The translations under genes were made by a program, and so were the position numbers. A stretch of 64,000 nt of DNA from Kribbella soli. Its GTDB lineage: Bacteria > Actinomycetota > Actinomycetes > Propionibacteriales > Kribbellaceae. The notes beneath the pieces are model-generated. The model made no database searches and was not told where the DNA came from. It saw nothing but the letters and a program-made list of their open reading frames with translations. Shown piece after piece: positions 1-64,000 of this stretch (within the stretch, counting starts at the first letter, position 1; each line of letters starts with the position of its first letter). Location: NCBI RefSeq assembly GCF_004331345.1, contig NZ_SJJZ01000005.1, forward strand, positions 248,001-312,000, given 5' to 3'.

Positions 1-1017
1 GGCAAGCGCCGTCCGCGGAATCAGCAGTTGGCGGATCGTCACGGACAGCACGTTCGCACTGCCGAGGCCGATCCCGGCGAGGAACTGGACCGCTCCGAGC
101 AGGACGCCGTACTGCAGACCGCGGCCGGGAAGGAAGGCCAGCAGGAGGGGGAGGCCGGTGGACAGGACCAGCGAGGTGCCGAAGGCGCGACCGTACCCCA
201 GCTGCCTGGCCAGCCGGAGACCGAGCATCGCGCCGACGAACGCCCCGGCCCCGCCGGCGCTCAGCGCGACGCCGTAGCCGCCGGCCGAAAGTCCGCGTTC
301 CTTGACCGCGAGTACGACGAGGTTGACGACCAGGATCTGTGCGGAGGCGTTGTAGAGCGCGGCATGCGCGGTCAGCGCGCGCAGGAACGGGCTGACCTTG
401 AGTTGCCGGACGCCTTCCCAGAGGCCGGGTCGGTCGTCGCTCGCTCGCGGCGCGGGCTCAGCCCGTCGCGCGGTTCCGATGCCGATCGCGCTGGCGAGGT
501 ACGAGACCGCGTCCACCAGCAGCGCGATGGCCGGCCCGAGCAGCTGCACGAGGATCCCGGAGATGCCGGGGCCGCCGACCTGGGCTGCTGTCGACGAGCC
601 CTGCAGCGCTCGGTTGGCTCCCGCCAACTCCTGCTCCGGCACGAAGTCCGGCAGATAGGCGAACGACGCGATGTCGAACACTACGCTCGCCGCACCGACG
701 AGGAACCCGACCGCGACCAGCAACGGCAGCGTGAGCTCGCCGAATGCCCAGGCGATCGGGACCACCGCGACGGCGGCGGCCCGGATGACGTCGGTCGCGA
801 TCATCACGCCGCGCTTGCGCCGACGCTCCAGCCAGTGCCCGGCGAGCAGCGGGAGCGCCGCGCTCGGCAGGTACGTCGCGGTGGCGATCGCGCTGACTCC
901 CGCCGCGCCCGCGTCCAGCGTGAGTGCGGCGGTCAGCGGCAGCGCGACCGCGGTCACCTGTGTGCCGACCGCGGACACTGTCTGACCCGCCCAGAACCGC
1001 TTGAAGTCCGCGTCCAC
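1..1017 (-). CDS. MFS transporter, C-terminal end cut by window edge
   Basis: The 339 visible codons encode a hydrophobic protein of the major facilitator superfamily, probably a proton-coupled exporter in the cytoplasmic membrane. It opens DADFKRFWAGQTVSAVG, typical of the EntS-like MFS branch, and the cytoplasmic loop after TM2 reads GHWLERRRKRGV, an MFS motif-A-like basic stretch. The gene runs off the left edge, so the C-terminal part is missing. I chose the GTG start because a stop lies a little upstream and no ATG intervenes. That start directly abuts an arm of the palindromic region shared with the divergent CGNR gene, which suggests joint regulation. The substrate cannot be read from sequence. 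Confidence 0.85.
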   Translation of the reverse strand, partial: MDADFKRFWAGQTVSAVGTQVTAVALPLTAALTLDAGAAGVSAIATATYLPSAALPLLAGHWLERRRKRGVMIATDVIRAAAVAVVPIAWAFGELTLPLLVAVGFLVGAASVVFDIASFAYLPDFVPEQELAGANRALQGSSTAAQVGGPGISGILVQLLGPAIALLVDAVSYLASAIGIGTARRAEPAPRASDDRPGLWEGVRQLKVSPFLRALTAHAALYNASAQILVVNLVVLAVKERGLSAGGYGVALSAGGAGAFVGAMLGLRLARQLGYGRAFGTSLVLSTGLPLLLAFLPGRGLQYGVLLGAVQFLAGIGLGSANVLSVTIRQLLIPRTALA

Positions 1018-1080
1018 CGTTACCGCTACCTCCGCCTCATCCAGTAACCGTTACCGGATCATGCCCTATCAGCGGTAACG
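1018..1080. promoter_or_regulatory. Divergent operator with three GTTACCG copies
   Basis: A perfect 10-bp inverted repeat, CGTTACCGCT (1018-1027) and AGCGGTAACG (1071-1080), frames the gap between the MFS and CGNR genes. In the middle lies GTAACCGTTAC (1044-1054). CCGTTACCG occurs identically at 1017-1025 and 1048-1056. The outer arms touch or overlap both predicted start codons, so a bound protein would block both genes. The CGNR protein is the obvious candidate ligand, but that is inference. Confidence 0.6.
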
Positions 1081-1640
1081 TGGCAACTGTGATTCAGCCA
1101 GGCGAGCGGAACCCTGCTCCAGAGCCGCTGGTGGTTGTCCAGGATCTGGTCAACACCGTCGATCTGGAGCTGGAGAAGGACGCCCTGCGCGCGCCCGCGG
1201 ACCTCAGCACGTTCTGCTCGGACCACGGGTTGCCGGGACTGCGCTTCGACCGCGACGACCTCGCGCAGGTGCTGACGCTCCGCGAGGCGCTCCGCGATGT
1301 CTGCCAGGCTCACGCCGGCGTCGACGTACCGGCGACGTCGCTCGCGGTTCTCGACCGGCTGCTCGCCGATGCGCCGCTGGCCTTGGCGTTGTCAGCCGAC
1401 GGAAGCGCGATGGTCCGTCCGGTCGACGGGCTCCGCGGCGTACCAGCCCTGGTTGCCAGGCTGGCTGCGGATATCACCGCAGCCGTGACGGCCGGCACCT
1501 GGCCGCGGCTGAAGGCGTGCGCGGCCGATACCTGCCGTTGGGTCTACTACGACCGCAGCCCGGCGGGCCGCAGTCGCTGGTGCACGATGTCGCTGTGCGG
1601 CGCCCGCAACAAGATGCGCAGGTATCGCGCCAGCTCCTAG
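1080..1640 (+). CDS. CGNR zinc-finger protein (ABATE domain), putative transcriptional regulator
   Basis: This 186-residue protein has the two-part architecture of the CGNR family. A helical stress-sensing-like N-terminal domain covers about residues 17-135. A C-terminal zinc ribbon follows, with C147-x4-C152 and C168-x4-C173 followed by GARNKMRRYR, the family's diagnostic CGxRxK signature. The family is thought to bind DNA and is common in actinomycetes, often beside transporters. It is divergent from an MFS gene over a palindromic operator, which fits a local repressor. The GTG start overlaps an operator arm; a second GTG three codons later (1089) is possible. The stop overlaps the stop of fabV tail-to-tail by 4 nt. 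Confidence 0.85.
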   Translation: MATVIQPGERNPAPEPLVVVQDLVNTVDLELEKDALRAPADLSTFCSDHGLPGLRFDRDDLAQVLTLREALRDVCQAHAGVDVPATSLAVLDRLLADAPLALALSADGSAMVRPVDGLRGVPALVARLAADITAAVTAGTWPRLKACAADTCRWVYYDRSPAGRSRWCTMSLCGARNKMRRYRASS

Positions 1641-2806
1641 CGGTCCGGCCAGGCGACGTCGACCTCGGTCTCGGCGTCGTAGGCCACATCCCGTACGTCG
1701 AAGCCGTACAGGCGGCGTACCTCGGTGAGGAACCACGCGGCGTCGGCGACCTCGGCGATGTTGTCCTGGGTTGCTGACTCCCACTGCGCGCGGACGGCGG
1801 ACTGTACGTCATCGTTGAGTTCCCAGCGGTCGAGGCGGATGCGGCCCTCGTCGTCCAGGTCGAACGGGGACTCGCCGGTGAGCTGGTCCCACAGCGCGAT
1901 CGACTGCTCTACCGGCGTCTGCAGACCGGTCACCTTGTGCAGGAGGCTGACGTACAGGCCGATGCCCGGGATCGCGGACGACGCCTGCGTGACGGCGGCG
2001 CCGTTGACCGACGTCATCGCGGTCACCCCGTCCGCGGCCAGCTTCAGCGCGGTCTGCTCCAGATCCGCCTTGGCCGCGCCGATCGAACCCTGGCGGTAGA
2101 GCGGACCGGTCAGTTCGGAGCCGATGTAGGTGAGGGCGACGGTGTTGAAGCCGGGCTTGAGAAGGTCACGGTCCTGGAGAGCGGCGATCCAGCGGGTCCA
2201 GTCCTCGCCGCCCATCACCTTCACGGTCTGCGCGATCTCGTCGTCGGTCGCGACCTCGATCCCGACGTCCTGCAGCACCGGCGCACCGTCGTCGAACGCG
2301 AGGCTCTTGGTGGTGTGCTCGGCGCCGATCGCCTTCAGCACCGACTGGTACGTCTCGCCGGTGCGCGGGTCCGTGCGCCGCGGTGCGGCGACGCTGTAGA
2401 CGAGGTGATCGATCCCACCGAGCTGCTCAGCGACCAGGTCGAGTACTTCGTCCTTCGTGGTGTCCGCGAAGGCGTCCGCGTTGACGAAGCTCCACGAGCG
2501 GCCGAGCTCGGCGGCGAGCGCGGCGGTCTCCGCAGTGCGGTACCACCCGGCGGTCGCCGTACGTCGTGCCGTCGGAGCCTTCTCGAAGCAGATGCCGATG
2601 CCGTCGATCCCGTACCGCGCGAGGCCGGCGATCGTGGTCGCGAGCCCGTAGCCCGAGCTCGACCCGATCACGAGCGCGGTACGACGCTGCGTCGTACGGT
2701 GCTCGACCTCCGCAGCCATCTCCCGCACAACCCGCGCACACCCCGCAGGATGCGAGTCGAGAAACAGGAATCCCCGCCCAACCGGCTTCACCACACGCTC
2801 AGTCAT
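1637..2806 (-). CDS. fabV: Enoyl-[acyl-carrier-protein]/trans-2-enoyl-CoA reductase FabV
   Basis: FabV performs the last, NADH-dependent reduction of fatty-acid chain elongation, or reduces short trans-2-enoyl-CoAs. The N-terminus VVKPVGRGFLF and the Rossmann loop GSSSGYG (residues 48-54) match the family. The decisive feature is Tyr237-x8-Lys246 (YRQGSIGAAK), the longer spacing that separates FabV from FabI/InhA (Y-x6-K). At 389 aa it has nearly the family's usual length of about 400. I chose the ATG that gives the family N-terminus and rejected an upstream extension that runs into murA. It follows murA on the same strand after 13 nt, so the two may be cotranscribed. FabV enzymes are known to tolerate triclosan. 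Confidence 0.95.
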   Translation of the reverse strand: MTERVVKPVGRGFLFLDSHPAGCARVVREMAAEVEHRTTQRRTALVIGSSSGYGLATTIAGLARYGIDGIGICFEKAPTARRTATAGWYRTAETAALAAELGRSWSFVNADAFADTTKDEVLDLVAEQLGGIDHLVYSVAAPRRTDPRTGETYQSVLKAIGAEHTTKSLAFDDGAPVLQDVGIEVATDDEIAQTVKVMGGEDWTRWIAALQDRDLLKPGFNTVALTYIGSELTGPLYRQGSIGAAKADLEQTALKLAADGVTAMTSVNGAAVTQASSAIPGIGLYVSLLHKVTGLQTPVEQSIALWDQLTGESPFDLDDEGRIRLDRWELNDDVQSAVRAQWESATQDNIAEVADAAWFLTEVRRLYGFDVRDVAYDAETEVDVAWPDR

Positions 2807-2819
2807 GGGGGAGACCCTA

Positions 2820-4106
2820 TTAGCTCCAGTACATCTCCGCATCGTCCGGCTCGACCACGACGTCCGCGCCGAGGCGGCGGAGGTTGCCGGCGAAGTCGGT
2901 GTAGCCGCGATGCACGTGGTGGGCGGCCGACACGAGGGTCTCGCCCTCGGCGGCGAGACCGGCCAGCACCAGGGCCGCGCCCGCGCGGATGTCAGAGGCG
3001 ACCACCGGAGCACCGGACAGGCGCGGTACGCCGCGAACCACCGCGTGATGCCCGTCGGTCTGGATCTGCGCACCCAGCCGGGTCAGCTCCTGCGCGAACG
3101 TGAACCGGCCCTCGAACAGGTTCTCGGTGACCATCGCCGCGCCGTCGCTGATCGCGTTCAGCGCGATCACGAACGCCTGCAGGTCGGTCGCGAACCCGGG
3201 GTAGGGGAGCGTCACCACGTCCACAGGCTTCGGCCGGTCGTGCATCCGGACCCGGAAGCCGGGGTTCAGCACGGTGATCTCCGCGCCGGCCTTGTGCAGC
3301 TTGTCGAGCGGCAGTTCGAGATGTCCCGCGTGCCCGTTGGTGATCGTCACGTCACCCTTGGTGATGGCGGCCGCGAACGCCCAGCTGCCGGACACGATCC
3401 GGTCCGGGACCACGACGTGATCGACCGGGTTCAGCAACCCGCTGACCCCGGTGATCTCGATCCGCGGCGAGCCGGCGCCGTCGATCTGCGCGCCCATCTC
3501 GACCAGCATCGCCGCGATGTCCTGGATCTCCGGCTCGCGGGCGGCGTTCTCGATGATCGTCGTACCGCGCGCGAGCACGGCCGCCATCATGATCGTCTCG
3601 GTCGCACCGACGCTCGGGAAGTCCAGCCAGACCTCGGCGCCGTGCAGCCCTTGCGGGGCCTCGGCGATCACAAAGCCGTGCTCGATGTGCACCTTCGCGC
3701 CCATCGACTCCAGACCCGCGACGTGCATGTTCAGCCCGCGGGAGCCGATGTTGTCGCCGCCCGGCAGCGCGACCTCCGCCTGACCGCAGCGGGCCAGCAG
3801 CGGACCGAGCACCGAGATCGACGCGCGCAACTTGCGGACCAGGTCGTAGTCGCACTGGTGCCCGATCGTGCCCGGTACGGCGATCGTCGCGAGCCGCTGC
3901 TCGGCGTCGACGGTCACCTCGCACCCGAGGGTGTCGAGCAGTTGCGCCATGAACGTGACGTCGAGAATGCCCGGCACCTGCCGCAGCGTCGTCGTACCCT
4001 CTGCCAGCAGCGCCGCCGCCATCAGCTTGAGCACACTGTTCTTCGCCCCGGCTACCTCGACAGCGCCCTCGAGCCGTGCCTCACCCGCGATCCGAAACCG
4101 TTCCAC
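2820..4106 (-). CDS. murA: UDP-N-acetylglucosamine 1-carboxyvinyltransferase MurA (Asp-type)
   Basis: MurA transfers enolpyruvate from PEP to UDP-GlcNAc, the first committed cytosolic step of peptidoglycan synthesis. The 428-aa protein has the family's EPT fold markers: Lys22-Asn23 in [21 protein letters not shown] and the active loop [10 protein letters not shown]. Asp118 occupies the position of the catalytic Cys of E. coli MurA (Cys115), as in mycobacteria. That substitution is known to confer fosfomycin resistance. The loop also reads GLNMH where E. coli and mycobacterial enzymes have P-V/L-D. I chose the GTG start giving [10 protein letters not shown]. An upstream ATG would overlap the divergent adenosyltransferase start. 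Confidence 0.95.
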
Positions 4107-4155
4107 CGGTCGACTGTAGCGTTTGACCGTCCGAGGCTTTGCGTAGAGTCCTGGC

Positions 4156-4737
4156 ATGGCTGTGAACTTGACGCGGATCTACACCCGCACCGGAGATGCC
4201 GGCGAGACCCGTCTCGGCGACAACTCCGTGACATCGAAGACGGATCCGCGGCTGGCGGCGTACGGCGAGGTCGACGAGGCGAACTCCGCGATCGGGGTGG
4301 CCATCGCGGCCGGGCACCTGAACACTGCGCTCGTGGTCCTGCTGACCCACGTCCAGAACGACCTGTTCGACGTCGGCGCGGACCTGTGCAACCCGATCAC
4401 TCCCGACCCGGAGTATCCGCCGCTGCGCATCACGCAGGACTACATCGACCGGCTCGAGGGCTGGTGCGACGACTACAACAGTCGTTTGACCAAACTCCGC
4501 TCGTTCATCCTGCCCGGCGGCACCGAGGGCGCGGCCTACCTCAACGTCGCCCGTGCGGTCGTGCGCCGCTCCGAGCGGGCCGGCTGGGCCGCGGTCGAGG
4601 TGCACGGCCCGTCCGTCAACCTGCTCGCGATCACGTACCTGAACCGGCTGTCCGACCTGCTCTTCATCCTGGGCCGCGTCGCGAACCTGTCCTCCGGCGG
4701 CGACGTCCTCTGGGTCCCTGGTGGCGAGCGGGGTTAG
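4156..4737 (+). CDS. pduO: PduO-type ATP:cob(I)alamin adenosyltransferase
   Basis: This cytosolic enzyme adenosylates cob(I)alamin with ATP to give adenosylcobalamin. The 193-aa sequence has the PduO signatures: TRTGDAG at residues 10-16 (ATP site), [14 protein letters not shown], and NRLSDLLF near the C-terminus. The family's usual length is 180-200 aa. It is divergent from murA, with 49 nt between starts, and ends in a 4-nt tail-to-tail overlap with sppA. The B12-dependent mutase gene at 7311-9290 is a plausible consumer of its product in the same neighbourhood. Confidence 0.95.
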
Positions 4738-6386
4738 CTGATCTCCCAGTTGAACGGCATCCGCAGTACGCCGGCCGGGGGCAGCCCGAGCGCGCTGTAG
4801 AGACCGGTGGTCAGGCCGTCGAGCGTCAACGGCGCCGCGCTGACAGCCAGATCATCGGTCGTCGTGGGCGCCTTCAGCTGACTGAGCAGGTTGCGGTGCG
4901 GTACTGCGGTCACGGCGATCTCGTCCCGGTCCAGACCGGCCCGGTTGCACGCGAGCGTCAGTGCGTGCTGGAAGCCGCCCAGCTCGTCGACCAGCTTGTG
5001 GCTGTGCGCGTCGGCGCCGGTCCAGACCCGTCCGCGGGCCAGCGACTCCAGCTGGTCCTCGGGCAGGCCGCGGTCCTGTGCGGCCTTGGCGACGAAGTCC
5101 TTGTAGATGCGGTCGAGCGTCTCCTCCAACCGCGCCCACTGCTCGTCGGTGAACTCCTCCTGTGCCGAGTACATCTGTGCGTTCGCGCCCTCGGACACGG
5201 CCTCGCGGGAGATGCCGATCCGCCCCAGCGCATCGCGTACGACGCCCTTGCCGGTGAGGACCCCGATCGACCCGGTGATCGTGCCGGGCTGCGCGACGAT
5301 CACGTCAGCCGGCATTGCGACGAAGTACCCACCGGATGCGGCCACACCGCCCATCGACGCGATCACAGGTCGTCCGGTCGAGCGCAGCCGCAGTACCTCG
5401 TTGCGGATCGCGTCTGACGCGACGTACGACCCACCTGGGCTGTCGACTCGCAGCACTACTGCCTTCACGCGCTCGTTGTCCGCCACAGCACGCAGTGCGG
5501 CGCCGACGGTGTCGGAGCCAGAGCCAGGACCACCCATCGGGCTGTTGGAGTTGCGGCCGACCGAGATGCCACCTGTCACGCGAACAACCGCCACCAGCGG
5601 CTTCTGCGGCCACGGGAGGTTCTTGCGTACCTCGTCGAGCGTCCGCGGACCACGCCGGATGTACCGCTCGGCCAGCAGCCTGTCGTCGTACTGGAGCTCC
5701 TTCTCGAGCTCGTCGTACACGTCCGACCGGTAGCCGAGTCGATCGACCAGACCGGCGTCCACACCGACCTGAGCCGGCAGTGGCGCGCTGTCGACGAGCT
5801 CTCGGACCCGTGCGCTGTCCAGACGCCGCCGTACGGCGATGCCCTCGACGATCTGCTCGTACGCCGACTCCGCGAGCCGCGATGCCATCTCGCGAGCAGG
5901 CGCGGTCATCTCCCGCTCGGTGAACGTGTCGGCAGCGGTCTTGTACTCACGCCGCTTACCGAACTGGGGGATCACACCGGCCTTGTCGAGCGCACCGCGG
6001 ATGAAGACCGCCTGCACGGACACACCTGTGATCGCCAGGTCGCCGGACGGCTGCAGCCAGATCTCGTCGAACGCCGTCGCCAGGTAGTACGGCACGGTGC
6101 CCTGTCCGGTCTCGCCGAACGACTCGGTCCACGCGACGGCCGCCTTGCCCGACGTACGGAAGTCAGCCACCGCCTCACGCAGCTCTTGCACCTGTGCGAG
6201 TGAGAGCCGGTTGCCGCCGATGTGGGCCACTACGCCGACCACACCGTCGTCACGCGCCCCCTTCCGCAGTGCGCCTACCAGCTCGCGCAGTGTCGGCAGG
6301 TGGCGCGCACGGAACGCCGCCACAGGAGAAGCGGGCGGCGTCTCGAGTACGCCGCGGGTCAGGTCCAGCTCGAGCAGAGTCCCCAT
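4734..6386 (-). CDS. sppA: Signal peptide peptidase SppA, 67K type
   Basis: SppA is a serine-lysine protease that degrades cleaved signal peptides and other membrane-associated peptides. The 550-aa protein carries two tandem ClpP/S49-like halves as in the long SppA class. The N-terminal half holds the catalytic Lys149 (RREYKTAAD). The C-terminal half holds the nucleophile Ser351 in GGVAASGGYF and the preceding VLRVDSPGGS strand. Unlike E. coli SppA there is no obvious N-terminal transmembrane helix, so this form may be soluble or peripheral. Its stop overlaps that of the adenosyltransferase by 4 nt. Confidence 0.93.
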   Translation of the reverse strand: MGTLLELDLTRGVLETPPASPVAAFRARHLPTLRELVGALRKGARDDGVVGVVAHIGGNRLSLAQVQELREAVADFRTSGKAAVAWTESFGETGQGTVPYYLATAFDEIWLQPSGDLAITGVSVQAVFIRGALDKAGVIPQFGKRREYKTAADTFTEREMTAPAREMASRLAESAYEQIVEGIAVRRRLDSARVRELVDSAPLPAQVGVDAGLVDRLGYRSDVYDELEKELQYDDRLLAERYIRRGPRTLDEVRKNLPWPQKPLVAVVRVTGGISVGRNSNSPMGGPGSGSDTVGAALRAVADNERVKAVVLRVDSPGGSYVASDAIRNEVLRLRSTGRPVIASMGGVAASGGYFVAMPADVIVAQPGTITGSIGVLTGKGVVRDALGRIGISREAVSEGANAQMYSAQEEFTDEQWARLEETLDRIYKDFVAKAAQDRGLPEDQLESLARGRVWTGADAHSHKLVDELGGFQHALTLACNRAGLDRDEIAVTAVPHRNLLSQLKAPTTTDDLAVSAAPLTLDGLTTGLYSALGLPPAGVLRMPFNWEIS

Positions 6387-6449
6387 ACCCAGACCCTAGA
6401 CCCACACCAAAGGCCCGTTGGCGGATGGCAGTGGACGGGACACGGTCAC

Positions 6450-6782
6450 TCAAGGAACGTCGAGCAGGCCGCGGGCGGCGGCTTCGTCCTTCGGCCAGAC
6501 GTAGATCGTCCAGCCGTCGGTGGTGCGGGCCGCGGTGGCCTTGATGCCGAAGTCCTTCAGGCGGCTGACCAGGACGCGAGCCTCGTTGTAGTTCGTGACG
6601 GTGCGGATGTCGATGAGCAGGCCGAAGGCGTCCCGGTCGGCCGGGCGGTGGTCGACCCGGCGTACGAGCGACCCGCCCTTCGCCTTCGAGAAGGCCCAGC
6701 GGCACAGCAGCACCATCAGACCGGCCAGGGCGATGGCCACCACCGGGAACAGGAAGTAATCCTCGGCGAACACGGACACCAT
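6450..6782 (-). CDS. Small membrane protein with DUF2007-like C-terminus
   Basis: This 110-aa protein has one N-terminal transmembrane helix (about residues 9-28, FPVVAIALAGLMVLLCRWAF). A basic stretch follows, then a cytosolic domain ending NEARVLVSRLKDFGIKA and TIYVWPKDEAAARGLL. The pattern of scoring left/right chain residues with a final DEAAARGLL resembles the DUF2007 'putative signal transducing protein' fold, but I hold this loosely. I chose the internal ATG (MVSVFAEDYF) over a longer form, because the extra 27 residues look like untranslated sequence. It is divergent from the STAS gene, with about 130 nt of shared promoter region. Confidence 0.7.
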   Translation of the reverse strand: MVSVFAEDYFLFPVVAIALAGLMVLLCRWAFSKAKGGSLVRRVDHRPADRDAFGLLIDIRTVTNYNEARVLVSRLKDFGIKATAARTTDGWTIYVWPKDEAAARGLLDVP

Positions 6783-6911
6783 TGTCTCGCGAAACAAAAG
6801 ATCGTGAACTCTTGGCAACCTTCCGTGTCTCCAGGGAGTCTTTACCAACACAGACGCTGCCACGCGGCCAATTCACCTCGGGGGCCGCCGGAAGAGCGGG
6901 AGGGCACGGAC

Positions 6912-7235
6912 ATGCTCGCACCGACCCACAGCAAGCCTGACAACGTCGTACACCTGACCGGCATCCTGGACGTGCGCACCGTAGGCGACGTCCGTCAAAC
7001 TCTCAACGACCTGATCGACGCCTCCGACGGCGACGTGATCGTCGACCTGGAAGAGGTCGACGCGGTCGATGCGACCGGCCTCGGCCTGCTGGTCGCGACC
7101 CACCGCCGCACCCAGTCGCTCGGCCGGCAACTGGTCCTCTGGCACCCGATGCCGTCGGTGGTCCGCATCCTCGCGGTCACCCGCCTGCACCGAGTCCTCA
7201 ACGTCGAAAGAACACCCCTGCCCATCTCTGCGTGA
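6912..7235 (+). CDS. STAS-domain protein, anti-sigma antagonist-like, with Ala at the phospho-site
   Basis: The whole 107-aa protein is a single STAS domain, the fold of SpoIIAA/RsbV anti-anti-sigma factors that bind RsbW-type kinases. The usual D-S-x-G phosphorylation loop reads D53-A54-T55-G56 in VDATGLGLL, so the residue that partner kinases phosphorylate is Ala. If the family model holds, this copy cannot be inactivated at the canonical site, although Thr55 remains possible. A good ribosome site, GGGAGG, lies 8 nt before the ATG. No kinase or phosphatase gene is adjacent; the nearest SpoIIE/ATPase gene is at 32 kb. Confidence 0.85.
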   Translation: MLAPTHSKPDNVVHLTGILDVRTVGDVRQTLNDLIDASDGDVIVDLEEVDAVDATGLGLLVATHRRTQSLGRQLVLWHPMPSVVRILAVTRLHRVLNVERTPLPISA

Positions 7236-7310
7236 GTGTGATCCACGCCCCTGGTGACACCAGTCACGAGGTGGCGACTCACAAGGGCACAGAGTCCTAC
7301 TCTCGGGTAC

Positions 7311-9290
7311 ATGGCGACCGACAAGGATCGACCCTGGGTGATGCGGACGTACGCGGGCCACTCGTCCGCGGCGGAGTCCAACGCGCTGTTCCGCCGGAAC
7401 CTCGCGAAGGGCCAGACCGGGCTGTCCGTCGCGTTCGACCTGCCCACGCAGACCGGGTACGACGCCGACCACCCGCTCGCGAAGGGTGAGGTCGGGAAGG
7501 TCGGCGTACCGGTCGCGCATCTGGGTGACGTACGGGCGTTGTTCGACCAGATCCCGCTCGCGCAGATGAACACGTCGATGACGATCAACGCGACCGCGAT
7601 GTGGCTGCTGGCGCTCTACCAGGTGGCCGCGCAGGAGCAGGGCGCGCTGCCGGACGAGCTGACCGGGACCACGCAGAACGACATCGTCAAGGAGTACCTG
7701 TCCCGCGGGACGTACGCGTTCCCGCCGGACGCGTCGCTGCGGCTGACGACCGACGTGATCGCCTACACGGTCGCCACCATGCCGAAGTGGAATCCGATCA
7801 ACATCTGCAGCTACCACCTGCAGGAGGCCGGTGCGACGCCCGTGCAGGAGTTGGCGTTCGCCCTGTCGACGGCGATCGCCGTCCTCGACCGGGTGCGGGA
7901 CGGCGGGCAGGTTCCGCCGGAGCGGTTCGGGGACGTGGTGCAGCGGATCTCGTTCTTCGTGAACGCCGGCGTGCGGTTCATCGAGGAGACGTGCAAGATG
8001 CGTGCCTTCGTCCGGCTCTGGGACGAGCTGACCCTGCAGCGGTACGGCGTGACGGACGCGAAGGCCCGGCGGCTGCGGTACGGCGTACAGGTGAACTCGC
8101 TCGGGTTGACCGAGGCGCAGCCGGAGAACAACGTGCAGCGGATCGTCCTCGAGATGCTCGGGGTGACGCTGTCGAAGAACGCACGGGCGCGCGCGGTCCA
8201 GCTGCCGGCGTGGAACGAGGCACTCGGATTGCCGCGGCCGTGGGACCAGCAGTGGTCGTTGCGGATGCAGCAAGTACTGGCGTACGAGTCCGACCTGCTC
8301 GAGTACGACGACATCTTCGACGGGTCGCATGTGATCGAGGCGAAGGTCGACGCGCTGGTTGCCGGTGCACAGGAGGAGATCGACCGCGTGCAGGCGATGG
8401 GTGGCGCGGTCGCCGCCGTCGAGAGCGGGTACCTGAAGCAGGCGCTCGTCGGGTCGCATGCCGAGCGGCGGCAGCGGATCGAGTCCGGCGAGCAGATCGT
8501 CGTCGGGGTGAACAAGTTCGAGAACACCGAGCCGTCACCACTGACCGCCGACCTGGACACCGCGATCCAGACCGTCGACCCGGCGGCCGAATCGGCTGCG
8601 CTGAAGTCGCTGCAGACGTGGCGTGCCGAGCGCGACTCGACCGCCGTCGACACCGCTCTGTCGAAGCTGCGCGCCACGGCCAAGACGACCGACAACCTGA
8701 TGCCCGTGACGCTGGAGTGCGCTCGTGCCGGCGTGACGACCGGGGAATGGGCCGGCGTACTGCGGGAGATGTACGGCGAGTACCGCGCACCGACCGGTGT
8801 CGCCGGATCCGTCGGGGTGTCCGCCGGTGGCGCCGAGATCGCCGCGGTCCGTGAGAAGGTCGCCGCCACCTCCTCCGAGCTGGGCGGCCGCCTCCGCCTC
8901 CTGGTCGGCAAGCCCGGCCTGGACGGCCACTCGAACGGAGCCGAGCAGGTCGCGGTCCGCGCCCGCGACGTCGGCTTCGAGGTCATCTACCAAGGCATCC
9001 GCCTCACCCCCGAGCAGATCGTCGCCGCCGCCGTCGCGGAGGACGTTCACTGCGTCGGTCTCTCGATCCTGTCCGGCTCCCACATGGAACTGGTCCCGCA
9101 GGTGGTCGCAGGCCTCCGCGAGGCCGGCCTGGAAGACGTCCCCGTCGTCGTCGGCGGCATCGTCCCCGAAGCCGACGCCAACTCGCTCCGGTCCGCCGGC
9201 GTGGCTGCCGTCTACACCCCCAAGGACTACGACCTCACCGGCATGATGTCCGACGTCGTCGACGTGATCCGCCAGGCCAACAAGTTGTAG
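7311..9290 (+). CDS. meaA: MeaA-type B12-dependent acyl-CoA mutase (probable ethylmalonyl-CoA mutase)
   Basis: This 659-aa enzyme rearranges the carbon skeleton of an acyl-CoA using adenosylcobalamin. Residues 1 to about 520 form the substrate TIM barrel (KGQTGLSVAFDLPTQ, NTSMTINATAMW, WNPINICSYHLQEAGA). The C-terminal 130 residues are the B12 domain with DGHSNGAEQ (D-x-H-x-x-G, the lower cobalt ligand His), GLSILSGSH and VVGGIVP. It closely matches remembered actinomycete MeaA proteins, which are single-chain and act as ethylmalonyl-CoA mutase, rather than the two-subunit methylmalonyl-CoA mutase. The crotonyl-CoA carboxylase/reductase expected with that pathway is not in the window. The ATG was chosen at MATDKDRPW. 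Confidence 0.92.
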   Translation: MATDKDRPWVMRTYAGHSSAAESNALFRRNLAKGQTGLSVAFDLPTQTGYDADHPLAKGEVGKVGVPVAHLGDVRALFDQIPLAQMNTSMTINATAMWLLALYQVAAQEQGALPDELTGTTQNDIVKEYLSRGTYAFPPDASLRLTTDVIAYTVATMPKWNPINICSYHLQEAGATPVQELAFALSTAIAVLDRVRDGGQVPPERFGDVVQRISFFVNAGVRFIEETCKMRAFVRLWDELTLQRYGVTDAKARRLRYGVQVNSLGLTEAQPENNVQRIVLEMLGVTLSKNARARAVQLPAWNEALGLPRPWDQQWSLRMQQVLAYESDLLEYDDIFDGSHVIEAKVDALVAGAQEEIDRVQAMGGAVAAVESGYLKQALVGSHAERRQRIESGEQIVVGVNKFENTEPSPLTADLDTAIQTVDPAAESAALKSLQTWRAERDSTAVDTALSKLRATAKTTDNLMPVTLECARAGVTTGEWAGVLREMYGEYRAPTGVAGSVGVSAGGAEIAAVREKVAATSSELGGRLRLLVGKPGLDGHSNGAEQVAVRARDVGFEVIYQGIRLTPEQIVAAAVAEDVHCVGLSILSGSHMELVPQVVAGLREAGLEDVPVVVGGIVPEADANSLRSAGVAAVYTPKDYDLTGMMSDVVDVIRQANKL

Positions 9291-9309
9291 GGCGTGGTAG
9301 AAGGAGTGC

Positions 9310-10128
9310 ATGACCGCTAATACTCGGCAGCTCTCCAACGGAACTGAGATCCCGGTGCTCGGACTCGGGGTCTGGCAGGTGGATGACGGGGCGGAGTGCG
9401 AGCGCGCCGTCACCTGGGCGCTCGAGGCCGGCTACCGGCTGATCGACACCGCGCAGGCCTATCGCAACGAGGCCAGTGTCGGGAAGGCGATCCGCGAGAG
9501 CGGGATCCCGCGCGAAGAGATCTTCCTGACGACGAAGTTCTACCCGGGCGGGAAGGACGCGCGGGTCGAGGCGGAGAAGAGCCTCGAGCGGCTCGGGACC
9601 GACTACCTCGACCTCTATCTGATCCATTGGCCGCAGGGCGGTCCGACCTGGGCCTGGCCGGCCATGGAAGCGGCCGTGGACGCGGGACTCACCAAGGGCA
9701 TCGGCATCTCCAACTTCAGCTCCGCCGAGCTGCAGGAGCTGAGCAAGATCGCCCGGATCCAGCCGGCCGCGAACCAGATCCAGTTCAGCCCGTTCGAGTA
9801 CCGCAAGGAGCTCGTCGAGGCTTGCGAAGAGGCGGACGTCGTCGCGCAGGCGTACAGCCCGCTCGGCACCGGTCGCCACCTCGGCCACCCGGTCATCGCC
9901 CGCATCGCTGAGGCGACCGGCCACACGCCGGCGCAGGTCCTGATCCGCTGGGCGATCCAGAAGGGCCTCTCGGTCATCCCGAAGTCCATCCACCAGGACC
10001 GCATCGTCGAGAACTTCAACGTGTTCGACTTCGAGCTGGACGACGCGGCGGTCGCCGACCTCGACGCCCTGGACACCACGAACCTGACCGCGGACGCCTT
10101 GTCCCAGAGCGGCAAGTGGTGGTCCTGA
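9310..10128 (+). CDS. Aldo/keto reductase (2,5-diketo-D-gluconate reductase-like)
   Basis: This 272-aa NADPH-dependent oxidoreductase of the AKR superfamily reduces aldehydes or ketones in the cytosol. The full catalytic tetrad is visible: Asp46 and Tyr51 (LIDTAQAYRNE), Lys76 (TTKFYPG) and His106 (LIHWPQ). The NADPH-binding tail IPKSIHQDRIVEN is also present. The sequence style is that of bacterial 2,5-diketogluconate reductases, but members of this group are promiscuous, so the substrate is open. It starts 19 nt after meaA with a GAAGGAG ribosome site and could be read through from it. Confidence 0.92.
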   Translation: MTANTRQLSNGTEIPVLGLGVWQVDDGAECERAVTWALEAGYRLIDTAQAYRNEASVGKAIRESGIPREEIFLTTKFYPGGKDARVEAEKSLERLGTDYLDLYLIHWPQGGPTWAWPAMEAAVDAGLTKGIGISNFSSAELQELSKIARIQPAANQIQFSPFEYRKELVEACEEADVVAQAYSPLGTGRHLGHPVIARIAEATGHTPAQVLIRWAIQKGLSVIPKSIHQDRIVENFNVFDFELDDAAVADLDALDTTNLTADALSQSGKWWS

Positions 10129-10213
10129 CAACACCTTCGGTCGGCCGCGACAAAGGCGGTCACAGCTCGGTGCGCTGAGGGATAGCGTGTCGGCAACCGG
10201 CGAGGGGGAGTAG

Positions 10214-11200
10214 ATGGTCCAGGACGTACTGCGAGAGCCCGCGAAGGCAGTGACCTTCCTCGTGCTCGACGTACGCCCTGGATCCGAGGACACCGCGCGG
10301 GATCTGCTGGCGGACGTCGCCGGACTGACCCGCGCGGTCGGCTTCCGCGTTCCGGACGACCGACTCAGCTGTGTTGTCGGCATCGGCGCGTCCCTGTGGC
10401 ACCGGCTCTACCGTTTGCCGGTGCCGCGCGGCCTGCATCCGTTCCGCGGGTTGTCCGGCGCCAGGCACACCGCCCCGGCGACGCACGGCGACCTGCTGTT
10501 CCACGTCCGCGCCCGCAGCCTCGACCTGTGCTTCGAGCTCGTCCGCCAGGTGATGCGGCGGCTCGCCGGCCACGTCAACGTCCGCGACGAGGTCCAGGGC
10601 TTCAAGTACTTCGACGAGCGCGACCTGCTCGGTTTCGTCGACGGCACCGAGAACCCGTCAGGTCCCGACGCGGTGGCCGCCGTCACGATCGGCGGCGAGG
10701 ATCCGGCGTACGCCGGTGGCAGCTACGTGATCGTCCAGAAGTACCTGCACGACCTGGACGCCTGGCAGGCCCTGCCGGTCGCGGAGCAGGAGCGCGTGAT
10801 CGGGCGGCACAAACTCAGCGACATCGAGATCCCGGACGCCGACAAGGCGCCGAACTCGCACGTCGCGGTGACCACGATCGTCGATCCGGACGGCACCGAG
10901 CGGCAGATCGTCCGCGAGAACATGGCCTTCGGCTCGCCGGCCGCCGCCGAGTTCGGCACCTATTTCATCGGGTACGCCGGGACACCGGACGTGATCGAGC
11001 GGATGCTGCACCGGATGTTTGTCGGCGAGCCGCCCGGCAATCACGACCGGATCCTTGACTTCTCGACCGCGGTCACCGGCAGTCTGTTCTTCGTGCCGAC
11101 CGCGGAGTTCCTCGAAGACCCGTCACCCATCACATCCCACCCGGCCGCGAGCGCGGACGGCTCGCTGGGAATCGGCAGCCTGAGAAGGAGTCGGACATGA
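10214..11200 (+). CDS. Dye-decolorizing heme peroxidase (DyP), encapsulin cargo
   Basis: DyP peroxidases use H2O2 to oxidise varied substrates. This 328-aa protein shows the family motif GFVDG at 140-144 with the catalytic Asp143 in GTENPSG, the probable heme-ligand His216 (KAPNSHVAVT) and the distal Arg234 (IVRENMAFG). The last dozen residues, DGSLGIGSLRRS, are the known C-terminal targeting peptide that docks cargo inside encapsulin shells. The stop overlaps the encapsulin start (ATGA), the usual translationally coupled arrangement. A strong ribosome site (GAGGGGGAG) precedes the ATG. Confidence 0.96.
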   Translation: MVQDVLREPAKAVTFLVLDVRPGSEDTARDLLADVAGLTRAVGFRVPDDRLSCVVGIGASLWHRLYRLPVPRGLHPFRGLSGARHTAPATHGDLLFHVRARSLDLCFELVRQVMRRLAGHVNVRDEVQGFKYFDERDLLGFVDGTENPSGPDAVAAVTIGGEDPAYAGGSYVIVQKYLHDLDAWQALPVAEQERVIGRHKLSDIEIPDADKAPNSHVAVTTIVDPDGTERQIVRENMAFGSPAAAEFGTYFIGYAGTPDVIERMLHRMFVGEPPGNHDRILDFSTAVTGSLFFVPTAEFLEDPSPITSHPAASADGSLGIGSLRRSRT

Positions 11201-12000
11201 CGAACAACCTGCACCGCGAGCTGGCCCCGGTCTCGGACGCCGCCTGGGGCGAGATCGAGGAGGAGGCCCGGCGTACCTTCACCCGCGACATCGCCGGCCG
11301 CCGCGTGGTCGACCTGGTCGGCCCGGCCGGACCGGGACTGTCGTCGGTCGGCACCGGGCACACCGAATCGGTCGAGGCGCCCGGCGAGGGTGTGATCGCG
11401 CTCCGCCGGCTGTCGCAGCCGATCATCGAGCTGCGCGTCCCGTTCACCGTCTCGCGGCAGGCCGTCGACGACGTCGAGCGCGGCGCGAAGGACTCGGACT
11501 GGCAGCCGGTCAAGGACGCCGCGAAGCAGGTCGCGTTCGCGGAGGACCACCTGGTCTTCCACGGCTCCGACGCCGCCGGGATCCTCGGCGTCGCCCCGAG
11601 CACCTCGAACCCTGTCCTCACGCTCCCGTCCGAGCCGCGCGAGCTGCCGGACACGGTCGCGCAGGCACTGCGGGCGTTGCGGCTGGCCGGTGTCAACGGG
11701 CCGTACAGCCTGCTGCTCTCCGCCGACGCGTACACCGCCGTGGCGGAGACCACCGACCACGGCTACCCGATCCGCGACCACCTGGCCCGGTTGATCGGCG
11801 ACGGCGAGATCATCTGGGCGCCGGCTCTCGAAGGTGCGCTGCTGGTGTCGACGCGTGGCGGCGACTACGAGCTGCACCTCGGTCAGGACCTGTCGATCGG
11901 GTACCTCTCGCACGACGCCGAGAGCGTCCAGCTGTACCTGCAGGAGTCGCTGACCTTCCTGGCCCTCACCGCGGAGTCGAGCGTCGTACTGCGCCCCTGA
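11197..12000 (+). CDS. enc: Encapsulin shell protein (linocin/HK97-fold)
   Basis: Encapsulins self-assemble into icosahedral protein compartments that load tagged enzymes. The 267-aa length and sequence (N-terminal NLHRELAPVSDAAWGEIEEEA, then ARRTFTRDIAGRRVVDLVGP, the SVDDVERGAKD-like helix and a C-terminal TFLALTAESSVVLRP) are typical of family 1, type T=1. It is co-translated with the DyP cargo through a 4-nt overlap, so the pair should form a peroxidase-loaded nanocompartment active in oxidative stress. Its TGA is followed immediately by the stop of the convergent glycosyltransferase with no spacer. Confidence 0.97.
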   Translation: MTNNLHRELAPVSDAAWGEIEEEARRTFTRDIAGRRVVDLVGPAGPGLSSVGTGHTESVEAPGEGVIALRRLSQPIIELRVPFTVSRQAVDDVERGAKDSDWQPVKDAAKQVAFAEDHLVFHGSDAAGILGVAPSTSNPVLTLPSEPRELPDTVAQALRALRLAGVNGPYSLLLSADAYTAVAETTDHGYPIRDHLARLIGDGEIIWAPALEGALLVSTRGGDYELHLGQDLSIGYLSHDAESVQLYLQESLTFLALTAESSVVLRP

Positions 12001-14793
12001 TCAGACCAACAGGCTCGTGCTCTTTGCCATCTTCTCCCTGAAGGCGTGCCACTTCGTCTCCGGTAGTTCGGGCGGGCCGGGGAGGAGCTGTTGGACGAGG
12101 GTGGCGCCAGGGGCCCAGGCGGCGTCCGGCAGGGTCCCCATCACGTCGGCGTACACCGACCGGAGGACCTCGGCCTGCGCGGCCCAGGAGAACCGGTGCT
12201 GCAGCTCGGGGTCGTCGGCGATGCGCTGGGCGATCCGGTCGCGGTCGGCGAGCACCACCCGGACCGCCTGCACGAGGCCGTCCACGTCACCCGCGGGGTA
12301 GACCGCGCCGAGGTCGAGCTCCTTCACCAGGTCGGCTTGCGCCGGGGTGTCGCTGGTGATGATGGGCAGCCCCGCGCCGATGTACTCGCAGAACTTGTTC
12401 GTCACCGCGATGTCGTGGTTCGGCGCGTGCAGCAGCGGGCTGAGGCCGATGGTGGCCGAGCGCAGGTACAGCGGCACGACCTCGGCGGCGACGAACGGCG
12501 CCAGGTGCACGCGGTCGGCCACGCCCAGTTCGGCCGCAAGGGCCTGCAACTCGACGGTGACGGAGTTGGGCCGCGCGACGATCGCAAGGTGGACCCCGGG
12601 CAGCTGCGGCAGCGCCTCGACAGCCGTCGCGACACCACGGGCACGGTTGACGCCGCCGCCGTACACCAGCAGCGGCACGTCATCAGGCAGCCGCAGCTGC
12701 TCGCGCAGCCCCGTGACCTCGGCGTCCTCGGGCGGCTCGACCGGCGCGTTGAGGACGACGTCAGGCAGGCCTGCCAGCTTGTGGTCACGCTGCAGCCAGT
12801 GGGCCAGCGGCTCGGACACCGTGACGACGCGGTCGGCGTCGCGGATGAACTCGCGCTCGAGATCGCTGTACGCCGCGACTCGGCGCGGAGCCACCACCGG
12901 CACGCCCGGGATGTACTCGTGGGCGTCGTAGATGATCTTGATCGTCCGCCCGTCCAGGGCCGCCCGGTGCGCCGCGCGCGCCGCGATGCCGAGCATGAAC
13001 ACGTCATGGACGTGGATGACCTCGATGAGGAGGCGGTCGAGCAGCGGGCCCAGCGTCAACTCCTGGTCGACCAGCTCGGGCATCACCCGCCGCCAGCGCC
13101 CTGTCGGCAGATAGCGGTGGAGAGTGAGCAGCCATTGGCGCCGCTTGCCGATCCCCAGGTCGCTGGTGTCGACCTCGGGCTTGGGCCGCCGGAACGGGTA
13201 CGCGCGGGCCTGGAGGATCGCGCGGTGCAGCCGCAGCAACCGCCAGCGCACCGCCCGCTGCAGCCGATCGAGGAGGGACCGCGTGGCCGGCCCGGACTCA
13301 CTGCCGGCGCGCTCGTGGTCACGGCGATCGCGGCCGCGGTCGCCGCGCAGCTCGCGGCTCGCGTACTGCCAGCGCCCGTAGGCCAGCATGTACTCGGCCT
13401 CGGTTCTGAACCACGGCCTCAGGTTGGCGTTGAGGTTGGCCAGCCGCTTGCGCCAGCCCGTCAGCAGCACCTTCGACTGGATGGTCGGGCACAACACCTG
13501 CACCTTGCCGAAGTAGCGGACGCCCCTGAACCGACGTCCGGGGATGCCGATGCAGGTGACGTCGAGGTCCCAGTTGGCCACCGTCTGCGCGTACTTGAGC
13601 ACGCGGGCGTCGACCACGATGTCGTTGCCGGCCATCATGACGACCTTCGGCCGGATCCACGACGGCTTCCAGTCGACCGGCACCGGACTTGATCGGCTCG
13701 ACTGCTCGACGAACGTCGCCAGCGCGTCGGCCGACCAGCTGCCGTCGTGCACCATCTCGACGAAGTCCGGTCCGCGTGCGGCGATCTCGCGGCCCCGCTC
13801 CGGGTGCGCGATCAGGTCGAGCACGACCTGCTCGACGGTGTCGGGGGTGGCGTCGACGATCGGCAGGTCGAGCCCGGTTTCCGCGGCCACGCGATCCCGG
13901 ACGTGCTCGGCGATGTGCCCCACCACGATCCGGCCCGCCGCCATCGCCTCGCACGCGGCGACGCCGTAGCTGCCGATGCGGAACTGGTCGAGGACGATGT
14001 CGGCGTCGCGGTAGACGGCCGGCATGTCCGCCGGGTCGACACCCTCCACCCGGCGATAGGTGATCAGGCCCCGCTGGGCAAGGCTCTCCATGATCGGGTC
14101 GATGAGATCGGAACCCTTCATGGCCGACTTGCTCGGCGCGTGGGCCACTACCGGCTTCTTGTGCTCGAGCACCGGCGAGTCGCTGTGCCAGGTGTCGACG
14201 TCGACGATCACCGGGCACCAGACCGCGTTGGGGACGTAGTCGAGGAGGTCGGGGGTGGAGACATACACCCGGCCCGGGTACGACGTGAACAGCTCGACGG
14301 CACGCGTGGAGTTCCGTTCGAGCAGCTCGACGGTCTCGTCCTCGAGGTCGGGGAACGGCGACCACGGCTCGGTCTCCGCATGCTGGCTAGGGATGCGGAC
14401 GTCGGAGCCGTGGGCGATGAGTGCCACCTGGAGACCCTTGGCGAGCAGATGCGGGATCTCGAAGGACCCGTCCGGTCCGTGCAAGGGACCGAAGATCGGC
14501 CGGGCCGCCTCGAGCAGCACGTGCGTGTAGTTGCCCACGACATGGTTGTAGAAGTTCAGCCGCCACCGCGGATTGCGCCGGTACGTGCGCGCCGGGACGC
14601 CGTAGTCGACCGGGTAGTCGAGGACTCCCTTGAAGAAGGCGAACGACGTCGCCTTCGTGGTGGCCACCCGCTCCTCGAGCGCGCGGACCCACCGAGTGCC
14701 CTGACCCGCGAAGTTGGCCGGACCAACGAGCAGCCGGACGGATGCGTCGAGCCGCTCCGGCATGCCGGCGCGCGGTTCCGAGTTCCGATCCAC
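12001..14793 (-). CDS. Two-module GT-B glycosyltransferase
   Basis: This 930-aa protein looks like two GT-B glycosyltransferases in one chain. Module 1 (about residues 15-375) has HAPSKSAMKGSDLI and GSYGVAACEAMAAGR, the phosphate/nucleotide-sugar loop and acceptor-side Glu region of GT4-like enzymes. Module 2 (about residues 385-915) starts with KVVMMAGNDIVVDARVLKYA. It contains VYGGGVNRARGVATAVEAL and NKFCEYIGAGLPIITSD, the donor-binding loop and the EX7E-like region. Modules are joined by a basic linker. No transmembrane segment is seen. I chose a GTG start because GGGGGGAAG lies 7 nt upstream; an ATG 10 codons further on is also possible. Product unknown: capsule, wall polysaccharide or glycolipid. 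Confidence 0.85.
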   Translation of the reverse strand: MDRNSEPRAGMPERLDASVRLLVGPANFAGQGTRWVRALEERVATTKATSFAFFKGVLDYPVDYGVPARTYRRNPRWRLNFYNHVVGNYTHVLLEAARPIFGPLHGPDGSFEIPHLLAKGLQVALIAHGSDVRIPSQHAETEPWSPFPDLEDETVELLERNSTRAVELFTSYPGRVYVSTPDLLDYVPNAVWCPVIVDVDTWHSDSPVLEHKKPVVAHAPSKSAMKGSDLIDPIMESLAQRGLITYRRVEGVDPADMPAVYRDADIVLDQFRIGSYGVAACEAMAAGRIVVGHIAEHVRDRVAAETGLDLPIVDATPDTVEQVVLDLIAHPERGREIAARGPDFVEMVHDGSWSADALATFVEQSSRSSPVPVDWKPSWIRPKVVMMAGNDIVVDARVLKYAQTVANWDLDVTCIGIPGRRFRGVRYFGKVQVLCPTIQSKVLLTGWRKRLANLNANLRPWFRTEAEYMLAYGRWQYASRELRGDRGRDRRDHERAGSESGPATRSLLDRLQRAVRWRLLRLHRAILQARAYPFRRPKPEVDTSDLGIGKRRQWLLTLHRYLPTGRWRRVMPELVDQELTLGPLLDRLLIEVIHVHDVFMLGIAARAAHRAALDGRTIKIIYDAHEYIPGVPVVAPRRVAAYSDLEREFIRDADRVVTVSEPLAHWLQRDHKLAGLPDVVLNAPVEPPEDAEVTGLREQLRLPDDVPLLVYGGGVNRARGVATAVEALPQLPGVHLAIVARPNSVTVELQALAAELGVADRVHLAPFVAAEVVPLYLRSATIGLSPLLHAPNHDIAVTNKFCEYIGAGLPIITSDTPAQADLVKELDLGAVYPAGDVDGLVQAVRVVLADRDRIAQRIADDPELQHRFSWAAQAEVLRSVYADVMGTLPDAAWAPGATLVQQLLPGPPELPETKWHAFREKMAKSTSLLV

Positions 14794-14959
14794 AGTGTTT
14801 CTTCCCCCCACCAGATCGCCCGTACGGTCTTGACTTTTAAGGACTAGACCGGTATTAAGACAGGCCACTCCCACGGCCTGTGCGACTGTTCTGAGTCCCC
14901 CCGGACTCAACCTATAGATGCAGTGGGACTCCCAGTTGGTTGCCAGGAACGCCCATTTG
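14794..14959. promoter_or_regulatory. AT-richer upstream region of the glycosyltransferase
   Basis: These 166 nt between the glycosyltransferase start and the MFS stop are less GC-rich than their surroundings, with TTTTAAGG, TATTAAG and CCTATAG patches. They probably hold the glycosyltransferase promoter on the minus strand. I could not assign convincing -35/-10 boxes. An in-frame open extension of the glycosyltransferase crosses part of it, but it lacks a ribosome site and coding character. Confidence 0.35.
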
Positions 14960-16198
14960 TTACCGAAGGACGCCGCTGTAGCGGAGGAGGGAAGGCGTCC
15001 AGAGGCCGAGGGCGGCGACCGCGGTGACCAGGACGACGCCGCTGACGAACGTCGTGATCCCGACGCCGTAGTGCTCCGCGAAGGCGCCCAGGGCCAGGGA
15101 CGCTACGGGCATGATGCCGATCGCCAGTTCCTGGACGCCCAGTGCGCGGCCGTGCAGGGACTCGTCGGTGGTCATCAGGAGCAGCGTCGTCTGCAGTACG
15201 CCGAACGCCGCGCTCATCACGCCGATCGCGGTCATCAGCACGAACGACACCACCGGGTCGTGGGACAGCGCGAACAGCGACCACAACGTGCCCCAGATCG
15301 CCGTACCCACCACGAACATCCCGCCCTTGAACCGGAAGTCGCCGAGCCAGGCGATTACCAGCGAACCGGTCAGCCCGCCGACGCCGGCGCAGGTCAGCAG
15401 CCAGCCGAGCCCGGCCGCGTCGAGCCCGAGTGACTCCTGCGCGAACACCGGCATGAAGGACTGCGCGATCGGCCACAGCAACGTGTTCGCGGCCAGCGTG
15501 ATCAGCAGGACGGTCGAGGCCAGCCGGTTCCGGGCGAGGTCGCGGAGACCGCTGGTGACCATCCGGAGCGCCGATCCGGTGTGCCCGCCGACTACCCGGC
15601 CGTACGCGCGCAACGGCAGCAACGTGACCAGCGAAATGGCATACCAAAAGGTCGAGACCCACAACGCGGCCGGCGCGCCCAAGCCGGTGATCATCAGGCC
15701 TCCGACCGCGGGGCCGATCACCTGCGTCATGTTCAGCGCCATCGAGTTCAGCGCGTTGGCGTTGCTGAGGTTCTGCCGGCCGACCAGGTCCATCACCAGC
15801 GAGGCGCGGGCCGGCTGCGACGGCGACTGCGCGAGGCCGATCGCCAGCCCGCCCACCACCAGCACCCAGTACGACGCCTTGCCGAGCGACGCCAGCGTGG
15901 CGACAGCGCTGACCGCCACCAGCGCCCACGAGGCCGCGACGATCAGCAGTCGCACCCGGTTGTGCCGGTCCGCGAACGCACCCGCGAACGGCCCGAGCAG
16001 CAACGGAGCCAACCGCACCGCCGTGTAGACGGCGACCAGGAAGTCCGAGTGGGTGGCCTCCCAGGCGAGCCATCCGAGCACGAGCGTCTGCGTCCAGACG
16101 CCGCCGAAGAAGAACAGGTTCGAGAACCAGAACAGCCGGAACGCCCGGTTGTCCCGGAGCGAGCCCAGCGTGCGTCCGACCGCAGTGCCGGTACTCAC
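14960..16198 (-). CDS. MFS transporter (EntS-like)
   Basis: This 412-aa, roughly 12-helix permease is of the EntS/enterobactin-exporter-like MFS branch. It opens RLGSLRDNRAFRLFWFSN in family style, has the motif-A loop GAFADRHNRVR after TM2, and carries SQPARASLVMDLVGRQNLSNANALNS between the third and fourth helices. It begins with GTG in a GTGA overlap with the upstream CodA-like deaminase gene and so is translationally coupled to it. The transporter may move the deaminase substrate or product. A TGGCATACCA box resembling the neighbouring GntR operators lies inside this gene (15637-15646). Confidence 0.9.
   Translation of the reverse strand: MSTGTAVGRTLGSLRDNRAFRLFWFSNLFFFGGVWTQTLVLGWLAWEATHSDFLVAVYTAVRLAPLLLGPFAGAFADRHNRVRLLIVAASWALVAVSAVATLASLGKASYWVLVVGGLAIGLAQSPSQPARASLVMDLVGRQNLSNANALNSMALNMTQVIGPAVGGLMITGLGAPAALWVSTFWYAISLVTLLPLRAYGRVVGGHTGSALRMVTSGLRDLARNRLASTVLLITLAANTLLWPIAQSFMPVFAQESLGLDAAGLGWLLTCAGVGGLTGSLVIAWLGDFRFKGGMFVVGTAIWGTLWSLFALSHDPVVSFVLMTAIGVMSAAFGVLQTTLLLMTTDESLHGRALGVQELAIGIMPVASLALGAFAEHYGVGITTFVSGVVLVTAVAALGLWTPSLLRYSGVLR
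15637..15646. promoter_or_regulatory. Possible intragenic GntR box
   Basis: TGGCATACCA is the exact reverse complement of the TGGTATGCCA box in front of the GntR gene and differs by one base from the palindrome before the deaminase. It sits inside MFS coding sequence, about 550 nt into the gene. It may be chance, or an internal roadblock or autoregulatory site. Confidence 0.3.
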
Positions 16199-17382
16199 AC
16201 CTGGAGTTCGCCGTCGCGGACGACGACCTGCCCGCCGGCGATCACGTACTCACGACGCGGCGCGCGGACCAGCACGTCCGGCGCGTTCTCGGCGTCGAGC
16301 AGCACGATGTCCGCGCGAGCGCCCACGGTCAGGCCGTGGTTCTCGCGGTGTACGAAGGCGGCGCCGTACGTCGTCGCGAGCTCGACCGCGTACGTCAGGT
16401 CCTCGTCGGTGCGGAGCCCGTGCAGCCGGGCGAAACCGCGGGCGATCTGCAGCAGGTCACCATCGCCGTACGGCGACCACAGGTCCCGGATGCCGTCGGT
16501 ACCGAGCCCGATCAGGACGCCCGCGGCGCGCATCTCCCGGAACGGGAGCGGTGCCGAGGTGGCCGGAGCGACCGTCGTCCAGGAGATCCCGGCCTCGCCG
16601 AGCTGGTCGACCATTTCGGCCCGCCGCGCCGGGGGTAGCTCACCGAGCGCGAACCCGTGCGACACGTTCACCTTGCCGTGCAGACCGGCGTGCACGGTGC
16701 GCTCGGCAATCAGTTCGTACTGGAACGCGCCGAGGTCGCCGTGGTCGTGCAGGTGCAGGTCGATCCCGACTCCGCGCCGGGCGGCGATCTCGAACAGCGC
16801 GTCCAGCTGGCCGACCGGGTCGCGGTCGATCGTCGCCGGGTCGAGACCGCCGATGCTCGTCGCTCCTTCGGCCGCGGCCCTGTCGAGCAGGTCGAGTACG
16901 CCGGGGCGCCGGAGTACGCCGTCCTGCGGGAACGCGACGATCTCCACGTCGACGGCGCCGTCGAGCGCGGCCGCGGCTTCCAAAACGTTGGCGATGCCAC
17001 GCAGTTCCACGCCGAGGTCGACGTCGACGTGCGTGCGCGTCGCCGTCGTACCGTGCCGGAGGAACTCACGCAGCACGGCCTTCGCGCCGCCGACGCTCGG
17101 GATGCCGTACTTGTCCCGCTCCGCGCGCTCGTGCGCGATCCGGCCCTGCGTGGTCGGCTGTCCGCCGTACGACACCCACGGCTGGCCCCACCAGCTCTTG
17201 TCGACGTGCGCGTGCGCGTTGACGAATCCCGGCAGTGCCAGCAGCCCACGCCCGTCGATCCGGTCCTCGACCGCTGTGCTGTTCCCGGCGGGGGAGAGGT
17301 CCGAGATCACGCCGTCGACGATCGTCACGTCGACCGCATCGCCGCCCCAAGGGCGCACGTCAGCAAGCAGCAAAGAGGTCAT
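16195..17382 (-). CDS. CodA-like amidohydrolase/deaminase
   Basis: This 395-aa metal-dependent hydrolase of the amidohydrolase superfamily is closest in pattern to cytosine deaminase and isopropylammelide-type enzymes. Metal ligands can be read: His57-x-His59 (VNAHAHVDKS), His210/His212 (LHLHDHGD), His242 (SHGFALG) and Asp296 (GTDGIRD). The N-terminal residues 1-55 plus the C-terminal strand form the small beta-sandwich. It heads a two-gene operon with the MFS transporter. A perfect TGGTATACCA palindrome stands 8 nt before its start codon, so expression is probably controlled by the adjacent GntR regulator. The likely role is uptake and deamination of a purine/pyrimidine-like or triazine-like heterocycle; the exact substrate is unknown. 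Confidence 0.88.
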   Translation of the reverse strand: MTSLLLADVRPWGGDAVDVTIVDGVISDLSPAGNSTAVEDRIDGRGLLALPGFVNAHAHVDKSWWGQPWVSYGGQPTTQGRIAHERAERDKYGIPSVGGAKAVLREFLRHGTTATRTHVDVDLGVELRGIANVLEAAAALDGAVDVEIVAFPQDGVLRRPGVLDLLDRAAAEGATSIGGLDPATIDRDPVGQLDALFEIAARRGVGIDLHLHDHGDLGAFQYELIAERTVHAGLHGKVNVSHGFALGELPPARRAEMVDQLGEAGISWTTVAPATSAPLPFREMRAAGVLIGLGTDGIRDLWSPYGDGDLLQIARGFARLHGLRTDEDLTYAVELATTYGAAFVHRENHGLTVGARADIVLLDAENAPDVLVRAPRREYVIAGGQVVVRDGELQV

Positions 17383-17390
17383 GCCGGAAA

Positions 17391-17400
17391 TGGTATACCA
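17391..17400. promoter_or_regulatory. GntR operator TGGTATACCA
   Basis: A perfect 10-bp palindrome sits 8 nt upstream of the deaminase start. Its near-copy TGGTATGCCA precedes the neighbouring FCD-type GntR gene. The TGGT-AT-ACCA form is a known shape for FadR-subfamily operators. Its position over the presumed ribosome-entry region suggests repression. Confidence 0.65.
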
Positions 17401-17415
17401 AATTGCGGAGGGTCT

Positions 17416-18054
17416 TCATTCCATGCCGCGGCTGCTCCGGAACAGGACGTGCGACTGGGCGAGATGCTCCTCGGCGAGGCGTTCGGCGGCCGCGACGTCC
17501 CGGTTGGCGATCGCGGTGAACAGCTCCAGGTGCTGGCCGGCGACCGCGATCAGGTCGTCGTGCTGGGTCAGCAGCCAGCGCATCCGGCTGCGCAACGGGC
17601 GCTCGATCTCGACCAGCAGTTCGTTGGACGCGAGCTCGGTCACGATCTCGTGGAAGTCGGCCGCCTTCCGCCGCGCGACGACGGCGTCCTTCGCCCGCGC
17701 CGCGGCCAGTTGCTCGTCCAGAACCGCCCGCAGCCGGTCGAGTCCTTCCCGGGTACGCCGTTCCGCAGCGAGCCGGAACGTCAGCGGCTCGAACGCCGTC
17801 CTGACCTCGGTCAGGTCGGCGATGTCGGAATCGGTGAACGTCCGCACCACCGCCCACGAGCGCGGCCGCAACGTCACCAGGCCCTCGCTGACGAGTGCCT
17901 TCAGGGCTTCCCGGACCGGCACCCGGCTGACGTCCAGCGCGGCCGCCAGCTCCCGCTCGACGAGCCGCTCACCGGGCGGGCGCAGGCCGTCGAGGATCTC
18001 ACCCCGCAGCTGCCGCGTGACCCGTTCGGTCTCGGACTCCCGACTCTCGCTCAT
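17416..18054 (-). CDS. GntR-family regulator, FadR/FCD subfamily
   Basis: This 212-aa DNA-binding regulator has a winged helix-turn-helix at about residues 8-72 (ERLVERELAAALDVSRVPVREALKAL). A helical FCD ligand domain follows at about residues 80-205, with metal/ligand residues in DFHEIVTELASNELL and the helix HLELFTAIANRD. The ATG (MSESRESETE) was chosen because it gives the normal short arm before the HTH. It lies upstream of, and in the same direction as, the deaminase-MFS operon, and palindromic boxes precede both units. It is therefore probably the local, autoregulated repressor relieved by the pathway substrate. Confidence 0.92.
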   Translation of the reverse strand: MSESRESETERVTRQLRGEILDGLRPPGERLVERELAAALDVSRVPVREALKALVSEGLVTLRPRSWAVVRTFTDSDIADLTEVRTAFEPLTFRLAAERRTREGLDRLRAVLDEQLAAARAKDAVVARRKAADFHEIVTELASNELLVEIERPLRSRMRWLLTQHDDLIAVAGQHLELFTAIANRDVAAAERLAEEHLAQSHVLFRSSRGME

Positions 18055-18071
18055 CGAACCTCTCCAGCTTT

Positions 18072-18081
18072 TGGTATGCCA
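18072..18081. promoter_or_regulatory. GntR operator TGGTATGCCA (autoregulatory)
   Basis: This 10-bp near-palindrome lies 17 nt upstream of the GntR start. It matches the perfect palindrome before the deaminase in nine of ten bases. A weaker relative, TGGCGTACCG, follows at 18091-18100. The spacing suggests two dimers binding the regulator's own promoter. Confidence 0.55.
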
Positions 18082-18117
18082 TCGCAAGCATGGCGTACCG
18101 GCAGCCGGTCGGGCGAA

Positions 18118-18606
18118 TCAGCCGGCCGACTTCTCCTTGATCAGGTCCTCGACGGCCTTCGGAATCGTGGTCTCGAAGTCGAGCAGCTTGGCCCACGTGA
18201 GCGTCACCGTGATCACGGCCATCTCGTCGTACAGGGCCTTCACGCCTTCGACCCAGCCCGGGTACTGCTCGTCGGTCATGACCTTGTGGCCGGCGACGAG
18301 GTAGCCCTCGGGGACGCCCGGGACGATGGTGACCTCGGCGGTGCCGCGGAGCAGCAGCACCTTGGGCGGGAACGCGCCGGTGTCGATGGTGAGCGCGACC
18401 TTCGGGTTCTTGCGGAGGGCGGCGACCTTGGCGGACTTCGGAACGGTGGCGATCACGATCTGCTCGCCCTCGACCCAGAACCCGATCGGGATCACCCGCG
18501 GGTCACCGTCCAGGCCGTCATAGGCGAAGCGGGCCGGCTCGTGGCCGTTCAGGAGCTGCTGCGAGTACGGCTTGGCGAGGATCTCGGCGATCTGCTGCTG
18601 GTTCAT
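18118..18606 (-). CDS. Pyridoxamine 5'-phosphate oxidase-family flavin-binding protein
   Basis: This 162-aa split-barrel protein is of the PNPOx-like/FMN- or F420-binding family. It shows the pattern RVIPIGFWVEGEQIVIAT, then KVAALRKNPKVALTID, where PNPOx-like proteins bind the cofactor phosphate. Such small actinomycete members often act as flavin or F420H2 reductases. The actual cofactor and substrate are unknown here. I chose the ATG with GGAAA at a suitable distance upstream and rejected extensions across the divergent gene. It is divergent from the 620-aa glycosidase-like gene, with 84 nt between starts. Confidence 0.85.
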   Translation of the reverse strand: MNQQQIAEILAKPYSQQLLNGHEPARFAYDGLDGDPRVIPIGFWVEGEQIVIATVPKSAKVAALRKNPKVALTIDTGAFPPKVLLLRGTAEVTIVPGVPEGYLVAGHKVMTDEQYPGWVEGVKALYDEMAVITVTLTWAKLLDFETTIPKAVEDLIKEKSAG

Positions 18607-18690
18607 CTCGGTTTCCAATCTGAGGAGGCTGGTTCTCATCAGGGGGACGAAGCCGCCGCACGGTTCTCGACATCGATAGGTTGGCGAATC

Positions 18691-20553
18691 GTGGAGAGTT
18701 TTGAATTCGGTCGCGGGACGGTCGAGCTCGCCGACGACGGGGCGGTCGCGCAGGTGCTGCACCCGGACGGACGGCGTGTTCTGCTCGAAGAGAGCTCGGT
18801 GCACGACAGTCTGCATGCTTGGGGCAAGGGATTCGTGATCACCGACCGCGGCGCGCACCGGTTCGACGCCCCGGCGTTCACCCGGTGGCGGAGCAGCGGC
18901 ATCGATCTGATGTACCGGTTCGGCGACCTGGAGCTCCGCGTCGGCCGCCGCTTCGGTGAGCAGTGGACCGAGACGTACGAGCTCCGCAACACGAGCGAAG
19001 ACGCCATCGAGCTGGGTTCGCTGGCGATCAGTACGCCGTACCGCGATGTCTACACGTCGAGCCGGGAGAGTCTCACCGGTGCGGTGCACGCACACGTCTG
19101 GACGGGCGGCGCGGACGCGTGGGTCTGGGCGGTGCCGATGGACGGCAGCGGACCGGGGCTCGGGCTGCAGCTCAAGGAGGGCGAGCTCTGGGCGTACTCG
19201 GTCGAGTCCCGCGAGCCCGGCACGAGCAGCAACATCCGCGGCCACATCTACCTCCATGTCACCGACCACGCACGAGTACCTGCCGCGATGGGTGGCCAAC
19301 CGGCGATCACACTCGCACCGGGAGCGTCGTACCGCTGGACCTGGCAGCTGGCCTGGTACGACGACCTGCCCGCCTTCCACGCGGACCGCGCGCCGCTCAT
19401 CGACGCCGACCGCCTCGCGGCCGAGGTCGACGAGACGATCGGGCTCCACGACGGGCGCGAGATCACCAGCGCCGAGCCCGGCATCACGTACGTCGAAGCA
19501 CCCGACGGCAGGTCCCGGATCGCGGTCCTCTTCCACGAGCCGCTGCGGACGATCGCCGAGCGCCGCGCCCGCTTCGTCCTCGACCGTCAGCGGCGGCCGG
19601 AGCTGTCCGACAGCCGCAAGTTCGCGTTCGTGCCGTACGACAACGAGAGCGGTCTCACCGTCCTGTCCAGCGCCTGGCGCGACTGGTCCGATGCCCGCGA
19701 ACGCGTCGGCATGGCCCTTCTGCTGCAGGAGGTTCGCGACCGCGGCTGGGGCGACCGCGCCGAACTGGACGAGGCGCTGGCCGGCTACGAGCAGTTCGTC
19801 CGCGAGCATCTGCTCGACGAGCAAGGCACGATCCAGGACGACAGCGTCCACCAGAACGCCGTACGCCTGTACAACTTCCCGTGGTTCGCCCGCTTCCTGC
19901 TCGGCCAGGGTGATCGCGCCGGGGCGACCCGCATCCTCAACCGGTACTACGAACTCGGCGGCGACCACTTCCTCGCCTTCGACCTCGGCCCGCTGCTGAG
20001 CGAACTCGGCCTCCACGAGCACCTCGTCCGGCACGCGAAGACCTTCATCGGGTACGGCGACGAGCTGCCGCCGCACGAGGTGAACTACGAGCAGTCGATG
20101 GTCGCCCCGCTTCTCGAGCTGCTCGTTGCGGCGTACCGGATCGCACCGGACCAGATCGACGGCGCCGAGCTGACCCGTCGCCTCCCCTGGCTGACCGCGT
20201 TCGCCGCCGACCAGCCCGACGTACGACTGCGGCATGTGCCGATCCGGCACTGGGACGGCTACTGGTTCGGCCGGCTGCGCCTGTGGGGCGATGTCTTCCC
20301 GCATTACTGGTCCGCGTTGAGCGCCGTCGTGTACGCCGCCTGGCCGCGGGAACTCGTGACGCCCGAGCAAGCCGCGTGGCTGGATCGCGCGGAGGACGCG
20401 ATCCTCCGCGCGAACCTGGTCAGCTTCGCCGCGGACGGATCGGCGACCTGCGCGTTCGTGTACCCGAGCTGCGTCAACGGGCAGCCCGCTCACATCGCCG
20501 ACCCGCTCGCGAACGACCAGGACTGGGCCCTCGTCTACGCCTTACGTCGTTAG
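18691..20553 (+). CDS. Six-hairpin glycosidase-like protein, unassigned
   Basis: This 620-aa protein has no signal peptide. The N-terminal ~270 residues are beta-rich and aromatic (ELRVGRRFGEQWTETYELRN, LAPGASYRWTWQLAWYDDL), resembling the carbohydrate-binding sandwich that precedes a toroid. From about residue 300 on it is helical with repeated pairs (WRDWSDARERVG, YNFPWFARFLLGQGDRAGATRILNRYYELGGDHF). That is the style of an (alpha/alpha)6 six-hairpin glycosidase. Candidate acids include the Glu/Asp in HEVNYEQSM and the aromatic RHWDGYWFGRLRLWGD strip. I do not recognise a GH family. The GTG start has only a weak AGG ribosome site. Its end overlaps the convergent lyase-family gene by 12 nt. 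Confidence 0.75.
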   Translation: MESFEFGRGTVELADDGAVAQVLHPDGRRVLLEESSVHDSLHAWGKGFVITDRGAHRFDAPAFTRWRSSGIDLMYRFGDLELRVGRRFGEQWTETYELRNTSEDAIELGSLAISTPYRDVYTSSRESLTGAVHAHVWTGGADAWVWAVPMDGSGPGLGLQLKEGELWAYSVESREPGTSSNIRGHIYLHVTDHARVPAAMGGQPAITLAPGASYRWTWQLAWYDDLPAFHADRAPLIDADRLAAEVDETIGLHDGREITSAEPGITYVEAPDGRSRIAVLFHEPLRTIAERRARFVLDRQRRPELSDSRKFAFVPYDNESGLTVLSSAWRDWSDARERVGMALLLQEVRDRGWGDRAELDEALAGYEQFVREHLLDEQGTIQDDSVHQNAVRLYNFPWFARFLLGQGDRAGATRILNRYYELGGDHFLAFDLGPLLSELGLHEHLVRHAKTFIGYGDELPPHEVNYEQSMVAPLLELLVAAYRIAPDQIDGAELTRRLPWLTAFAADQPDVRLRHVPIRHWDGYWFGRLRLWGDVFPHYWSALSAVVYAAWPRELVTPEQAAWLDRAEDAILRANLVSFAADGSATCAFVYPSCVNGQPAHIADPLANDQDWALVYALRR

Positions 20554-21252
20554 CGTCGGCAGCAGTTCCCGAAGCTGGGCCATCACGTACTCGTGCACGC
20601 TCGTCCCGTACGAGATCCGCGTCGCGCCGGCTGCCGCGAGCTCGGCCGGCGTCGGTCCACCGGTCTTCGCATGCCCGTTGATCGGTCCGCCGACCGCTTC
20701 GGCCACCTGGGCGAGTTGGTCGAGCGGGGCGAGGATCGGATACACACAGTCCACCCCGGCGCGCCGGTACGCGCGCCCTCGCCGTACCGCCTCGTCGACC
20801 GGGTCGTCCACCGGTCGGATGAAGGTGTCGACGCGCGCGTTGATCACCAGCTCGGCCCCCGCGGCGGCACGTACTTCGGTCAGATAGTCCGCCTGCTGGG
20901 CGATGTCGACCAACGCACCGCCGACCGAGTCCTCGAGGTTGCAGCCGACCGCGCCGGTCTCCAGCAACCGCTCCGCGAACTCCTTCGGCGGCAGACCGTA
21001 CCCCGCCTCGACGTCGGCGGTGACGGGTACGTCGACCGCGCGGACGATCCGCGCCACGGCGGCGAACATCGTCTCCGGCGGGGTCAGCTGCCCGTCGTCG
21101 TACCCGAGCACGCGGGCGACTGCGCCGCTGCTCGTGGCCACCGCGGAGAAGCCGGCCTCGGCGACCAGACGTGCGCTCACCGGGTCCCAGGCGTTCGGGA
21201 GAACCAGGGGAGTGCCGCCGTGGTGAAGTGCTCTGAACAGTTCGGCTGTCAT
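20542..21252 (-). CDS. Isocitrate lyase/PEP mutase-superfamily enzyme
   Basis: This 236-aa TIM-barrel C-C or C-P lyase has the superfamily's conserved residues: NAWDPVSARLV (20-30), Asp80 and Glu82 in TADVEAGYG (metal binding), Glu107-Asp108 in NLEDS, and INARVDTF. It lacks the KKCGH-type catalytic loop of true isocitrate lyase, as usual in this short oxaloacetate-hydrolase/carboxyvinyl-carboxyphosphonate group. The exact reaction cannot be assigned. It is 10 nt downstream of the AhpD-like gene, and the two are presumably one operon. Confidence 0.88.
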   Translation of the reverse strand: MTAELFRALHHGGTPLVLPNAWDPVSARLVAEAGFSAVATSSGAVARVLGYDDGQLTPPETMFAAVARIVRAVDVPVTADVEAGYGLPPKEFAERLLETGAVGCNLEDSVGGALVDIAQQADYLTEVRAAAGAELVINARVDTFIRPVDDPVDEAVRRGRAYRRAGVDCVYPILAPLDQLAQVAEAVGGPINGHAKTGGPTPAELAAAGATRISYGTSVHEYVMAQLRELLPTLTT

Positions 21253-21262
21253 CGCTGCGACC

Positions 21263-21724
21263 TCACGGCTTGTAGTGGCCGGGCTCCATCCGACCGGTGA
21301 CCCCGACCCGGGTCCACATGTTGATGGTGATGATCAGCGCGATCAGCTGCGCCAGGTCCTTCTCGTCGAACGCCTGCGCCGCGACCTCGTACACGTCGTC
21401 CGGGACGTGGTCGACGCTCACCAGCGTGATCGCTTCGGCCAGCTGCAGCGCAGCCTGCTCCTGCTCGGTGTAGAACTTCGGCGCCTCGCGCCACACCGGC
21501 AGCAGCGTGATCCGCTGCTGCTGATCCTCGCCGAACTCCAGCAGGTCGAGCGAGTGCATGTCGGTGCAGTACGCGCATCCGTTGATCTGCGAGGCCCGGA
21601 TCCGGACCAGGTGCGCCAACTTCGGGTCGAGCCCGTCGTCCGACACCCGGTCCAGCTCGATCATCGCCTTGTAGAAGTCCGGCACCAGGTTGGCGAGCTT
21701 GACCCGCCGCGTTGTTGTGCTCAT
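21263..21724 (-). CDS. Carboxymuconolactone decarboxylase/AhpD-like peroxidase
   Basis: This 153-aa protein is of the AhpD-like fold. The redox pair Cys50-x2-Cys53 followed by His57 (CAYCTDMHSLD) is the peroxidase core motif. It is preceded by VRIRASQING, the family signature, and the helix LAEAITLVS follows. Such proteins reduce peroxides using dithiols in the cytosol. It leads an operon with the lyase-family gene downstream. The start ATG gives a normal N-terminus with no extension. Confidence 0.92.
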   Translation of the reverse strand: MSTTTRRVKLANLVPDFYKAMIELDRVSDDGLDPKLAHLVRIRASQINGCAYCTDMHSLDLLEFGEDQQQRITLLPVWREAPKFYTEQEQAALQLAEAITLVSVDHVPDDVYEVAAQAFDEKDLAQLIALIITINMWTRVGVTGRMEPGHYKP

Positions 21725-21793
21725 GCCTTCAACCTAGACATGAACCGGCCCAGCCCCATGGTCCAATCCCCGCAGAGATCAGGGGGCCAATTG

Positions 21794-21979
21794 TCAGGCC
21801 TTGGGGCGACGCACCAGACGGCGCCAGGAGCGGGTCATCGCGTTCCCCTGCGCTCGCTGGATCGGCTTGAGGAGTTCGTCCACGGCCGACCCCAGCGGTG
21901 CCAGGTCGTCGGTCGGCGGCGGCGCGGGCTTTGTTGCCGCGGGCTCGGGTGTGGTCGGGGTACGACGAAATGCAGACAT
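21794..21979 (-). CDS. Small hypothetical protein, Pro/Ala-rich N-terminus
   Basis: This 61-residue ORF has a Pro/Thr/Ala-rich N-terminal half and a basic C-terminal tail (MTRSWRRLVRRPKA). A GGGGAT-like ribosome site is found near the ATG. No family is recognised. It lies between the AhpD-like and MarR genes in about 370 nt otherwise unoccupied. Codon bias agrees only weakly with neighbours, so it may not be expressed. Confidence 0.35.
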   Translation of the reverse strand: MSAFRRTPTTPEPAATKPAPPPTDDLAPLGSAVDELLKPIQRAQGNAMTRSWRRLVRRPKA

Positions 21980-22099
21980 GACATCCCCTGGGGGGAGAGG
22001 GCCGGTGCGGCCGGCACCTCAAGCGGATGTCAACGGATTCCGGAACTACCTCGACACTACTCCTGTCTGGTCCGGAAAGCGCTAGCCAAGACCCGGCGT

Positions 22100-22564
22100 T
22101 CACGCGGTCGTGCTCCGAGCGGCCGCGTCGAGGTTGGCTTCAAGGCGCCGCAGTACGTCGAGAGCGTCGGACTGCTGGGCCGCGGTGAGGTCACCGACCG
22201 CGATCTTCTCGAGGTCTGCCCAGCTGCGCTCGACCTCGCGGCGAACCGCCTGACTGGCGGGGGTCGCCTCGATGATCGTGGCGCGCTTGTCGGTGGGGCT
22301 GGGCCGGCTGCGGACGAATCCCGCGTTCTCGAGCCGCCGGACCATCCGGGTCATCGTCGCGGAGTCCGAGTCGAGCGTGCGGACCAGTTCGGTCTGGGTC
22401 TGCGGACCACGCTCCCACAGCTGCATCATCACCAGCTCCTGGCCGAGGTGCAGGCCGACACCGCGCAGCATCTGCTGCGCCAGCATGCGCTGCAGGCGTG
22501 CCACTCGGACGATCGCGTTGGTCAGCGGCTGTGCAGGCATGGAGGCCTGATCGCCAGAAGTCAT
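22100..22564 (-). CDS. MarR-family transcriptional regulator
   Basis: This 154-aa winged-helix dimeric repressor shows the MarR core: GQELVMMQLWERGPQTQTELVRTL, the recognition helix DSATMTRMVRRLENAGFV, and the wing RSPTDKRATIIEATP with its conserved D-x-R. MarR proteins usually control detoxification or efflux genes and lose DNA on binding phenolic or lipophilic ligands. I chose the ATG after which the sequence is MTSGDQASMP and rejected a longer form that would overlap the operators. It is divergent from an Old Yellow Enzyme/exporter pair with two near-identical palindromes between them. Confidence 0.92.
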   Translation of the reverse strand: MTSGDQASMPAQPLTNAIVRVARLQRMLAQQMLRGVGLHLGQELVMMQLWERGPQTQTELVRTLDSDSATMTRMVRRLENAGFVRSRPSPTDKRATIIEATPASQAVRREVERSWADLEKIAVGDLTAAQQSDALDVLRRLEANLDAAARSTTA

Positions 22565-22577
22565 CGTCACCTCATAT

Positions 22578-22593
22578 AGCTGTTCGGACAGCT
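22578..22593. promoter_or_regulatory. MarR operator 1
   Basis: AGCTGTTCGGACAGCT has perfect 6-bp arms around TCGG and lies 13 nt upstream of the marR-type start codon. It shares CTGTTCG-ACAG with the second box 56 nt away. Its placement fits autorepression. Confidence 0.65.
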
Positions 22594-22648
22594 GAACCCT
22601 ACCACGCCTGCCCGATAGCCGCTTGCGGAATGGATCTGGTGTGATTAA

Positions 22649-22660
22649 CTGTTCGAACAG
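22649..22660. promoter_or_regulatory. MarR operator 2, perfect 12-bp palindrome
   Basis: CTGTTCGAACAG reads the same on both strands and differs by one base from the core of operator 1. It lies 50 nt upstream of the Old Yellow Enzyme start, where it would cover the promoter. The two boxes together imply that the MarR protein controls both transcription units. Confidence 0.7.
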
Positions 22661-22709
22661 GTAATTGCTCTCCATGTCGGCGAGAGCTCGTCTAGAAACG
22701 GAATCCACC

Positions 22710-23789
22710 ATGCCCACCGCCTTCGACCCCTACGCGTTGGGGGACGTCCGCCTGCCCAACCGCATCGTCATGGCCCCGATGACCCGCAGCCGCGCCGACC
22801 GACCCGGCGCCACCCCGGCGAACCTCGCCGCCGAGTACTACGCCCAACGGGCGGGTGCCGGCCTGATCGTCACCGAAGGAACCCAGCCGTCCCCGGTCGG
22901 TCAGGGGTACCCCGACACGCCAGGACTGCACTCCGCGGAACAGGTCGCCGCCTGGCGAGCGGTGACCGACGCGGTGCATCGCGCCGGCGGCGTGATCTAT
23001 GCGCAGCTCCTGCACACCGGTCGGATCGGCCACCCGAGTCTGCTGCCCGACGACCTGCACCCGGTCGCCCCGTCCGCGGTGGCTGCCGCCGGCCAGGTCT
23101 TCACGGACGACGGCCTGCAGGACCTGGTCACCCCGAAAGCTTTGACGGAGTCCGGCATCCATCAGACCGTTGACGACTACGCGACCGCCGCGCGCAACGC
23201 GCTCGCGGCCGGATTTGACGGCGTCGAGCTGCACGGCGGCAACGGTTACCTGATCCACCAGTTCCTCGCGCCCAACACGAACCGCCGTACGGACGACTGG
23301 GGTGGATCGCCCGAGGCCCGGACGCGGTTCGTCGTCGAGTTGGCGAGGGCCGTGGCCGGGGTGACCGGCCCGGGGAAGGTCGGACTCCGGATCGCCCCCG
23401 GCAGCTCGGCGAACGGCATCGAGGAGAACGATCCGGAGGACACCTACCTCATGCTGCTCGCGCGCCTGAGGCCGCTCGACCTGAGCTATCTGCATGTCAT
23501 GGAGGCTCCGGGGCAACGCGACCTGACGCACCGGCTGCGCAAGGAGTGGCCGGGCACGCTGATCCTGAACCCGGACACCGGATCCGAGCCGACCGGCCCG
23601 GACGCACTGGGACTCATCGAAGACGGTACGGCGGACCTCATCGCGTTCGGGGCGCTGTTCCTGGCGAACCCCGATCTGCCGACCCGGCTCGCGGCCGGCG
23701 GCCCGTTCAACACGCCGGACCGCGCCACCTTCTACGGCGGTGACCACCGGGGTTACACCGACTACCCGACGATCGACGGGAGGGCCTGA
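22710..23789 (+). CDS. Old Yellow Enzyme-family alkene reductase
   Basis: This 359-aa FMN-dependent NAD(P)H:flavin oxidoreductase of the NemA/OYE class reduces activated C=C bonds or nitro groups of electrophiles in the cytosol. The start LPNRIVMAPMTRSRA is the family FMN loop. His175 and Asn178 in HGGNGYLIHQF are the substrate-anchoring pair, and NTNRRTDDWGGS is the family signature. It is followed after only 2 nt by an exporter gene, and a MarR regulator is divergent. The set looks like a detoxification-plus-efflux unit for reactive compounds. A TTG start upstream was rejected because it overlaps the operator region. Confidence 0.95.
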   Translation: MPTAFDPYALGDVRLPNRIVMAPMTRSRADRPGATPANLAAEYYAQRAGAGLIVTEGTQPSPVGQGYPDTPGLHSAEQVAAWRAVTDAVHRAGGVIYAQLLHTGRIGHPSLLPDDLHPVAPSAVAAAGQVFTDDGLQDLVTPKALTESGIHQTVDDYATAARNALAAGFDGVELHGGNGYLIHQFLAPNTNRRTDDWGGSPEARTRFVVELARAVAGVTGPGKVGLRIAPGSSANGIEENDPEDTYLMLLARLRPLDLSYLHVMEAPGQRDLTHRLRKEWPGTLILNPDTGSEPTGPDALGLIEDGTADLIAFGALFLANPDLPTRLAAGGPFNTPDRATFYGGDHRGYTDYPTIDGRA

Positions 23790-23791
23790 TC

Positions 23792-25189
23792 ATGCGCGCC
23801 TCTGCGCAGACACGGCCGGCTTCGACCAGGTCGCTCCGGATGGTCCTCGCGCTGGCGTGCGTCAGCCAGTTCATGGTGATCCTGGACGCCTCGATCGTGA
23901 ACGTCGCGCTGCCCTCGGTCCAGCGGGAGCTGGGCTTCAGCGGCGTCGGCCTGGCCTGGGTCGTCAACGGCTACCTGCTGACCTTCGCCGGTTTCCTGCT
24001 GCTCGGCGGCCGCGCCGCGGACCTGTTCGGCCGACGCCGGATGCTGGTCGTCGGACTGGCCGTGTTCTCTGCCTCGAGTCTCGTTGCCGGCGTGGCGACC
24101 ACGCCCGCGGTGCTGGTCGCGGCGCGGATCGTCCAAGGAATCGGCGCGGCGATGCTGGCCCCGGCGACGCTGGCCGTGCTGAACACGACCTTCACCGAAC
24201 CGCACGAGCGGGCCCGGGCGTTCGGCGCCTGGTCCGCGGCGGGTGGGATCGGCGGTACGGCGGGCGCGGTCGCCGGCGGCGCGATCACCACCGGGCTCTC
24301 CTGGCGATGGGTCTTCCTCATCAACGTTCCGATCGGCGCGGCACTGATCGTGGTGGCGCTGTTGTCCCTGTCTGCGGTCCGACCTGTACGGCGCGAGTCT
24401 CTGGACCTCGTCGGTGCGGTCACGGCGACCGCGGGGCTCGCAGCGGCGATCTACGGGGTGATGCAGAGCGCGGACCACAGTTGGACCGCGCTGCGAGTGG
24501 CAGGGCCGGTTGTCGCGGGTCTCGTGCTGCTGGTCGCCTTCACGGTCGTCGAGGCGCGGACCGCCGTACAGCCGATGGTGCCGTTGCGGCTGTTCGGCAG
24601 CCGGAGTGTGGCGGTCGGAACGGGCATGCTGCTGCTGTTCGGTGGGATCGCCATCGCGATGTGGTACTTCTCGTCGTTGTTCCTGCAGAACGTCCTCGGC
24701 TACAGCGCGCTGCGTTCCGGGCTCGGACAGACGCCTGCGGCGGTGACCTTCGTGGTGGTCGCGCGCCTGGCCACGGCACTGTTGCCGCGGGTCGGCGTAC
24801 GGGCGTTGATCCTCACCGGCTCGGCGCTGTTCCTGGCCGGATTCGGTTGGCTCTCGCAGGCCTCCGCGGACAGTAGCTACCTGACCGGTCTGCTCGGACC
24901 GACGCTGCTGGTCGCGGCCGGGATCGGACTGACGTTCCCGACCCTGATGGCCACGGTGACCGCCGATGCGGCCGCCGAGGATGCGGGCATCGTCGGCGGG
25001 CTGTCCAATACCGCCAGTCAGGTCGGCGGATCGGTCGGTCTGGCGGTCCTGACCACGGTCGCCGGCGACGGGGCGTCCACTGCCGAGGCGTTGCCGGCCG
25101 GGTACGACCGGGTGTTCCTGGTCGCGGCGGGCCTCGGTACGGCGATCGCACTGATCAGCCTGCTGCTACCGAGGTCGTCCCGCGCCTGA
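23792..25189 (+). CDS. DHA2-family multidrug MFS exporter (EmrB/QacA type)
   Basis: This 465-aa transporter with about 14 transmembrane helices is a proton antiporter. It has motif D1 LDASIVNVALPSV in TM1, motif A GRAADLFGRRRM after TM2, motif C-like GGIGGTAGAVAGG in TM5, and WRWVFLINVPIG. It begins 2 nt after the Old Yellow Enzyme stop, so the two are surely cotranscribed and probably coupled. The cargo is likely the same electrophile or its reduction product. It ends just before the convergent small gene. Confidence 0.94.
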   Translation: MRASAQTRPASTRSLRMVLALACVSQFMVILDASIVNVALPSVQRELGFSGVGLAWVVNGYLLTFAGFLLLGGRAADLFGRRRMLVVGLAVFSASSLVAGVATTPAVLVAARIVQGIGAAMLAPATLAVLNTTFTEPHERARAFGAWSAAGGIGGTAGAVAGGAITTGLSWRWVFLINVPIGAALIVVALLSLSAVRPVRRESLDLVGAVTATAGLAAAIYGVMQSADHSWTALRVAGPVVAGLVLLVAFTVVEARTAVQPMVPLRLFGSRSVAVGTGMLLLFGGIAIAMWYFSSLFLQNVLGYSALRSGLGQTPAAVTFVVVARLATALLPRVGVRALILTGSALFLAGFGWLSQASADSSYLTGLLGPTLLVAAGIGLTFPTLMATVTADAAAEDAGIVGGLSNTASQVGGSVGLAVLTTVAGDGASTAEALPAGYDRVFLVAAGLGTAIALISLLLPRSSRA

Positions 25190-25198
25190 CCTGGGCTG

Positions 25199-25420
25199 TT
25201 ACCCGCCGCCGTCGGCAGCGATATCTTCAGCGCGCAACCACGTCGTGGTCTCGGGCTGATCCTCGTCGTCGTCCTGGTACTGGACGAGGCCGTGCCACCC
25301 GGACAGTTGGCGGTCGCAGCCGATGAGCCATCCCGATCGCCATTCGCCGCGGATCCGGACGTGGACGTGCGCGGGCAGTTGCAGGTGGTCGAGCCGGTAG
25401 TTGTCGTGGTCCAGAGCCAT
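25199..25420 (-). CDS. Small hypothetical cytosolic protein
   Basis: This 73-aa acidic protein (LDHDNYRLDHLQLPAHVHVRIRG, SGWLIGCDRQLSGWHGLVQYQ, then an acidic DDDEDQ and TTWLRAEDI end) has the feel of a small SH3-like barrel. No family is recognised. The ATG was chosen because a plausible promoter lies upstream. It is convergent with the exporter, with 9 nt between stops. Confidence 0.6.
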   Translation of the reverse strand: MALDHDNYRLDHLQLPAHVHVRIRGEWRSGWLIGCDRQLSGWHGLVQYQDDDEDQPETTTWLRAEDIAADGGG

Positions 25421-25521
25421 GGTAATCCTCGATCGTGGGGGCCGGGTCCGGCCGATGGTGTTCCACGGCGGCATTCCTGCGCGGGTCCGGGCGCCGGTCA
25501 CGATGGCGAGAAACGTTGGTC

Positions 25522-25550
25522 GTTATAGCTTCAACGTACCCGGACGCAAA
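25522..25550 (-). promoter_or_regulatory. Candidate vegetative promoter for the 73-aa gene
   Basis: On the minus strand, TTTGCG (25545-25550) and TATAAC (25522-25527) are separated by exactly 17 nt, close to the housekeeping sigma consensus. A small inverted repeat, ACGTTG/CAACGT (25513-25518 and 25532-25537), overlaps the -10 box. The start codon lies about 100 nt downstream. Confidence 0.4.
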
Positions 25551-25565
25551 CAATCCGGCGGCCGG

Positions 25566-28340
25566 TCACCAGCGGACGAGTTTCCAGAGGCCGGGCCGTG
25601 GCTCGGCGGCGATCTCCGGGCCCGGGCCGTGCGGCGCGCCGACCTCGGCGAAGATCGCCACCGCGGACTTCAGGTGCCGCATCGTCTCGTCCGGATGGCC
25701 CAGGGCGTGGTGCAGATCGGCGAGGTTGTTGTGCAGCGCGGCTTCCCGGTGCCGGTCGCCTTGCTCGCTGCACAGACCGAGTGCGGTGGCGGCGAGTTCG
25801 AGAGCGGGTTCCAGCTCTCCGCCTGCTCGGTGCGCGAGGGCGAGATTGTTCAGAGCCGCGACGCGGCCGGGGAGGTCGCCGATCTGCTCCGCGAGGTCGC
25901 GGCCGGCCTCGAGATGCTGGAAGGCGTCGTCGAGCCGGCCGGATGTGGTCGCGAGCATGCCGAGCAGGTTGTGTGCCTGGCCGAGGGCCCGCCGGTCGCC
26001 TGACGCGGTGGCGAACGCGAGGGCCTGCTGGGCGAGGTCCGTCGCACCTGCGGCGTCGCCTGCCTCCTGGTGGGTCAGACTGAGGTCGGCCGTGACTCCG
26101 GCGAGCTCGGCGGGCCGATCGGGTGGCAAGGCCTCCAGTGCCTCGCGGAAATGGGCCTCCGCGAGGGCCCATTCGCCGAGCCGGTGACACAGACGTCCCA
26201 GCCGGTGCTCGATCCCGGGCAGGTCGGCCGTGGCGGCTTCCGCGGCCGCCAGTTCGTAGCTGCGTACCGCGGCGGTGTAATCCCCGGCGAGCGTCTCGAG
26301 GTCTCCTATCGAGGCGTGCAGGGCTGACGGCTCCTCGTGTCCGAGCGCCAGCGCCGCGTGGAAGTGTTCGAGGGCTTCCGCGTTGGCATGGACCGCGCGA
26401 GCTTGTTCGGCGGCGCCGGCGTACACGCGGGCGGCCTCCTGGTCTTGACCGGCGAGCTCGAGGTGACGGGCGACTGCTGCTGCCGGGCCGCGGACGGCGC
26501 GAGCCGCCCGGGCATGGAGCAGGCGGCGGCGGGCCAGGCCGGTGTCCCCGGATACCAGCCTTCGCAACTGATCGTGGACGAAGTCGTAGTCGAGAGCGCC
26601 TTCGTGGATCAACCCGCGGTGCACCAACTCCTCCAGCGCGGCGACGGTCTCCTCGTCAGTGCGCCCACTGACGATCCGAACCGTGTCGACGTCGAACGAT
26701 CGTCCGAGCACCGCGGCAGCGGCCAAGACCTGCCTGCCGGTTTCGCTGACCCTGTCGATCCGTGCCCGCAGGAGGTCGTTGACACCGGCCGGGACCGGCC
26801 AGTTCTCGTCCGAACCGGTCTTCAAGGCGTCGAGGTACTCGACCACCAGCAACGGCACGCCCTCGGTTTCGTCGTACAGCCGGCGCGACAGGTCCTGGTT
26901 CGTCCCCGGTAGTGCCTTGGCGAACAGCTCGTCGACAGCGTCCGTCCCCAGCCGCGCGAGCCGCCGTACGGCGCCAACGCCTCGCGCGGCTGCCCCGACG
27001 ATGCCGGCGGCCGAGCGGTCAGCAGGTGTCCGCCAGGCGAGGATGATCAGCAGTCGGCGCCCGGCAAGCCGCCGTACGCCGTACCTGAGCAGGACCAGGG
27101 AAGCCTCGTCGAGCCATTGCGCGTTGTCGATGTGGATCACGCCCGGAACCGTCCCCGACACAGCGGTCGCGAGGGTGTCCCACGCGCCGGCCAGGAACCT
27201 GGTTTCGGCCCCCGGACCGTCGGGCCCGACCGTCGGCCGGGCCTCTGCAAGCTCAGGTAGCAGACGCGACGCTTCCGCGAGCGACTCGGCCGGCACATCG
27301 CCGATCCACCGGTTGTCGTCGTGCAGGCGGGCCCGGAGCGCGTCGACCAGCGGTGCGTAGGCCAGCGTCGCCTCGTCCTCGTACGCACGGCCGGCCAGTA
27401 CGGCGGCACCGTTCTTGCGCAGATCGAGGAGAAGCTCGTCGACCAAGCGCGTCTTGCCGATACCGGCCTCGCCCTCGACCACCACCAGCCGGCCGTCGTG
27501 ATCGATCGCATCGTAGACCGCGCGAACGGCATGTACGTCGTCGTTCCGTCCGACGAACGGCGTCTGGGTCAGCTCGGTCTCTTGCTCCGGAGCCCCAGCG
27601 CCCTCCGCGGTAGGGGGCGCGCCGGCCGAGACCAGGGTGCCCGTGTTGACGGCCTCGTAGAGCTCGGTGGTCTCGGGGAGCGGTGACACCCCCAGCTCGC
27701 GTGAGAGCGTGCGGACGCACTGGCGGTACTGGAGCAGCGCCGCGGCCCTGTCGCCGGTGAGCGCATACAGCCGGATCAGCGCGCGATGCGCCGGCTCGTG
27801 CAGGGGGTCGAGCGACAGCCAGCGACGTACGTGAACAAGCGCGGCCGAAGAGTCGCCGGCCGCTTCCAAGTCGGCCGCCAGCCGGGCCAGGACACTCGTC
27901 AGTTCGCGGCGCAGGTTGTCAGCCTGGTTGCGTGCCCAATCCTCGAAAGCGGGGGCGTCCCGCAGACCGAAGCCTTCCAGGAAGTCGCCGCGGAACAGAT
28001 CGACCGCGGTCTCCAGATCACCTTCGGCCACCAGGGCCCGGAAGCGGTCGACATCGACGGCCAAGCCCTGGCTCTTGATCAGGCGTACGTGATCGCGCGT
28101 GGTCTCCAGGGACTCGGGCCCGATCGCGGCGCGCAGCGTGGACAGGGTCCGCCGCAGCGCACCGCGGGCGTGCTCGATGTCGTTGTCCGGCCACAGCAGA
28201 TCGGCCATGGCGTCCCGCGGGCGCGGCCGGTCGGCCAGGGCCAGATGGGCGAGCAGCGCCACCGCCTTGCGGGTATCGAACCCGACCAGCGTTCCCGCCC
28301 GCTCGACCCGGGGCGGACCCAACAGACTGACCTCGATCAC
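25566..28340 (-). CDS. SARP/BTAD-AAA-TPR regulator (AfsR-like)
   Basis: This 924-aa regulator is of the Streptomyces antibiotic regulatory protein type. Residues 1-95 are an OmpR-like winged helix (KAVALLAHLALADRPRPRDAMADLLWPD). Residues 98-235 are the bacterial transcriptional activation domain (FLEGFGLRDAPAFEDWARNQ). An AAA/STAND ATPase follows with Walker A GEAGIGKTR (290-298) and HIDNAQWLDE as Walker B-like. From about residue 640 on there are TPR repeats (LGQAHNLLGMLATTSGRLDDA). There is no C-terminal HTH. It is divergent from the membrane-protein/SpoIIE train, over about 110 nt. The start was taken at the inner of two adjacent GTG codons (MIEVSLLG). Confidence 0.93.
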   Translation of the reverse strand: MIEVSLLGPPRVERAGTLVGFDTRKAVALLAHLALADRPRPRDAMADLLWPDNDIEHARGALRRTLSTLRAAIGPESLETTRDHVRLIKSQGLAVDVDRFRALVAEGDLETAVDLFRGDFLEGFGLRDAPAFEDWARNQADNLRRELTSVLARLAADLEAAGDSSAALVHVRRWLSLDPLHEPAHRALIRLYALTGDRAAALLQYRQCVRTLSRELGVSPLPETTELYEAVNTGTLVSAGAPPTAEGAGAPEQETELTQTPFVGRNDDVHAVRAVYDAIDHDGRLVVVEGEAGIGKTRLVDELLLDLRKNGAAVLAGRAYEDEATLAYAPLVDALRARLHDDNRWIGDVPAESLAEASRLLPELAEARPTVGPDGPGAETRFLAGAWDTLATAVSGTVPGVIHIDNAQWLDEASLVLLRYGVRRLAGRRLLIILAWRTPADRSAAGIVGAAARGVGAVRRLARLGTDAVDELFAKALPGTNQDLSRRLYDETEGVPLLVVEYLDALKTGSDENWPVPAGVNDLLRARIDRVSETGRQVLAAAAVLGRSFDVDTVRIVSGRTDEETVAALEELVHRGLIHEGALDYDFVHDQLRRLVSGDTGLARRRLLHARAARAVRGPAAAVARHLELAGQDQEAARVYAGAAEQARAVHANAEALEHFHAALALGHEEPSALHASIGDLETLAGDYTAAVRSYELAAAEAATADLPGIEHRLGRLCHRLGEWALAEAHFREALEALPPDRPAELAGVTADLSLTHQEAGDAAGATDLAQQALAFATASGDRRALGQAHNLLGMLATTSGRLDDAFQHLEAGRDLAEQIGDLPGRVAALNNLALAHRAGGELEPALELAATALGLCSEQGDRHREAALHNNLADLHHALGHPDETMRHLKSAVAIFAEVGAPHGPGPEIAAEPRPGLWKLVRW

Positions 28341-28449
28341 CACACCCCCACCCCGTGCGCCGGCGGCGCGGCGGACCGCGCACCGAAACCGTAACGATTC
28401 TTGCACGCTGGACTGCGAACGTGTCGTCCACTGGGGAATCGGGAGTTCC

Positions 28450-29688
28450 ATGCCTGCAGGGGAGGGGGAGACTTCAGTGGCGGTCCGCGTGAGTGCTGCC
28501 CGTCTGGCCTGGTCGGTGTGGGGACTGTGCGTCGTGCTGACCGCGGTCGCGCTCGTACTCTTCGTGTTCAACGGAGATGTCCGGCCGGCGGATTCGTACG
28601 GCTCGCTGGATGCCGTGGTCGACGTGGCCATCCTCGGCTTTCCGACGGTCGGTGCGGTGATCGCCGCACGCCAACCGGGCAACGCGATCGGCTGGCTGCT
28701 CCTCGCCACCGGTCTGGGAAACACCCTCGCGCAGGCCTTGCTCGAGTACGGCACCTACACCTTGCTGCGCTCGCCGGGCGCTCTGCCTGGGGGAGCCTGG
28801 ACCGGTCTGGTGGCCGATGCCGTGATCTGGCCTTCGGTCGCGGCGACCTCGCTCCTGCTGTTCGTCCTTTTCCCGACCGGGCACGTGCCGTCGCGTAGGT
28901 GGCGGTGGCTCATCTGGGCGGTGGCGCTCGACGTAGCGGCGTACGTCGCCGGGACGTTGCTCGCGCCGGGGGAGCTGCACTACTTCCCGACGGTCTCGAA
29001 CCCGTTCCCGGTGTCCGTCCCCAGCGCGTCGACGGTCGGCGATCTCGCCGCACCCGTCCTGGCCGCCGGGCTCGTCTTCGGGCTGGTGGCACTGGCGGTG
29101 CGCTTCCGGCGATCGCGCGGTGTGGAACGACAGCAGATCTCGTGGATGTTCTATCTGGGAGCCCTCCTGATCGGCTCGATTCCCGTCACGACAGCGCTCT
29201 CGTTCACCAATCTGAGCCTCGCCGGCATCCCGGTCTCCGAACTGGCCTTCGCGGGGTTGCTGCTGGCCATCCCGGGGGCCGTCGGACTCGCGATCCTGCG
29301 TTATCGCCTGTACGACATCGACGTCGTCATCAACCGGACACTGGTGTACGGCGCTCTGTCCGTGACACTGGGAGCGGCGTACGTCGGAAGCGTCTTGTTG
29401 CTGCAGCTGGTCCTGAGCCCCGTGACGCAGGGATCGGGCCTCGCGGTCGCGGTGTCGACGCTCTTGGTGGCGGGGCTGTTCCGCCCGGTGCGGTCGCGGA
29501 TCCAGGGCCTGGTCGACCGGCGGTTCTTCCGGCGCCGGTACGACGCGGCCCGGACCCTGGAGGCGTTCGGCACCCGGTTACGTGACCAACTGGATCTCGA
29601 TGCCCTCGGCACCGATCTCCAGTCCGTAGTGCGCGACACCATGCAGCCGGCGCACGTGACGCTGTGGTTGCGAAAGGCCGAACGATGA
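28450..29688 (+). CDS. Polytopic membrane protein, sensor-kinase-like without kinase (paralogue 1)
   Basis: This 412-aa membrane protein has about 7 or more helices followed by a cytosolic tail. After the last helix comes YRLYDIDVVINRTLVYG, a hydrophobic pair, then RRFFRRRYDAARTLEAFGTRLRDQ and VVRDTMQPAHVTLWLR. The latter is the linker that in many actinobacterial proteins precedes a GAF/histidine kinase. Here the protein ends at that point, so it is a sensor half without catalytic domain. Its stop overlaps the next paralogue's start (ATGA). Residues PTGHVPSRRWRWL mark a cytosolic loop shared with the other copies. Ligand unknown. Confidence 0.82.
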   Translation: MPAGEGETSVAVRVSAARLAWSVWGLCVVLTAVALVLFVFNGDVRPADSYGSLDAVVDVAILGFPTVGAVIAARQPGNAIGWLLLATGLGNTLAQALLEYGTYTLLRSPGALPGGAWTGLVADAVIWPSVAATSLLLFVLFPTGHVPSRRWRWLIWAVALDVAAYVAGTLLAPGELHYFPTVSNPFPVSVPSASTVGDLAAPVLAAGLVFGLVALAVRFRRSRGVERQQISWMFYLGALLIGSIPVTTALSFTNLSLAGIPVSELAFAGLLLAIPGAVGLAILRYRLYDIDVVINRTLVYGALSVTLGAAYVGSVLLLQLVLSPVTQGSGLAVAVSTLLVAGLFRPVRSRIQGLVDRRFFRRRYDAARTLEAFGTRLRDQLDLDALGTDLQSVVRDTMQPAHVTLWLRKAER

Positions 29689-30884
29689 GCGGCCGCGTCG
29701 CCAAGTGGCTCGCGTGGAGCCTGTTCGGGCTCTTCGTGGCGCTGGCGGTGGCAACGCCGGTGCTCGTGGCGGTGCGCGACGGGAACGCGTCGGACGCGCT
29801 GGTCGCGACCGGGATCGGGTTCGCGCTCGTCGGCGCGCTGGTGGCATCACGGCAACCCACGAACGCGGTCGGGTGGCTGCTGCTCGTCGCCGCTGTTGCC
29901 CTAGGCATCGACACCTTGATGAGCGTCTACGTCAGCCGGGCAACCCTGCCCGGCGCGGCCTGGGCGGGCTGGCTCAACAGCTGGTTGCTGTTCGTGTGGC
30001 TCTATCTGCCGGCCTTGTTCCTCGCCCTCGTGTTCCCCACCGGTCGGCTGCTGTCACGACGGTGGCGGGCCGTCGTCGGGATCGGTGTGGCTGGTGTGGC
30101 AGCCAACATCGCCGGAACCGCCTTCGCGCCGGGCGTCTTGGACATCCACGCAGATCGCCCGATCCGCAATCCGCTCGGGGTCAGCGGGCTCGTCGGCGAC
30201 GCGCACTCCTGGCTGTCCGGCGCCGGCGAGCTGCTCGCGGCCGGCACGCTCGTGCTCGGCGGGCTGTCCGTCTTCCTGCGCCTGCGCCGTTCGCACGGTC
30301 GCGAGCGTCAGCAGGTCACCTGGTTCGCCTACATCTGCATCGTGGCCCTCGTTCCGTTCGTCGTACTCGCGCTCGTCGGCCTGGTCGCAGGCGACAACGT
30401 CCCGCCCTCGCTGGACGTGGTGCAGGTGATCGCCTGGTGGTCGCTGGTCGTCCTGCTTCTCCTCGGGCTGCCGTCCGCGATCGGCATCGCGATCCTGCGC
30501 CACCGCCTGTACGACATCGACATCGTCATCAACCGGACCTTGGTGTACGCGGCACTGACGTTGACGCTCGGTACGGCGTACCTCGGCAGCGTGCTGCTCC
30601 TGCAACTGGTGCTGGATCCGCTGACCCAGGGATCGGACCTGGCGGTCGCGATGTCGACGCTCGCGGTCGCAGCGCTGTTCCGTCCGGCCCGGCGCCGGAT
30701 CCAGCTCCTGGTGGATCGGCGCTTCTTCCGGCACAAGTACGACGCGACGCGGACGTTGGCGGCATTCGGCGTACAGCTGCGCGACGAACTGGATGTCGAT
30801 GCGCTGGGCAACGACTTGCAGGCCGTGGTTCGGGACACCGTGCAGCCGGTTCACATGTCGTTGTGGCTGCGGAGTCCTCGATGA
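29685..30884 (+). CDS. Polytopic membrane protein, sensor-kinase-like without kinase (paralogue 2)
   Basis: This 399-aa paralogue has the same plan: about 7 helices with PTGRLLSRRWRAVV in a loop, then LYDIDIVINRTLVYA, RRIQLLVDRRFFRHKYDATRTLAAFG and VVRDTVQPVHMSLWLRSPR as the terminal element. It is coupled on both sides through ATGA overlaps. The N-terminus is its own, but the C-terminal 120 residues are strongly shared with copies 1 and 3, so this part probably serves a common partner. It has no kinase, phosphatase or DNA-binding domain. Confidence 0.82.
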   Translation: MSGRVAKWLAWSLFGLFVALAVATPVLVAVRDGNASDALVATGIGFALVGALVASRQPTNAVGWLLLVAAVALGIDTLMSVYVSRATLPGAAWAGWLNSWLLFVWLYLPALFLALVFPTGRLLSRRWRAVVGIGVAGVAANIAGTAFAPGVLDIHADRPIRNPLGVSGLVGDAHSWLSGAGELLAAGTLVLGGLSVFLRLRRSHGRERQQVTWFAYICIVALVPFVVLALVGLVAGDNVPPSLDVVQVIAWWSLVVLLLLGLPSAIGIAILRHRLYDIDIVINRTLVYAALTLTLGTAYLGSVLLLQLVLDPLTQGSDLAVAMSTLAVAALFRPARRRIQLLVDRRFFRHKYDATRTLAAFGVQLRDELDVDALGNDLQAVVRDTVQPVHMSLWLRSPR

Positions 30885-32080
30885 GCGCCCGCGCCGTACC
30901 TGTCCTGGCGTGGGTCCTGAGCGGTGTGTCAGTGGCTCTCACCGCGACCGCCACGGCTCTGGCCGCGGCCGCCGGGACGGTCGACCTCGGCTGGGGAAGC
31001 CTGGGCATCGTGATGGTGCTGGTCTTCTGCACCGTCGGCCTGATGATCACGTCCCGGCACCCGCGCAATCCGATCGGCTGGATCTTCTGTGCGTCCGCGG
31101 TGCTGAACGGCCTGGGATCGTTGGCCGCCGGGTACGCCGACTACCGGCAAGCCGGATCCGGTTCAGCCGGCTTCCTGGCCGAGGCGGCCGCTGGGTACGC
31201 GACCGCGTCGTGGATTCCGGTCGTCCTGGTCCCGGTGGCGTACCTGCCACTGCTGTTTCCCGACGGTCGGCTTCCGTCCCGCCGCTGGCGACCGGTGGCC
31301 TGGTGCGCCGGGCTCGGAATCGCCGCCGCTTTCCTGACGTCGGCCACACAGCCAGGTGCGCTCGAGGACTACCCCGGCCTGCCGAACCCGTACGCGATCG
31401 ACTCTGTCGTACGGACGGTGGGTGAAGGTCTGTCCGCACTGGTGGTGCTGTGTGTGCTGGTCGCCTCGCCGCTGGCGCTGATTCTGCGGTTCCGCAGAGC
31501 TGGTTTCGAGCAGCGTCAGCAGATCAAGTGGCTGGTCTGGGCCGGCGCGCTCGCGGCCGCGATGATCGCCATCGGCACCGCAGGCTACGACCTCCTGACC
31601 CCTGCCGTCGCCAACGTCGCGATCCTGCTCAGCGTTCTCGGACTACCCGTCGCGACAGGCATCGGCATTCTGCGCCATCGCCTCTACGACATCGACGTGG
31701 TGATCAACCGCACCATCGTGTACGGCGCTCTAACGGTCACGCTCGCCGCGGGATATCTGGGCAGTGTGCTCGTGTTCCAGCTCGTACTGCGTCCGGTGAC
31801 GCACGGCTCAGGACCGGCGGTCGCGGTGTCCACACTTGCGGTGGCGGGGTTGTTCCGACCGGTCCGGTCGCGCATCCAGGCAGTGGTGGACCGGCGGTTC
31901 TTCCGGCGCCGGTACGACGCCGCCCGCACGCTGGAGGCTTTCGGCGTACGACTGCGTCACGAACTGGATCTGGACGCATTGGGCGCTGACCTGCGCAACG
32001 TCGTACGCGACACGATGCAACCGGCGCACGTGACGCTGTGGCTGCGTGACCGTAACGATTCCCGGACGCCGGGTCCGTAG
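30881..32080 (+). CDS. Polytopic membrane protein, sensor-kinase-like without kinase (paralogue 3)
   Basis: This 399-aa third copy has about 7 helices (TSRHPRNPIGWIFCASAVLN, DGRLPSRRWRPVAW), then RLYDIDVVINRTIVYG, FFRRRYDAARTLEAFGVRLRHE and DTMQPAHVTLWLRDR. It starts in an ATGA overlap with copy 2 and is followed after 12 nt by the SpoIIE phosphatase gene with its own AAAGGG ribosome site. The C-terminal tail here extends slightly beyond the shared element (NDSRTPGP). A 13-nt motif shared with the promoter of copy 1 occurs near its 3' end. Confidence 0.82.
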   Translation: MSARAVPVLAWVLSGVSVALTATATALAAAAGTVDLGWGSLGIVMVLVFCTVGLMITSRHPRNPIGWIFCASAVLNGLGSLAAGYADYRQAGSGSAGFLAEAAAGYATASWIPVVLVPVAYLPLLFPDGRLPSRRWRPVAWCAGLGIAAAFLTSATQPGALEDYPGLPNPYAIDSVVRTVGEGLSALVVLCVLVASPLALILRFRRAGFEQRQQIKWLVWAGALAAAMIAIGTAGYDLLTPAVANVAILLSVLGLPVATGIGILRHRLYDIDVVINRTIVYGALTVTLAAGYLGSVLVFQLVLRPVTHGSGPAVAVSTLAVAGLFRPVRSRIQAVVDRRFFRRRYDAARTLEAFGVRLRHELDLDALGADLRNVVRDTMQPAHVTLWLRDRNDSRTPGP

Positions 32081-32092
32081 AAAGGGCTTGTG

Positions 32093-33745
32093 ATGGTCGC
32101 ATTGAGCAGCACTCTCCGCCGCTTCCGCAGGCGAACCGCCGCCGAAGTCGGACGGCCCGCGTCCGAGCAGCTGGTGCAGCCGGTTCCGGGCGACGAGCCA
32201 ACGCCCGTCGACATCGCACCCAACGACCCACTCCTCGCCTACCTGCAGAGCGCGAGCGGCGCGGTGGACGTGGAGGCTCTGGAACTCGACTCGCCGGCCC
32301 TGGCGGAGCTCAAGGCCGCCGGCGTCAAGCTCGCCGTACCGCTGGTGAGCCAGGGCGAGCTGATCGGTGTGCTCAACCTCGGGCCGCGCCGGTCCGAGCA
32401 GGAGTACTCCAGCGACGACCGCAGACTGCTCGACAATCTCGCTGCGCAGGCCGCGCCCGCCCTGCGGGTCGGCCAACTGGTCCGCCAGCAGCAGGCCGAA
32501 GCTCGGACCCGCCAGCGCTTCGAGCAGGAGCTCGAGGTCGCCCGGCTGATCCAGCAGAACTTCCTGCCCAAGGAGTTGCCCGAACTGTCCGGCTGGCAGG
32601 TCGCGGCGTGCTACCAGCCGGCCCGGGAAGTGGGTGGTGACTTCTACGACGTGATCGCGCTGGCCGACGGTCAGGTCGGCTTCGTGATCGGTGATGTGAC
32701 CGACAAGGGCGTACCGGCCGCACTGGTGATGGCTGCTACCCGGAGCGTGCTGCGCGCTTCCGCCCAGCGACTGATCGAGCCCGGCCAGGTGCTCGAGCGG
32801 GTCAACGAGCACCTCTGCCCGGACATGCCCGCGAAGATGTTCGTCACCTGCCTGTACGGCGTTCTCGATCCGGCGACCGGCCGCTTCCGGTTCGCCAACG
32901 CCGGTCATGATCTGCCGTACGTCAAGACCGCCGAGGGGTCGGTCGAGTTGCGCGCCCGGGGCATGCCGCTGGGCCTGATGAGCGGGATGACGTACGAGGA
33001 GCACGAAACTCTGCTCGCGCCCGGCGACTCGCTGCTGCTGCACTCCGACGGCATCGTGGAAGCGCACGACCCGCAGGGACAGATGTTCGGCTTCCCGCGC
33101 CTCAAGGAGCTGGTGGCGCGCTACCCGGGCGGCGGCGAGTTGATCGAGCTGGTGCTCGCCGATCTGCACGCCCACACCGGGCCCGGCGCCGAGCAGGAGG
33201 ACGACATCACCATGGTCGTGCTGCAACGGGAGCCGGCGCCGGGCAACGGCAGGATCAGTCCGAAGCTGCTCGCCGAGTTCGAGGTGCCGAGCGTCGAGGG
33301 CAACGAGCGGCTGGCGCTCGAACGAGTGGCCGGCCTGGTCGGCCCGCTCGGCCTCCCGGCGGCCCGGCTGCGCCGCCTCGAGACCGCGGTCGCCGAGGCC
33401 ACGATGAACGCGATGGAGCACGGCAACTCCTACCGCGCCGACCGTCCGGTCACCGTGCGCGTGTACGGCGAGCCGACCCAGGTCCGGGTCGAGGTCGCCG
33501 ACCTCGGTGGCGTCTCGAGGTCTGGCACGTCTGCTCCCGGCGAGACCGAAGTACCCGACCTGGAGGCGAAGCTCGCCGGACTGCAGCGGCCGCGCGGCTG
33601 GGGACTGTTCCTGATCAAGAACATGGTCGACGAAGCGCGGGAGACCAGCGTCGGAGAACGCCACATCGTCGAACTCGTCATGCACCTCGAAGCGGTGCCG
33701 GAGAAAGCGGTGCAGGAGAAAGGAGACGACGATGACGACACGTGA
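32093..33745 (+). CDS. SpoIIE-type serine phosphatase fused to an RsbW-like ATPase
   Basis: This 550-aa cytosolic protein of the RsbU/SpoIIE class has three parts. Residues ~60-130 look GAF-like, followed by a short coiled coil to 155. The PP2C phosphatase spans ~168-380 with metal ligands in GGDFYD (181-186), GDVTDKG (200-206), HSDGIVEA and EDDITMVVL. A C-terminal HATPase_c_2 domain (390-530) has Glu435/Asn439 in AVAEATMNAMEHGN and G2 box RGWGLFLIKN (501-510). Such phosphatases dephosphorylate STAS antagonists and the ATPase phosphorylates them, so both opposing activities may be in one chain. Two STAS genes follow with overlaps. An ATG with AAAGGG at 6 nt was preferred to the adjacent GTG. 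Confidence 0.93.
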   Translation: MVALSSTLRRFRRRTAAEVGRPASEQLVQPVPGDEPTPVDIAPNDPLLAYLQSASGAVDVEALELDSPALAELKAAGVKLAVPLVSQGELIGVLNLGPRRSEQEYSSDDRRLLDNLAAQAAPALRVGQLVRQQQAEARTRQRFEQELEVARLIQQNFLPKELPELSGWQVAACYQPAREVGGDFYDVIALADGQVGFVIGDVTDKGVPAALVMAATRSVLRASAQRLIEPGQVLERVNEHLCPDMPAKMFVTCLYGVLDPATGRFRFANAGHDLPYVKTAEGSVELRARGMPLGLMSGMTYEEHETLLAPGDSLLLHSDGIVEAHDPQGQMFGFPRLKELVARYPGGGELIELVLADLHAHTGPGAEQEDDITMVVLQREPAPGNGRISPKLLAEFEVPSVEGNERLALERVAGLVGPLGLPAARLRRLETAVAEATMNAMEHGNSYRADRPVTVRVYGEPTQVRVEVADLGGVSRSGTSAPGETEVPDLEAKLAGLQRPRGWGLFLIKNMVDEARETSVGERHIVELVMHLEAVPEKAVQEKGDDDDDT

Positions 33746-34109
33746 AGCGGTCGCCCGCGTCCGGCGGCGGGAAGGCGTGGCGGTCATCGAGCTGATCGGT
33801 GACCTGAACGCCGCGGCCGAGCCGGCCCTGGACGAAGCCTGGACCGCCGCGACGAGCGAGCGACCCGAGGCCGTGGTGCTCAGTTTCGAGAACAGCGGCT
33901 ACATCAACTCGACCGGGATCGCGCTGGTGGTCGGCCTGCTCGCGAGTGCGCGGACGCACCGGATCCCGATCCGGGCCTACGGACTCAGCGACCACTACCG
34001 GGAGATCTTCGAGATCACCCGACTGGCCGACTTCATGGCGATCGAGGACGACGAGGACAGCGCAGTACAGAGGGCCGTGCAGGGAGCGGGAGGGGACGGA
34101 AATGGCTGA
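33732..34109 (+). CDS. STAS-domain anti-sigma antagonist 1
   Basis: This 125-aa single STAS domain has the phospho-loop Asn59-Ser60-Thr61-Gly62 (YINSTGIALVV). Ser60 is the expected target of RsbW-type kinases and Asn replaces the common Asp. The tail is acidic. Its start lies 14 nt inside the end of the SpoIIE/ATPase gene, so the antagonist and its enzyme are translationally coupled. By family knowledge it should bind an anti-sigma partner when dephosphorylated. Confidence 0.93.
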   Translation: MTTREAVARVRRREGVAVIELIGDLNAAAEPALDEAWTAATSERPEAVVLSFENSGYINSTGIALVVGLLASARTHRIPIRAYGLSDHYREIFEITRLADFMAIEDDEDSAVQRAVQGAGGDGNG

Positions 34110-34452
34110 GGCAACAGCGACATTCGACGTACGCCGGCAGGGGACGGCCGGTGTCCTCGATATCCGGGGAGACGTGACAGCGGGTTCGGAGGACGTCTTG
34201 ATGAAGGCGTACGAGGGCGCGGGGGACGTCACGGCGGTGATCCTCAACTTCGCCGGCCTGTCGTACATGAACAGCGGTGGCATCGGTCTGCTGGTCACCC
34301 TGCTGGTGCGCGCCAGGCGGCGCTCGCAACGGCTGCTGGCGTACGGGCTGTCCGAGCACTACCGGCAGATCTTCGAGCTGACCCGCCTCGACGAGGCGAT
34401 CGGCATCCACGACACCGAGCAGGACGCGCTGGCCGCGGCCGGCGCGGCGTAG
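34102..34452 (+). CDS. STAS-domain anti-sigma antagonist 2
   Basis: This 116-aa STAS domain has Asn57-Ser58-Gly59-Gly60 as its phospho-loop (YMNSGGIGLLV), again Asn for Asp, with Ser58 the expected target. It overlaps antagonist 1 by 8 nt. The C-terminal helix (YGLSEHYRQIFELTRL) is nearly the same as in antagonist 1 (YGLSDHYREIFEITRL), so the two are recent paralogues. Having two substrates with the same phosphatase/kinase suggests an RsbR/RsbS-like or two-output switch. Confidence 0.93.
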   Translation: MAEATATFDVRRQGTAGVLDIRGDVTAGSEDVLMKAYEGAGDVTAVILNFAGLSYMNSGGIGLLVTLLVRARRRSQRLLAYGLSEHYRQIFELTRLDEAIGIHDTEQDALAAAGAA

Positions 34453-34465
34453 AGGGGCGGACACC

Positions 34466-35221
34466 ATGAGTAGCAACGACGAGCAGCCCGCCGCGGCGAA
34501 CCGCGACGCGGCCAACTGGGCCAAACTGGTCTCGCGACTGAAGGTCGCACAGGTGCCCGACGGCGCCGTGAACCTCAACGTGGACGGCCGGCAGCTCACC
34601 AGCCCGATCCAGGGGTTCGGGAAGATGTGGCAGAAGACCTACGTGGTCCGTCTGCCGGGCGAGCGGGTCACACCGACCGAGCTGATCGCCACCTGGCGCC
34701 GGCAGTTCGGCGAGTTCTGGCCGAAGGGCAACCATTTCTACGCACCGCTCACCGGCATCGAACCCGGTGACGTCGCGCTCCTGAACCTGCGGATGCCCGG
34801 CGGTACGACGCTGTCGACCGGGGTGATGGTGCTGTACGCCGACGAGGAGTCGTTCACGCTGATGACGCCGCAGGGGCACATGTTCGCGGGCTGGATCACG
34901 TTCAGTGCGGCGCGGCAGGACGACGAGACCGTCGTACAGTCCCAGGTGCTGATGCGGGCCTCGGACCCCATCTTCGAGCTGGCCCTGACGATGGGAGGCC
35001 ATCGCCAGGAGGACCTGTTCTGGAGCCAGACCCTGGGCAACGTGGCGGCCCACTTCGGCCATCCGGATGCAGTGGTCGAGACCAAGGTCGTCTGCGTGGA
35101 CAAGCGGCGCCAATGGTCGAGATGGCGCAACGTGTGGCACTCGTCGGCCATCCGCTCCACGATCTACATGGTGGAAGCCCCGATCCGCGCCATCACCCCC
35201 CACAAACGCCCCGCCGCCTGA
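34466..35221 (+). CDS. Conserved protein of unknown function at the end of the SpoIIE operon
   Basis: This 251-aa soluble protein starts 13 nt after antagonist 2. It has no signal peptide or transmembrane helix. Its mix of aromatic strand patterns (GNHFYAPLTGIEPGDVALL, HMFAGWITFSA, DETVVQSQVLMRASDPIFELALTMGG) suggests an alpha/beta SRPBCC-like (START/polyketide-cyclase) cavity, but this is only a resemblance. It is the last gene of the train and could be a ligand-binding output or partner of the switch. Confidence 0.7.
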   Translation: MSSNDEQPAAANRDAANWAKLVSRLKVAQVPDGAVNLNVDGRQLTSPIQGFGKMWQKTYVVRLPGERVTPTELIATWRRQFGEFWPKGNHFYAPLTGIEPGDVALLNLRMPGGTTLSTGVMVLYADEESFTLMTPQGHMFAGWITFSAARQDDETVVQSQVLMRASDPIFELALTMGGHRQEDLFWSQTLGNVAAHFGHPDAVVETKVVCVDKRRQWSRWRNVWHSSAIRSTIYMVEAPIRAITPHKRPAA

Positions 35222-35224
35222 CCG

Positions 35225-36178
35225 CTACTCCCCGAGGAGCCAGTCGTCGTAGCGGGGGATCCAGCGGAAGTTGACCGGATCGTCGAAGGTGATCGGGACC
35301 TGACCGCGGCCTTGGATGACGGTGGCCAGGCCGTTGGCGTGGCCGACCGCGTACAGGTACCCGGCCTTGGTGTCCTTGTCGATGCCGAGCAGAAGCGTGC
35401 CGTTGCGACCACACGGCTGGGCGAGCATCGTTTCGAATCCTTGCCAGGTCGATCGGCGGACGAGCTTCACGACCGGCTTCATCGGCGAGGTCGTCGGGAT
35501 GTGGATGGTGTAGAGCGCCCCGCTGCGGCTGTTGGCGAGGAACGTGTCGTAGGTCCGGGTCTTGCTGATCAGGGCCATCGACTTCACCCCGGTGAATCCT
35601 GGGTACGACGCCTTGCTGCGCCAGGCGCCGGTGCGGTCGAAGGTCCAGCGGAAGAGTGTGCCGTCGTTGCGGAGCCCGTAAGCGTTCATCCGCCAGAAGT
35701 CGCCGGTGGGCGACCGGTACTCGGCCCGTTCGAACGCGGTGAAGCTGCTCCAGCCGCCACCGACCCGCGAGAGGCCGGCGTTGACGATCTCGCCGTTCGC
35801 GGCCTTGTAGCCGCTGCCGTACAGCGCATCGCCCATGACGACGAAGCCGCTGACGTCGAGGCCGTCGTACCCGTCGTCGGTGCCGATCATCGAGGTGCTC
35901 AGCCGGACGAGTCCGTCGGGGTACACATCGTGTGCCACGAGCTCGCTGCCGCCCGCTGTGGGCGGCACGGTCGCGCTGACGTGACGTGCCCGGTGGTCAC
36001 CGCCGGCGGTCCGCGAGCCCAGTGAGACCAGGCAGGATTCAGTCGCCGTGGAAGTCGCTTCTGTATGCGACGCAGCCGCGGAGGCGGTCGCCGGGACAGC
36101 GACCGCTCCCGCCGGTACTGCGGCCACCGCGAGGACTGCGAGTGCTGTGCGAAGGCGGAACGTGCGAAGTGTCTTCAT
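35225..36178 (-). CDS. Secreted protein, tachylectin-like beta-propeller suspected
   Basis: This 317-aa exported protein has a Sec signal peptide (MKTLRTFRLR basic, then ALAVLAVAAVPAGAVAVPATASA with an AxA cleavage). The mature part has repeated blades such as NAYGLRNDGTLFRWTFDRTGAWRSK and ARSGALYTIHI-type strands (LYAVGHANGLATVIQGRGQV). That is the look of tachylectin-2-like propellers binding sugars. No catalytic motif. It lies 11 nt downstream of an AMIN-like secreted protein on the same strand, and the DNA of the two signal peptides is nearly the same. Confidence 0.78.
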   Translation of the reverse strand: MKTLRTFRLRTALAVLAVAAVPAGAVAVPATASAAASHTEATSTATESCLVSLGSRTAGGDHRARHVSATVPPTAGGSELVAHDVYPDGLVRLSTSMIGTDDGYDGLDVSGFVVMGDALYGSGYKAANGEIVNAGLSRVGGGWSSFTAFERAEYRSPTGDFWRMNAYGLRNDGTLFRWTFDRTGAWRSKASYPGFTGVKSMALISKTRTYDTFLANSRSGALYTIHIPTTSPMKPVVKLVRRSTWQGFETMLAQPCGRNGTLLLGIDKDTKAGYLYAVGHANGLATVIQGRGQVPITFDDPVNFRWIPRYDDWLLGE

Positions 36179-36756
36179 GGCGTCGTCCCTCACCAGCTGT
36201 GGGCGACGTCGACGACGACCCGGCTCGTCGTACCTGGACCGGTGAGCGTGAAGACGCGGAACGGGAGCCGGGCGCGGACGCCGAGTCCGATGGTGGTCTC
36301 ACCTTCGAAGCTGCCTGCGCTGACGACCTGCCGGAAGGTCCGGTAGCCGGTGACGTCGGTCAGTTCGTCGTAGTTCGCCGGGTTGTAGGTGTAGTGGTTC
36401 GTCTCGTCGTAGGACTGTGCCAGCAGGACGATCGCGAGCTTGGCGCCACCGCGGACCGGAATGAGCTTGCCCTCGCCAACGGTGGAGATGTCCTTCACGT
36501 ACTCCACGCGGAACCAGGACGGCTTGCCCTCGATGTCGAACACGATCCGGTCGAAACACGCGTGCTGTCCGGTCCGGACGTCGGTCAGGTGACCCAAGCC
36601 CTGGAACGTACTTGCCTCAGGCAACGAACCCCAGCCGGTCGGGCAGCTGGCGGCAGCGGTGCTGACGACGGATGCCCTGGACGGGCCGGCGAGCGCCGGT
36701 ACAGCGACCGCTCCCGCCGGTACTGCGGCGATTGCGAGCACCGCGAGTGCGGTGCG
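36096..36756. repeat. Duplicated signal-peptide coding DNA (two 56-bp copies)
   Basis: Positions 36096-36151 and 36701-36756 match in 50 of 56 bases, with the first 28 identical (ACAGCGACCGCTCCCGCCGG... through TACTGCGG). They encode the hydrophobic core of the signal peptides of the two tandem secreted proteins. The mature domains that follow are unrelated. This indicates signal-peptide shuffling or gene conversion. Confidence 0.75.
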
Positions 36757-36795
36757 GATCGGTCTGCGGATGTCGATGGTCGGAATACATTTCAC
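36190..36795 (-). CDS. Secreted AMIN-like domain protein
   Basis: This 201-aa secreted protein has a Sec signal peptide (IRTALAVLAIAAVPAGAVAVPALA). The mature domain has FDRIVFDIEGKPSWFRVEYV, TVGEGKLIPVRGGAKLAIVLLAQ and RVFTLTGPGTTSRVVVDVAHSW. This is the AMIN-like fold of actinomycete cell-envelope proteins, probably wall-associated. The GTG start has a GAGGGGGG ribosome site at suitable distance. It leads the two-gene operon with the propeller-like protein. Confidence 0.8.
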   Translation of the reverse strand: MKCIPTIDIRRPIRTALAVLAIAAVPAGAVAVPALAGPSRASVVSTAAASCPTGWGSLPEASTFQGLGHLTDVRTGQHACFDRIVFDIEGKPSWFRVEYVKDISTVGEGKLIPVRGGAKLAIVLLAQSYDETNHYTYNPANYDELTDVTGYRTFRQVVSAGSFEGETTIGLGVRARLPFRVFTLTGPGTTSRVVVDVAHSW

Positions 36796-36991
36796 GATGC
36801 CCCCCTCAGGACACTCAGCTAGATGCACCAGGCGGGCCGGAAGTTGCACATCGGGCGCACCGAACCCACAGGAGGACCGCAGCAGCTGCCCAGATGACGG
36901 GGAGGACGCGGTGCCGGCCCTCGAGGACAAGCGTTGGCTTCATGCCGACCCAGGGGGAGTTGGGCGCGGGCGTGGGCATAGGGTCCACTCC

Positions 36992-38374
36992 ATGGAGGAC
37001 CCACAGGCCACCTGGGCCGGTTCGGACCTGCATCTCGAGCTGGCGGCGACGCGGGGGCGGAACGATCTGGTGCAGGCCCTGCACGAGTCGATCCGGACCG
37101 GACGGCTGCCGGCGGGAACGCGGTTGCCGTCGTCGCGGTCGCTGGCTCGCGACCTCGGTATCGCGCGGAACACGGTTGCCGATGCCTATGGGCAGCTCGT
37201 CGCCGAGGGGTGGCTGATGGCGCGGCAGGGGTCCGGGACAGTGGTCGCGAACCGGGCCGCCGTACCGCCGGCGCCGAGCGTTTCGTTGCCCGAGGCCCGG
37301 AGTTTTCGGTACGACCTGACGCCGGGGTCCCCGGATGTGGCGACGTTCCCGCGGACCGAGTGGCTGGCCGCGGCGCGGAAGGCGCTGACCGCGGCGCCGA
37401 ACGAGGCGTTCGGGCTGGGGGATCCGCGCGGCCGGATCGAGTTGCGGCGGGTGCTGGCGGACTACCTGGCCCGGGCGCGCGGCGTGCGGGCCGATCCGGA
37501 GCGGATCCTGATCTGCTCGGGGTACGTGCAGGCGCTGAGTCTGCTGAGCGAGGCGATCGGGACCCTCGGCGGTACGACGATCGCGGTCGAGGAGTTCGGG
37601 TACGGGCTGCACCGGGACGTGATCCGCGCGCGGGGGCTGGAGGTGGCCGCCGTACCGGTGGACGAGTTGGGTGCGCAGACGACCGGGTTGACCGGGCAGG
37701 GCGTGCTGCTCACGCCGGCGCACCAGATGCCGACGGGCGTGCCGCTCGCGCCGGAGCGCCGTACCGCTGCCGTCGAGTGGGCGCGGGAGTCGGGGGCGGT
37801 GCTGATCGAGGACGACTACGACGGCGAGTTCCGGTACGACCGGCAGGCGGTCGGGGCGTTGCAGGCGCTCGATCCGGAGCGGGTCGTCTACACGGGTACG
37901 GCGAGCAAGAGCCTCGCGCCCGGGCTGCGGCTCGCGTGGATGGTGCTGCCGCAGCGGTTGATCGAGCCGGTGGTCGCGGCGAAGCGGACGGCCGACTATC
38001 AGACCGCGACCCTCGAACAGCTCGTCCTCGCGGAATTCATTGCCTCCGGCCACTACGACCGGCATGTACGGCGTTCCCGTCTGCACTACCGTCGCCGCCG
38101 CGACCGCCTCGTCGAACTGCTCGCGGTGCGCGCGCCCACCGTCGAGGTGGCCGGGATCTCGGCGGGCCTCCATGTGCTGTTGGACGTTCCCGGCGACGCC
38201 GAAGACATGGTCGCCCGAGCCGCCCGCCAGGGCCTAGGCCTCGCCACGCTCACGACGTACCACTTCAACCCCACCCCAGCCACCCGCCAGGCAGTAATCG
38301 TCGGCTACGGCACCCCACCCGACCACGCCTACCCCGGAGCCCTAGACCTCCTCTGCCAGGTCCTCGGCGTCTAG
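36992..38374 (+). CDS. MocR-family PLP-dependent transcriptional regulator
   Basis: This 460-aa regulator joins an N-terminal GntR winged helix (residues ~25-85, GTRLPSSRSLARDLGIARNTVADAYGQL) to an aminotransferase-like fold I domain. PLP-site residues are visible: Asp274/Asp277 in IEDDYDGEFRY, and Lys306 in TASKSLAPGLRLAW as the internal aldimine lysine. MocR proteins use PLP or its adducts as effectors to control vitamin B6 or amine/amino-acid genes. A good ATG lies at MEDPQATWAG. It is divergent from the secreted pair. No pdx gene is in the window, so the target is unknown. Confidence 0.94.
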   Translation: MEDPQATWAGSDLHLELAATRGRNDLVQALHESIRTGRLPAGTRLPSSRSLARDLGIARNTVADAYGQLVAEGWLMARQGSGTVVANRAAVPPAPSVSLPEARSFRYDLTPGSPDVATFPRTEWLAAARKALTAAPNEAFGLGDPRGRIELRRVLADYLARARGVRADPERILICSGYVQALSLLSEAIGTLGGTTIAVEEFGYGLHRDVIRARGLEVAAVPVDELGAQTTGLTGQGVLLTPAHQMPTGVPLAPERRTAAVEWARESGAVLIEDDYDGEFRYDRQAVGALQALDPERVVYTGTASKSLAPGLRLAWMVLPQRLIEPVVAAKRTADYQTATLEQLVLAEFIASGHYDRHVRRSRLHYRRRRDRLVELLAVRAPTVEVAGISAGLHVLLDVPGDAEDMVARAARQGLGLATLTTYHFNPTPATRQAVIVGYGTPPDHAYPGALDLLCQVLGV

Positions 38375-38616
38375 CCCGCCGCGCCACCAACCGGGGGTTC
38401 GCACAAGAACGGGGGGCACTACACAAGAAATAGCCTGTTCCCACCCACCACTTCCTCGGCAACGCCCCGGGATGTGCTGGTTCGGGCGGTCGGTCTGAGG
38501 CCCACGAGAACACCACTTCGGTTGCCGACCGCGTCGGGCAGCCCGCGATTTCCGGAACCTCTTCGCCACCAGATGACCTTTATGTTCCGCAAAGGTGCCC
38601 GGCAACACATCACCCG

Positions 38617-38653
38617 CACAACACCAGGAGACCGGATATCCCCTGGTGTTGTG
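38617..38653. repeat. Hairpin repeat unit A (12-bp perfect arms)
   Basis: CACAACACCAGG (38617-38628) and CCTGGTGTTGTG (38642-38653) are perfect 12-bp arms. The 13-nt loop contains most of GGATATCC (38634-38641), itself an 8-bp palindrome. A related unit B follows 33 nt downstream. Stem-loop plus palindromic core is REP/MITE-like, but no terminal repeats or target duplication were found. Confidence 0.7.
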
Positions 38654-38682
38654 GGTTCTCCCTTCGCATACCAACGGAGAAG

Positions 38683-38713
38683 GCACAACGCCATCGGATA
38701 TCCCCTCGTGTGC
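38683..38713. repeat. Hairpin repeat unit B (degenerate)
   Basis: GCACAACG (38683-38690) and CGTGTGC (38707-38713) pair imperfectly around GGATATCC (38696-38703). CGGATATCCCCT is identical to the same stretch in unit A. B looks like a decayed relative of A, which implies a tandem family. Confidence 0.5.
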
Positions 38714-38750
38714 GGGGCTCTGGTCGCGAGGAACAGCAGGTAGCGCGCAG

Positions 38751-39614
38751 CTACGCAACGCCCGCCGCCAGCGCTCGGATGTCGTCCGGGCCTACTCGGC
38801 AGCAGCCTCCGATGTACGTTGCACCCGCCTCGACCCAGGTGGGTGCGAAGGTTGCTGGGCCCTCGCCGTTGCCGACCCATTTACGGGCGACGGCGTCCCA
38901 GGACTCGCCGTGGTTGGGGTAGGCGATCGCGGGCTTGCCGGATGCGGCGACGGCTGTCTGCACGGCGGCTTGGACGTCGGTCGGCTTGCAGCAGTTGATG
39001 CCGACAGCAACTACCTGGTCGATGGCGGGGATCGCGAAGGCTTCCGTGAGTGGTTGGCCGGCGCGCGTGTGGTCGCCCTCGATCGAGTACGAGAACCACG
39101 CGGGGAAGTCGAGTTCACGCAGTAGCTCCACCAGGACGTCGGCCTCGTCGGTGTCGGGGATGGTTTCGACGGCGAGCAGGTCGGGGCCGGCGTTGGCGAG
39201 GAGTTCGAGGCGCGGGCCGTGGAAGTCGCGGAGGACCTGCGAGCTCACGCCGTACCGGCCGCGGTACTCGGAGCCGTCAGCGAGCATCGCGCCGTACGGT
39301 CCAACAGAGGCCGCCACCAGCCGGTCGTCGAACTCGTCGCGGACGGCGAGAGCGATGCGGACGCTGCCCGTGATCAGGCGTTCGGCCTCGGCGCGTTCGA
39401 CACCGGCGCGTTCGAAGCCGACCACGCTGGCCTGGTAGCTCGCTGTCGTGGCGACCATCGCGCCCGCCTCGTAGTACGCGCGGTGCACGGCAGCGATCTC
39501 CGAAGGCGCGTCACGCAGCAGACGGGCGGACCACAGTGCGTCGGACAGGTCGTGGCCGCGGTCCTCCAAGGCGTTCGACAGACCGCCATCGAGGATGACC
39601 AGGTGGTCAGACAC
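38751..39614 (-). CDS. mmuM: Homocysteine S-methyltransferase
   Basis: This 287-aa zinc-dependent enzyme transfers a methyl group from S-methylmethionine (or SAM) to homocysteine, giving methionine. Zn ligands are recognisable in GINCCKP and GGCCRVG near the C-terminus. The N-terminal ILDGGLSNALEDRGHDLSDALWSARLL is the family start. It begins inside the D-amino-acid oxidase gene end, with an 8-nt overlap and GTG start, so the two are translationally coupled. A TTG three codons earlier is also possible. The pairing with a D-amino-acid oxidase is unusual. Confidence 0.93.
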   Translation of the reverse strand: MSDHLVILDGGLSNALEDRGHDLSDALWSARLLRDAPSEIAAVHRAYYEAGAMVATTASYQASVVGFERAGVERAEAERLITGSVRIALAVRDEFDDRLVAASVGPYGAMLADGSEYRGRYGVSSQVLRDFHGPRLELLANAGPDLLAVETIPDTDEADVLVELLRELDFPAWFSYSIEGDHTRAGQPLTEAFAIPAIDQVVAVGINCCKPTDVQAAVQTAVAASGKPAIAYPNHGESWDAVARKWVGNGEGPATFAPTWVEAGATYIGGCCRVGPDDIRALAAGVA

Positions 39615-40533
39615 CTTGGACAAGTTCGAAGACCTCGTCCGCGCAGCCCCAGGAGAGGGTGACGCCGGAGCCGCCGTGGCCGTAGCAGTGGATGATCGGC
39701 TCGCCGGAGCGGGTGCGTACGAGCTCGCACCGGATCGCCGGTCGTGCAGGCCGCAGCCCGACGCGCTGACGGATGATTTTCGCCTTGCGCAGTTGGGGAA
39801 CCAGCTCGGCCGCCCGCTCCATGATCTCCGCGGTCGTCTTCGGGTCGACGGCCATGGTCCAGTCGCCGGGCTGGCTGGTGCCGCCGACGACCACGTCGTT
39901 CTGGCGCGGAATCACGTACGTCAGCTCGTCCGGCGAACGGTCCGCGAGCAGCCAGTCGGTCAGCCCGCACGGCTCGACGGTCAGCACCTGTCCGCGCACC
40001 GGCGTCACCGTCGGATCGCTCGCGGTCAGCCGCGCGCCCAGCCCGGTGCAGTTCACCACCAGATCGGCCCCGGTCGGCAACGCGGACAACGCCGCCCGCG
40101 TCAGCGTCCCGCCCGCAGCCTCGAGCCGTTTCACCAACGCAGGCAGGTACGCCGGCATGTCGATCACCGGCGTCGTGAACGCCCACCCGTCCACGAACCC
40201 GGCCGGCGGCGACGCGACCCGCGTGAGATCCGGCAGTACGTCGGCCCACCGCGGATCCGGCGTCCGCTCCACCAGGAACTCGCGCCCGTGCCGCAGCTGC
40301 ACCGACGGCTCGATCTCCGCCAGCTTCGCGAACTCCTCGTACGTCGCCCGCGACCAGCCGGCCACCCGGTCCTCCGGGGCCGACAGGTACGGGTACCAGA
40401 TCGCGGCCGCCGCCGACGAGGTCGTCTCCAACGGCAGATCGCGGGCGAACACCGCCACGTCGTACCCGCCCTCGGCGAGCCGGATGGCACAGCTCAGCCC
40501 GATCACGCCCGCACCCACCACGATCACGCGCAT
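39607..40533 (-). CDS. D-amino-acid oxidase-family FAD enzyme
   Basis: This 308-aa flavoenzyme has the Rossmann FAD motif GAGVIGLSCAIRLAEGG at the N-terminus. It also has TTSSAAAAIWYPYLS and the C-terminal HCYGHGGSGVTLSWGCA, the DAAO signature around the substrate carboxylate-binding Tyr/Arg. The family oxidises D-amino acids to 2-oxo acids, ammonia and H2O2. It lacks a signal peptide. The ATG (MRVIVVGAG) was chosen; a GTG two codons upstream exists. The gene leads the coupled pair with the homocysteine methyltransferase. Confidence 0.92.
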   Translation of the reverse strand: MRVIVVGAGVIGLSCAIRLAEGGYDVAVFARDLPLETTSSAAAAIWYPYLSAPEDRVAGWSRATYEEFAKLAEIEPSVQLRHGREFLVERTPDPRWADVLPDLTRVASPPAGFVDGWAFTTPVIDMPAYLPALVKRLEAAGGTLTRAALSALPTGADLVVNCTGLGARLTASDPTVTPVRGQVLTVEPCGLTDWLLADRSPDELTYVIPRQNDVVVGGTSQPGDWTMAVDPKTTAEIMERAAELVPQLRKAKIIRQRVGLRPARPAIRCELVRTRSGEPIIHCYGHGGSGVTLSWGCADEVFELVQGV

Positions 40534-40574
40534 TCCCACAGTCTTACCTACACACGGTGATCACGCCAGACGGG

Positions 40575-41660
40575 CTAGTGGAGGTCGACGGCCAGGGAGT
40601 AGAAGCGGGTGATCTGGGTGGCGCCGTTGTTGTCGTCCGACATCAGGTACAGCTGCCGCCGTCCGCCCGGCAGGTACTCGCCGAGCGCGAGCGCCTCGAC
40701 GTTGTCCAGCAACGGGTTCGGCTGCGGCTGCTTCGCGACCGCGCCCGACGGCGGGCAGTCCACGAGGTCGAACAGCAGCTTCTTCTGCAGGAAGACGGAC
40801 GACGGCGCATCCGCCAGCGATGCCTGGGCCGTCACGTCGGTTGCCCGCCGCAGCGACACGGTGAAGACGCGGATCGTGTTCCCGACGCCCGGGGTGAACG
40901 TCCGCTCCATCGACACCAGTTCGGTCGGGCTCGCCGACGCGAGCTCGACGAGCGCGAGTCCCGGGTCCGGCTTGTACGCGTACTGCGCGACCGGACGGTA
41001 CTCGTGTCCGGGCAGACCGAAGTACCGGATGATTCGGTTCCGTGTGCGGTTGTCGACGTCGGTCCCGTCCGATGCGAGCGGGCCCTCCATGCCGGCGTAC
41101 AGCGACAGACCGTCACGGCTGACCGCGAGCGACTCGAACGTCGCGTTGCTCGTCGCCTCGCCGGCCGGCGCGACCTGGAAGCGGGCCGGCACCGGCAGCT
41201 GACCGATCTGCTGGCCGTCCGACAGGCGGAAGCGCCGGATCGACGGCTCCCGCTCCGACGTCGCCAGGATGGTCCGGTCGCCCCGCTCGACGACGAGGCC
41301 TTCACCGTCGAAGTCGCCACCGTTGTACGGCGTACCGTCCGGACGCCGGAGAATCGTCATCGCGTCGACCTGCACCGAGGTCGGCTTGCTGTTCACCTTC
41401 AGGCCGAACACCCGGGCGGGCGTGGTCCCGACGTTGTCGACGAGCGCGACCGCGCTGTGCGGCCCGGTCACGTTGAGTGCCGACAGCCCGGCCACCGGCT
41501 GGCCGTCGTACGTCGTCTTGTCGAGCGCATCGCTGAAGCCGAGGAGCGTCGCGTTCGAGGAGCAGGCACCGCCGCCCTGAACAGGAGTCGCCGACGCGGT
41601 GAGCGTCGTGGTGAGTGCGGTCAGGACAACTGCTGCGGCCAACGGCTTCTGCCAACGCAT
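40575..41660 (-). CDS. Secreted esterase-like/phytase-like protein
   Basis: This 361-aa exported protein has a Sec signal peptide (RWQKPLAAAVVLTALTTTLTASATPV). The mature domain carries DFDGEGLVV, TFESLAVSRDGLSLYAGMEGPL and LDNVEALALGEYLPGGRRQLYLMSDDNN, the pattern of the 'esterase-like activity of phytase' beta-propeller family. A clear AGGAG ribosome site precedes the ATG. The true reaction is unknown and could be phosphomonoester hydrolysis. It is monocistronic, downstream in the same direction from dppA. Confidence 0.85.
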   Translation of the reverse strand: MRWQKPLAAAVVLTALTTTLTASATPVQGGGACSSNATLLGFSDALDKTTYDGQPVAGLSALNVTGPHSAVALVDNVGTTPARVFGLKVNSKPTSVQVDAMTILRRPDGTPYNGGDFDGEGLVVERGDRTILATSEREPSIRRFRLSDGQQIGQLPVPARFQVAPAGEATSNATFESLAVSRDGLSLYAGMEGPLASDGTDVDNRTRNRIIRYFGLPGHEYRPVAQYAYKPDPGLALVELASASPTELVSMERTFTPGVGNTIRVFTVSLRRATDVTAQASLADAPSSVFLQKKLLFDLVDCPPSGAVAKQPQPNPLLDNVEALALGEYLPGGRRQLYLMSDDNNGATQITRFYSLAVDLH

Positions 41661-41731
41661 TCCGGACTCCTAGAAGAGGGACGACAGCTGCGATCAAAAC
41701 CTATCCTGCACAACGGCAGTTGAACGCATGG

Positions 41732-42556
41732 TTACTCGCTGACGCCGCGACTCAGCAGCACGGCCGCGATGAAGGTCCGGTACAGCTGCAGCGGATCATC
41801 ATTGCGCAAGGCAACAACCTTCTCCTCACGGCGCTCGACTCCGCGCAGCTCACAGGCCAGCTCGGCGAACGCCCCGCTGTGGAAGCGAACGGTCAGCTCG
41901 GCGGGCAGCGTGATACTCGGCAACCGGATGTCGCTCAACCGGGCGAGCGCGCGGCGGGCGCCGTCGTGGATCAGCTCCCGGGCTCGCTCCGGATGCACCG
42001 ACAGGGCCGCGTTGTGCGACACGGATTCCTTCACGACGACCGATTCGATCTCCGGACAGAACGCCTGTGCCTCGTCGATCGTCACCTGGTCGCCCGAGAT
42101 CAGTACGACGGGAACGCCGTACGCCAGCGCTGCCAGCGCGTTGATCCCTGCCTCGCCGGTGATCGCGCCGTTCAGCCGAACCTCGGCGATCGCCCGTGGG
42201 TTGTACGTGTGGTGCAGCACGGACGACGTCGACCCCACCGACCCGTGGTACGAGACGAAGAAGGCGGCGTCGAACGAGTCGTCGAGGCCCTGCATCATGT
42301 ACAGCGGCTTGTGCTTCCCGGACAGGTAGCTCGCGCGGCCGTGCAGCTCGTCCGGACGCAGGTTCTGCATCGTCGAGTGCGAGTCGTTCACCAGGAACTC
42401 GGTCCCGCCCGCGGCCAGCGCGCCGTCGATCGCGGCGTTCACCTCGGCCTGCAGCTGACCCCGGTAGTACTCGTACTCGGCACCGGGTCCGCGACACTGA
42501 CTCCAGTCGACGACCCCCGCCGTACCTTCCATGTCGGTGGACAAGAAGATCCTCAT
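41732..42556 (-). CDS. dppA: M55-family D-aminopeptidase DppA
   Basis: This 274-aa zinc peptidase of family M55 removes N-terminal D-amino acids (D-Ala in Bacillus DppA). The family start STDMEGTAGVVDW carries the first metal Asp-x-Glu, followed by NDSHSTMQNL, SYHGSVGSTSSVL and NGAITGEAGINA. It sits directly after the glucarate dehydratase with no spacer, in one operon with kdgD and gudD. A D-aminopeptidase in a sugar-acid operon is unexpected. It may be a broadly used hydrolase or a misfit carried along. Confidence 0.93.
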   Translation of the reverse strand: MRIFLSTDMEGTAGVVDWSQCRGPGAEYEYYRGQLQAEVNAAIDGALAAGGTEFLVNDSHSTMQNLRPDELHGRASYLSGKHKPLYMMQGLDDSFDAAFFVSYHGSVGSTSSVLHHTYNPRAIAEVRLNGAITGEAGINALAALAYGVPVVLISGDQVTIDEAQAFCPEIESVVVKESVSHNAALSVHPERARELIHDGARRALARLSDIRLPSITLPAELTVRFHSGAFAELACELRGVERREEKVVALRNDDPLQLYRTFIAAVLLSRGVSE

Positions 42557-43876
42557 CTACCGCACCATACAAGGCCGTTTCGGGTCGAACTCCCAGTCCT
42601 CGATCAGGTACTGCATCGCGATCGCGTCGTTGCGCGCGCCGAGACCGTGCTCCAGGTACAGCTCGTGCGCGGCCGCCAGTGCGTCGCGGTCGAGTTCGAT
42701 CCCGAGCCCGGGCCGCGTCGGTACGGCGATCTCGCCGCCGGCGATCTGCAGCGGCTCCTTGGTCAGCGCCTGCCCGTCCTGCCAGATCCAGTGGGTGTCG
42801 AGCGCAGTGATGTCACCGGGCGCGGCCGCGCCGACGTGGGTGAACATCGCCAGCGAGATGTCGAAATGGTTGTTCGAGTGCGAACCCCAGGTCAGCCCGA
42901 AGTCGTGACACAACTGCGCGACCCGCACCGATCCTGCCATCGTCCAGAAATGCGGATCCGCCAACGGGATGTCGACCGCGTCCGTCCGGATCGCGTGCGC
43001 GAGCTCGCGCCAGTCGGTCGCGATCATGTTGGTCGCCGTCCGCAGACCGGTCTGCCGTTTGAACTCGGCCATCGTCTCCCGCCCGGAGAACCCGGACTCG
43101 GCACCGCACGGATCCTCGACATACGCCAGTACGTCGTCCAGACCCGAGCAGACCGCGACGGCCTCGCGGACCAGCCACGCGCCGTTCGGGTCGACCGTGA
43201 TGCGCGCCGACGGGAACCGCTCGTGCAGCGCCCGGACCGCGTCCACCTCGACGTGCGGATCGAAGACGCCGCCCTTGAGCTTGAAGTCCGCGAACCCGTA
43301 CCGCTCCTGCGCAGCCTCTGCCAGCTCCACCACCGCGTCAGCCGTCAGAGCCGGCCTCCGCCTTAGCTGCGACCACTTGTCAGTGTCGCCGTCCGTCCGG
43401 TAGGGCAGGTCCGTTCGCGCTACATCTCCTACATAGAACAAGTACCCCAGTACTGGGACCGCGGTGCGCTGCTGCCCGTCACCAAGCATTTCAGCGACCG
43501 GTACGCCGAGATGCTGCCCGAGCAGATCCAGCAGCGCCGACTCGAGCCCGGTCACGGCATGCACCGTGGTCCGCAGGTCGAACGTCTGCAACCCACGGCC
43601 CCCGCTGTCACGGCCTTCGAACCTGGTGGAGACGGTCTGCAGTAGGTGGCGGTGCCTGCCCAGGGATTGGCCGACGAGAAGCGGAGCCGCCTCGCGGATC
43701 GTGGTGGCGATCTTCTCGCCGCCCGGAACCTCCCCGAGGCCAGTGTTGCCCGCGCTGTCGGTGACGATCACGACGTTGCGGGTGAAGAACGGGCTGTGCG
43801 CGCCGCTCAGATTCAGCAGCATGCTGTCGTACCCGGCAACAGGCACGACCTCCACCGAGGTGACGGTAGGCGTCAT
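42557..43876 (-). CDS. gudD: D-glucarate dehydratase
   Basis: This 439-aa enolase-superfamily enzyme dehydrates D-glucarate (and L-idarate) to 5-dehydro-4-deoxy-D-glucarate. It has the full active-site set: Lys199 and Lys201 (FKLKGG), Asp229 and Asn231 (TVDPNGAW), Glu254 (YVEDP), and the SHSNNHFD His region (333-337). The start [27 protein letters not shown] matches the E. coli family. It overlaps kdgD by 4 nt upstream and abuts dppA downstream, so the three form a coupled operon. Confidence 0.95.
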
Positions 43877-44799
43877 TTCACCTTCCCGATCAACGCGGTC
43901 AGCTGCGCGATCTCCTCATCGCTGAGGTCCTGCAACGGCGGTCGCACCGGCCCGGCGCCGCGTCCGATCGCATTGACGCCGGCCTTCACGATCGAAACGG
44001 CGTACCCCTTGGTCCGATCGCGGATGTCCAGATACGGAATGACGAATTCCCGCAGTTTCCGGTAGACCGCATCGCGGTCCTGGGCGATCACGTCGGCGTA
44101 GAAGCCGAGCGCGAACTCCGGCACGAAGTTGAAGATCGCCGACGAGTACGTGCTGTACCCGAGCTGCAGCAACGGCAGCGCGAACGTCTCCGCCGTCGGC
44201 AGCCCGCCGACGTACGTGAGCCGCTCGCCGACCCGCGCGTACGTCCGCGTCATCTGCTCGACGTTCCCGACCCCGTCCTTGAGGCAGACCAGATTCGGGT
44301 TCCGGTCCGCGAGCTCGGCAACCGTCACGTCGTCGAGGATCGCATTCGCCCGGCTGTAGACGGTCACCCCGAGGCTCGTACTGCGGCAGACCGTCGACAC
44401 GTGCTCGATCAAACCACGCTGACCCGCCTCGGTCAGGTACGGCGGGAACAGCAGCACCCCGTCCGCACCGGCCGCCTCCGCCGCCTGGGCACCCGCCACC
44501 GCGGAGGCGGTCCCACCGGTCGCCGGCGCGATCACCGGGACGCGCCCGTTCACCTCCGAAACAGCGGTCCGTACGACGGTGTCGATCTCCGCCGGTGTCA
44601 GCGAGAAGCCCTCGCCGGTCCCGCCCGCGGCGAACAGGCCGGCGACGTCGTACTGGCTCAGCCAGGACAGGTGCTCGCGGTACCCGGCCTCGTTGAAGCT
44701 GAGGTCCGCGTGGAAGTGCGTCACGGGGAACGAGAGCAGGCCGGTCTTGAGCTGCGCGGCGAGTTCTGCGGGGGAGTACCGGGGGGAGTCATTGGTCAC
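43873..44799 (-). CDS. kdgD: 5-dehydro-4-deoxyglucarate dehydratase (decarboxylating)
   Basis: This 308-aa class I aldolase-superfamily (DapA fold) enzyme converts 5-dehydro-4-deoxyglucarate to 2-oxoglutarate semialdehyde, CO2 and water. The Schiff-base Lys174 is in CLKDGVGN, Tyr148 is in [11 protein letters not shown], and the carboxylate loop is GGTGEGF. It leads the kdgD-gudD-dppA operon. A LysR gene lies just upstream on the same strand. The product needs a semialdehyde dehydrogenase that is not in the window. Confidence 0.95.
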
Positions 44800-44836
44800 G
44801 CGGCTCAGCGTAGGAAGCCGCGTGGATACCTGTCCA

Positions 44837-44853
44837 AGATCGATTTTGGATCT
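44837..44853. promoter_or_regulatory. Inverted repeat before kdgD
   Basis: AGATC, 7 nt, GATCT forms an imperfectly spaced dyad between the LysR stop and the kdgD start, overlapping the last LysR bases. It lacks the T-N11-A form preferred by LysR-type proteins, so its role is unclear. Confidence 0.35.
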
Positions 44854-45730
44854 AATGATGCTCTGGGAGCATCGTGAGCACGCGCTGCAGGACCGGGCTG
44901 GTCGCGTCCCGCCGCCAGATCGCGTGCAACTCGACAGCCTGGCCGGGTCCGGCGAGATCGCAGTACGTCACGCCCTCGACGCCGAGGTGCCGGGCCGACG
45001 CCGGCACGAGCGCGACACCGCGGCCGGCGGCGACCAGCAGGATCACGGTGAGGATCTGCTGCACCCGCTGCTCGATCCGCGGGTGCGACTCGGCGAGGAA
45101 CCGCACCGTCAGCTCGTGGAAGTACCGGGCCTGGGTCGGCGAGTAGCTGATCACCTGCTCCCCGCTGAAGTCCGCCGACGTCAACGGCCGGCCGAGCGCG
45201 GCGAGCCGGTGGTTGCCGGGGACAACAGCACACAACGGTTCGCGGGACACGATCCGGGAGTCCAGTACGTCGGAGTCGAACGGCGGCCGCCCGAGCCCGA
45301 GATCCAGCTCGCCGCGCAGCAGCCCGTCGATCTGTCCGGGGGTGACACGCTCGTGCAGGATCACGTCGACGTCCGGCAGTTCCTCGGACAGGCGGCGCAG
45401 TAGCGGGCCCAGCGTCCGGATCGCCGACGTGGCCGTGAACCCGAGCCGCAGCGTCCCCGCCGCACCCTGGTCCACCCGGCGCGCGAGATCACCGGCGGTC
45501 TCGACCAGCGCGAGCAGCCGGCGTGCCTCGGTGAGGAACGCCTGCCCGGCCTCGGTCAGCTCGACCTTGCGGTTGTCGCGCTCAAGCAGCCGCGCGCCGA
45601 CGGCCCGCTCGAGCTTCTGCACCTGACGGCTCAACGGCGGCTGGGTCATGTTCAGCCGCTCGGCAGCACGACCGAAGTGCAGCTCCTCGGCGACCGCGAC
45701 GAACGCGCTCAGCTGGTCGAGCGAAAACAT
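44852..45730 (-). CDS. LysR-family transcriptional regulator of the aldarate genes
   Basis: This 292-aa LTTR has an N-terminal winged HTH (residues 1-65, [38 protein letters not shown]) and a C-terminal two-subdomain effector fold. It lies between the kdgD operon (downstream, same direction) and the divergent tctCBA transporter genes. Aldarate intermediates are therefore natural candidate effectors for activating both. The start ATG ([10 protein letters not shown]) is at the expected distance from the HTH. A LysR-box-like site starts directly at its start codon. Confidence 0.93.
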
Positions 45731-45747
45731 GATTCCCGAAAGGTATC
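45731..45747. promoter_or_regulatory. Candidate LysR-type box (T-N11-A)
   Basis: GATTCC, 5 nt, GGTATC is a 5-of-6 matching dyad containing a T-N11-A core (T45733, A45745). It touches the LysR start codon and lies about 95 nt before tctC, a usual place for an autoregulation/activation site. Confidence 0.5.
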
Positions 45748-45841
45748 ACTCGATGCCACATCGGCCTTGGACACGCATGATCGACCCTCCCTACGCTCAC
45801 GCAATCGAGCCGGAGGACCACTCTCCGCAAAGGAGGATCCG

Positions 45842-46843
45842 ATGCTGTTCAGCAAGCTCAACCGCCGCGTCCTGGTGACGGCGGTCAGTGCTTCCGTCCT
45901 GTTGGCAGGCTGCGGTGGGGTCAAGACGACCTCCACCGGCGGTAAGGGTGACTATCCGACCGGCAACATCCAGATGAGTGTCGGCGCGTCCCCCGGCGGC
46001 AGTACCGACCTGATCACGCGGGCGATCGCGGAGGGCGTCGGCAAGGAGCTCGGCGTCTCGGTGCCGGTGGTCAACAAACCCGGCGCGAACGGCGCGCTGA
46101 ACGCCAAGGAACTGCAGTCCGCGAAGCCGGACGGCTACAAGATCGCGGTCCAGAACGCCTCGCTGTTCACCATCACCCCGCTCGCGGTGTCGGCCAACGA
46201 GGTGGTGAAGCTCGACGACTTCGACCTGCTCGGCGGCATCTCGCAGGACGACTACGTGCTGATCGCGCCGGTCGGCTCCGGGTACAAGACGATCGCCGAC
46301 CTGAAGAAGGCCGGCAAGAACATCAAGTACGGCACCACCGGCGTCGGTACCGGCGCGCAGTTGGCGTCCGCACTGACGTTCAAGCAGGCCGGCATCCCCG
46401 CGACCGACGTACCGTTCGACGGTGGTGCCCCGGCGCTGACCGCGTTGCTCGGCAGTCAGGTCGACGTGGCAACGATCCAGGTCGGTGACGGTATCGAGCA
46501 GGTGAAGGCGAAGAAGGTCGTCCCGCTCGCGGTCTTCTCGGCCGAGCGGATCAAGTTCCTCCCCGACGTTCCGACCGCCAAGGAGCAGGGGTACGACGTC
46601 GTGGTGTCGCAGTACCGCTTCCTCACGGCGCCGAAGGGGACGCCGGACGACGTGAAGACGAAGCTGGCCGACGCGGCGAAGAAGACCTACGCGACCGACG
46701 CGTACAAGAAGTTCAACGACGCGCACTGCCTGACGCCGATCGAGGTGTCACCGGACGAGGTGCGGAAGATCCTCGACGGGTACGCGACGAAGTACAAGGG
46801 ACAGCTCGACCAGCTCGGGATCTCGCTGGCGGCCAAGAAGTGA
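45842..46843 (+). CDS. tctC: Tripartite tricarboxylate transporter substrate-binding protein (TctC)
   Basis: This 333-aa periplasmic-type binding lipoprotein of the Bug/TctC family has a lipobox Leu-Ala-Gly-Cys (VLLAGC). The mature part is the two-lobed fold, with GASPGGSTDLITRAIAEG binding the carboxylate and NKPGANGALNAKELQSAKPDGYK. It heads the TctCBA set and is divergent from the LysR gene. AAAGGAGG gives a strong ribosome site at 5 nt. It probably captures an aldarate (glucarate, galactarate or related) for uptake. Confidence 0.94.
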   Translation: MLFSKLNRRVLVTAVSASVLLAGCGGVKTTSTGGKGDYPTGNIQMSVGASPGGSTDLITRAIAEGVGKELGVSVPVVNKPGANGALNAKELQSAKPDGYKIAVQNASLFTITPLAVSANEVVKLDDFDLLGGISQDDYVLIAPVGSGYKTIADLKKAGKNIKYGTTGVGTGAQLASALTFKQAGIPATDVPFDGGAPALTALLGSQVDVATIQVGDGIEQVKAKKVVPLAVFSAERIKFLPDVPTAKEQGYDVVVSQYRFLTAPKGTPDDVKTKLADAAKKTYATDAYKKFNDAHCLTPIEVSPDEVRKILDGYATKYKGQLDQLGISLAAKK

Positions 46844-47343
46844 GTGAAGAAGTGAGTATCGACCAGGAGTCTCTGCGTGCGGAGTGGGCCGAGGACCGGC
46901 CGCCGCACGCTGGGCCGTGGTCTCAGTTCGGGGCCGCGGTTGTTGCCGGTGTCGTCGGTCTCTGTGGAGTGATCGGGTCGCTCACGCTCGGGTTGGGCCG
47001 GTTGACCCAGCCGGGCCCGGGGCTGTGGCCGTTCGTGGTCTGCGTTGTCGTGACCGTCCTGTCGATCGCCCTCGCACTGGTTGGCCGGCACGGGACGGAT
47101 ACCGAGAAGTTCTCGCGGTCGAGTGTGCTGACGGCGGTCGCCGTGCTGACGCTCGTGGTCTTCGCGGCCGTGCTGCCGTTGATCGGGTTCGAGCTCCCGT
47201 CGCTGCTGCTGACGTTCGTGTGGCTGCGGTTCCTCGGCAAGGAGTCCTGGGTGTCGTCGGTCGCGATCAGCGTGGGCACGGTCGCCGCGTTCTACGTCCT
47301 GTTCGTGCTGATCCTTCAGATTCCGCTGCCCAGGTTGATCTGA
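46840..47343 (+). CDS. tctB: Tripartite tricarboxylate transporter small membrane subunit (TctB)
   Basis: This 167-aa membrane subunit of the TTT system has four predicted helices after an N-terminal acidic cytosolic stretch. It contains LGRLTQPGPGLWPFVVCVV, the conserved TctB segment near the second helix. It starts in GTGA overlap with tctC; a GTG 4 codons on is also plausible. With TctA it forms the proton- or sodium-driven permease. Substrate specificity comes from TctC. Confidence 0.9.
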   Translation: MSEEVSIDQESLRAEWAEDRPPHAGPWSQFGAAVVAGVVGLCGVIGSLTLGLGRLTQPGPGLWPFVVCVVVTVLSIALALVGRHGTDTEKFSRSSVLTAVAVLTLVVFAAVLPLIGFELPSLLLTFVWLRFLGKESWVSSVAISVGTVAAFYVLFVLILQIPLPRLI

Positions 47344-48833
47344 TGGGCGGCTTCATCGATGGTTTCGGCGTCGTCCTGCAGCCCGGGAATCTGCTGTACT
47401 GCCTGATCGGCGTCGTGATCGGCATGCTGATCGGCGTCCTCCCCGGGCTCGGCCCGGCAGCGACGATCGCGATCCTGCTGCCGATCACGTACGGCGTGGA
47501 GCCGGTGTCCGCGATCATCATGCTGGCCGGCATCTTCTACGGCGCACAGTACGGCGGCACGATCACGTCGGTCCTGCTGCGGCTACCGGGCGAGGCGTCG
47601 TCCGTGGTCACGGTGTTCGACGGGTTCGCCCTGGCCAAACAAGGACGAGCCGGTACGGCGCTCGGCATCGCCGCGATCGGATCGTTCATCGGCGGCACGG
47701 TGTCGATCATCGGGCTGACGCTGCTCGCTCCGGTGGTCGCGAGCGTGGCGCTCGACTTCGGTCCGCCGGAGTACGCCGCCTTGTCGTTGTTCGGCGTACT
47801 GCTGGTGGCGACCGTGGGGAACGGCAGCCGGTTGAAGGCGGTGATCGCCGCGGGCCTCGGGTTGCTGTTGGCAACGGTCGGGCGGGACACCTTCACCGGG
47901 GCGAGCCGGTTCACGTTCGACAGCCTGAACCTTGCCGACGGCATCGACTTCGTGCCGATCGCGATGGGCCTGTTCGGGCTCGGCGAAATCCTCTACAACC
48001 TGGAGGAACGGCACCACAAGGTGCAGACACCGGCCGCGGTGGCGAACATCTGGCCGTCGCGAGCCGACCTGCGGCAGGCGCGCGGCGCGATCGGCCGCGG
48101 CTCGGTGATCGGTTTCGTGCTCGGTGTACTGCCCGGGGGTGGCGCGACGCTGTCGTCGCTGGTCGCGTACGCGGTGGAGAAGCGGCGGGCGAAGGAGCCC
48201 GAGCGGTTCGGTCGCGGTGCGGTCGAGGGTGTCGCGGCGCCGGAGACGGCGAACAACGCGGCCGCGACCTCGTCCTTCATCCCGCTGCTGACGTTGGGGA
48301 TCCCCGCGAACGCGACGATGGCGTTGATGTTCGGCGCGCTGCTGATCCAGGGAATCGCGCCCGGCCCGCAACTGGTGTCGGAGCACCCGGACCTGTTCTG
48401 GGGCGTGATCAACTCGATGTATCTCGGCAACATCCTGTTGCTGATCATGAGCATCCCGCTGGTCGGGGTGTTCGTGAAGATCCTCAAGGTGCGGCCCGCC
48501 GTCCTCGCGCCGATCACGGTGCTGATCACGCTGCTCGGCGTCTACACGGTGGCGAACCAGGTGTTCGACATCTTCCTGGTGATCGTGTTCGGCGTCCTCG
48601 GGTACCTGATGAAGAAGTTCGGGTTCGAGCCGGGGCCGCTGGTGCTCGCGTTCGTCCTGGGGAGCGTGATGGAGATCGCGGTCCGGCAGTCGCTGCTGAT
48701 CTTCGGCGGCAACCCGGCCGGCTTCTTCACCCGGCCGATCTCCGGCACGGTCCTCGTGGCGCTGATCATCGTCCTCGTCCTGCCCGCGGTGCGCCTGCTG
48801 GTACGTCGACGTAAGGAGAAGGAACTCGTATGA
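47343..48833 (+). CDS. tctA: Tripartite tricarboxylate transporter large membrane subunit (TctA)
   Basis: This 496-aa permease with about 12 helices carries the TctA hallmarks: IGVLPGLGPAATIAILLPIT (first conserved loop), YGAQYGGTITSVLLRLPGE, LGVLPGGGATLSSLVAYAVEKR (repeat loop), and TANNAAATSSFIPLLTLGIPANATMA-type residues. It overlaps tctB by one base (TGATG) and the next gene by 4, so all four genes are one unit. It probably imports an aldarate together with H+ or Na+. Confidence 0.95.
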   Translation: MGGFIDGFGVVLQPGNLLYCLIGVVIGMLIGVLPGLGPAATIAILLPITYGVEPVSAIIMLAGIFYGAQYGGTITSVLLRLPGEASSVVTVFDGFALAKQGRAGTALGIAAIGSFIGGTVSIIGLTLLAPVVASVALDFGPPEYAALSLFGVLLVATVGNGSRLKAVIAAGLGLLLATVGRDTFTGASRFTFDSLNLADGIDFVPIAMGLFGLGEILYNLEERHHKVQTPAAVANIWPSRADLRQARGAIGRGSVIGFVLGVLPGGGATLSSLVAYAVEKRRAKEPERFGRGAVEGVAAPETANNAAATSSFIPLLTLGIPANATMALMFGALLIQGIAPGPQLVSEHPDLFWGVINSMYLGNILLLIMSIPLVGVFVKILKVRPAVLAPITVLITLLGVYTVANQVFDIFLVIVFGVLGYLMKKFGFEPGPLVLAFVLGSVMEIAVRQSLLIFGGNPAGFFTRPISGTVLVALIIVLVLPAVRLLVRRRKEKELV

Positions 48834-50080
48834 GCAAGATCGCCCGCGTCGAACTCACCCCGGTCGCGTTCGCGGACCCACCGCTCCTCAACGTGGTCGG
48901 TGTCCACGAACCGTTCGCGCTGCGGACGATTGTCCAGGTGTGGACCGACGACGGGCTGGTCGGGTTGGGGGAGACGTACGCGGCCGACGACCACCTGGCG
49001 CGGTTGCGCGCCGTCGCCGACGTACTGCCCGGACTGGACATCTTCGACGTGAACGGCCTGCGTCAGCGCGTGAGCGACGTACTGACCAGCGGCGGTGGAG
49101 CTCAGGTCGGCGGGATGCTCAACATCCAAGACCCCGTCGACGTGGTGTTGTCGCCGTACGAGGTTGCGTTGCTGGACCTTCAGGGCAAGCAGCTGGGGCT
49201 CCCGGTGGTGGATCTGCTCGGCGGGGCGGTCCGGGACGAGGTGCCGTTCAGCGCGTATCTGTTCTACAAGTGGGCTGGTCATCCGGGTGGTGCACCGGAC
49301 GCGTGGGGCGAGGCCCTCGATCCTGATGGGATCGTGCGGCAGGCCGCGAAGATGATCGGGGAGTACGGCTTCACCGCGATCAAGTTGAAGGGCGGCGTGT
49401 TCCCGCCGGCGCAGGAGGCTGAGGCGGTTCGGGCGCTCGCCGAGGCGTTCCCGGAGCACAAGCTGCGGATCGATCCCAACTGCGCGTGGACCGTGGACAC
49501 GTCGGTACAGGTCGCTCGGGAGCTCACCGGCGTACTGGAGTATCTCGAGGATCCGACGCCCGGGATCGACGGTATGGCGGCCGTTGCGCGGCAGACCGAG
49601 ATTCCCTTGGCGACCAACATGTGCGTGATCGCGTTCGCGCACCTGAAGCCGGCCGTGCTCGCGGATGCCGTGCAGGTGGTGCTGTCGGATCATCACTACT
49701 GGGGTGGGCTGCGGCGGTCGCAGTTGCTGGCGGGGATCTGCGACACCTTCGGGATGGGGTTGTCGATGCACTCCAACTCGCACCTCGGGATCAGCCTCGC
49801 CGCGATGACGCATCTGGCCGCGGCGACGCCGAACCTGACGTACGCGTGCGACACGCATTACCCGTGGAAGACCGAGGACGTGATCAAGCCCGGTGTGCTG
49901 GCGTTCGAGTCGGGGAGCGTGCGGGTGCCTGGTGGGCCTGGGCTCGGCGTTGAGCTGGATGCTGACGCGCTGGGGGAGTTGCACGAGCAGTACCTCGCGT
50001 GCGGGATCCGGAGGCGCGACGACACGACGTACATGCGGACGATCGATCCGGAGTTCAGCCCCAACACAGCGCGCTGGTAG
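48830..50080 (+). CDS. Glucarate dehydratase-related enolase-superfamily enzyme
   Basis: This 416-aa enzyme is a paralogue of the window's glucarate dehydratase. Active-site residues are conserved: Lys185/Lys187 (IKLKGG), Asp215 (RIDPNCAW), Glu240 (YLEDP), and His314/His318 (MHSNSHLGIS). The loops around TSGGGAQVGGMLNI and LSDHHYWGG differ, so it may prefer another aldarate or act as the GudX-like relative. It is coupled to tctA by an ATGA overlap, so its substrate is probably the transported acid. It is convergent with the next gene with no spacer. Confidence 0.88.
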   Translation: MSKIARVELTPVAFADPPLLNVVGVHEPFALRTIVQVWTDDGLVGLGETYAADDHLARLRAVADVLPGLDIFDVNGLRQRVSDVLTSGGGAQVGGMLNIQDPVDVVLSPYEVALLDLQGKQLGLPVVDLLGGAVRDEVPFSAYLFYKWAGHPGGAPDAWGEALDPDGIVRQAAKMIGEYGFTAIKLKGGVFPPAQEAEAVRALAEAFPEHKLRIDPNCAWTVDTSVQVARELTGVLEYLEDPTPGIDGMAAVARQTEIPLATNMCVIAFAHLKPAVLADAVQVVLSDHHYWGGLRRSQLLAGICDTFGMGLSMHSNSHLGISLAAMTHLAAATPNLTYACDTHYPWKTEDVIKPGVLAFESGSVRVPGGPGLGVELDADALGELHEQYLACGIRRRDDTTYMRTIDPEFSPNTARW

Positions 50081-50899
50081 TCAGACGGGCCAGCCGCTGG
50101 CGGAGAGAGCGTTCAGTACGGCGGTGCGCTGCGGGTTGAGCGGGACGTACATGAGTCGGCTGCCGTCCGGGCCGCGGAGGCGGGCGTAGCGGCGGCCGAC
50201 CTTGATGGAGGTGACCGCGGTCCGCTGGACGACCTGCGAGGCGAGGGTGCCGTGGGTGACCGAGACTCGGTCCGGTGCGATCGTGACGGACAGAGTGACT
50301 CCGAGGGCGTGCCGGATGGCGAGGACGACCAACGCGAGTGCGAGCACGAGGCTCGGACCGAATACGGCGATGACGATCACGGTCGTCGACGCGCTGGCGA
50401 ACGCCAACGCCATCACGCCCATCCCGACCACCACCGCAAACGCCACCGCAAGCTTCGGACTGAACCCACTGTTGGCCCACGGCAACGGCCCCCGAGCCCC
50501 ATCCCGAAGCACAACCCGAGTCTCCCGACGCGCCGGACCCGACGGTGCAACAGCTTGCGGAGGTGCCGGCGCGTCGGCCGGGTCTGCCTCTGGTGTTGAC
50601 CAGTGCCAGCCCTCGGCGGTGGCGGCGCGACGGAACTCTTCTACGTCGAAGCGGGCGAGCGGGATCATGCCGTTCGAGGTCATGCCTTCGAGGTACAGCT
50701 GCGGCTGCCCGCGGGACTCCGCGACGCGCAGGGTGCTGTCGTCGTTGCGGACGAGCTCCCACGACGTACCGGAAGCCCGCAACGCGGTGATGCGATCGGG
50801 CCGCACCTCGATCCAATCCGGATGCCGGCGTACCGCCCCGCCGAATTCGAACCGCTTCCGCGGCGGGACCGGCTTGCGGGCGTGCACGAGCTGCGCCAT
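50081..50899 (-). CDS. Membrane protein with PH-like domains, unknown
   Basis: This 272-aa protein has an N-terminal cytosolic part (residues 1-95) with aspects of a PH-like strand pattern (WIEVRPDRITALRASG, FDVEEFRRAATAEGWHW) and a Pro/Ala-rich linker. Two hydrophobic helices follow (~145-195, KLAVAFAVVVGMGVMALAFA and AVFGPSLVLALALVVLAI). The C-terminal PH-like domain follows (LSVTIAPDRVSVTHGTLASQVVQRTAV). No family recognised beyond that. It lies 10 nt downstream of the FadR-type gene. Confidence 0.65.
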   Translation of the reverse strand: MAQLVHARKPVPPRKRFEFGGAVRRHPDWIEVRPDRITALRASGTSWELVRNDDSTLRVAESRGQPQLYLEGMTSNGMIPLARFDVEEFRRAATAEGWHWSTPEADPADAPAPPQAVAPSGPARRETRVVLRDGARGPLPWANSGFSPKLAVAFAVVVGMGVMALAFASASTTVIVIAVFGPSLVLALALVVLAIRHALGVTLSVTIAPDRVSVTHGTLASQVVQRTAVTSIKVGRRYARLRGPDGSRLMYVPLNPQRTAVLNALSASGWPV

Positions 50900-50909
50900 G
50901 CCGGCAACG

Positions 50910-51593
50910 CTATCCGGCGTGGTGGGTCAGCAATCGGTGCCGGGTGCTCGACAGATGCACCCGCATCGCCGCCCGCGCCGCCTCCGGCTCGGACCGCGCG
51001 ATCGCCGCGCTGATGTTCTCGTGTTCGTGTACCACACGGGTCAGGTGGTCCGGGTCCGACATCTCGTACGCCGGGTCGAGCCGGGTTCGCGGCAGCATGA
51101 TCATCATCGGCCCGAGCTCACCGATCAGGTCGCCGTAGAACCGGTTGCCCGAGGCAACGGCAATCTTGAGGTGGAACGCGAAGTCGGCCTCCACCGACCG
51201 GCCCGGATCGTCGCCGACCCGCCGGAAGTCGTCCAGCGCCCGCTCGATCCCCTTCAGCTGATGCTCGGTACGCCGTACCGCGGCCAGCCCGGCCGCCTCG
51301 CTCTCGACGCCGATCCGGAAGTCCATCAGGTCGAGTACGTCGCGGTGCGACCGCACCTCGCGCAACCCCGGCGTACGCTCCGGGACCTCGAGCACGAACG
51401 AACCGCGCCCCTGGAACGTCTCCACCAGGCCGGCCGCCTGCAGCCGCGAGACCGCCTCGCGAACCACGGTCCGGCTGACCCCGAACTCCTCGACCAGACC
51501 GTTCTCACCCGGCAGCTTCTCGCCCGGCGCGATCCGCCCGCTGAGAATCCGCCGCTTCAGATCGTCGACGATCTGATCGGCAAGACCACTCAC
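50910..51593 (-). CDS. FadR-subfamily GntR regulator of the galactarate/talarate gene
   Basis: This 227-aa winged-helix regulator has an HTH at ~10-70 (GEKLPGENGLVEEFGVSRTVVREAVSRLQAAGLVETFQGRG). The FCD domain at ~85-220 has the metal-type residues DFAFHLKIAVASGN and HEHENISAAIARSEPEAAR. It is translationally coupled (GTGA overlap) to the talarate/galactarate dehydratase, and an operator-like dyad precedes that operon. It should be an aldarate-responsive, autoregulated repressor. Confidence 0.93.
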   Translation of the reverse strand: MSGLADQIVDDLKRRILSGRIAPGEKLPGENGLVEEFGVSRTVVREAVSRLQAAGLVETFQGRGSFVLEVPERTPGLREVRSHRDVLDLMDFRIGVESEAAGLAAVRRTEHQLKGIERALDDFRRVGDDPGRSVEADFAFHLKIAVASGNRFYGDLIGELGPMMIMLPRTRLDPAYEMSDPDHLTRVVHEHENISAAIARSEPEAARAAMRVHLSSTRHRLLTHHAG

Positions 51594-52705
51594 CGGAACT
51601 CGCAGCTGTCCACCGTCCAGCGCGCGCACTGCTCGGTCGTCGTGAAGCCGAGCCCCGGGCGGTCGGGTACGAGCATCCGCCCGTCGACCGTCTCCAGACG
51701 CTCGTTGAACAAGGGATTCAGCCACTCGAAGTGCTCGACCCAGGGCTCACGCGGGTATGCCGCGGCGAGGTGCAGGTGGATCTCCATCGCGAAGTGCGGC
51801 GCGAGCTGCAGACCGTTGTGGTCGGCCAGCGTCGCGAGCTTGAGGAACGGCGTGATGCCGCCGATCCGGGGCGCGTCGGGCTGGATGATGTCGGCCGCGC
51901 GGGCCTCGATCAGCCGCACGTGTTCACCGACGCTGGACAGCATCTCGCCGGTCGCGATCGGGGTGTCGAGCGCCGCCGCCAGCTCCGCATGCCCGAGCGC
52001 GTCGTACGCGTCCAGCGGCTCCTCGATCCAGACCAGGCCGAACTGCTCGAGCACCCGGCCGATCCGCAGCGCGGTCGGGCGGTCCCACTGCTGGTTCGCG
52101 TCCACCATCAGTGGTACGTCGTCGCCGAGGTGTTCCCGTACGGCGCGAACGCGGTCGAGATCGATCCGGCTGTCGGGCTGCCCGACCTTGATCTTGATCC
52201 CGCCGATCCCGTCGGCGAGCGACTTCGACGCGCGTTCCTTCACCTCCTCGATCGGGGCGTGCAGGAACCCGCCGGAGGTGTTGTACGCGCGGACCGAGTC
52301 GCGGTGCGCGCCGAGCAGCTTGGCCAGCGGCAGGCCGGCGCGCTTCGCCTTCAGGTCCCACAGCGCGATGTCGATCGCGGCGATCGCCTGCGTCGCGACG
52401 CCGGATCGGCCGACCGAGGCGCCGGCCCAGAGCAGCTTGTCGTACACCTTCGCGATGTCGGACGGATCCTCGCCGAGCAGGTTGGCCGCGATCTCCTTCG
52501 CATGCGCGTACTGCGCCGGTCCGCCGGCCCGCTTCGAGTAGCTGAACCCGATGCCGTGCTGGTCCTGCTCGGTCGCGATCTCCGCGAACAGGAACACCAC
52601 CTCGGTCATCGGCCGCTGCCGTCCGGTCAGCACCTTGGCGTCACTGATCGGCTGATCGAGCGGGAGCACGACGGACGAGAGCTTCACCTGGCGGATGCGG
52701 TCCAT
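51590..52705 (-). CDS. L-talarate/galactarate dehydratase
   Basis: This 371-aa enolase-superfamily member of the mandelate-racemase subgroup dehydrates galactarate (meso) and L-talarate. It matches from memory the Salmonella TalrD/GalrD protein through much of its length: DAKVLTGRQRP, SYSKRAGGPAQYAHAKEI, LLWAGASVGRSG, and the C-terminal HFAMEIHLHLAAAYPREPWVEHFEWLNPLF. Catalytic Lys171/Lys173 (KIKVGQ), Asp202, Glu228 and Glu254, plus His304, are present. Its product is the same type of keto-deoxy acid that KdgD uses. It is coupled to the following FadR gene. Confidence 0.93.
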   Translation of the reverse strand: MDRIRQVKLSSVVLPLDQPISDAKVLTGRQRPMTEVVFLFAEIATEQDQHGIGFSYSKRAGGPAQYAHAKEIAANLLGEDPSDIAKVYDKLLWAGASVGRSGVATQAIAAIDIALWDLKAKRAGLPLAKLLGAHRDSVRAYNTSGGFLHAPIEEVKERASKSLADGIGGIKIKVGQPDSRIDLDRVRAVREHLGDDVPLMVDANQQWDRPTALRIGRVLEQFGLVWIEEPLDAYDALGHAELAAALDTPIATGEMLSSVGEHVRLIEARAADIIQPDAPRIGGITPFLKLATLADHNGLQLAPHFAMEIHLHLAAAYPREPWVEHFEWLNPLFNERLETVDGRMLVPDRPGLGFTTTEQCARWTVDSCEFR

Positions 52706-52718
52706 GGGCAGTGATCAT

Positions 52719-52735
52719 ACAAGTAGTCAACTTGT
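52719..52735. promoter_or_regulatory. FadR-type operator upstream of the talarate/galactarate dehydratase
   Basis: ACAAGT, 5 nt (AGTCA), ACTTGT has perfect 6-bp arms and lies 13 nt upstream of the dehydratase start. The arm spacing fits a GntR/FadR dimer, and the regulator is encoded in the same operon. It would give autoregulation relieved by the sugar acid. Confidence 0.6.
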
Positions 52736-52868
52736 CCTACAACGGGCCCGTTTGACATCGCCGTAACACCAGGTGACTGCTCTGGAAACACAAGAAGGAC
52801 AAGCTGCTGCGCGCCGACAGCGTGGTCGTGCGCGCCCGCCTGCCGCCATCTGGGGAAGGAAGCAGCCA

Positions 52869-54347
52869 ATGGACGTCTCGGAGAAGCTGCTCCGGTCGTA
52901 CGCGACGATCGACGAGGACAACGACGGCCGGATCTGGTCCTGGGAGTTGCTCAACACGCTCGGCCGGGCCGGGATCATGCCGGACGATCCGCGGGTCCGC
53001 GCGGCGCTGGACGGCGTCCGTGATGCCGCCGGCCGCCCGGCGATCACTCCGTACGCCCAACCGGTCCAGCTTGACTTCGACACCTTCGCGGAGGTCGCGC
53101 AGCACGCCGTGGTGCAGCAAGCGCTGACCGGTGACCTCGCGGTCCCCGCAGACGAGTTCGCGGAGTTCGCGCACGCGGTGGAGCGGATCCACGCGGACCT
53201 GCTGGACGAGCGGTCCGGCGAGGTCGCGGACTACATCCCGACGCTGCGGGACGCCGATCCGGAGAAGTTCGGGATCGCGGTCTGCACGGCCGATGGCCAG
53301 GTGTTCTCGATCGGCGACACCGCGGAAGAGTTCAGCGTGCAGTCGACGTCGAAGCCGTTCAGCTACGCGATCGCGCTGGAGCAGCTCGGCCCGGAAGAGG
53401 TGCACCGCTGGATCGGCCAGGAGCAGAGCGGTGGTCCCTTCAACGATCCCTTGCTGTCGCTGGGGCGGGACGGCAGGCCGCACAACCCGATGATCAATGC
53501 CGGAGCGATCGGGACGCTCGCGCTGGTCGACGCCGGCAAGGACCAGTCCGGTCGGTTGACCACCGTCCAGGAGACGTGGAGGTCGATGACAGGCGAGCGG
53601 CCGCAGCTGCACGGTTCGACGTTCGTGGCCGAGCGCGACACCGGATTCGGCAACGCCGCGTTCGCCAACGCGCTGGCGAAGGTGGGGAAGTTGTACGGCG
53701 CCAGTCCGACCGATCGGCGTGCTCCGGAAGACGCCAACGAGTTCTACACGATGGTCTGTTCGCTCACCATGAACGCGGAGCGGCTGGCCCGGGCCGGTGC
53801 CACGCTCGCGAGCGGTGGAGTCGCACCGTTGAGCGGCCGGCAGGTGTTCTCCGCGGACACCGCCTCCCGCGTGCTGTCCGTGATGGGCCACAGCGGGATG
53901 TACAACGACTCCGGACAGTTCTCGAACCAGGTCGGGCTGCCGGCCAAGAGCGGCGTGTCCGGCAACGTCATGATGGTGGTGCCGTCGAAGCAGATGGCCG
54001 TCGTGGTGTTCTCCCCGCGGCTGGATGCGGTCGGCAACTCGGTGCGTGGGGTCGAGGTGTGCAAGCGGCTGGTCAACGAGTTCGGCCTGCACCCGTACCG
54101 CGCAATGGGCGCCGAGCGCGGCCGGGTCGCCGCACACCAGATCGGCGGCCACATGAACGAGGCCGACAAGCGCGCCGAGGCCGCGAGCGCCGCCGACCGC
54201 GCGCTGGGCGGCGTGGCCCGAGCCGGGTCGGGCGGTGCGGCGAAGGTCGTGGCCGCTGACGGAACAGGCGGTGCGGTGAAGGTCGCCGACGCCGAGCGGA
54301 CCGGGACGACCGGACGCCGCACAGGACAGCCCGGCCACCAGCTCTGA
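52869..54347 (+). CDS. glsA: Glutaminase with N-terminal EF-hand
   Basis: This 492-aa protein joins an EF-hand domain to a serine-dependent beta-lactamase-fold glutaminase. Residues 15-26 form a canonical Ca2+ loop (D15-x-D17-x-D19-G20-x-I22...E26, in IDEDNDGRIWSWE). The glutaminase core starts at about 105 (VADYIPTL) with catalytic Ser159-x2-Lys162 (QSTSKPFSYA), then NPMINAGAI and the C-terminal SGVSGNVMMV. This is the layout of eukaryotic kidney-type glutaminase. The 60-residue Ala/Gly/Arg tail is low complexity. It converges on glmS through a strong hairpin. GGGGAAGGAAG gives the ribosome site. Confidence 0.92.
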   Translation: MDVSEKLLRSYATIDEDNDGRIWSWELLNTLGRAGIMPDDPRVRAALDGVRDAAGRPAITPYAQPVQLDFDTFAEVAQHAVVQQALTGDLAVPADEFAEFAHAVERIHADLLDERSGEVADYIPTLRDADPEKFGIAVCTADGQVFSIGDTAEEFSVQSTSKPFSYAIALEQLGPEEVHRWIGQEQSGGPFNDPLLSLGRDGRPHNPMINAGAIGTLALVDAGKDQSGRLTTVQETWRSMTGERPQLHGSTFVAERDTGFGNAAFANALAKVGKLYGASPTDRRAPEDANEFYTMVCSLTMNAERLARAGATLASGGVAPLSGRQVFSADTASRVLSVMGHSGMYNDSGQFSNQVGLPAKSGVSGNVMMVVPSKQMAVVVFSPRLDAVGNSVRGVEVCKRLVNEFGLHPYRAMGAERGRVAAHQIGGHMNEADKRAEAASAADRALGGVARAGSGGAAKVVAADGTGGAVKVADAERTGTTGRRTGQPGHQL

Positions 54348-54351
54348 TCCT

Positions 54352-54428
54352 CCAGGCCATCACAAATGAACGGCCCCCGCCACGCTGAGCGTGACGGGGG
54401 CCGTGGTGTCGCAGTTGTGATGGCCTGG
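54352..54428. terminator. Nested bidirectional hairpin between glutaminase and glmS
   Basis: The outer arms CCAGGCCATCACAA (54352-54365) and TTGTGATGGCCTGG (54415-54428) pair perfectly over 14 bp. Inside them a GC-rich stem, ACGGCCCCCG (54370-54379) and CGGGGGCCGT (54395-54404), continues into CACGC/GCGTG around a TGA loop, with one C-A mismatch. The structure is symmetric, lacks a U-tract, and lies between convergent stops, so it can end both transcripts. Confidence 0.85.
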
Positions 54429-54435
54429 CGGTCCG

Positions 54436-56256
54436 CTACTCGACGGTGACCGACTTCGCCAGGTTGCGCGGCTTGTCCACGTCGTGGCCGAGGGCGACCG
54501 CGGCGTAGTACGCGATGATCTGCAGCGGGATCGTCAGCAGGATCGGGTCCAGCTCGGGCTCGTTCTTCGGTACGACGATCTTCGCCGCGACCCCGTCCGG
54601 AACCTCGACGCCCGGGTGCGTGACGACGTACAGCGGGCCGGAGCGGGCGCCGATCTCGTGCAGCGCGCCGATGTTGCGGTCCAGGAGCTCGTCGTCGGGG
54701 ACGATCGCGACACTCGGCACGTCCGGCGAGATCAGCGCCAGCGGGCCGTGCTTCAGCTCGGAGGTCTGGTACGCCTCGGCGTGCCGGTACGAGATCTCCT
54801 TCAGCTTCTGCGCGCCCTCGCGCGCCACCGGGTACCCGCGGGTGCGGCCGACGAAGAACAGGCTCTCGTGCTTGGCGAGGCGGCCGGCGATCTTGGCCAG
54901 TTCCTCCTCCTGGGCGACGATCGCGGCGATGTCCGCCGGCAGCTTCTTCAGGCCCTCGATCAGCCGACGGCCGTCGGCGGGGGAGACGTCCCGGATCCGG
55001 CCGAGGTGGATGCCGAGCATTGCGAACCCGACCGCCATGTTGGTCAGCGCCTTCGTCGACGCCACCGAGACCTCCGGGCCGGCGTGCAGGTACACGCCGC
55101 CGTCGACCTCACGGGCGATGCTCGAACCGACCGCGTTCACCAGGCCGATCACGCGACCGCCCTTGCGCTTCAGCTCCTGCACCGCGACCAGGGTGTCGAG
55201 GGTTTCGCCGGACTGCGACACGGCGACGTACAGCGTGTCCCGCTCGACCACCGGGTTGCGGTACCGGAACTCCGAGGCAGGCTCCGCGTCGGCGGGGATC
55301 CGCGCGACCTCCTCGATGAACTGCGCGCCCATCTGACCCGCGTAGTACGCCGAACCGCAGCCGAGGATCTTGACCCGCTTGATCTCCCGCGCCTCGCGGG
55401 CGTCCATGTTCAGGCCGCCGAGGTGCACGGTGTGGAAACGCTCGTCCAGCCGGCCCCGGATGACCCGGCCGACCGCGTCCGGCTGCTCGTGGATCTCCTT
55501 CATCATGAAGTGCTCGTGCAGGCCGCGCTCGAACTCCTCGGCCTCCCACTCGACCGTCTTCGCGGTCTTGGTGGTCGGGGAGGCGTCCTGGGTGAAGGTG
55601 CGGTAGCCGTCGGCGCGGACGGTGGCCAGCTCGCCGTCGTCCAAGTAGACGACCTGGCGGGTGTAGCGGATCAGCGCGGCCGCGTCGGAGGCGATGTGCA
55701 TCTCGCCGTCGCCGATGCCGAGGATCAGCGGGCTGCCGTTGCGGGCGACCACGATCCGGTCCGGGAAGTCGAGGTCGATCACCGCGATGCCGTAGGTGCC
55801 CTCGATCCGGCGCAGGGCGGCCATCACCTTCTCCTCGAGGGTGGCGCCGTCGGCCTGCTCGATCAGGTGCGCGAGCACCTCGGTGTCGGTCTCGGAGCGC
55901 AGCTTGACGCCGGCGTCCTCGAGCTGCGAGCGGATCGCACCGGCGTTGTCGAAGATGCCGTTGTGCACGACCGCGATCCGCTCGTTGCCGCTGGCGTGCG
56001 GGTGCGCGTTGTCCTTGCTCGGGCCGCCGTGGGTGGCCCACCGGGTGTGGCCGATGCCGAGCTTGCCGCCGAAGCGCTTCGGCAGCGACGCCTCCAGCTC
56101 ACGGACCCGGCCGGCGTCCTTGTGCACCTTCAGCTCGCTGGACCCGAGGACGGCGACGCCCGCCGAGTCGTAACCCCGGTACTCGAGCCGAGCCAGTCCG
56201 TCCACCAGGATGGGCGCGGCCGGCTTGGTGCCGACGTACCCGACGATTCCGCACAT
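54436..56256 (-). CDS. glmS: Glutamine-fructose-6-phosphate aminotransferase GlmS
   Basis: GlmS makes glucosamine-6-phosphate from fructose-6-phosphate and glutamine, supplying UDP-GlcNAc for MurA and the wall. The 606-aa protein begins MCGIVGYVG, with Cys2 as the glutamine amidohydrolase nucleophile. The isomerase half has two SIS domains: SQSGETLDTL (fructose-phosphate loop), ASTKALTNM and the C-terminal PRNLAKSVTVE, which is the classic end. No glmS ribozyme is evident upstream. The small gene 47 nt upstream on the same strand is probably cotranscribed. Confidence 0.97.
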   Translation of the reverse strand: MCGIVGYVGTKPAAPILVDGLARLEYRGYDSAGVAVLGSSELKVHKDAGRVRELEASLPKRFGGKLGIGHTRWATHGGPSKDNAHPHASGNERIAVVHNGIFDNAGAIRSQLEDAGVKLRSETDTEVLAHLIEQADGATLEEKVMAALRRIEGTYGIAVIDLDFPDRIVVARNGSPLILGIGDGEMHIASDAAALIRYTRQVVYLDDGELATVRADGYRTFTQDASPTTKTAKTVEWEAEEFERGLHEHFMMKEIHEQPDAVGRVIRGRLDERFHTVHLGGLNMDAREAREIKRVKILGCGSAYYAGQMGAQFIEEVARIPADAEPASEFRYRNPVVERDTLYVAVSQSGETLDTLVAVQELKRKGGRVIGLVNAVGSSIAREVDGGVYLHAGPEVSVASTKALTNMAVGFAMLGIHLGRIRDVSPADGRRLIEGLKKLPADIAAIVAQEEELAKIAGRLAKHESLFFVGRTRGYPVAREGAQKLKEISYRHAEAYQTSELKHGPLALISPDVPSVAIVPDDELLDRNIGALHEIGARSGPLYVVTHPGVEVPDGVAAKIVVPKNEPELDPILLTIPLQIIAYYAAVALGHDVDKPRNLAKSVTVE

Positions 56257-56303
56257 GTAATGGTGCCCCTTCGTAGGTCTGCGTGTGCCCCGTGATTTGC
56301 CCG

Positions 56304-56588
56304 TCAGCCGTAGACGATCCGTCGTAGCTGGCGGGCGGAGAGTTCGGGTGAGCGGACCGGCCAGTGCCGGAGCTCGGTGCCGAGCCGGGCGAAGATCTCG
56401 TCGTTGCGGGCGCCGTAGGTCTGCAGCTCGCGGTGCCGGCGCCGGACGTACTCCTCGGTCGTCTCGGTGAAATAGGCCAGTACGTCGGCGACCACGCGCC
56501 GCGCGACATCCGCCGACAGTCCGGTCGTGCGGCTGACCTGATCGGCCAGCTCGTCGACCGGCTCCACGGCCGCCGCCTCACTGATCAC
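56304..56588 (-). CDS. Small conserved hypothetical protein upstream of glmS
   Basis: This 94-aa helical protein (VDELADQVSRTTGLSADVARRVVADVLAYFTETTEEYVRRRHRELQTYG, then RNDEIFARLGTELRHWPVRSPELSARQLRRIVYG) starts with GTG. It has the look of a small HTH-like, HU-unlike all-alpha protein. Its position 47 nt before glmS on the same strand suggests cotranscription. A GCCCGA-AA-TCGGGC dyad (56631-56644) lies upstream. The function is unknown. Confidence 0.65.
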   Translation of the reverse strand: MISEAAAVEPVDELADQVSRTTGLSADVARRVVADVLAYFTETTEEYVRRRHRELQTYGARNDEIFARLGTELRHWPVRSPELSARQLRRIVYG

Positions 56589-56630
56589 GCGTCCACCATG
56601 CAGTCTTTCCGGGGCCAACGCCAAGCATCT

Positions 56631-56644
56631 GCCCGAAATCGGGC
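56631..56644. promoter_or_regulatory. Dyad GCCCGA-AA-TCGGGC upstream of the small gene and glmS
   Basis: A 6-bp perfect-arm dyad lies about 43 nt before the small gene's start, in an AT-richer spot likely to hold the promoter. It could be an operator. No cognate regulator is adjacent. Confidence 0.35.
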
Positions 56645-56678
56645 AAATTTCCTGCTTTGTCAGGAGTTGCCTCACACA

Positions 56679-56735
56679 CTTTGAGAAGCCACCAACCATA
56701 TTTCGCCGCGAGAATTGGTCGGTGGCTTCTCAAAG
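56679..56735. terminator. Long inverted repeat directly after nucS
   Basis: CTTTGAGAAGCCACC (56679-56693) and GGTGGCTTCTCAAAG (56721-56735) are perfect 15-bp arms, extended to about 20 bp with one mismatch by ACCA/TGGT. The loop is about 17 nt. It begins 5 nt after the nucS stop on the minus strand, so it probably ends nucS transcription. No U-tract follows. Its length and symmetry are unusual. Confidence 0.7.
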
Positions 56736-56739
56736 TCGG

Positions 56740-57399
56740 TCAGAAGAGGCGGAGGACGTCGGACTCCATGCCGCGGAGGGCGTCGTAGTCGACGGTGAGG
56801 CAGTCGAGGCCGCGGTCGGTGGCGAGGAACTGTGCCTGCGGCTTGATCAGCTGGGCGGCGAAGATGCCGCGGACCGGGGCCAGCAGCGGGTCGCGGTTCA
56901 GGAGCTCGACGTACCGGGTCAGCTGCTCGACGCCGTCGATCTCGCCGCGGCGCTTGATCTCGACCGCGACGTGCTTGCCGTCGGCGTCGCGGAGCAGCAG
57001 GTCGACCGGGCCGATCGCGGTCGGGTACTCCCGGCGTACCAGCGTCCAGCCCTCGCCGAACGTCTGGACGTGCTCGGCGAGCAGCTCCTGCAGGTGCGCC
57101 TCGACACCGTCCTTGATCAGGCCGGGGTCCGTCCCGAGCTCGTACGCCGTGTCGCTGTGCACCTCCTCGATGGTGATCCGCAGCTCCTCACCAGCCTTGT
57201 TGGTGACGCTCCAGACCCCCTCGTCCTCCGTCAGCTTGCACGGCGGCGACATCCAGTTCAGCGGTTTGTACGACCCGCCGTCGGCGTGGATCAGCACGGA
57301 TCCGTCCGCCTTCACCATCAGCAGCCGCGGCGCCATCGGCAGATGAGCCGTCAGCCGCCCCGAGTAGTCAACAGAACACGTAGCAATCACCAAGCGCAC
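56740..57399 (-). CDS. nucS: Mismatch-repair endonuclease NucS
   Basis: NucS cuts both strands at G-T, G-G or T-T mismatches and is the non-canonical mismatch-repair nuclease of Actinobacteria lacking MutS/MutL. The 219-aa protein closely matches mycobacterial Nuc[27 protein letters not shown] and [17 protein letters not shown]. The RecB-like nuclease residues are Asp133 (GPVDLLL), Glu147 and Lys149 ([11 protein letters not shown]). The C-terminal DVLRLF is the sliding-clamp-type contact. GTG start ([12 protein letters not shown]) fits family length. Confidence 0.95.
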
Positions 57400-57448
57400 G
57401 ACAAAGCACCGTAGTGCACCGGGCCGCCGGAGTGGGAAGGTGGTGAGC

Positions 57449-57772
57449 ATGATGCCGAAGGTGAGCGACGAGGCGGTCGCGGCGTACGACGCGGTTGCGG
57501 CCGGGCTCGAGGGGGCCGGAGTGGTCCGCGGCAGCATGTTCGGGATGCCGTGCCTGAAGATCGGCAAGAAGGTACTCGCGGGCATGTACGGCGACGCGAT
57601 GACCTTCAAACTCCCACCGGAGCCGCGGGAGAAGGCGCTGGCCGTCCCCGGCGCGGAGCAGTTCGATCCGGGGATGGGTCGGCCGATGAAGGAGTGGGTA
57701 AGGATCCCGCTCGACCAGTCGGCCGTCTGGCCGGACTACGCCGCCGAGGCCCTGGAGTACGTCGCTCAATGA
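57449..57772 (+). CDS. TfoX-like N-terminal domain protein
   Basis: This 107-aa protein is similar to the TfoX/Sxy N-terminal family ([37 protein letters not shown]). These small proteins have an alpha/beta fold of unknown mechanism, often annotated as MmcQ-like. The start ATG follows GGGAAGG by 8 nt. It is coupled through an ATGA overlap to a methyltransferase gene downstream, and a Nudix gene follows. Confidence 0.8.
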
Positions 57773-58650
57773 ATCTCATGTGTCCCGCCCGGATCCTGCT
57801 GCTGCCCGGCGATGTCCAGGACGCGCTGGTCGGTGAGCGGATCGTGCAGGTGTACGCCGGGACGTTCGAGGCGGCTGCGGGCGCTCGGTTGGCCGAGGCG
57901 CTCGCGGTGCGGCTGACCGTCGTACCCGAGCTGACTCAGCAGCCGGACGCCGAGTTGCGGTCGATCGCGGACCTGCATCGCGGCGAGACCGTCGTCGTGC
58001 TCGGGCTGGACCTCGGCCTCAAACTCCCCGCCGTCGTCGAGCACACCGGCGACGGCTGGACCCGGGTCGCCTCGGGCAACGAGGTCACGCTCGCGGCGTA
58101 CGAACAGGCCGCCGGCAAGTTCCGTGACTCGATCCCCAAGGACCCCAACCACCTGTTGATCGACCTGCTCGCCGACCGCCTCGCACCGGGCGGTCAGGTG
58201 CTCGAGCTCGGCAGCGGCACCGGCAAGGACGCGATCGAACTCGAGAGCCGCGGGTACGTCGTACACCGTACCGACGCGACGCAGGCGTTCGTCGACATGA
58301 TGCGATCCGACGGGTACGCCGCCGACCGGTTGAACGCGATCACCGACGACTTCGGCGGCCCGTACGGCGCGGTGTACGCGAGCGCGGTGTTCCTGCACTT
58401 CGATCGCGCGCAACTGTCCGGCGTACTGCGGAAGGCGGCCAAGGCCGCGCCGGTCCTCGCGTTCGCGACCCGGGAGGGCAAAGGCGAGGAGTGGTCGAAC
58501 AGGCACCTGGACCTGCCGCGACATTTCGTTCTCTGGCAGGAAGATCCGCTCCGTGAGTTGCTGACCGCGACCGGATGGACGGTCGCGCGGCTGGAGCGCG
58601 GCGACTCGAAGATCGGCACCTGGTTCCAGATCCTGGCGACGCGCTCGTGA
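57769..58650 (+). CDS. SAM methyltransferase with degenerate histidine-phosphatase-like N-terminus
   Basis: This 293-aa protein has two parts. Residues 1-105 resemble a histidine phosphatase (PGAM) fold in outline (YAGTFEAAAGARLAEALAV, DLHRGETVVVLGLD) but lack the RHG motif and catalytic His, so they are likely inactive. Residues 120-290 are a class I methyltransferase with motif I VLELGSGTGKDAIELE. They include FLHFDRAQLSGVLRKAAK and RDLPRHFVLWQEDPLRELL, and a substrate cannot be named. It is coupled by overlaps to both neighbours. Confidence 0.8.
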   Translation: MNLMCPARILLLPGDVQDALVGERIVQVYAGTFEAAAGARLAEALAVRLTVVPELTQQPDAELRSIADLHRGETVVVLGLDLGLKLPAVVEHTGDGWTRVASGNEVTLAAYEQAAGKFRDSIPKDPNHLLIDLLADRLAPGGQVLELGSGTGKDAIELESRGYVVHRTDATQAFVDMMRSDGYAADRLNAITDDFGGPYGAVYASAVFLHFDRAQLSGVLRKAAKAAPVLAFATREGKGEEWSNRHLDLPRHFVLWQEDPLRELLTATGWTVARLERGDSKIGTWFQILATRS

Positions 58651-59102
58651 TCCGCGCGGGCGTCGTACTGCTCAGCGAACACGGGATTGCCGCGATCGAA
58701 CGGGTTCGCGACGGGCGGACCTATCACGTGCTGCCCGGCGGTCAGGTCGAGGACGGGGAGAGCCCCGCGGAGGCCGCGCGCCGGGAGGTCCACGAGGAGC
58801 TCGGTCTGCTGGTGAAGATCCGTGCGGCGGTCGCGGTCGTGCACTTCGGCGACAGCACGCAGCACTACTTCGTCGCCGACCTGATCGGGGGCGAGTTCGG
58901 CACCGGGGACGGTCCGGAGCTGGACAGCCCGGCCGATTCGGAGCGGGGGAGTTACCGCGCCGTGTGGCTGCCGGTGACAGACCTCGCCGCCTGCGACCTC
59001 CGGCCGCGGCCGATTGCCGCCGCGCTCCAGGGCGCACCGGACCCGTGGTGGCTGCTCGACGGCTGGATGGCGACGCCGGTCGTCATCGACGAGCCAGTGT
59101 GA
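58647..59102 (+). CDS. Nudix hydrolase
   Basis: This 151-aa Nudix pyrophosphohydrolase has a textbook box: G32-x5-E38-x7-R46-E47-x2-E50-E51-x-G53 (REVHEELGL). The family cleaves nucleoside-diphosphate-linked compounds or damaged nucleotides. It starts in a GTGA overlap with the methyltransferase. The acidic SPADSERGSYRA and WLPVTDLAACDLRP fit the family's back half. The substrate cannot be read. Confidence 0.92.
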   Translation: MIRAGVVLLSEHGIAAIERVRDGRTYHVLPGGQVEDGESPAEAARREVHEELGLLVKIRAAVAVVHFGDSTQHYFVADLIGGEFGTGDGPELDSPADSERGSYRAVWLPVTDLAACDLRPRPIAAALQGAPDPWWLLDGWMATPVVIDEPV

Positions 59103-59172
59103 CTGTGAGGTTGACCTCGCCGGTGACCCAGCTCATGGGCGGACCAGTGCCCGGACTGGCATAGTGCACAGC

Positions 59173-60951
59173 ATGGCTCGGGAATTGACGACGGTGGGTG
59201 TGGTGGGTCTCGGCACGATGGGCGCCGGGATCGCCGAGGTGTTCGCGCGCAACGGCCTGACGGTCGTCGGTGTCGAGCGTGACGAGGAAGCCGTCGAGCG
59301 CGGCCGCGGGCACATCCAGCACTCGACCGACCGAGCCGTGAAGCGCGGCAAGCTGTCGGTTGAGGATCAGCAGGCGCTGTTCGACCGGGTCACGTTCGCC
59401 ACCTCGCTGGAGGCGCTCGCGGACTGCGACCTGGTGATCGAGGCCGTCGTCGAGCGGCTCGAGCTGAAGCGCGAGATCTTCGCCGCGCTGGACAAGGTCG
59501 TCCGCGACGACGCGATCCTGGCGACCAACACCTCGTCGTTGTCGGTCACCGAGATCTCCGTCGCCACCCAGCGCCCGCGGCGCGTGGTCGGCATGCACTT
59601 CTTCAACCCGGCGCCGGTGCAGGAGTTCGTCGAGGTGATCAAGACCGTGGTCACCGAGCCGGACGTGGTCGAGGACGTGCAGGCCCTGGCCCGCCGGCTC
59701 GACAAGGTTCCGGTGGTCGCCGCGGACCGGGCCGGGTTCATCGCCAACGCGCTCCTGTTCGGGTACCTGAACCACGCGGTCTCCATGGTCGAGTCCCGCT
59801 ATGCAACCCGTGAGGACGTCGACGCGGCGATGCGGCTCGGCTGCGGGTACCCGATGGGACCGCTGGCGCTGCTCGACCTGATCGGCCTGGACACGGCGTA
59901 CGAGATTCTCGACACGATGTACAAGCAGGGCCGCAACCGGCTGCACGCGCCGGCCCCGATCCTCAAGCAGATGGTGACTGCGGGCCTGCTCGGCCGGAAG
60001 ACCGGGCGCGGCTTCTACACCTACGAGTCGGCGGACTCGCCGGTCGTGGTCGACGACGAGAGCACGCCGCACCGCAACGGTGACGAGATCGCCGTCCGCC
60101 CGATCAAGCAGGTCGGCGTCGTCGGCTCCGGCACGATGGCGGTCGGCATCGTCGAGGTCCTCGCCAAGGCCGGGTACGACGTGCTGTACGTCGCCCGCGG
60201 CACCGAGAAGGTCGACCGGGTCCGCGGCGTGCTGGAGCGCTCGCTGGAGAAGGGCGTCCAGCGCGGCAAGCTTTCCATGGAGGAGCGGGACGCGGCGCTG
60301 CGCCGAGTGACCGGTACGGCGAAGCTGGACGACCTGGCGAGTGTCGACCTGGTGATCGAGGCCGTGGTCGAGGAGCTCAGCGTCAAGCAGGCGCTGTTCG
60401 AGACGTTCGACGAGATCTGCAAGCCGGGCGCGATCCTGGCGACGACGACGTCGAGTCTGCCGGTGATCGACCTGGCGATGGCGACCAAGCGGCCGGGCGA
60501 CGTGGTCGGGCTGCACTTCTTCAACCCGGCGCCGGTGATGCAGCTCGTCGAGGTCGTCAGCACGGTCAGCACGTCCACCGAGGTCGCCGACACGGTGGCC
60601 GCCGTGGCCGTTGCCGCCGGCAAGCACCCGGTGCGCTGCGGTGACCGGGCCGGCTTCATCGTGAACGCGCTGCTGTTCCCGTACCTGAACGACGCGGTTC
60701 GGATGCTCGAGGCGCACTACGCCGGTGTCGATGACATCGACGCCGCGATGAAGCTCGGCTGCCGCCTCCCGATGGGCCCGTTCGCCCTCCTCGACGTGGT
60801 CGGGCTGGACGTCTCGCTCGCCATCCAGCGCACCCTGTACCTGGAGTTCCGCGAGCCCGGCTTCGCCCCGGCCCCGCTGCTGGAACACCTGGTCACCGCC
60901 GGCTACCTCGGCCGCAAGACCGGCCGCGGCTTCCGCGACTACTCCAACTAG
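59173..60951 (+). CDS. Tandem-duplicated 3-hydroxyacyl-CoA dehydrogenase
   Basis: This 592-aa protein is two complete 3-hydroxybutyryl-CoA dehydrogenase units in one chain. Each has an NAD loop (GLGTMG at ~12-17, GSGTMA in copy 2), the catalytic His in HFFNPAPV, and a C-terminal dimerisation helix block (GYPMGPLALLDLIGLD; CRLPMGPFALLDVVGLD). Each copy ends with GYLGRKTGRGF or GLLGRKTGRGF. The two halves are clearly homologous, and duplicated forms are known in some actinomycetes. It acts in beta-oxidation or butyryl-CoA/PHB metabolism. Confidence 0.94.
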   Translation: MARELTTVGVVGLGTMGAGIAEVFARNGLTVVGVERDEEAVERGRGHIQHSTDRAVKRGKLSVEDQQALFDRVTFATSLEALADCDLVIEAVVERLELKREIFAALDKVVRDDAILATNTSSLSVTEISVATQRPRRVVGMHFFNPAPVQEFVEVIKTVVTEPDVVEDVQALARRLDKVPVVAADRAGFIANALLFGYLNHAVSMVESRYATREDVDAAMRLGCGYPMGPLALLDLIGLDTAYEILDTMYKQGRNRLHAPAPILKQMVTAGLLGRKTGRGFYTYESADSPVVVDDESTPHRNGDEIAVRPIKQVGVVGSGTMAVGIVEVLAKAGYDVLYVARGTEKVDRVRGVLERSLEKGVQRGKLSMEERDAALRRVTGTAKLDDLASVDLVIEAVVEELSVKQALFETFDEICKPGAILATTTSSLPVIDLAMATKRPGDVVGLHFFNPAPVMQLVEVVSTVSTSTEVADTVAAVAVAAGKHPVRCGDRAGFIVNALLFPYLNDAVRMLEAHYAGVDDIDAAMKLGCRLPMGPFALLDVVGLDVSLAIQRTLYLEFREPGFAPAPLLEHLVTAGYLGRKTGRGFRDYSN

Positions 60952-60961
60952 GGACCTCCGC

Positions 60962-61019
60962 GCAGGCAGAACCCACCTTTCCGGCGGGCTTCAGCCCTGA
61001 TTTCGGGGGTTCTGCCTGC
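60962..61019. terminator. Hairpin terminator between 3-hydroxyacyl-CoA dehydrogenase and PhyH genes
   Basis: GCAGGCAGAACCC (60962-60974) and GGGTTCTGCCTGC (61007-61019) pair perfectly over 13 bp, with GGGCT/AGCCC as a small stem in the loop. It lies between convergent stops and can act both ways. Confidence 0.75.
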
Positions 61020-61039
61020 CTGCAGAACCAGCCTGCGTC

Positions 61040-61822
61040 CTACGGCTCCATCTCGGCGTAGTCGCCGCAGGGGCCGCCGCCGATGGCTTCGGGGAGGACC
61101 GTTTCGCGGCGGTCGGGGCGGACCAACGGGTTGTAGAAGGCTGCGATCTCGACGCTGTCCTCCGGGATGTAGTGGAAGATCAGCGAACGCCGGAAGCGGT
61201 CGTCGGTGCTGTTCGGGCGGGAGCCGTGGACGACGCTGCCGTGGAAGAAGAGGACGTCGCCGGCCTTCATCTTCGTCTGCACCTTGCTGAGGCCGTCGGG
61301 GACCGGGACCTCGGCATTGGTGAAGGACTCGGTCAGGTCGGCCGGCTCCGGGCAGACCAGCTCGGTCTTGTGCGAGCCGGGGACGACCGCCAGGCCGCCG
61401 TTGTCCGCGTCCACGTCGTCGACCGCGATCCAGGCCGCGAGGCAGGTCTCCGGGTCGGCGCGCAGGAACGTGTTGTCCTGGTGCAGCGCCTGCCCGCGGG
61501 CGCCCGGCGGCTTGAAGTAGAACATCGACTGGGCGCCGAGCGCTGGACCGATCAGCGCCTGGACGACATCGAGGATCCGGTCGTCGAGCATCAGCTCCAT
61601 CGCGACCTTCCCGGCGTCGGTGTCGCTCGCCCGGTGCGGGTGCACGAACCGCGGGTACTTCGCCAGCGGATCGTCGTCCGGTACGCCGTCGTCGATGGCG
61701 AGCGAGTGGTCGACGGCGACCTGCTCCATGAAGACTGTCCTGATCCGCTCGACCTCGGCGGGTTCGAGCAGCTGGGGGACCTGGACGATGCCGTCCCGCT
61801 GGTAGATGTCCACGACTGTCAT
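61040..61822 (-). CDS. Phytanoyl-CoA dioxygenase-family oxygenase (PhyH)
   Basis: This 260-aa Fe(II)/2-oxoglutarate oxygenase has the facial triad: His114-x-Asp116 (HQDNTF) and distal His199 (HGSVVHGSRPN). Arg in FRRSLIFHY binds 2-oxoglutarate. Small PhyH proteins of this sort hydroxylate various small molecules, and lipid or natural-product substrates are possible. It is divergent from an AraC regulator over 50 nt and is probably its target. Confidence 0.93.
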   Translation of the reverse strand: MTVVDIYQRDGIVQVPQLLEPAEVERIRTVFMEQVAVDHSLAIDDGVPDDDPLAKYPRFVHPHRASDTDAGKVAMELMLDDRILDVVQALIGPALGAQSMFYFKPPGARGQALHQDNTFLRADPETCLAAWIAVDDVDADNGGLAVVPGSHKTELVCPEPADLTESFTNAEVPVPDGLSKVQTKMKAGDVLFFHGSVVHGSRPNSTDDRFRRSLIFHYIPEDSVEIAAFYNPLVRPDRRETVLPEAIGGGPCGDYAEMEP

Positions 61823-61856
61823 GTCTCCAGAATGCGGCGGGCCGGCCGCGCCCAGC

Positions 61857-61867
61857 GATAGCCTATC
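61857..61867. promoter_or_regulatory. Dyad GATAG-C-CTATC before the AraC gene
   Basis: Perfect 5-bp arms around one base, 5 nt before the AraC GTG start, within the 50-nt divergent region. It may serve as operator or as overlapping -10 (TAGCCT). AraC family sites are often asymmetric, so support is modest. Confidence 0.35.
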
Positions 61868-61872
61868 TAGCT

Positions 61873-62670
61873 GTGAACCTTCGATATCCTGCTGAGTCGC
61901 CGCATCCGGTGGTGCGCCGGCTGGTGACCGGTGAGTTCGACGAAGGCCCTGAGTACGCGACGTATCGGCGGCGCGGGACGACCGACTGGCTGCTGGTCCA
62001 GACTCTCGACGGCCAGGGACGATTCGGTCAGGTCGCGGCCGCGCCGGGCAGCGTCACACTGGTCCGCCCGCGCACCCTGCACGACTACGCCACGGTCGGT
62101 GACCGCTGGCATTTCCGGTACGCGCACATGCACCCGAAGCCGGACTGGCTGCCGCTGCTCGACTGGCCGGAAGTTGCTCCCGGCATCGTTCAGCTCCATC
62201 CGGCCGCGCCGACCTTCGCGCGCATCGCTGACCATCTGCGCGACGCCGTACGGCATCAACACAGCGTCCTACCGCAGGCCGAGCAGCTCAGTGCCAACTC
62301 GCTGGAGGCGGCGCTGTTGTGGTGCGACACCCAGAACCCGAAGGCCGTGCAGATCGACGACCGCTTGCTACGTGCGATCGAGCTGATCGACCAGGACCTG
62401 ACCGCGAGCCTCGACGTACCGCGGCTGGCGCGTGCCGTGAATCTGTCGGTGTCACGGTTCGCGCACCTGTTCCGCGAGCAGCTCGGCGTCAGCCCGCAAC
62501 AGTTCGTCGAGCGCCGCCGGCTGGACGCGGCGGCCCGCCTCCTGGAGCTCACCAGTCGGTCGGTCGCGTCGGTTGCGGCCCAGGTCGGGTACGCCGACCC
62601 GCTCTACTTCGCGACCCGCTTCCGTCTGCACACTGGATCGAGCCCCACGGCGTACCGTCGCAGGTCTTAG
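61873..62670 (+). CDS. AraC-family transcriptional regulator
   Basis: This 265-aa regulator has an N-terminal cupin ligand domain (PGSVTLVRPRTLHDYATVGD) and a C-terminal double HTH: first LDVPRLARAVNLSVSRFAHLFREQLGVSPQQFVERRR, second SVASVAAQVGYADPLYFATRFRLHTGSSPTAYRR, the AraC signature. The GTG start gives MNLRYPAESPHPVV. It is divergent from the PhyH oxygenase gene and probably activates it in response to its substrate, the classic pairing. Confidence 0.94.
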   Translation: MNLRYPAESPHPVVRRLVTGEFDEGPEYATYRRRGTTDWLLVQTLDGQGRFGQVAAAPGSVTLVRPRTLHDYATVGDRWHFRYAHMHPKPDWLPLLDWPEVAPGIVQLHPAAPTFARIADHLRDAVRHQHSVLPQAEQLSANSLEAALLWCDTQNPKAVQIDDRLLRAIELIDQDLTASLDVPRLARAVNLSVSRFAHLFREQLGVSPQQFVERRRLDAAARLLELTSRSVASVAAQVGYADPLYFATRFRLHTGSSPTAYRRRS

Positions 62671-62680
62671 AGTTCTGCCC

Positions 62681-63535
62681 ATGAGAACGCGTGCTGTGGT
62701 GGGGCTGGCGGTCCTGGCGGTCGTGGGGCTGGGGGCGTGTGCACCGGAGGAGAGCTCGTCCGGGTCGTCGACTCCGTCGGGGGCGGATGCCTGTGCGAAG
62801 GACAAGTTGGCGGTGAAGACGGCCGGCACGCTGACGGTCGGCACCGACAAGCCGGCGTACGAACCGTGGTTCAGCGGCAACGACCCGAGCAACGGCAAGG
62901 GGTACGAGTCGGCGGTCACCTACGCGGTGGCGAAGAAGCTCGGGTTCGAGCAGGCTGCGGTGAAGTGGCAGACGGTGCAGTTCAACACCGCGTTCGCACC
63001 TGGCCCGAAGGCCTTCGACCTGGATGTGAACCAGGTGTCGATCTCCGAGGACCGCCGCAAGGCCGTCGACTTCTCCTCGGGGTACTACGACGTACGCCAG
63101 ACCGTGATCACCACCGAGGGCAGCAAGATCGCGAACGCGAAGTCCGTCGCCGACCTTGTCGACGCCAAACTCGGGGCCCAGGTCGGTACGACGAGCTACA
63201 CCGCGCTGCGCGACCAGGTGAAGCCGAAGCAGAAGCCGGCCGTGTTCGACACCAACGACCTGGCCGTGCAGGCGCTCAAGAACAAGCAGATCGACGGCAT
63301 CGTCGTCGACCTGCCGACCGCGTTCTACATGACCGCAGCGCAGCTCGACAACGGCAAGATCGTCGGGCAGTTGCCGGCCGGCGGGCAGGCGGAGCAGTTC
63401 GGGTTCGTGCTCGAGAAGAACTCGAGGCTGACCGGCTGCGTCACGCAGGCCGTCGACGCGCTCAAGTCCGACGGCACCCTGGCGAACCTGCAGAAGCAGT
63501 ACCTGACCGAGTCCGGCGCGCCCGAACTCTCGTGA
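62681..63535 (+). CDS. ABC transporter substrate-binding lipoprotein (polar amino acids)
   Basis: This 284-aa lipoprotein has a signal peptide ending in the lipobox GLGAC. The mature fold is the type II periplasmic-binding protein of family 3: GTLTVGTDKPAYEPWF, GKGYESAVTYAVAKKLG, DLDVNQVSISEDRRKAVDFSSGYYDV and GTTSYTALRDQV. It heads an operon with the permease that follows in GTGA overlap. Glutamine, glutamate or another polar amino acid is expected. Confidence 0.93.
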   Translation: MRTRAVVGLAVLAVVGLGACAPEESSSGSSTPSGADACAKDKLAVKTAGTLTVGTDKPAYEPWFSGNDPSNGKGYESAVTYAVAKKLGFEQAAVKWQTVQFNTAFAPGPKAFDLDVNQVSISEDRRKAVDFSSGYYDVRQTVITTEGSKIANAKSVADLVDAKLGAQVGTTSYTALRDQVKPKQKPAVFDTNDLAVQALKNKQIDGIVVDLPTAFYMTAAQLDNGKIVGQLPAGGQAEQFGFVLEKNSRLTGCVTQAVDALKSDGTLANLQKQYLTESGAPELS

Positions 63536-64000
63536 CTACCTGGCAACCATCGGCGCTGCAGCGCGAGCGGATCGCGTATCGGCGCCGGCGGGCGCGGCGA
63601 TCAACCGTGATCGCGGTGGTCAGCTCGGTGATCCTGCTCGCGCTGGTTGTCGTGGGCATCGGTTCCACGCCGGGCTGGCCGCGGGTCCGGGCGACGTTCT
63701 TCGACGTCCACCGCGGCTGGGAGGCGCTGCCGGTCGTTGCCGAGGGCCTCTGGCTGAACATCCGGGTGATGCTGGTCTGCGCGGTGCTGATCGTGGTGTT
63801 CGGGCTGACGCTGGCGATCATGCGGACGTCGCGGGGCCCGATCTTCTTCCCGCTGCGGGTGTTCGCGGCCGCCTACACGGACGTGTTCCGCGGTCTGCCC
63901 TTGCTGTTGGTGATCTTCCTGCTCGGCTTCGGCGTACCGGCCCTGCAGTTGCGCGGGTTACCGAACCAGGCGGTGATCTGGGGCGGCGCGGCCCTCGTCC
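63532..64000 (+). CDS. ABC transporter permease (polar amino acids), cut by window end
   Basis: The first ~156 codons of an amino-acid ABC permease are visible, starting with GTG in overlap with the binding-protein stop. After an Arg-rich cytosolic stretch there is a helix (STVIAVVSSVILLALVVVGI), then a second after RATFFDVHRGWEALPVVAEG. The His/Glu/Gln-type transporter signature GLWLNIRVMLVCAVLIVVFGLTLAIMRTS and AAAYTDVFRGLPLLLVIFL follow. The rest lies outside the window. Confidence 0.9.
   Translation, partial: MTTWQPSALQRERIAYRRRRARRSTVIAVVSSVILLALVVVGIGSTPGWPRVRATFFDVHRGWEALPVVAEGLWLNIRVMLVCAVLIVVFGLTLAIMRTSRGPIFFPLRVFAAAYTDVFRGLPLLLVIFLLGFGVPALQLRGLPNQAVIWGGAALV

Follow-up and report, generated by a model that had tools for sequence, protein, structure and literature searches.

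The window, a stretch of 64,000 nucleotides of Kribbella soli DNA (contig NZ_SJJZ01000005.1, positions 248,001 to 312,000), encodes a glutaminase which is a bacterial relative of the mammalian kidney-type glutaminase (GLS) in both its EF-hand domain and its catalytic domain. The first EF loop of this enzyme carries the full EF-loop pattern, which has decayed repeatedly among the copies of the same genus. Loop 1 probably binds a metal ion, while the wider explanation, that of an actinobacterial GLS-type glutaminase whose activity would be tuned by the metal predicted in loop 1, is about evenly balanced.

Domain layout and kinship to mammalian glutaminase

The open reading frame (frame and coordinates checked) starts with the ATG at 52869 and comprises 492 codons followed by a stop at 54345-54347 (Table 1), and its start methionine is common to most of the 23 Kribbella relatives. 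The sequence-only reading had called the product a bacterial glutaminase, which the Pfam search bears out, as PF04960 is matched with 316.4 bits (cut-off 27) over profile positions 1-285 of 286, a full-length catalytic domain, with the EF-hand_14 domain (PF17959; residues 12-93, 30.1 bits against a cut-off of 23.7, E 6e-7) in front of it. These are the only two families matched by the protein at E <= 1, and no Ank match is among them. S159 and K162 are invariant in an alignment of nine Kribbella sequences, and the region around S159-T-S-K162 aligns to QSCVKP of mouse GLS; this S-x-x-K is what we take to be the catalytic motif of the glutaminase. No secretion signal is recognisable by eye.

Table 1. 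Features of the EF-hand glutaminase gene, its protein and its surroundings (window positions)
Feature	Coordinates	Strand	Basis and remarks
EF-hand glutaminase CDS	52869..54347	+	492 aa, stop codon included; PF04960 and PF17959
N-terminal EF-hand_14 domain, residues 1-93, paired EF-hand fold	52869..53147	+	PF17959, AlphaFold2 model, GLS fold match
EF loop 1, residues 15-26, DEDNDGRIWSWE	52911..52946	+	D1, D3, D5, G6, I8 and E12 all present
Second EF half, residues 66-77	53064..53099	+	strand and helix kept in model; loop ligands non-canonical
Glutaminase catalytic domain, residues 117-409	53217..54095	+	PF04960, E 2e-94; groups with mouse GLS
S159-T-S-K162, S-x-x-K motif	53343..53354	+	conservation and alignment to mouse GLS
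C-terminal tail, residues 412-492, in place of ankyrin repeats	54102..54344	+	no Ank match; -HQL end
glmS (glucosamine-6-phosphate synthase), convergent neighbour	54436..56256	-	SIS and GATase domains; conserved neighbour
Enolase-superfamily (MR_MLE) enzyme, divergent neighbour and cluster member	51590..52705	-	domain match; conserved neighbour
GntR/FCD regulator, cluster member	50910..51725	-	domain match
Enolase-superfamily enzyme, cluster member	48830..50077	+	domain match
TctA transporter, cluster member			domain match

The claim that residues 15-26 fit the EF-loop rule holds in full. The loop (D-E-D-N-D-G-R-I-W-S-W-E) fills all six positions of the strict rule, which demands a 12-residue loop with D/N/S at positions 1, 3 and 5, Gly at position 6, a hydrophobic residue at position 8 and E/D at position 12, and it sits at the EF-loop position of the recognised EF-hand_14 domain. 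No other stretch of the protein matches strictly, and a match turns up in 43 of 20,000 shuffled versions (about 0.2%). Modelled with AlphaFold2 (mean pLDDT 78.9), residues 1-95 form two helix-loop-helix units, both of whose loops contain a short strand (helix 3-14, strand 21-23 and helix 24-33; strand 67-69 and helix 70-77). Loop 2 of the pair is non-canonical, with Thr at position 12 in a register set by eye. The generic EF-hand models of Pfam (EF-hand_1, 5, 6 and 7) give no match to the window domain at E <= 1, and a search of the window genome with EF-hand_7 returns zero matches at E <= 0.001. The generic models give weak matches to the Kribbella copy L023 and to L119, one of the ankyrin-bearing relatives described below, while L120 from the latter group is matched by EF-hand_7 at 3.2e-6, below the cut-off of that model.

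The layout had been likened to that of kidney-type glutaminase, and mammalian GLS is indeed the best sequence match in the PDB (E 3e-70), above bacterial glutaminases, with the aligned residues 22-411 taking in most of the EF domain as well as the catalytic part. A profile built from nine sequences scores 368 bits with GLS and 276 bits with the best bacterial glutaminase, and the window protein shares 37% identity with mouse GLS over 378 columns of the EF and catalytic parts. When the EF model is compared with known structures, mammalian glutaminase takes the first 14 places in Foldseek (lowest E 0.035, so no match below 0.001), and the best in VIA-align is GLS residues 137-227 (Z 8.7, rmsd 3.2, 81 residues), where a Z under about 13 may mean only an arrangement common in helical proteins. 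EF-hand proteins follow at about Z 7, thus the margin over unrelated EF-hands is modest. The accompanying claim, that the EF-hand-like part of the eukaryotic enzyme has lost its ligands, is confirmed as far as the alignment reaches: positions 5-12 of the mouse GLS loop read QEKIPVHK, so ligands 5 and 12 and Gly6 are gone, with positions 1-4 lying outside the alignment.

Trees of the catalytic domain alone were built to ask whether the kinship to GLS rests on the EF part only. In the 67-row tree, the 23 Kribbella EF copies and mouse GLS fall on one side of a branch (98/90), which rises to 99/99 when two long branches are removed; with L118, an ankyrin-bearing relative, added, the Kribbella copies group with mouse GLS at 100/100 and mouse GLS pairs with L118 at 98/93, all of these values being read with caution, as mouse GLS is itself a long branch of odd composition. 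A 39-row tree of the EF plus catalytic parts separates the Kribbella copies, seven relatives from another family and mouse GLS from eight ordinary glutaminases (100/100); mouse GLS meets the long outgroup branches in it, and it gives no branching order among Kribbella, the other family and GLS. The phylogeny that the sequence-only reading had proposed as a check therefore places the Kribbella enzymes with mouse GLS and apart from ordinary actinobacterial glutaminases. On the catalytic trees and the N-terminal fold match together, the window enzyme is a bacterial relative of kidney-type GLS in both domains.

Occurrence in Actinomycetota and relatives with ankyrin repeats

The gene is patchy within Kribbella, with the protein encoded in 23 of 38 genomes and missing from 15. 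EF-hand_14 was found in 23 of the 391 genomes surveyed from the order, all of them from the genus of the window (1 of 40 genera), and a scan of genome contigs with the window protein returned only Kribbella among named records (5 loci). The domain occurs in 2 of 394 genomes in a sample of the class (that of the window and G1102), in 2 of 396 in a sample of the phylum Actinomycetota (that of the window and G385) and in 0 of the 14 control genomes searched for it. The match in G385 (PF17959, 20.8 bits, below the cut-off) was rejected as a glutaminase, as its frame reads by eye as a chemotaxis receptor. Among plasmid records, 207 of 72,556 contain a match, in no case reaching 80% of the query, and the 40 matches listed all begin at residue 87 or beyond, with no EF copy among them; a scan of IMG/VR found no relative. 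Genome G003 has, in addition to its full-length EF glutaminase, a separate glutaminase-like copy in two pieces (G003:C1:4592210-4593162) with 41-42% identity to the window protein.

Around G1102, EF-hand_14 occurs in 4 of 219 genomes of its genus and in 4 of 145 genomes of its family (f4, probably Streptomycetaceae), in 4 of 17 genera. The seven proteins collected (L118-L124, with G1102 counted once) all contain EF-hand_14, glutaminase and ankyrin matches, a piece of the catalytic domain being missing from L120. They have the first two domains in common with the window protein, at 39-42% identity, but they possess ankyrin repeats and no strict loop (0 of 7). As these EF-glutaminase-ankyrin proteins occur in scattered genomes, actinomycetes sporadically carry the full mammalian layout, of which Kribbella has a version without ankyrin repeats.

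These relatives bear on the age of the loop. D1 is kept in two of the seven, D3 in seven, S5 in three, G6 in five, the hydrophobic residue at position 8 in seven and E12 in five, while L119 and L120 retain the side-chain ligands of loop 1 at all four positions (1, 3, 5 and 12) without Gly6. Since each position of the rule is kept by some of these relatives, an old metal site appears more likely than a recent gain. A pattern arising by chance or recently gained in Kribbella, with no old metal site in GLS-type enzymes behind it, would suit the finding that the strict rule is satisfied in 14 of 30 bacterial EF-hand glutaminases (23 from Kribbella and seven others), all from one genus; however, the rarity of the pattern in shuffled sequences and the fact that none of its six features is kept by fewer than two of the seven f4 relatives make such an origin improbable.

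The same relatives, together with the trees, bear on the origin of the layout itself. An ordinary bacterial glutaminase might have been fused to an unrelated calmodulin-like EF-hand independently of GLS, as the sampled actinobacterial glutaminases (at most four candidates scored per genome) are without the domain and only the match of the window protein starts before profile position 63. However, it is EF-hand_14 that matches in the window protein, the seven relatives have the EF-glutaminase-ankyrin layout, and the catalytic domain by itself groups with GLS, so that this fusion is largely refuted by the trees and is very improbable.

Loop state, evolutionary rate and selection in Kribbella

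In 17 of the 23 Kribbella copies (L008-L030), the glutaminase gene is flanked by glmS on one side and the enolase-superfamily gene on the other, whereas, within the stretch fetched, L018 has the enolase gene only, L024, L025, L027 and L029 have glmS only, and L030 has neither. Six of the 15 Kribbella genomes without the glutaminase hold an orthologue of the enolase gene (90-95% identity), and in four of these six (L094, L095, L096 and L098) glmS ends 36-63 bases before it with no glutaminase between, the glutaminase thus being cleanly absent there. Presence and absence of the gene amount to 3 changes on the enolase tree (24 rows). Beside the gene, the region 46884-52705 of the window is a catabolic-looking cluster (members in Table 1).

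Mean identity is 64% for the EF domain, 76% for the catalytic domain and 95% for the enolase gene (16 genomes), and 98% for glmS (15 genomes). The median dN/dS is 0.46 for the EF domain and 0.38 for the catalytic domain against 0.07 for the enolase gene and 0.05 for glmS, that of the EF glutaminase being about 6-9 times that of the two neighbours (window; L008-L023, L026 and L028). The ordinary glutaminase of Kribbella has a median of 0.20 (28 pairs), about half that of the EF copy, and in matched genome pairs its values (0.10-0.21) are lower than those of the EF copy (0.23-0.55) in 10 of 10, the closest pair barely so (0.21 against 0.23). A ratio raised over both the neighbours and the ordinary glutaminase indicates weak constraint or diversifying selection on the EF glutaminase in particular.

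Loop 1 is complete in 14 of the 23 Kribbella copies, among which L018 has D at position 12, and decayed in the other nine. L024-L027 and L029 have K at position 12 and cluster in trees containing the EF domain but not in the catalytic-only tree, while the decayed loops of L019, L022, L028 and L030 are each unlike the others. The label of full or not-full loop changes at least four times on a Kribbella tree built without the loop columns and three times on the 39-row tree. In the 14 full loops D1, D3 and G6 are fixed, position 5 is D or N, position 8 is I or V, position 12 is E or D, and positions 2, 4 and 10 vary; as the presence of the pattern was the reason for choosing these rows, the variation serves as illustration only. 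Intact-loop and decayed-loop copies within one genus constitute a natural series for the effect of metal on a GLS-type enzyme.

The evidence that selection keeps the loop is mixed (simulations, P about 0.01; site permutation, 0.15-0.34). The loop was simulated on trees built without it, with the rate and gamma shape taken from the EF domain itself and an intact start assumed at the midpoint root, and the 14 intact loops observed among 16 window-like copies were reached in 21 of 2,000 runs, or in 0 of 2,000 when the rates were almost equal. As the 16-copy set omits seven copies, all decayed, the simulation was rerun on all 23 copies (24 of 2,000), on 22 without L030 (23 of 2,000) and on 18 (22 of 2,000). 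Permutation of ligands against other EF-domain sites gives p 0.147 for the 16 window-like copies, 0.336 for all 23 and 0.087 for 15 without L022, none of which is significant. There is thus moderate support for selection on metal binding in some members of Kribbella, while the genus cannot depend on calcium control, as the loop is decayed in 9 of 23 copies, the gene is missing from 15 of 38 genomes and the permutation is non-significant.

The main rival explanation regards loop 1 as vestigial or purely structural, with the EF pair holding the N-terminal domain together as in mammals and the canonical letters being leftover, or constitutively metal-bound without a regulatory role. It is a serious possibility, somewhat short of even, to which the repeated decay of the loop on both trees, the permutation tests, the non-canonical loop 2 and the loss of ligands 5 and 12 from the mammalian domain lend weight, whereas the observed intact count, reached in about 1% of simulation runs, and the changes inside intact loops, which are of the kind that metal ligands tolerate, speak against it.

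Predicted role of the metal, known systems and the C-terminal tail

Judging from the conservation of the S-x-x-K active site, the enzyme would hydrolyse glutamine to glutamate and ammonia. In the metal-tuned reading, loop 1 would hold one Ca2+ (or Mg2+) per subunit in copies including that of the window, with loop 2 being structural only, and the bound metal would stiffen the N-terminal domain and thereby bias the arrangement of the two subunits in the dimer. By analogy with mammalian GLS, in which a scissor-like movement of the N-terminal domain brings the activation loops together, the metal would bias that movement, so that metal binding would tune activity and not turn an essential process on or off. 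Against metal tuning stand the decay of nine loops in 23, the non-significant permutation, the presence of one canonical loop only, the weak constraint on the whole protein, the absence of EF-hand_7 matches from the genome, the failure of generic EF models to find the domain and the modest fold margin, and a regulatory effect of calcium on the window enzyme is rather doubtful. It is also conceivable, though unlikely as a whole, that GLS-type ancestors had a working N-terminal calcium sensor that was lost from animals and from most bacterial lineages, with phosphate activation and filament assembly taking its place in animals; if so, human GLS, which is a target of cancer drugs, would have as its N-terminal domain the decayed form of such a sensor.

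Mammalian GLS (KGA/GAC) and GLS2 share with the window protein an EF-hand_14-type domain followed by PF04960 and belong to the same catalytic clade, whereas the window loop is intact where the mammalian one has lost ligands 5 and 12. Unlike KGA and GLS2, the window protein has no ankyrin repeats and is nearer the GAC splice form, which is also without them. Kidney-type GLS is activated by phosphate and assembles into filaments. The alignment, which has an insertion of two residues there, sets Arg317 and Glu325 of the mammalian activation loop, presumably placed correctly by their numbering on the mammalian GLS sequence, against Pro and Arg. As the window protein does not retain this pair, it is unlikely to be controlled in exactly the way that the mammalian enzyme is. 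The pair is named as that of the GLS activation loop in PMC10912226. Mammalian GLS texts, in the excerpts consulted, name the EF-hand-like N-terminal domain and give no metal-related role for it.

Ordinary glutaminase A enzymes (YbaS, YbgJ, the Micrococcus enzyme and L002) have PF04960 in common with the window protein but are without the EF domain. L002 is the second glutaminase of the window genome, with 37% identity to the catalytic domain of the window protein, and forms a separate clade with its Kribbella kin in the 67-row tree, from which YbaS, YbgJ and the Micrococcus enzyme are absent. Calerythrin-like prokaryotic EF-hand proteins share with the window protein a canonical EF loop in an actinobacterium, but they are stand-alone Ca2+ binders with several loops, and here a single loop is fused to an enzyme. 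A literature search on bacterial EF-hand glutaminases, covering titles and abstract openings, found nothing on the subject, and a bacterial GLS-type member with a strict EF loop, which did not turn up there, is apparently new, while EF-hand_14 itself is already established in Pfam. A bacterial ancestry of the multidomain GLS layout was reportedly argued for by Pasquali 2017 (J Biol Chem), a work cited in PMC10912226, PMC13142944 and PMC11224379.

The low-complexity tail pointed out from the sequence was found as described, residues from about 412 to 492 being rich in Ala, Gly and Thr. It is parallel, by position only, to the short C-tail in which mammalian GAC ends, as given in excerpts of PMC10770349 and PMC11224379. 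The full-length structure predicted from a 6-sequence alignment was set aside (pLDDT 40) and kept solely for its low-confidence hint of a possible tail helix at residues 431-445. An ADRALGG-like motif, found in the distant L030 as well, is followed by an Ala/Gly/Thr/Pro-rich part of variable length. The tail is quick to change, yet it ends in -QL in 15 and in -HL in three, a total of 18 of the 23 Kribbella copies, an indication that the C-terminus may serve as a small signal or contact.
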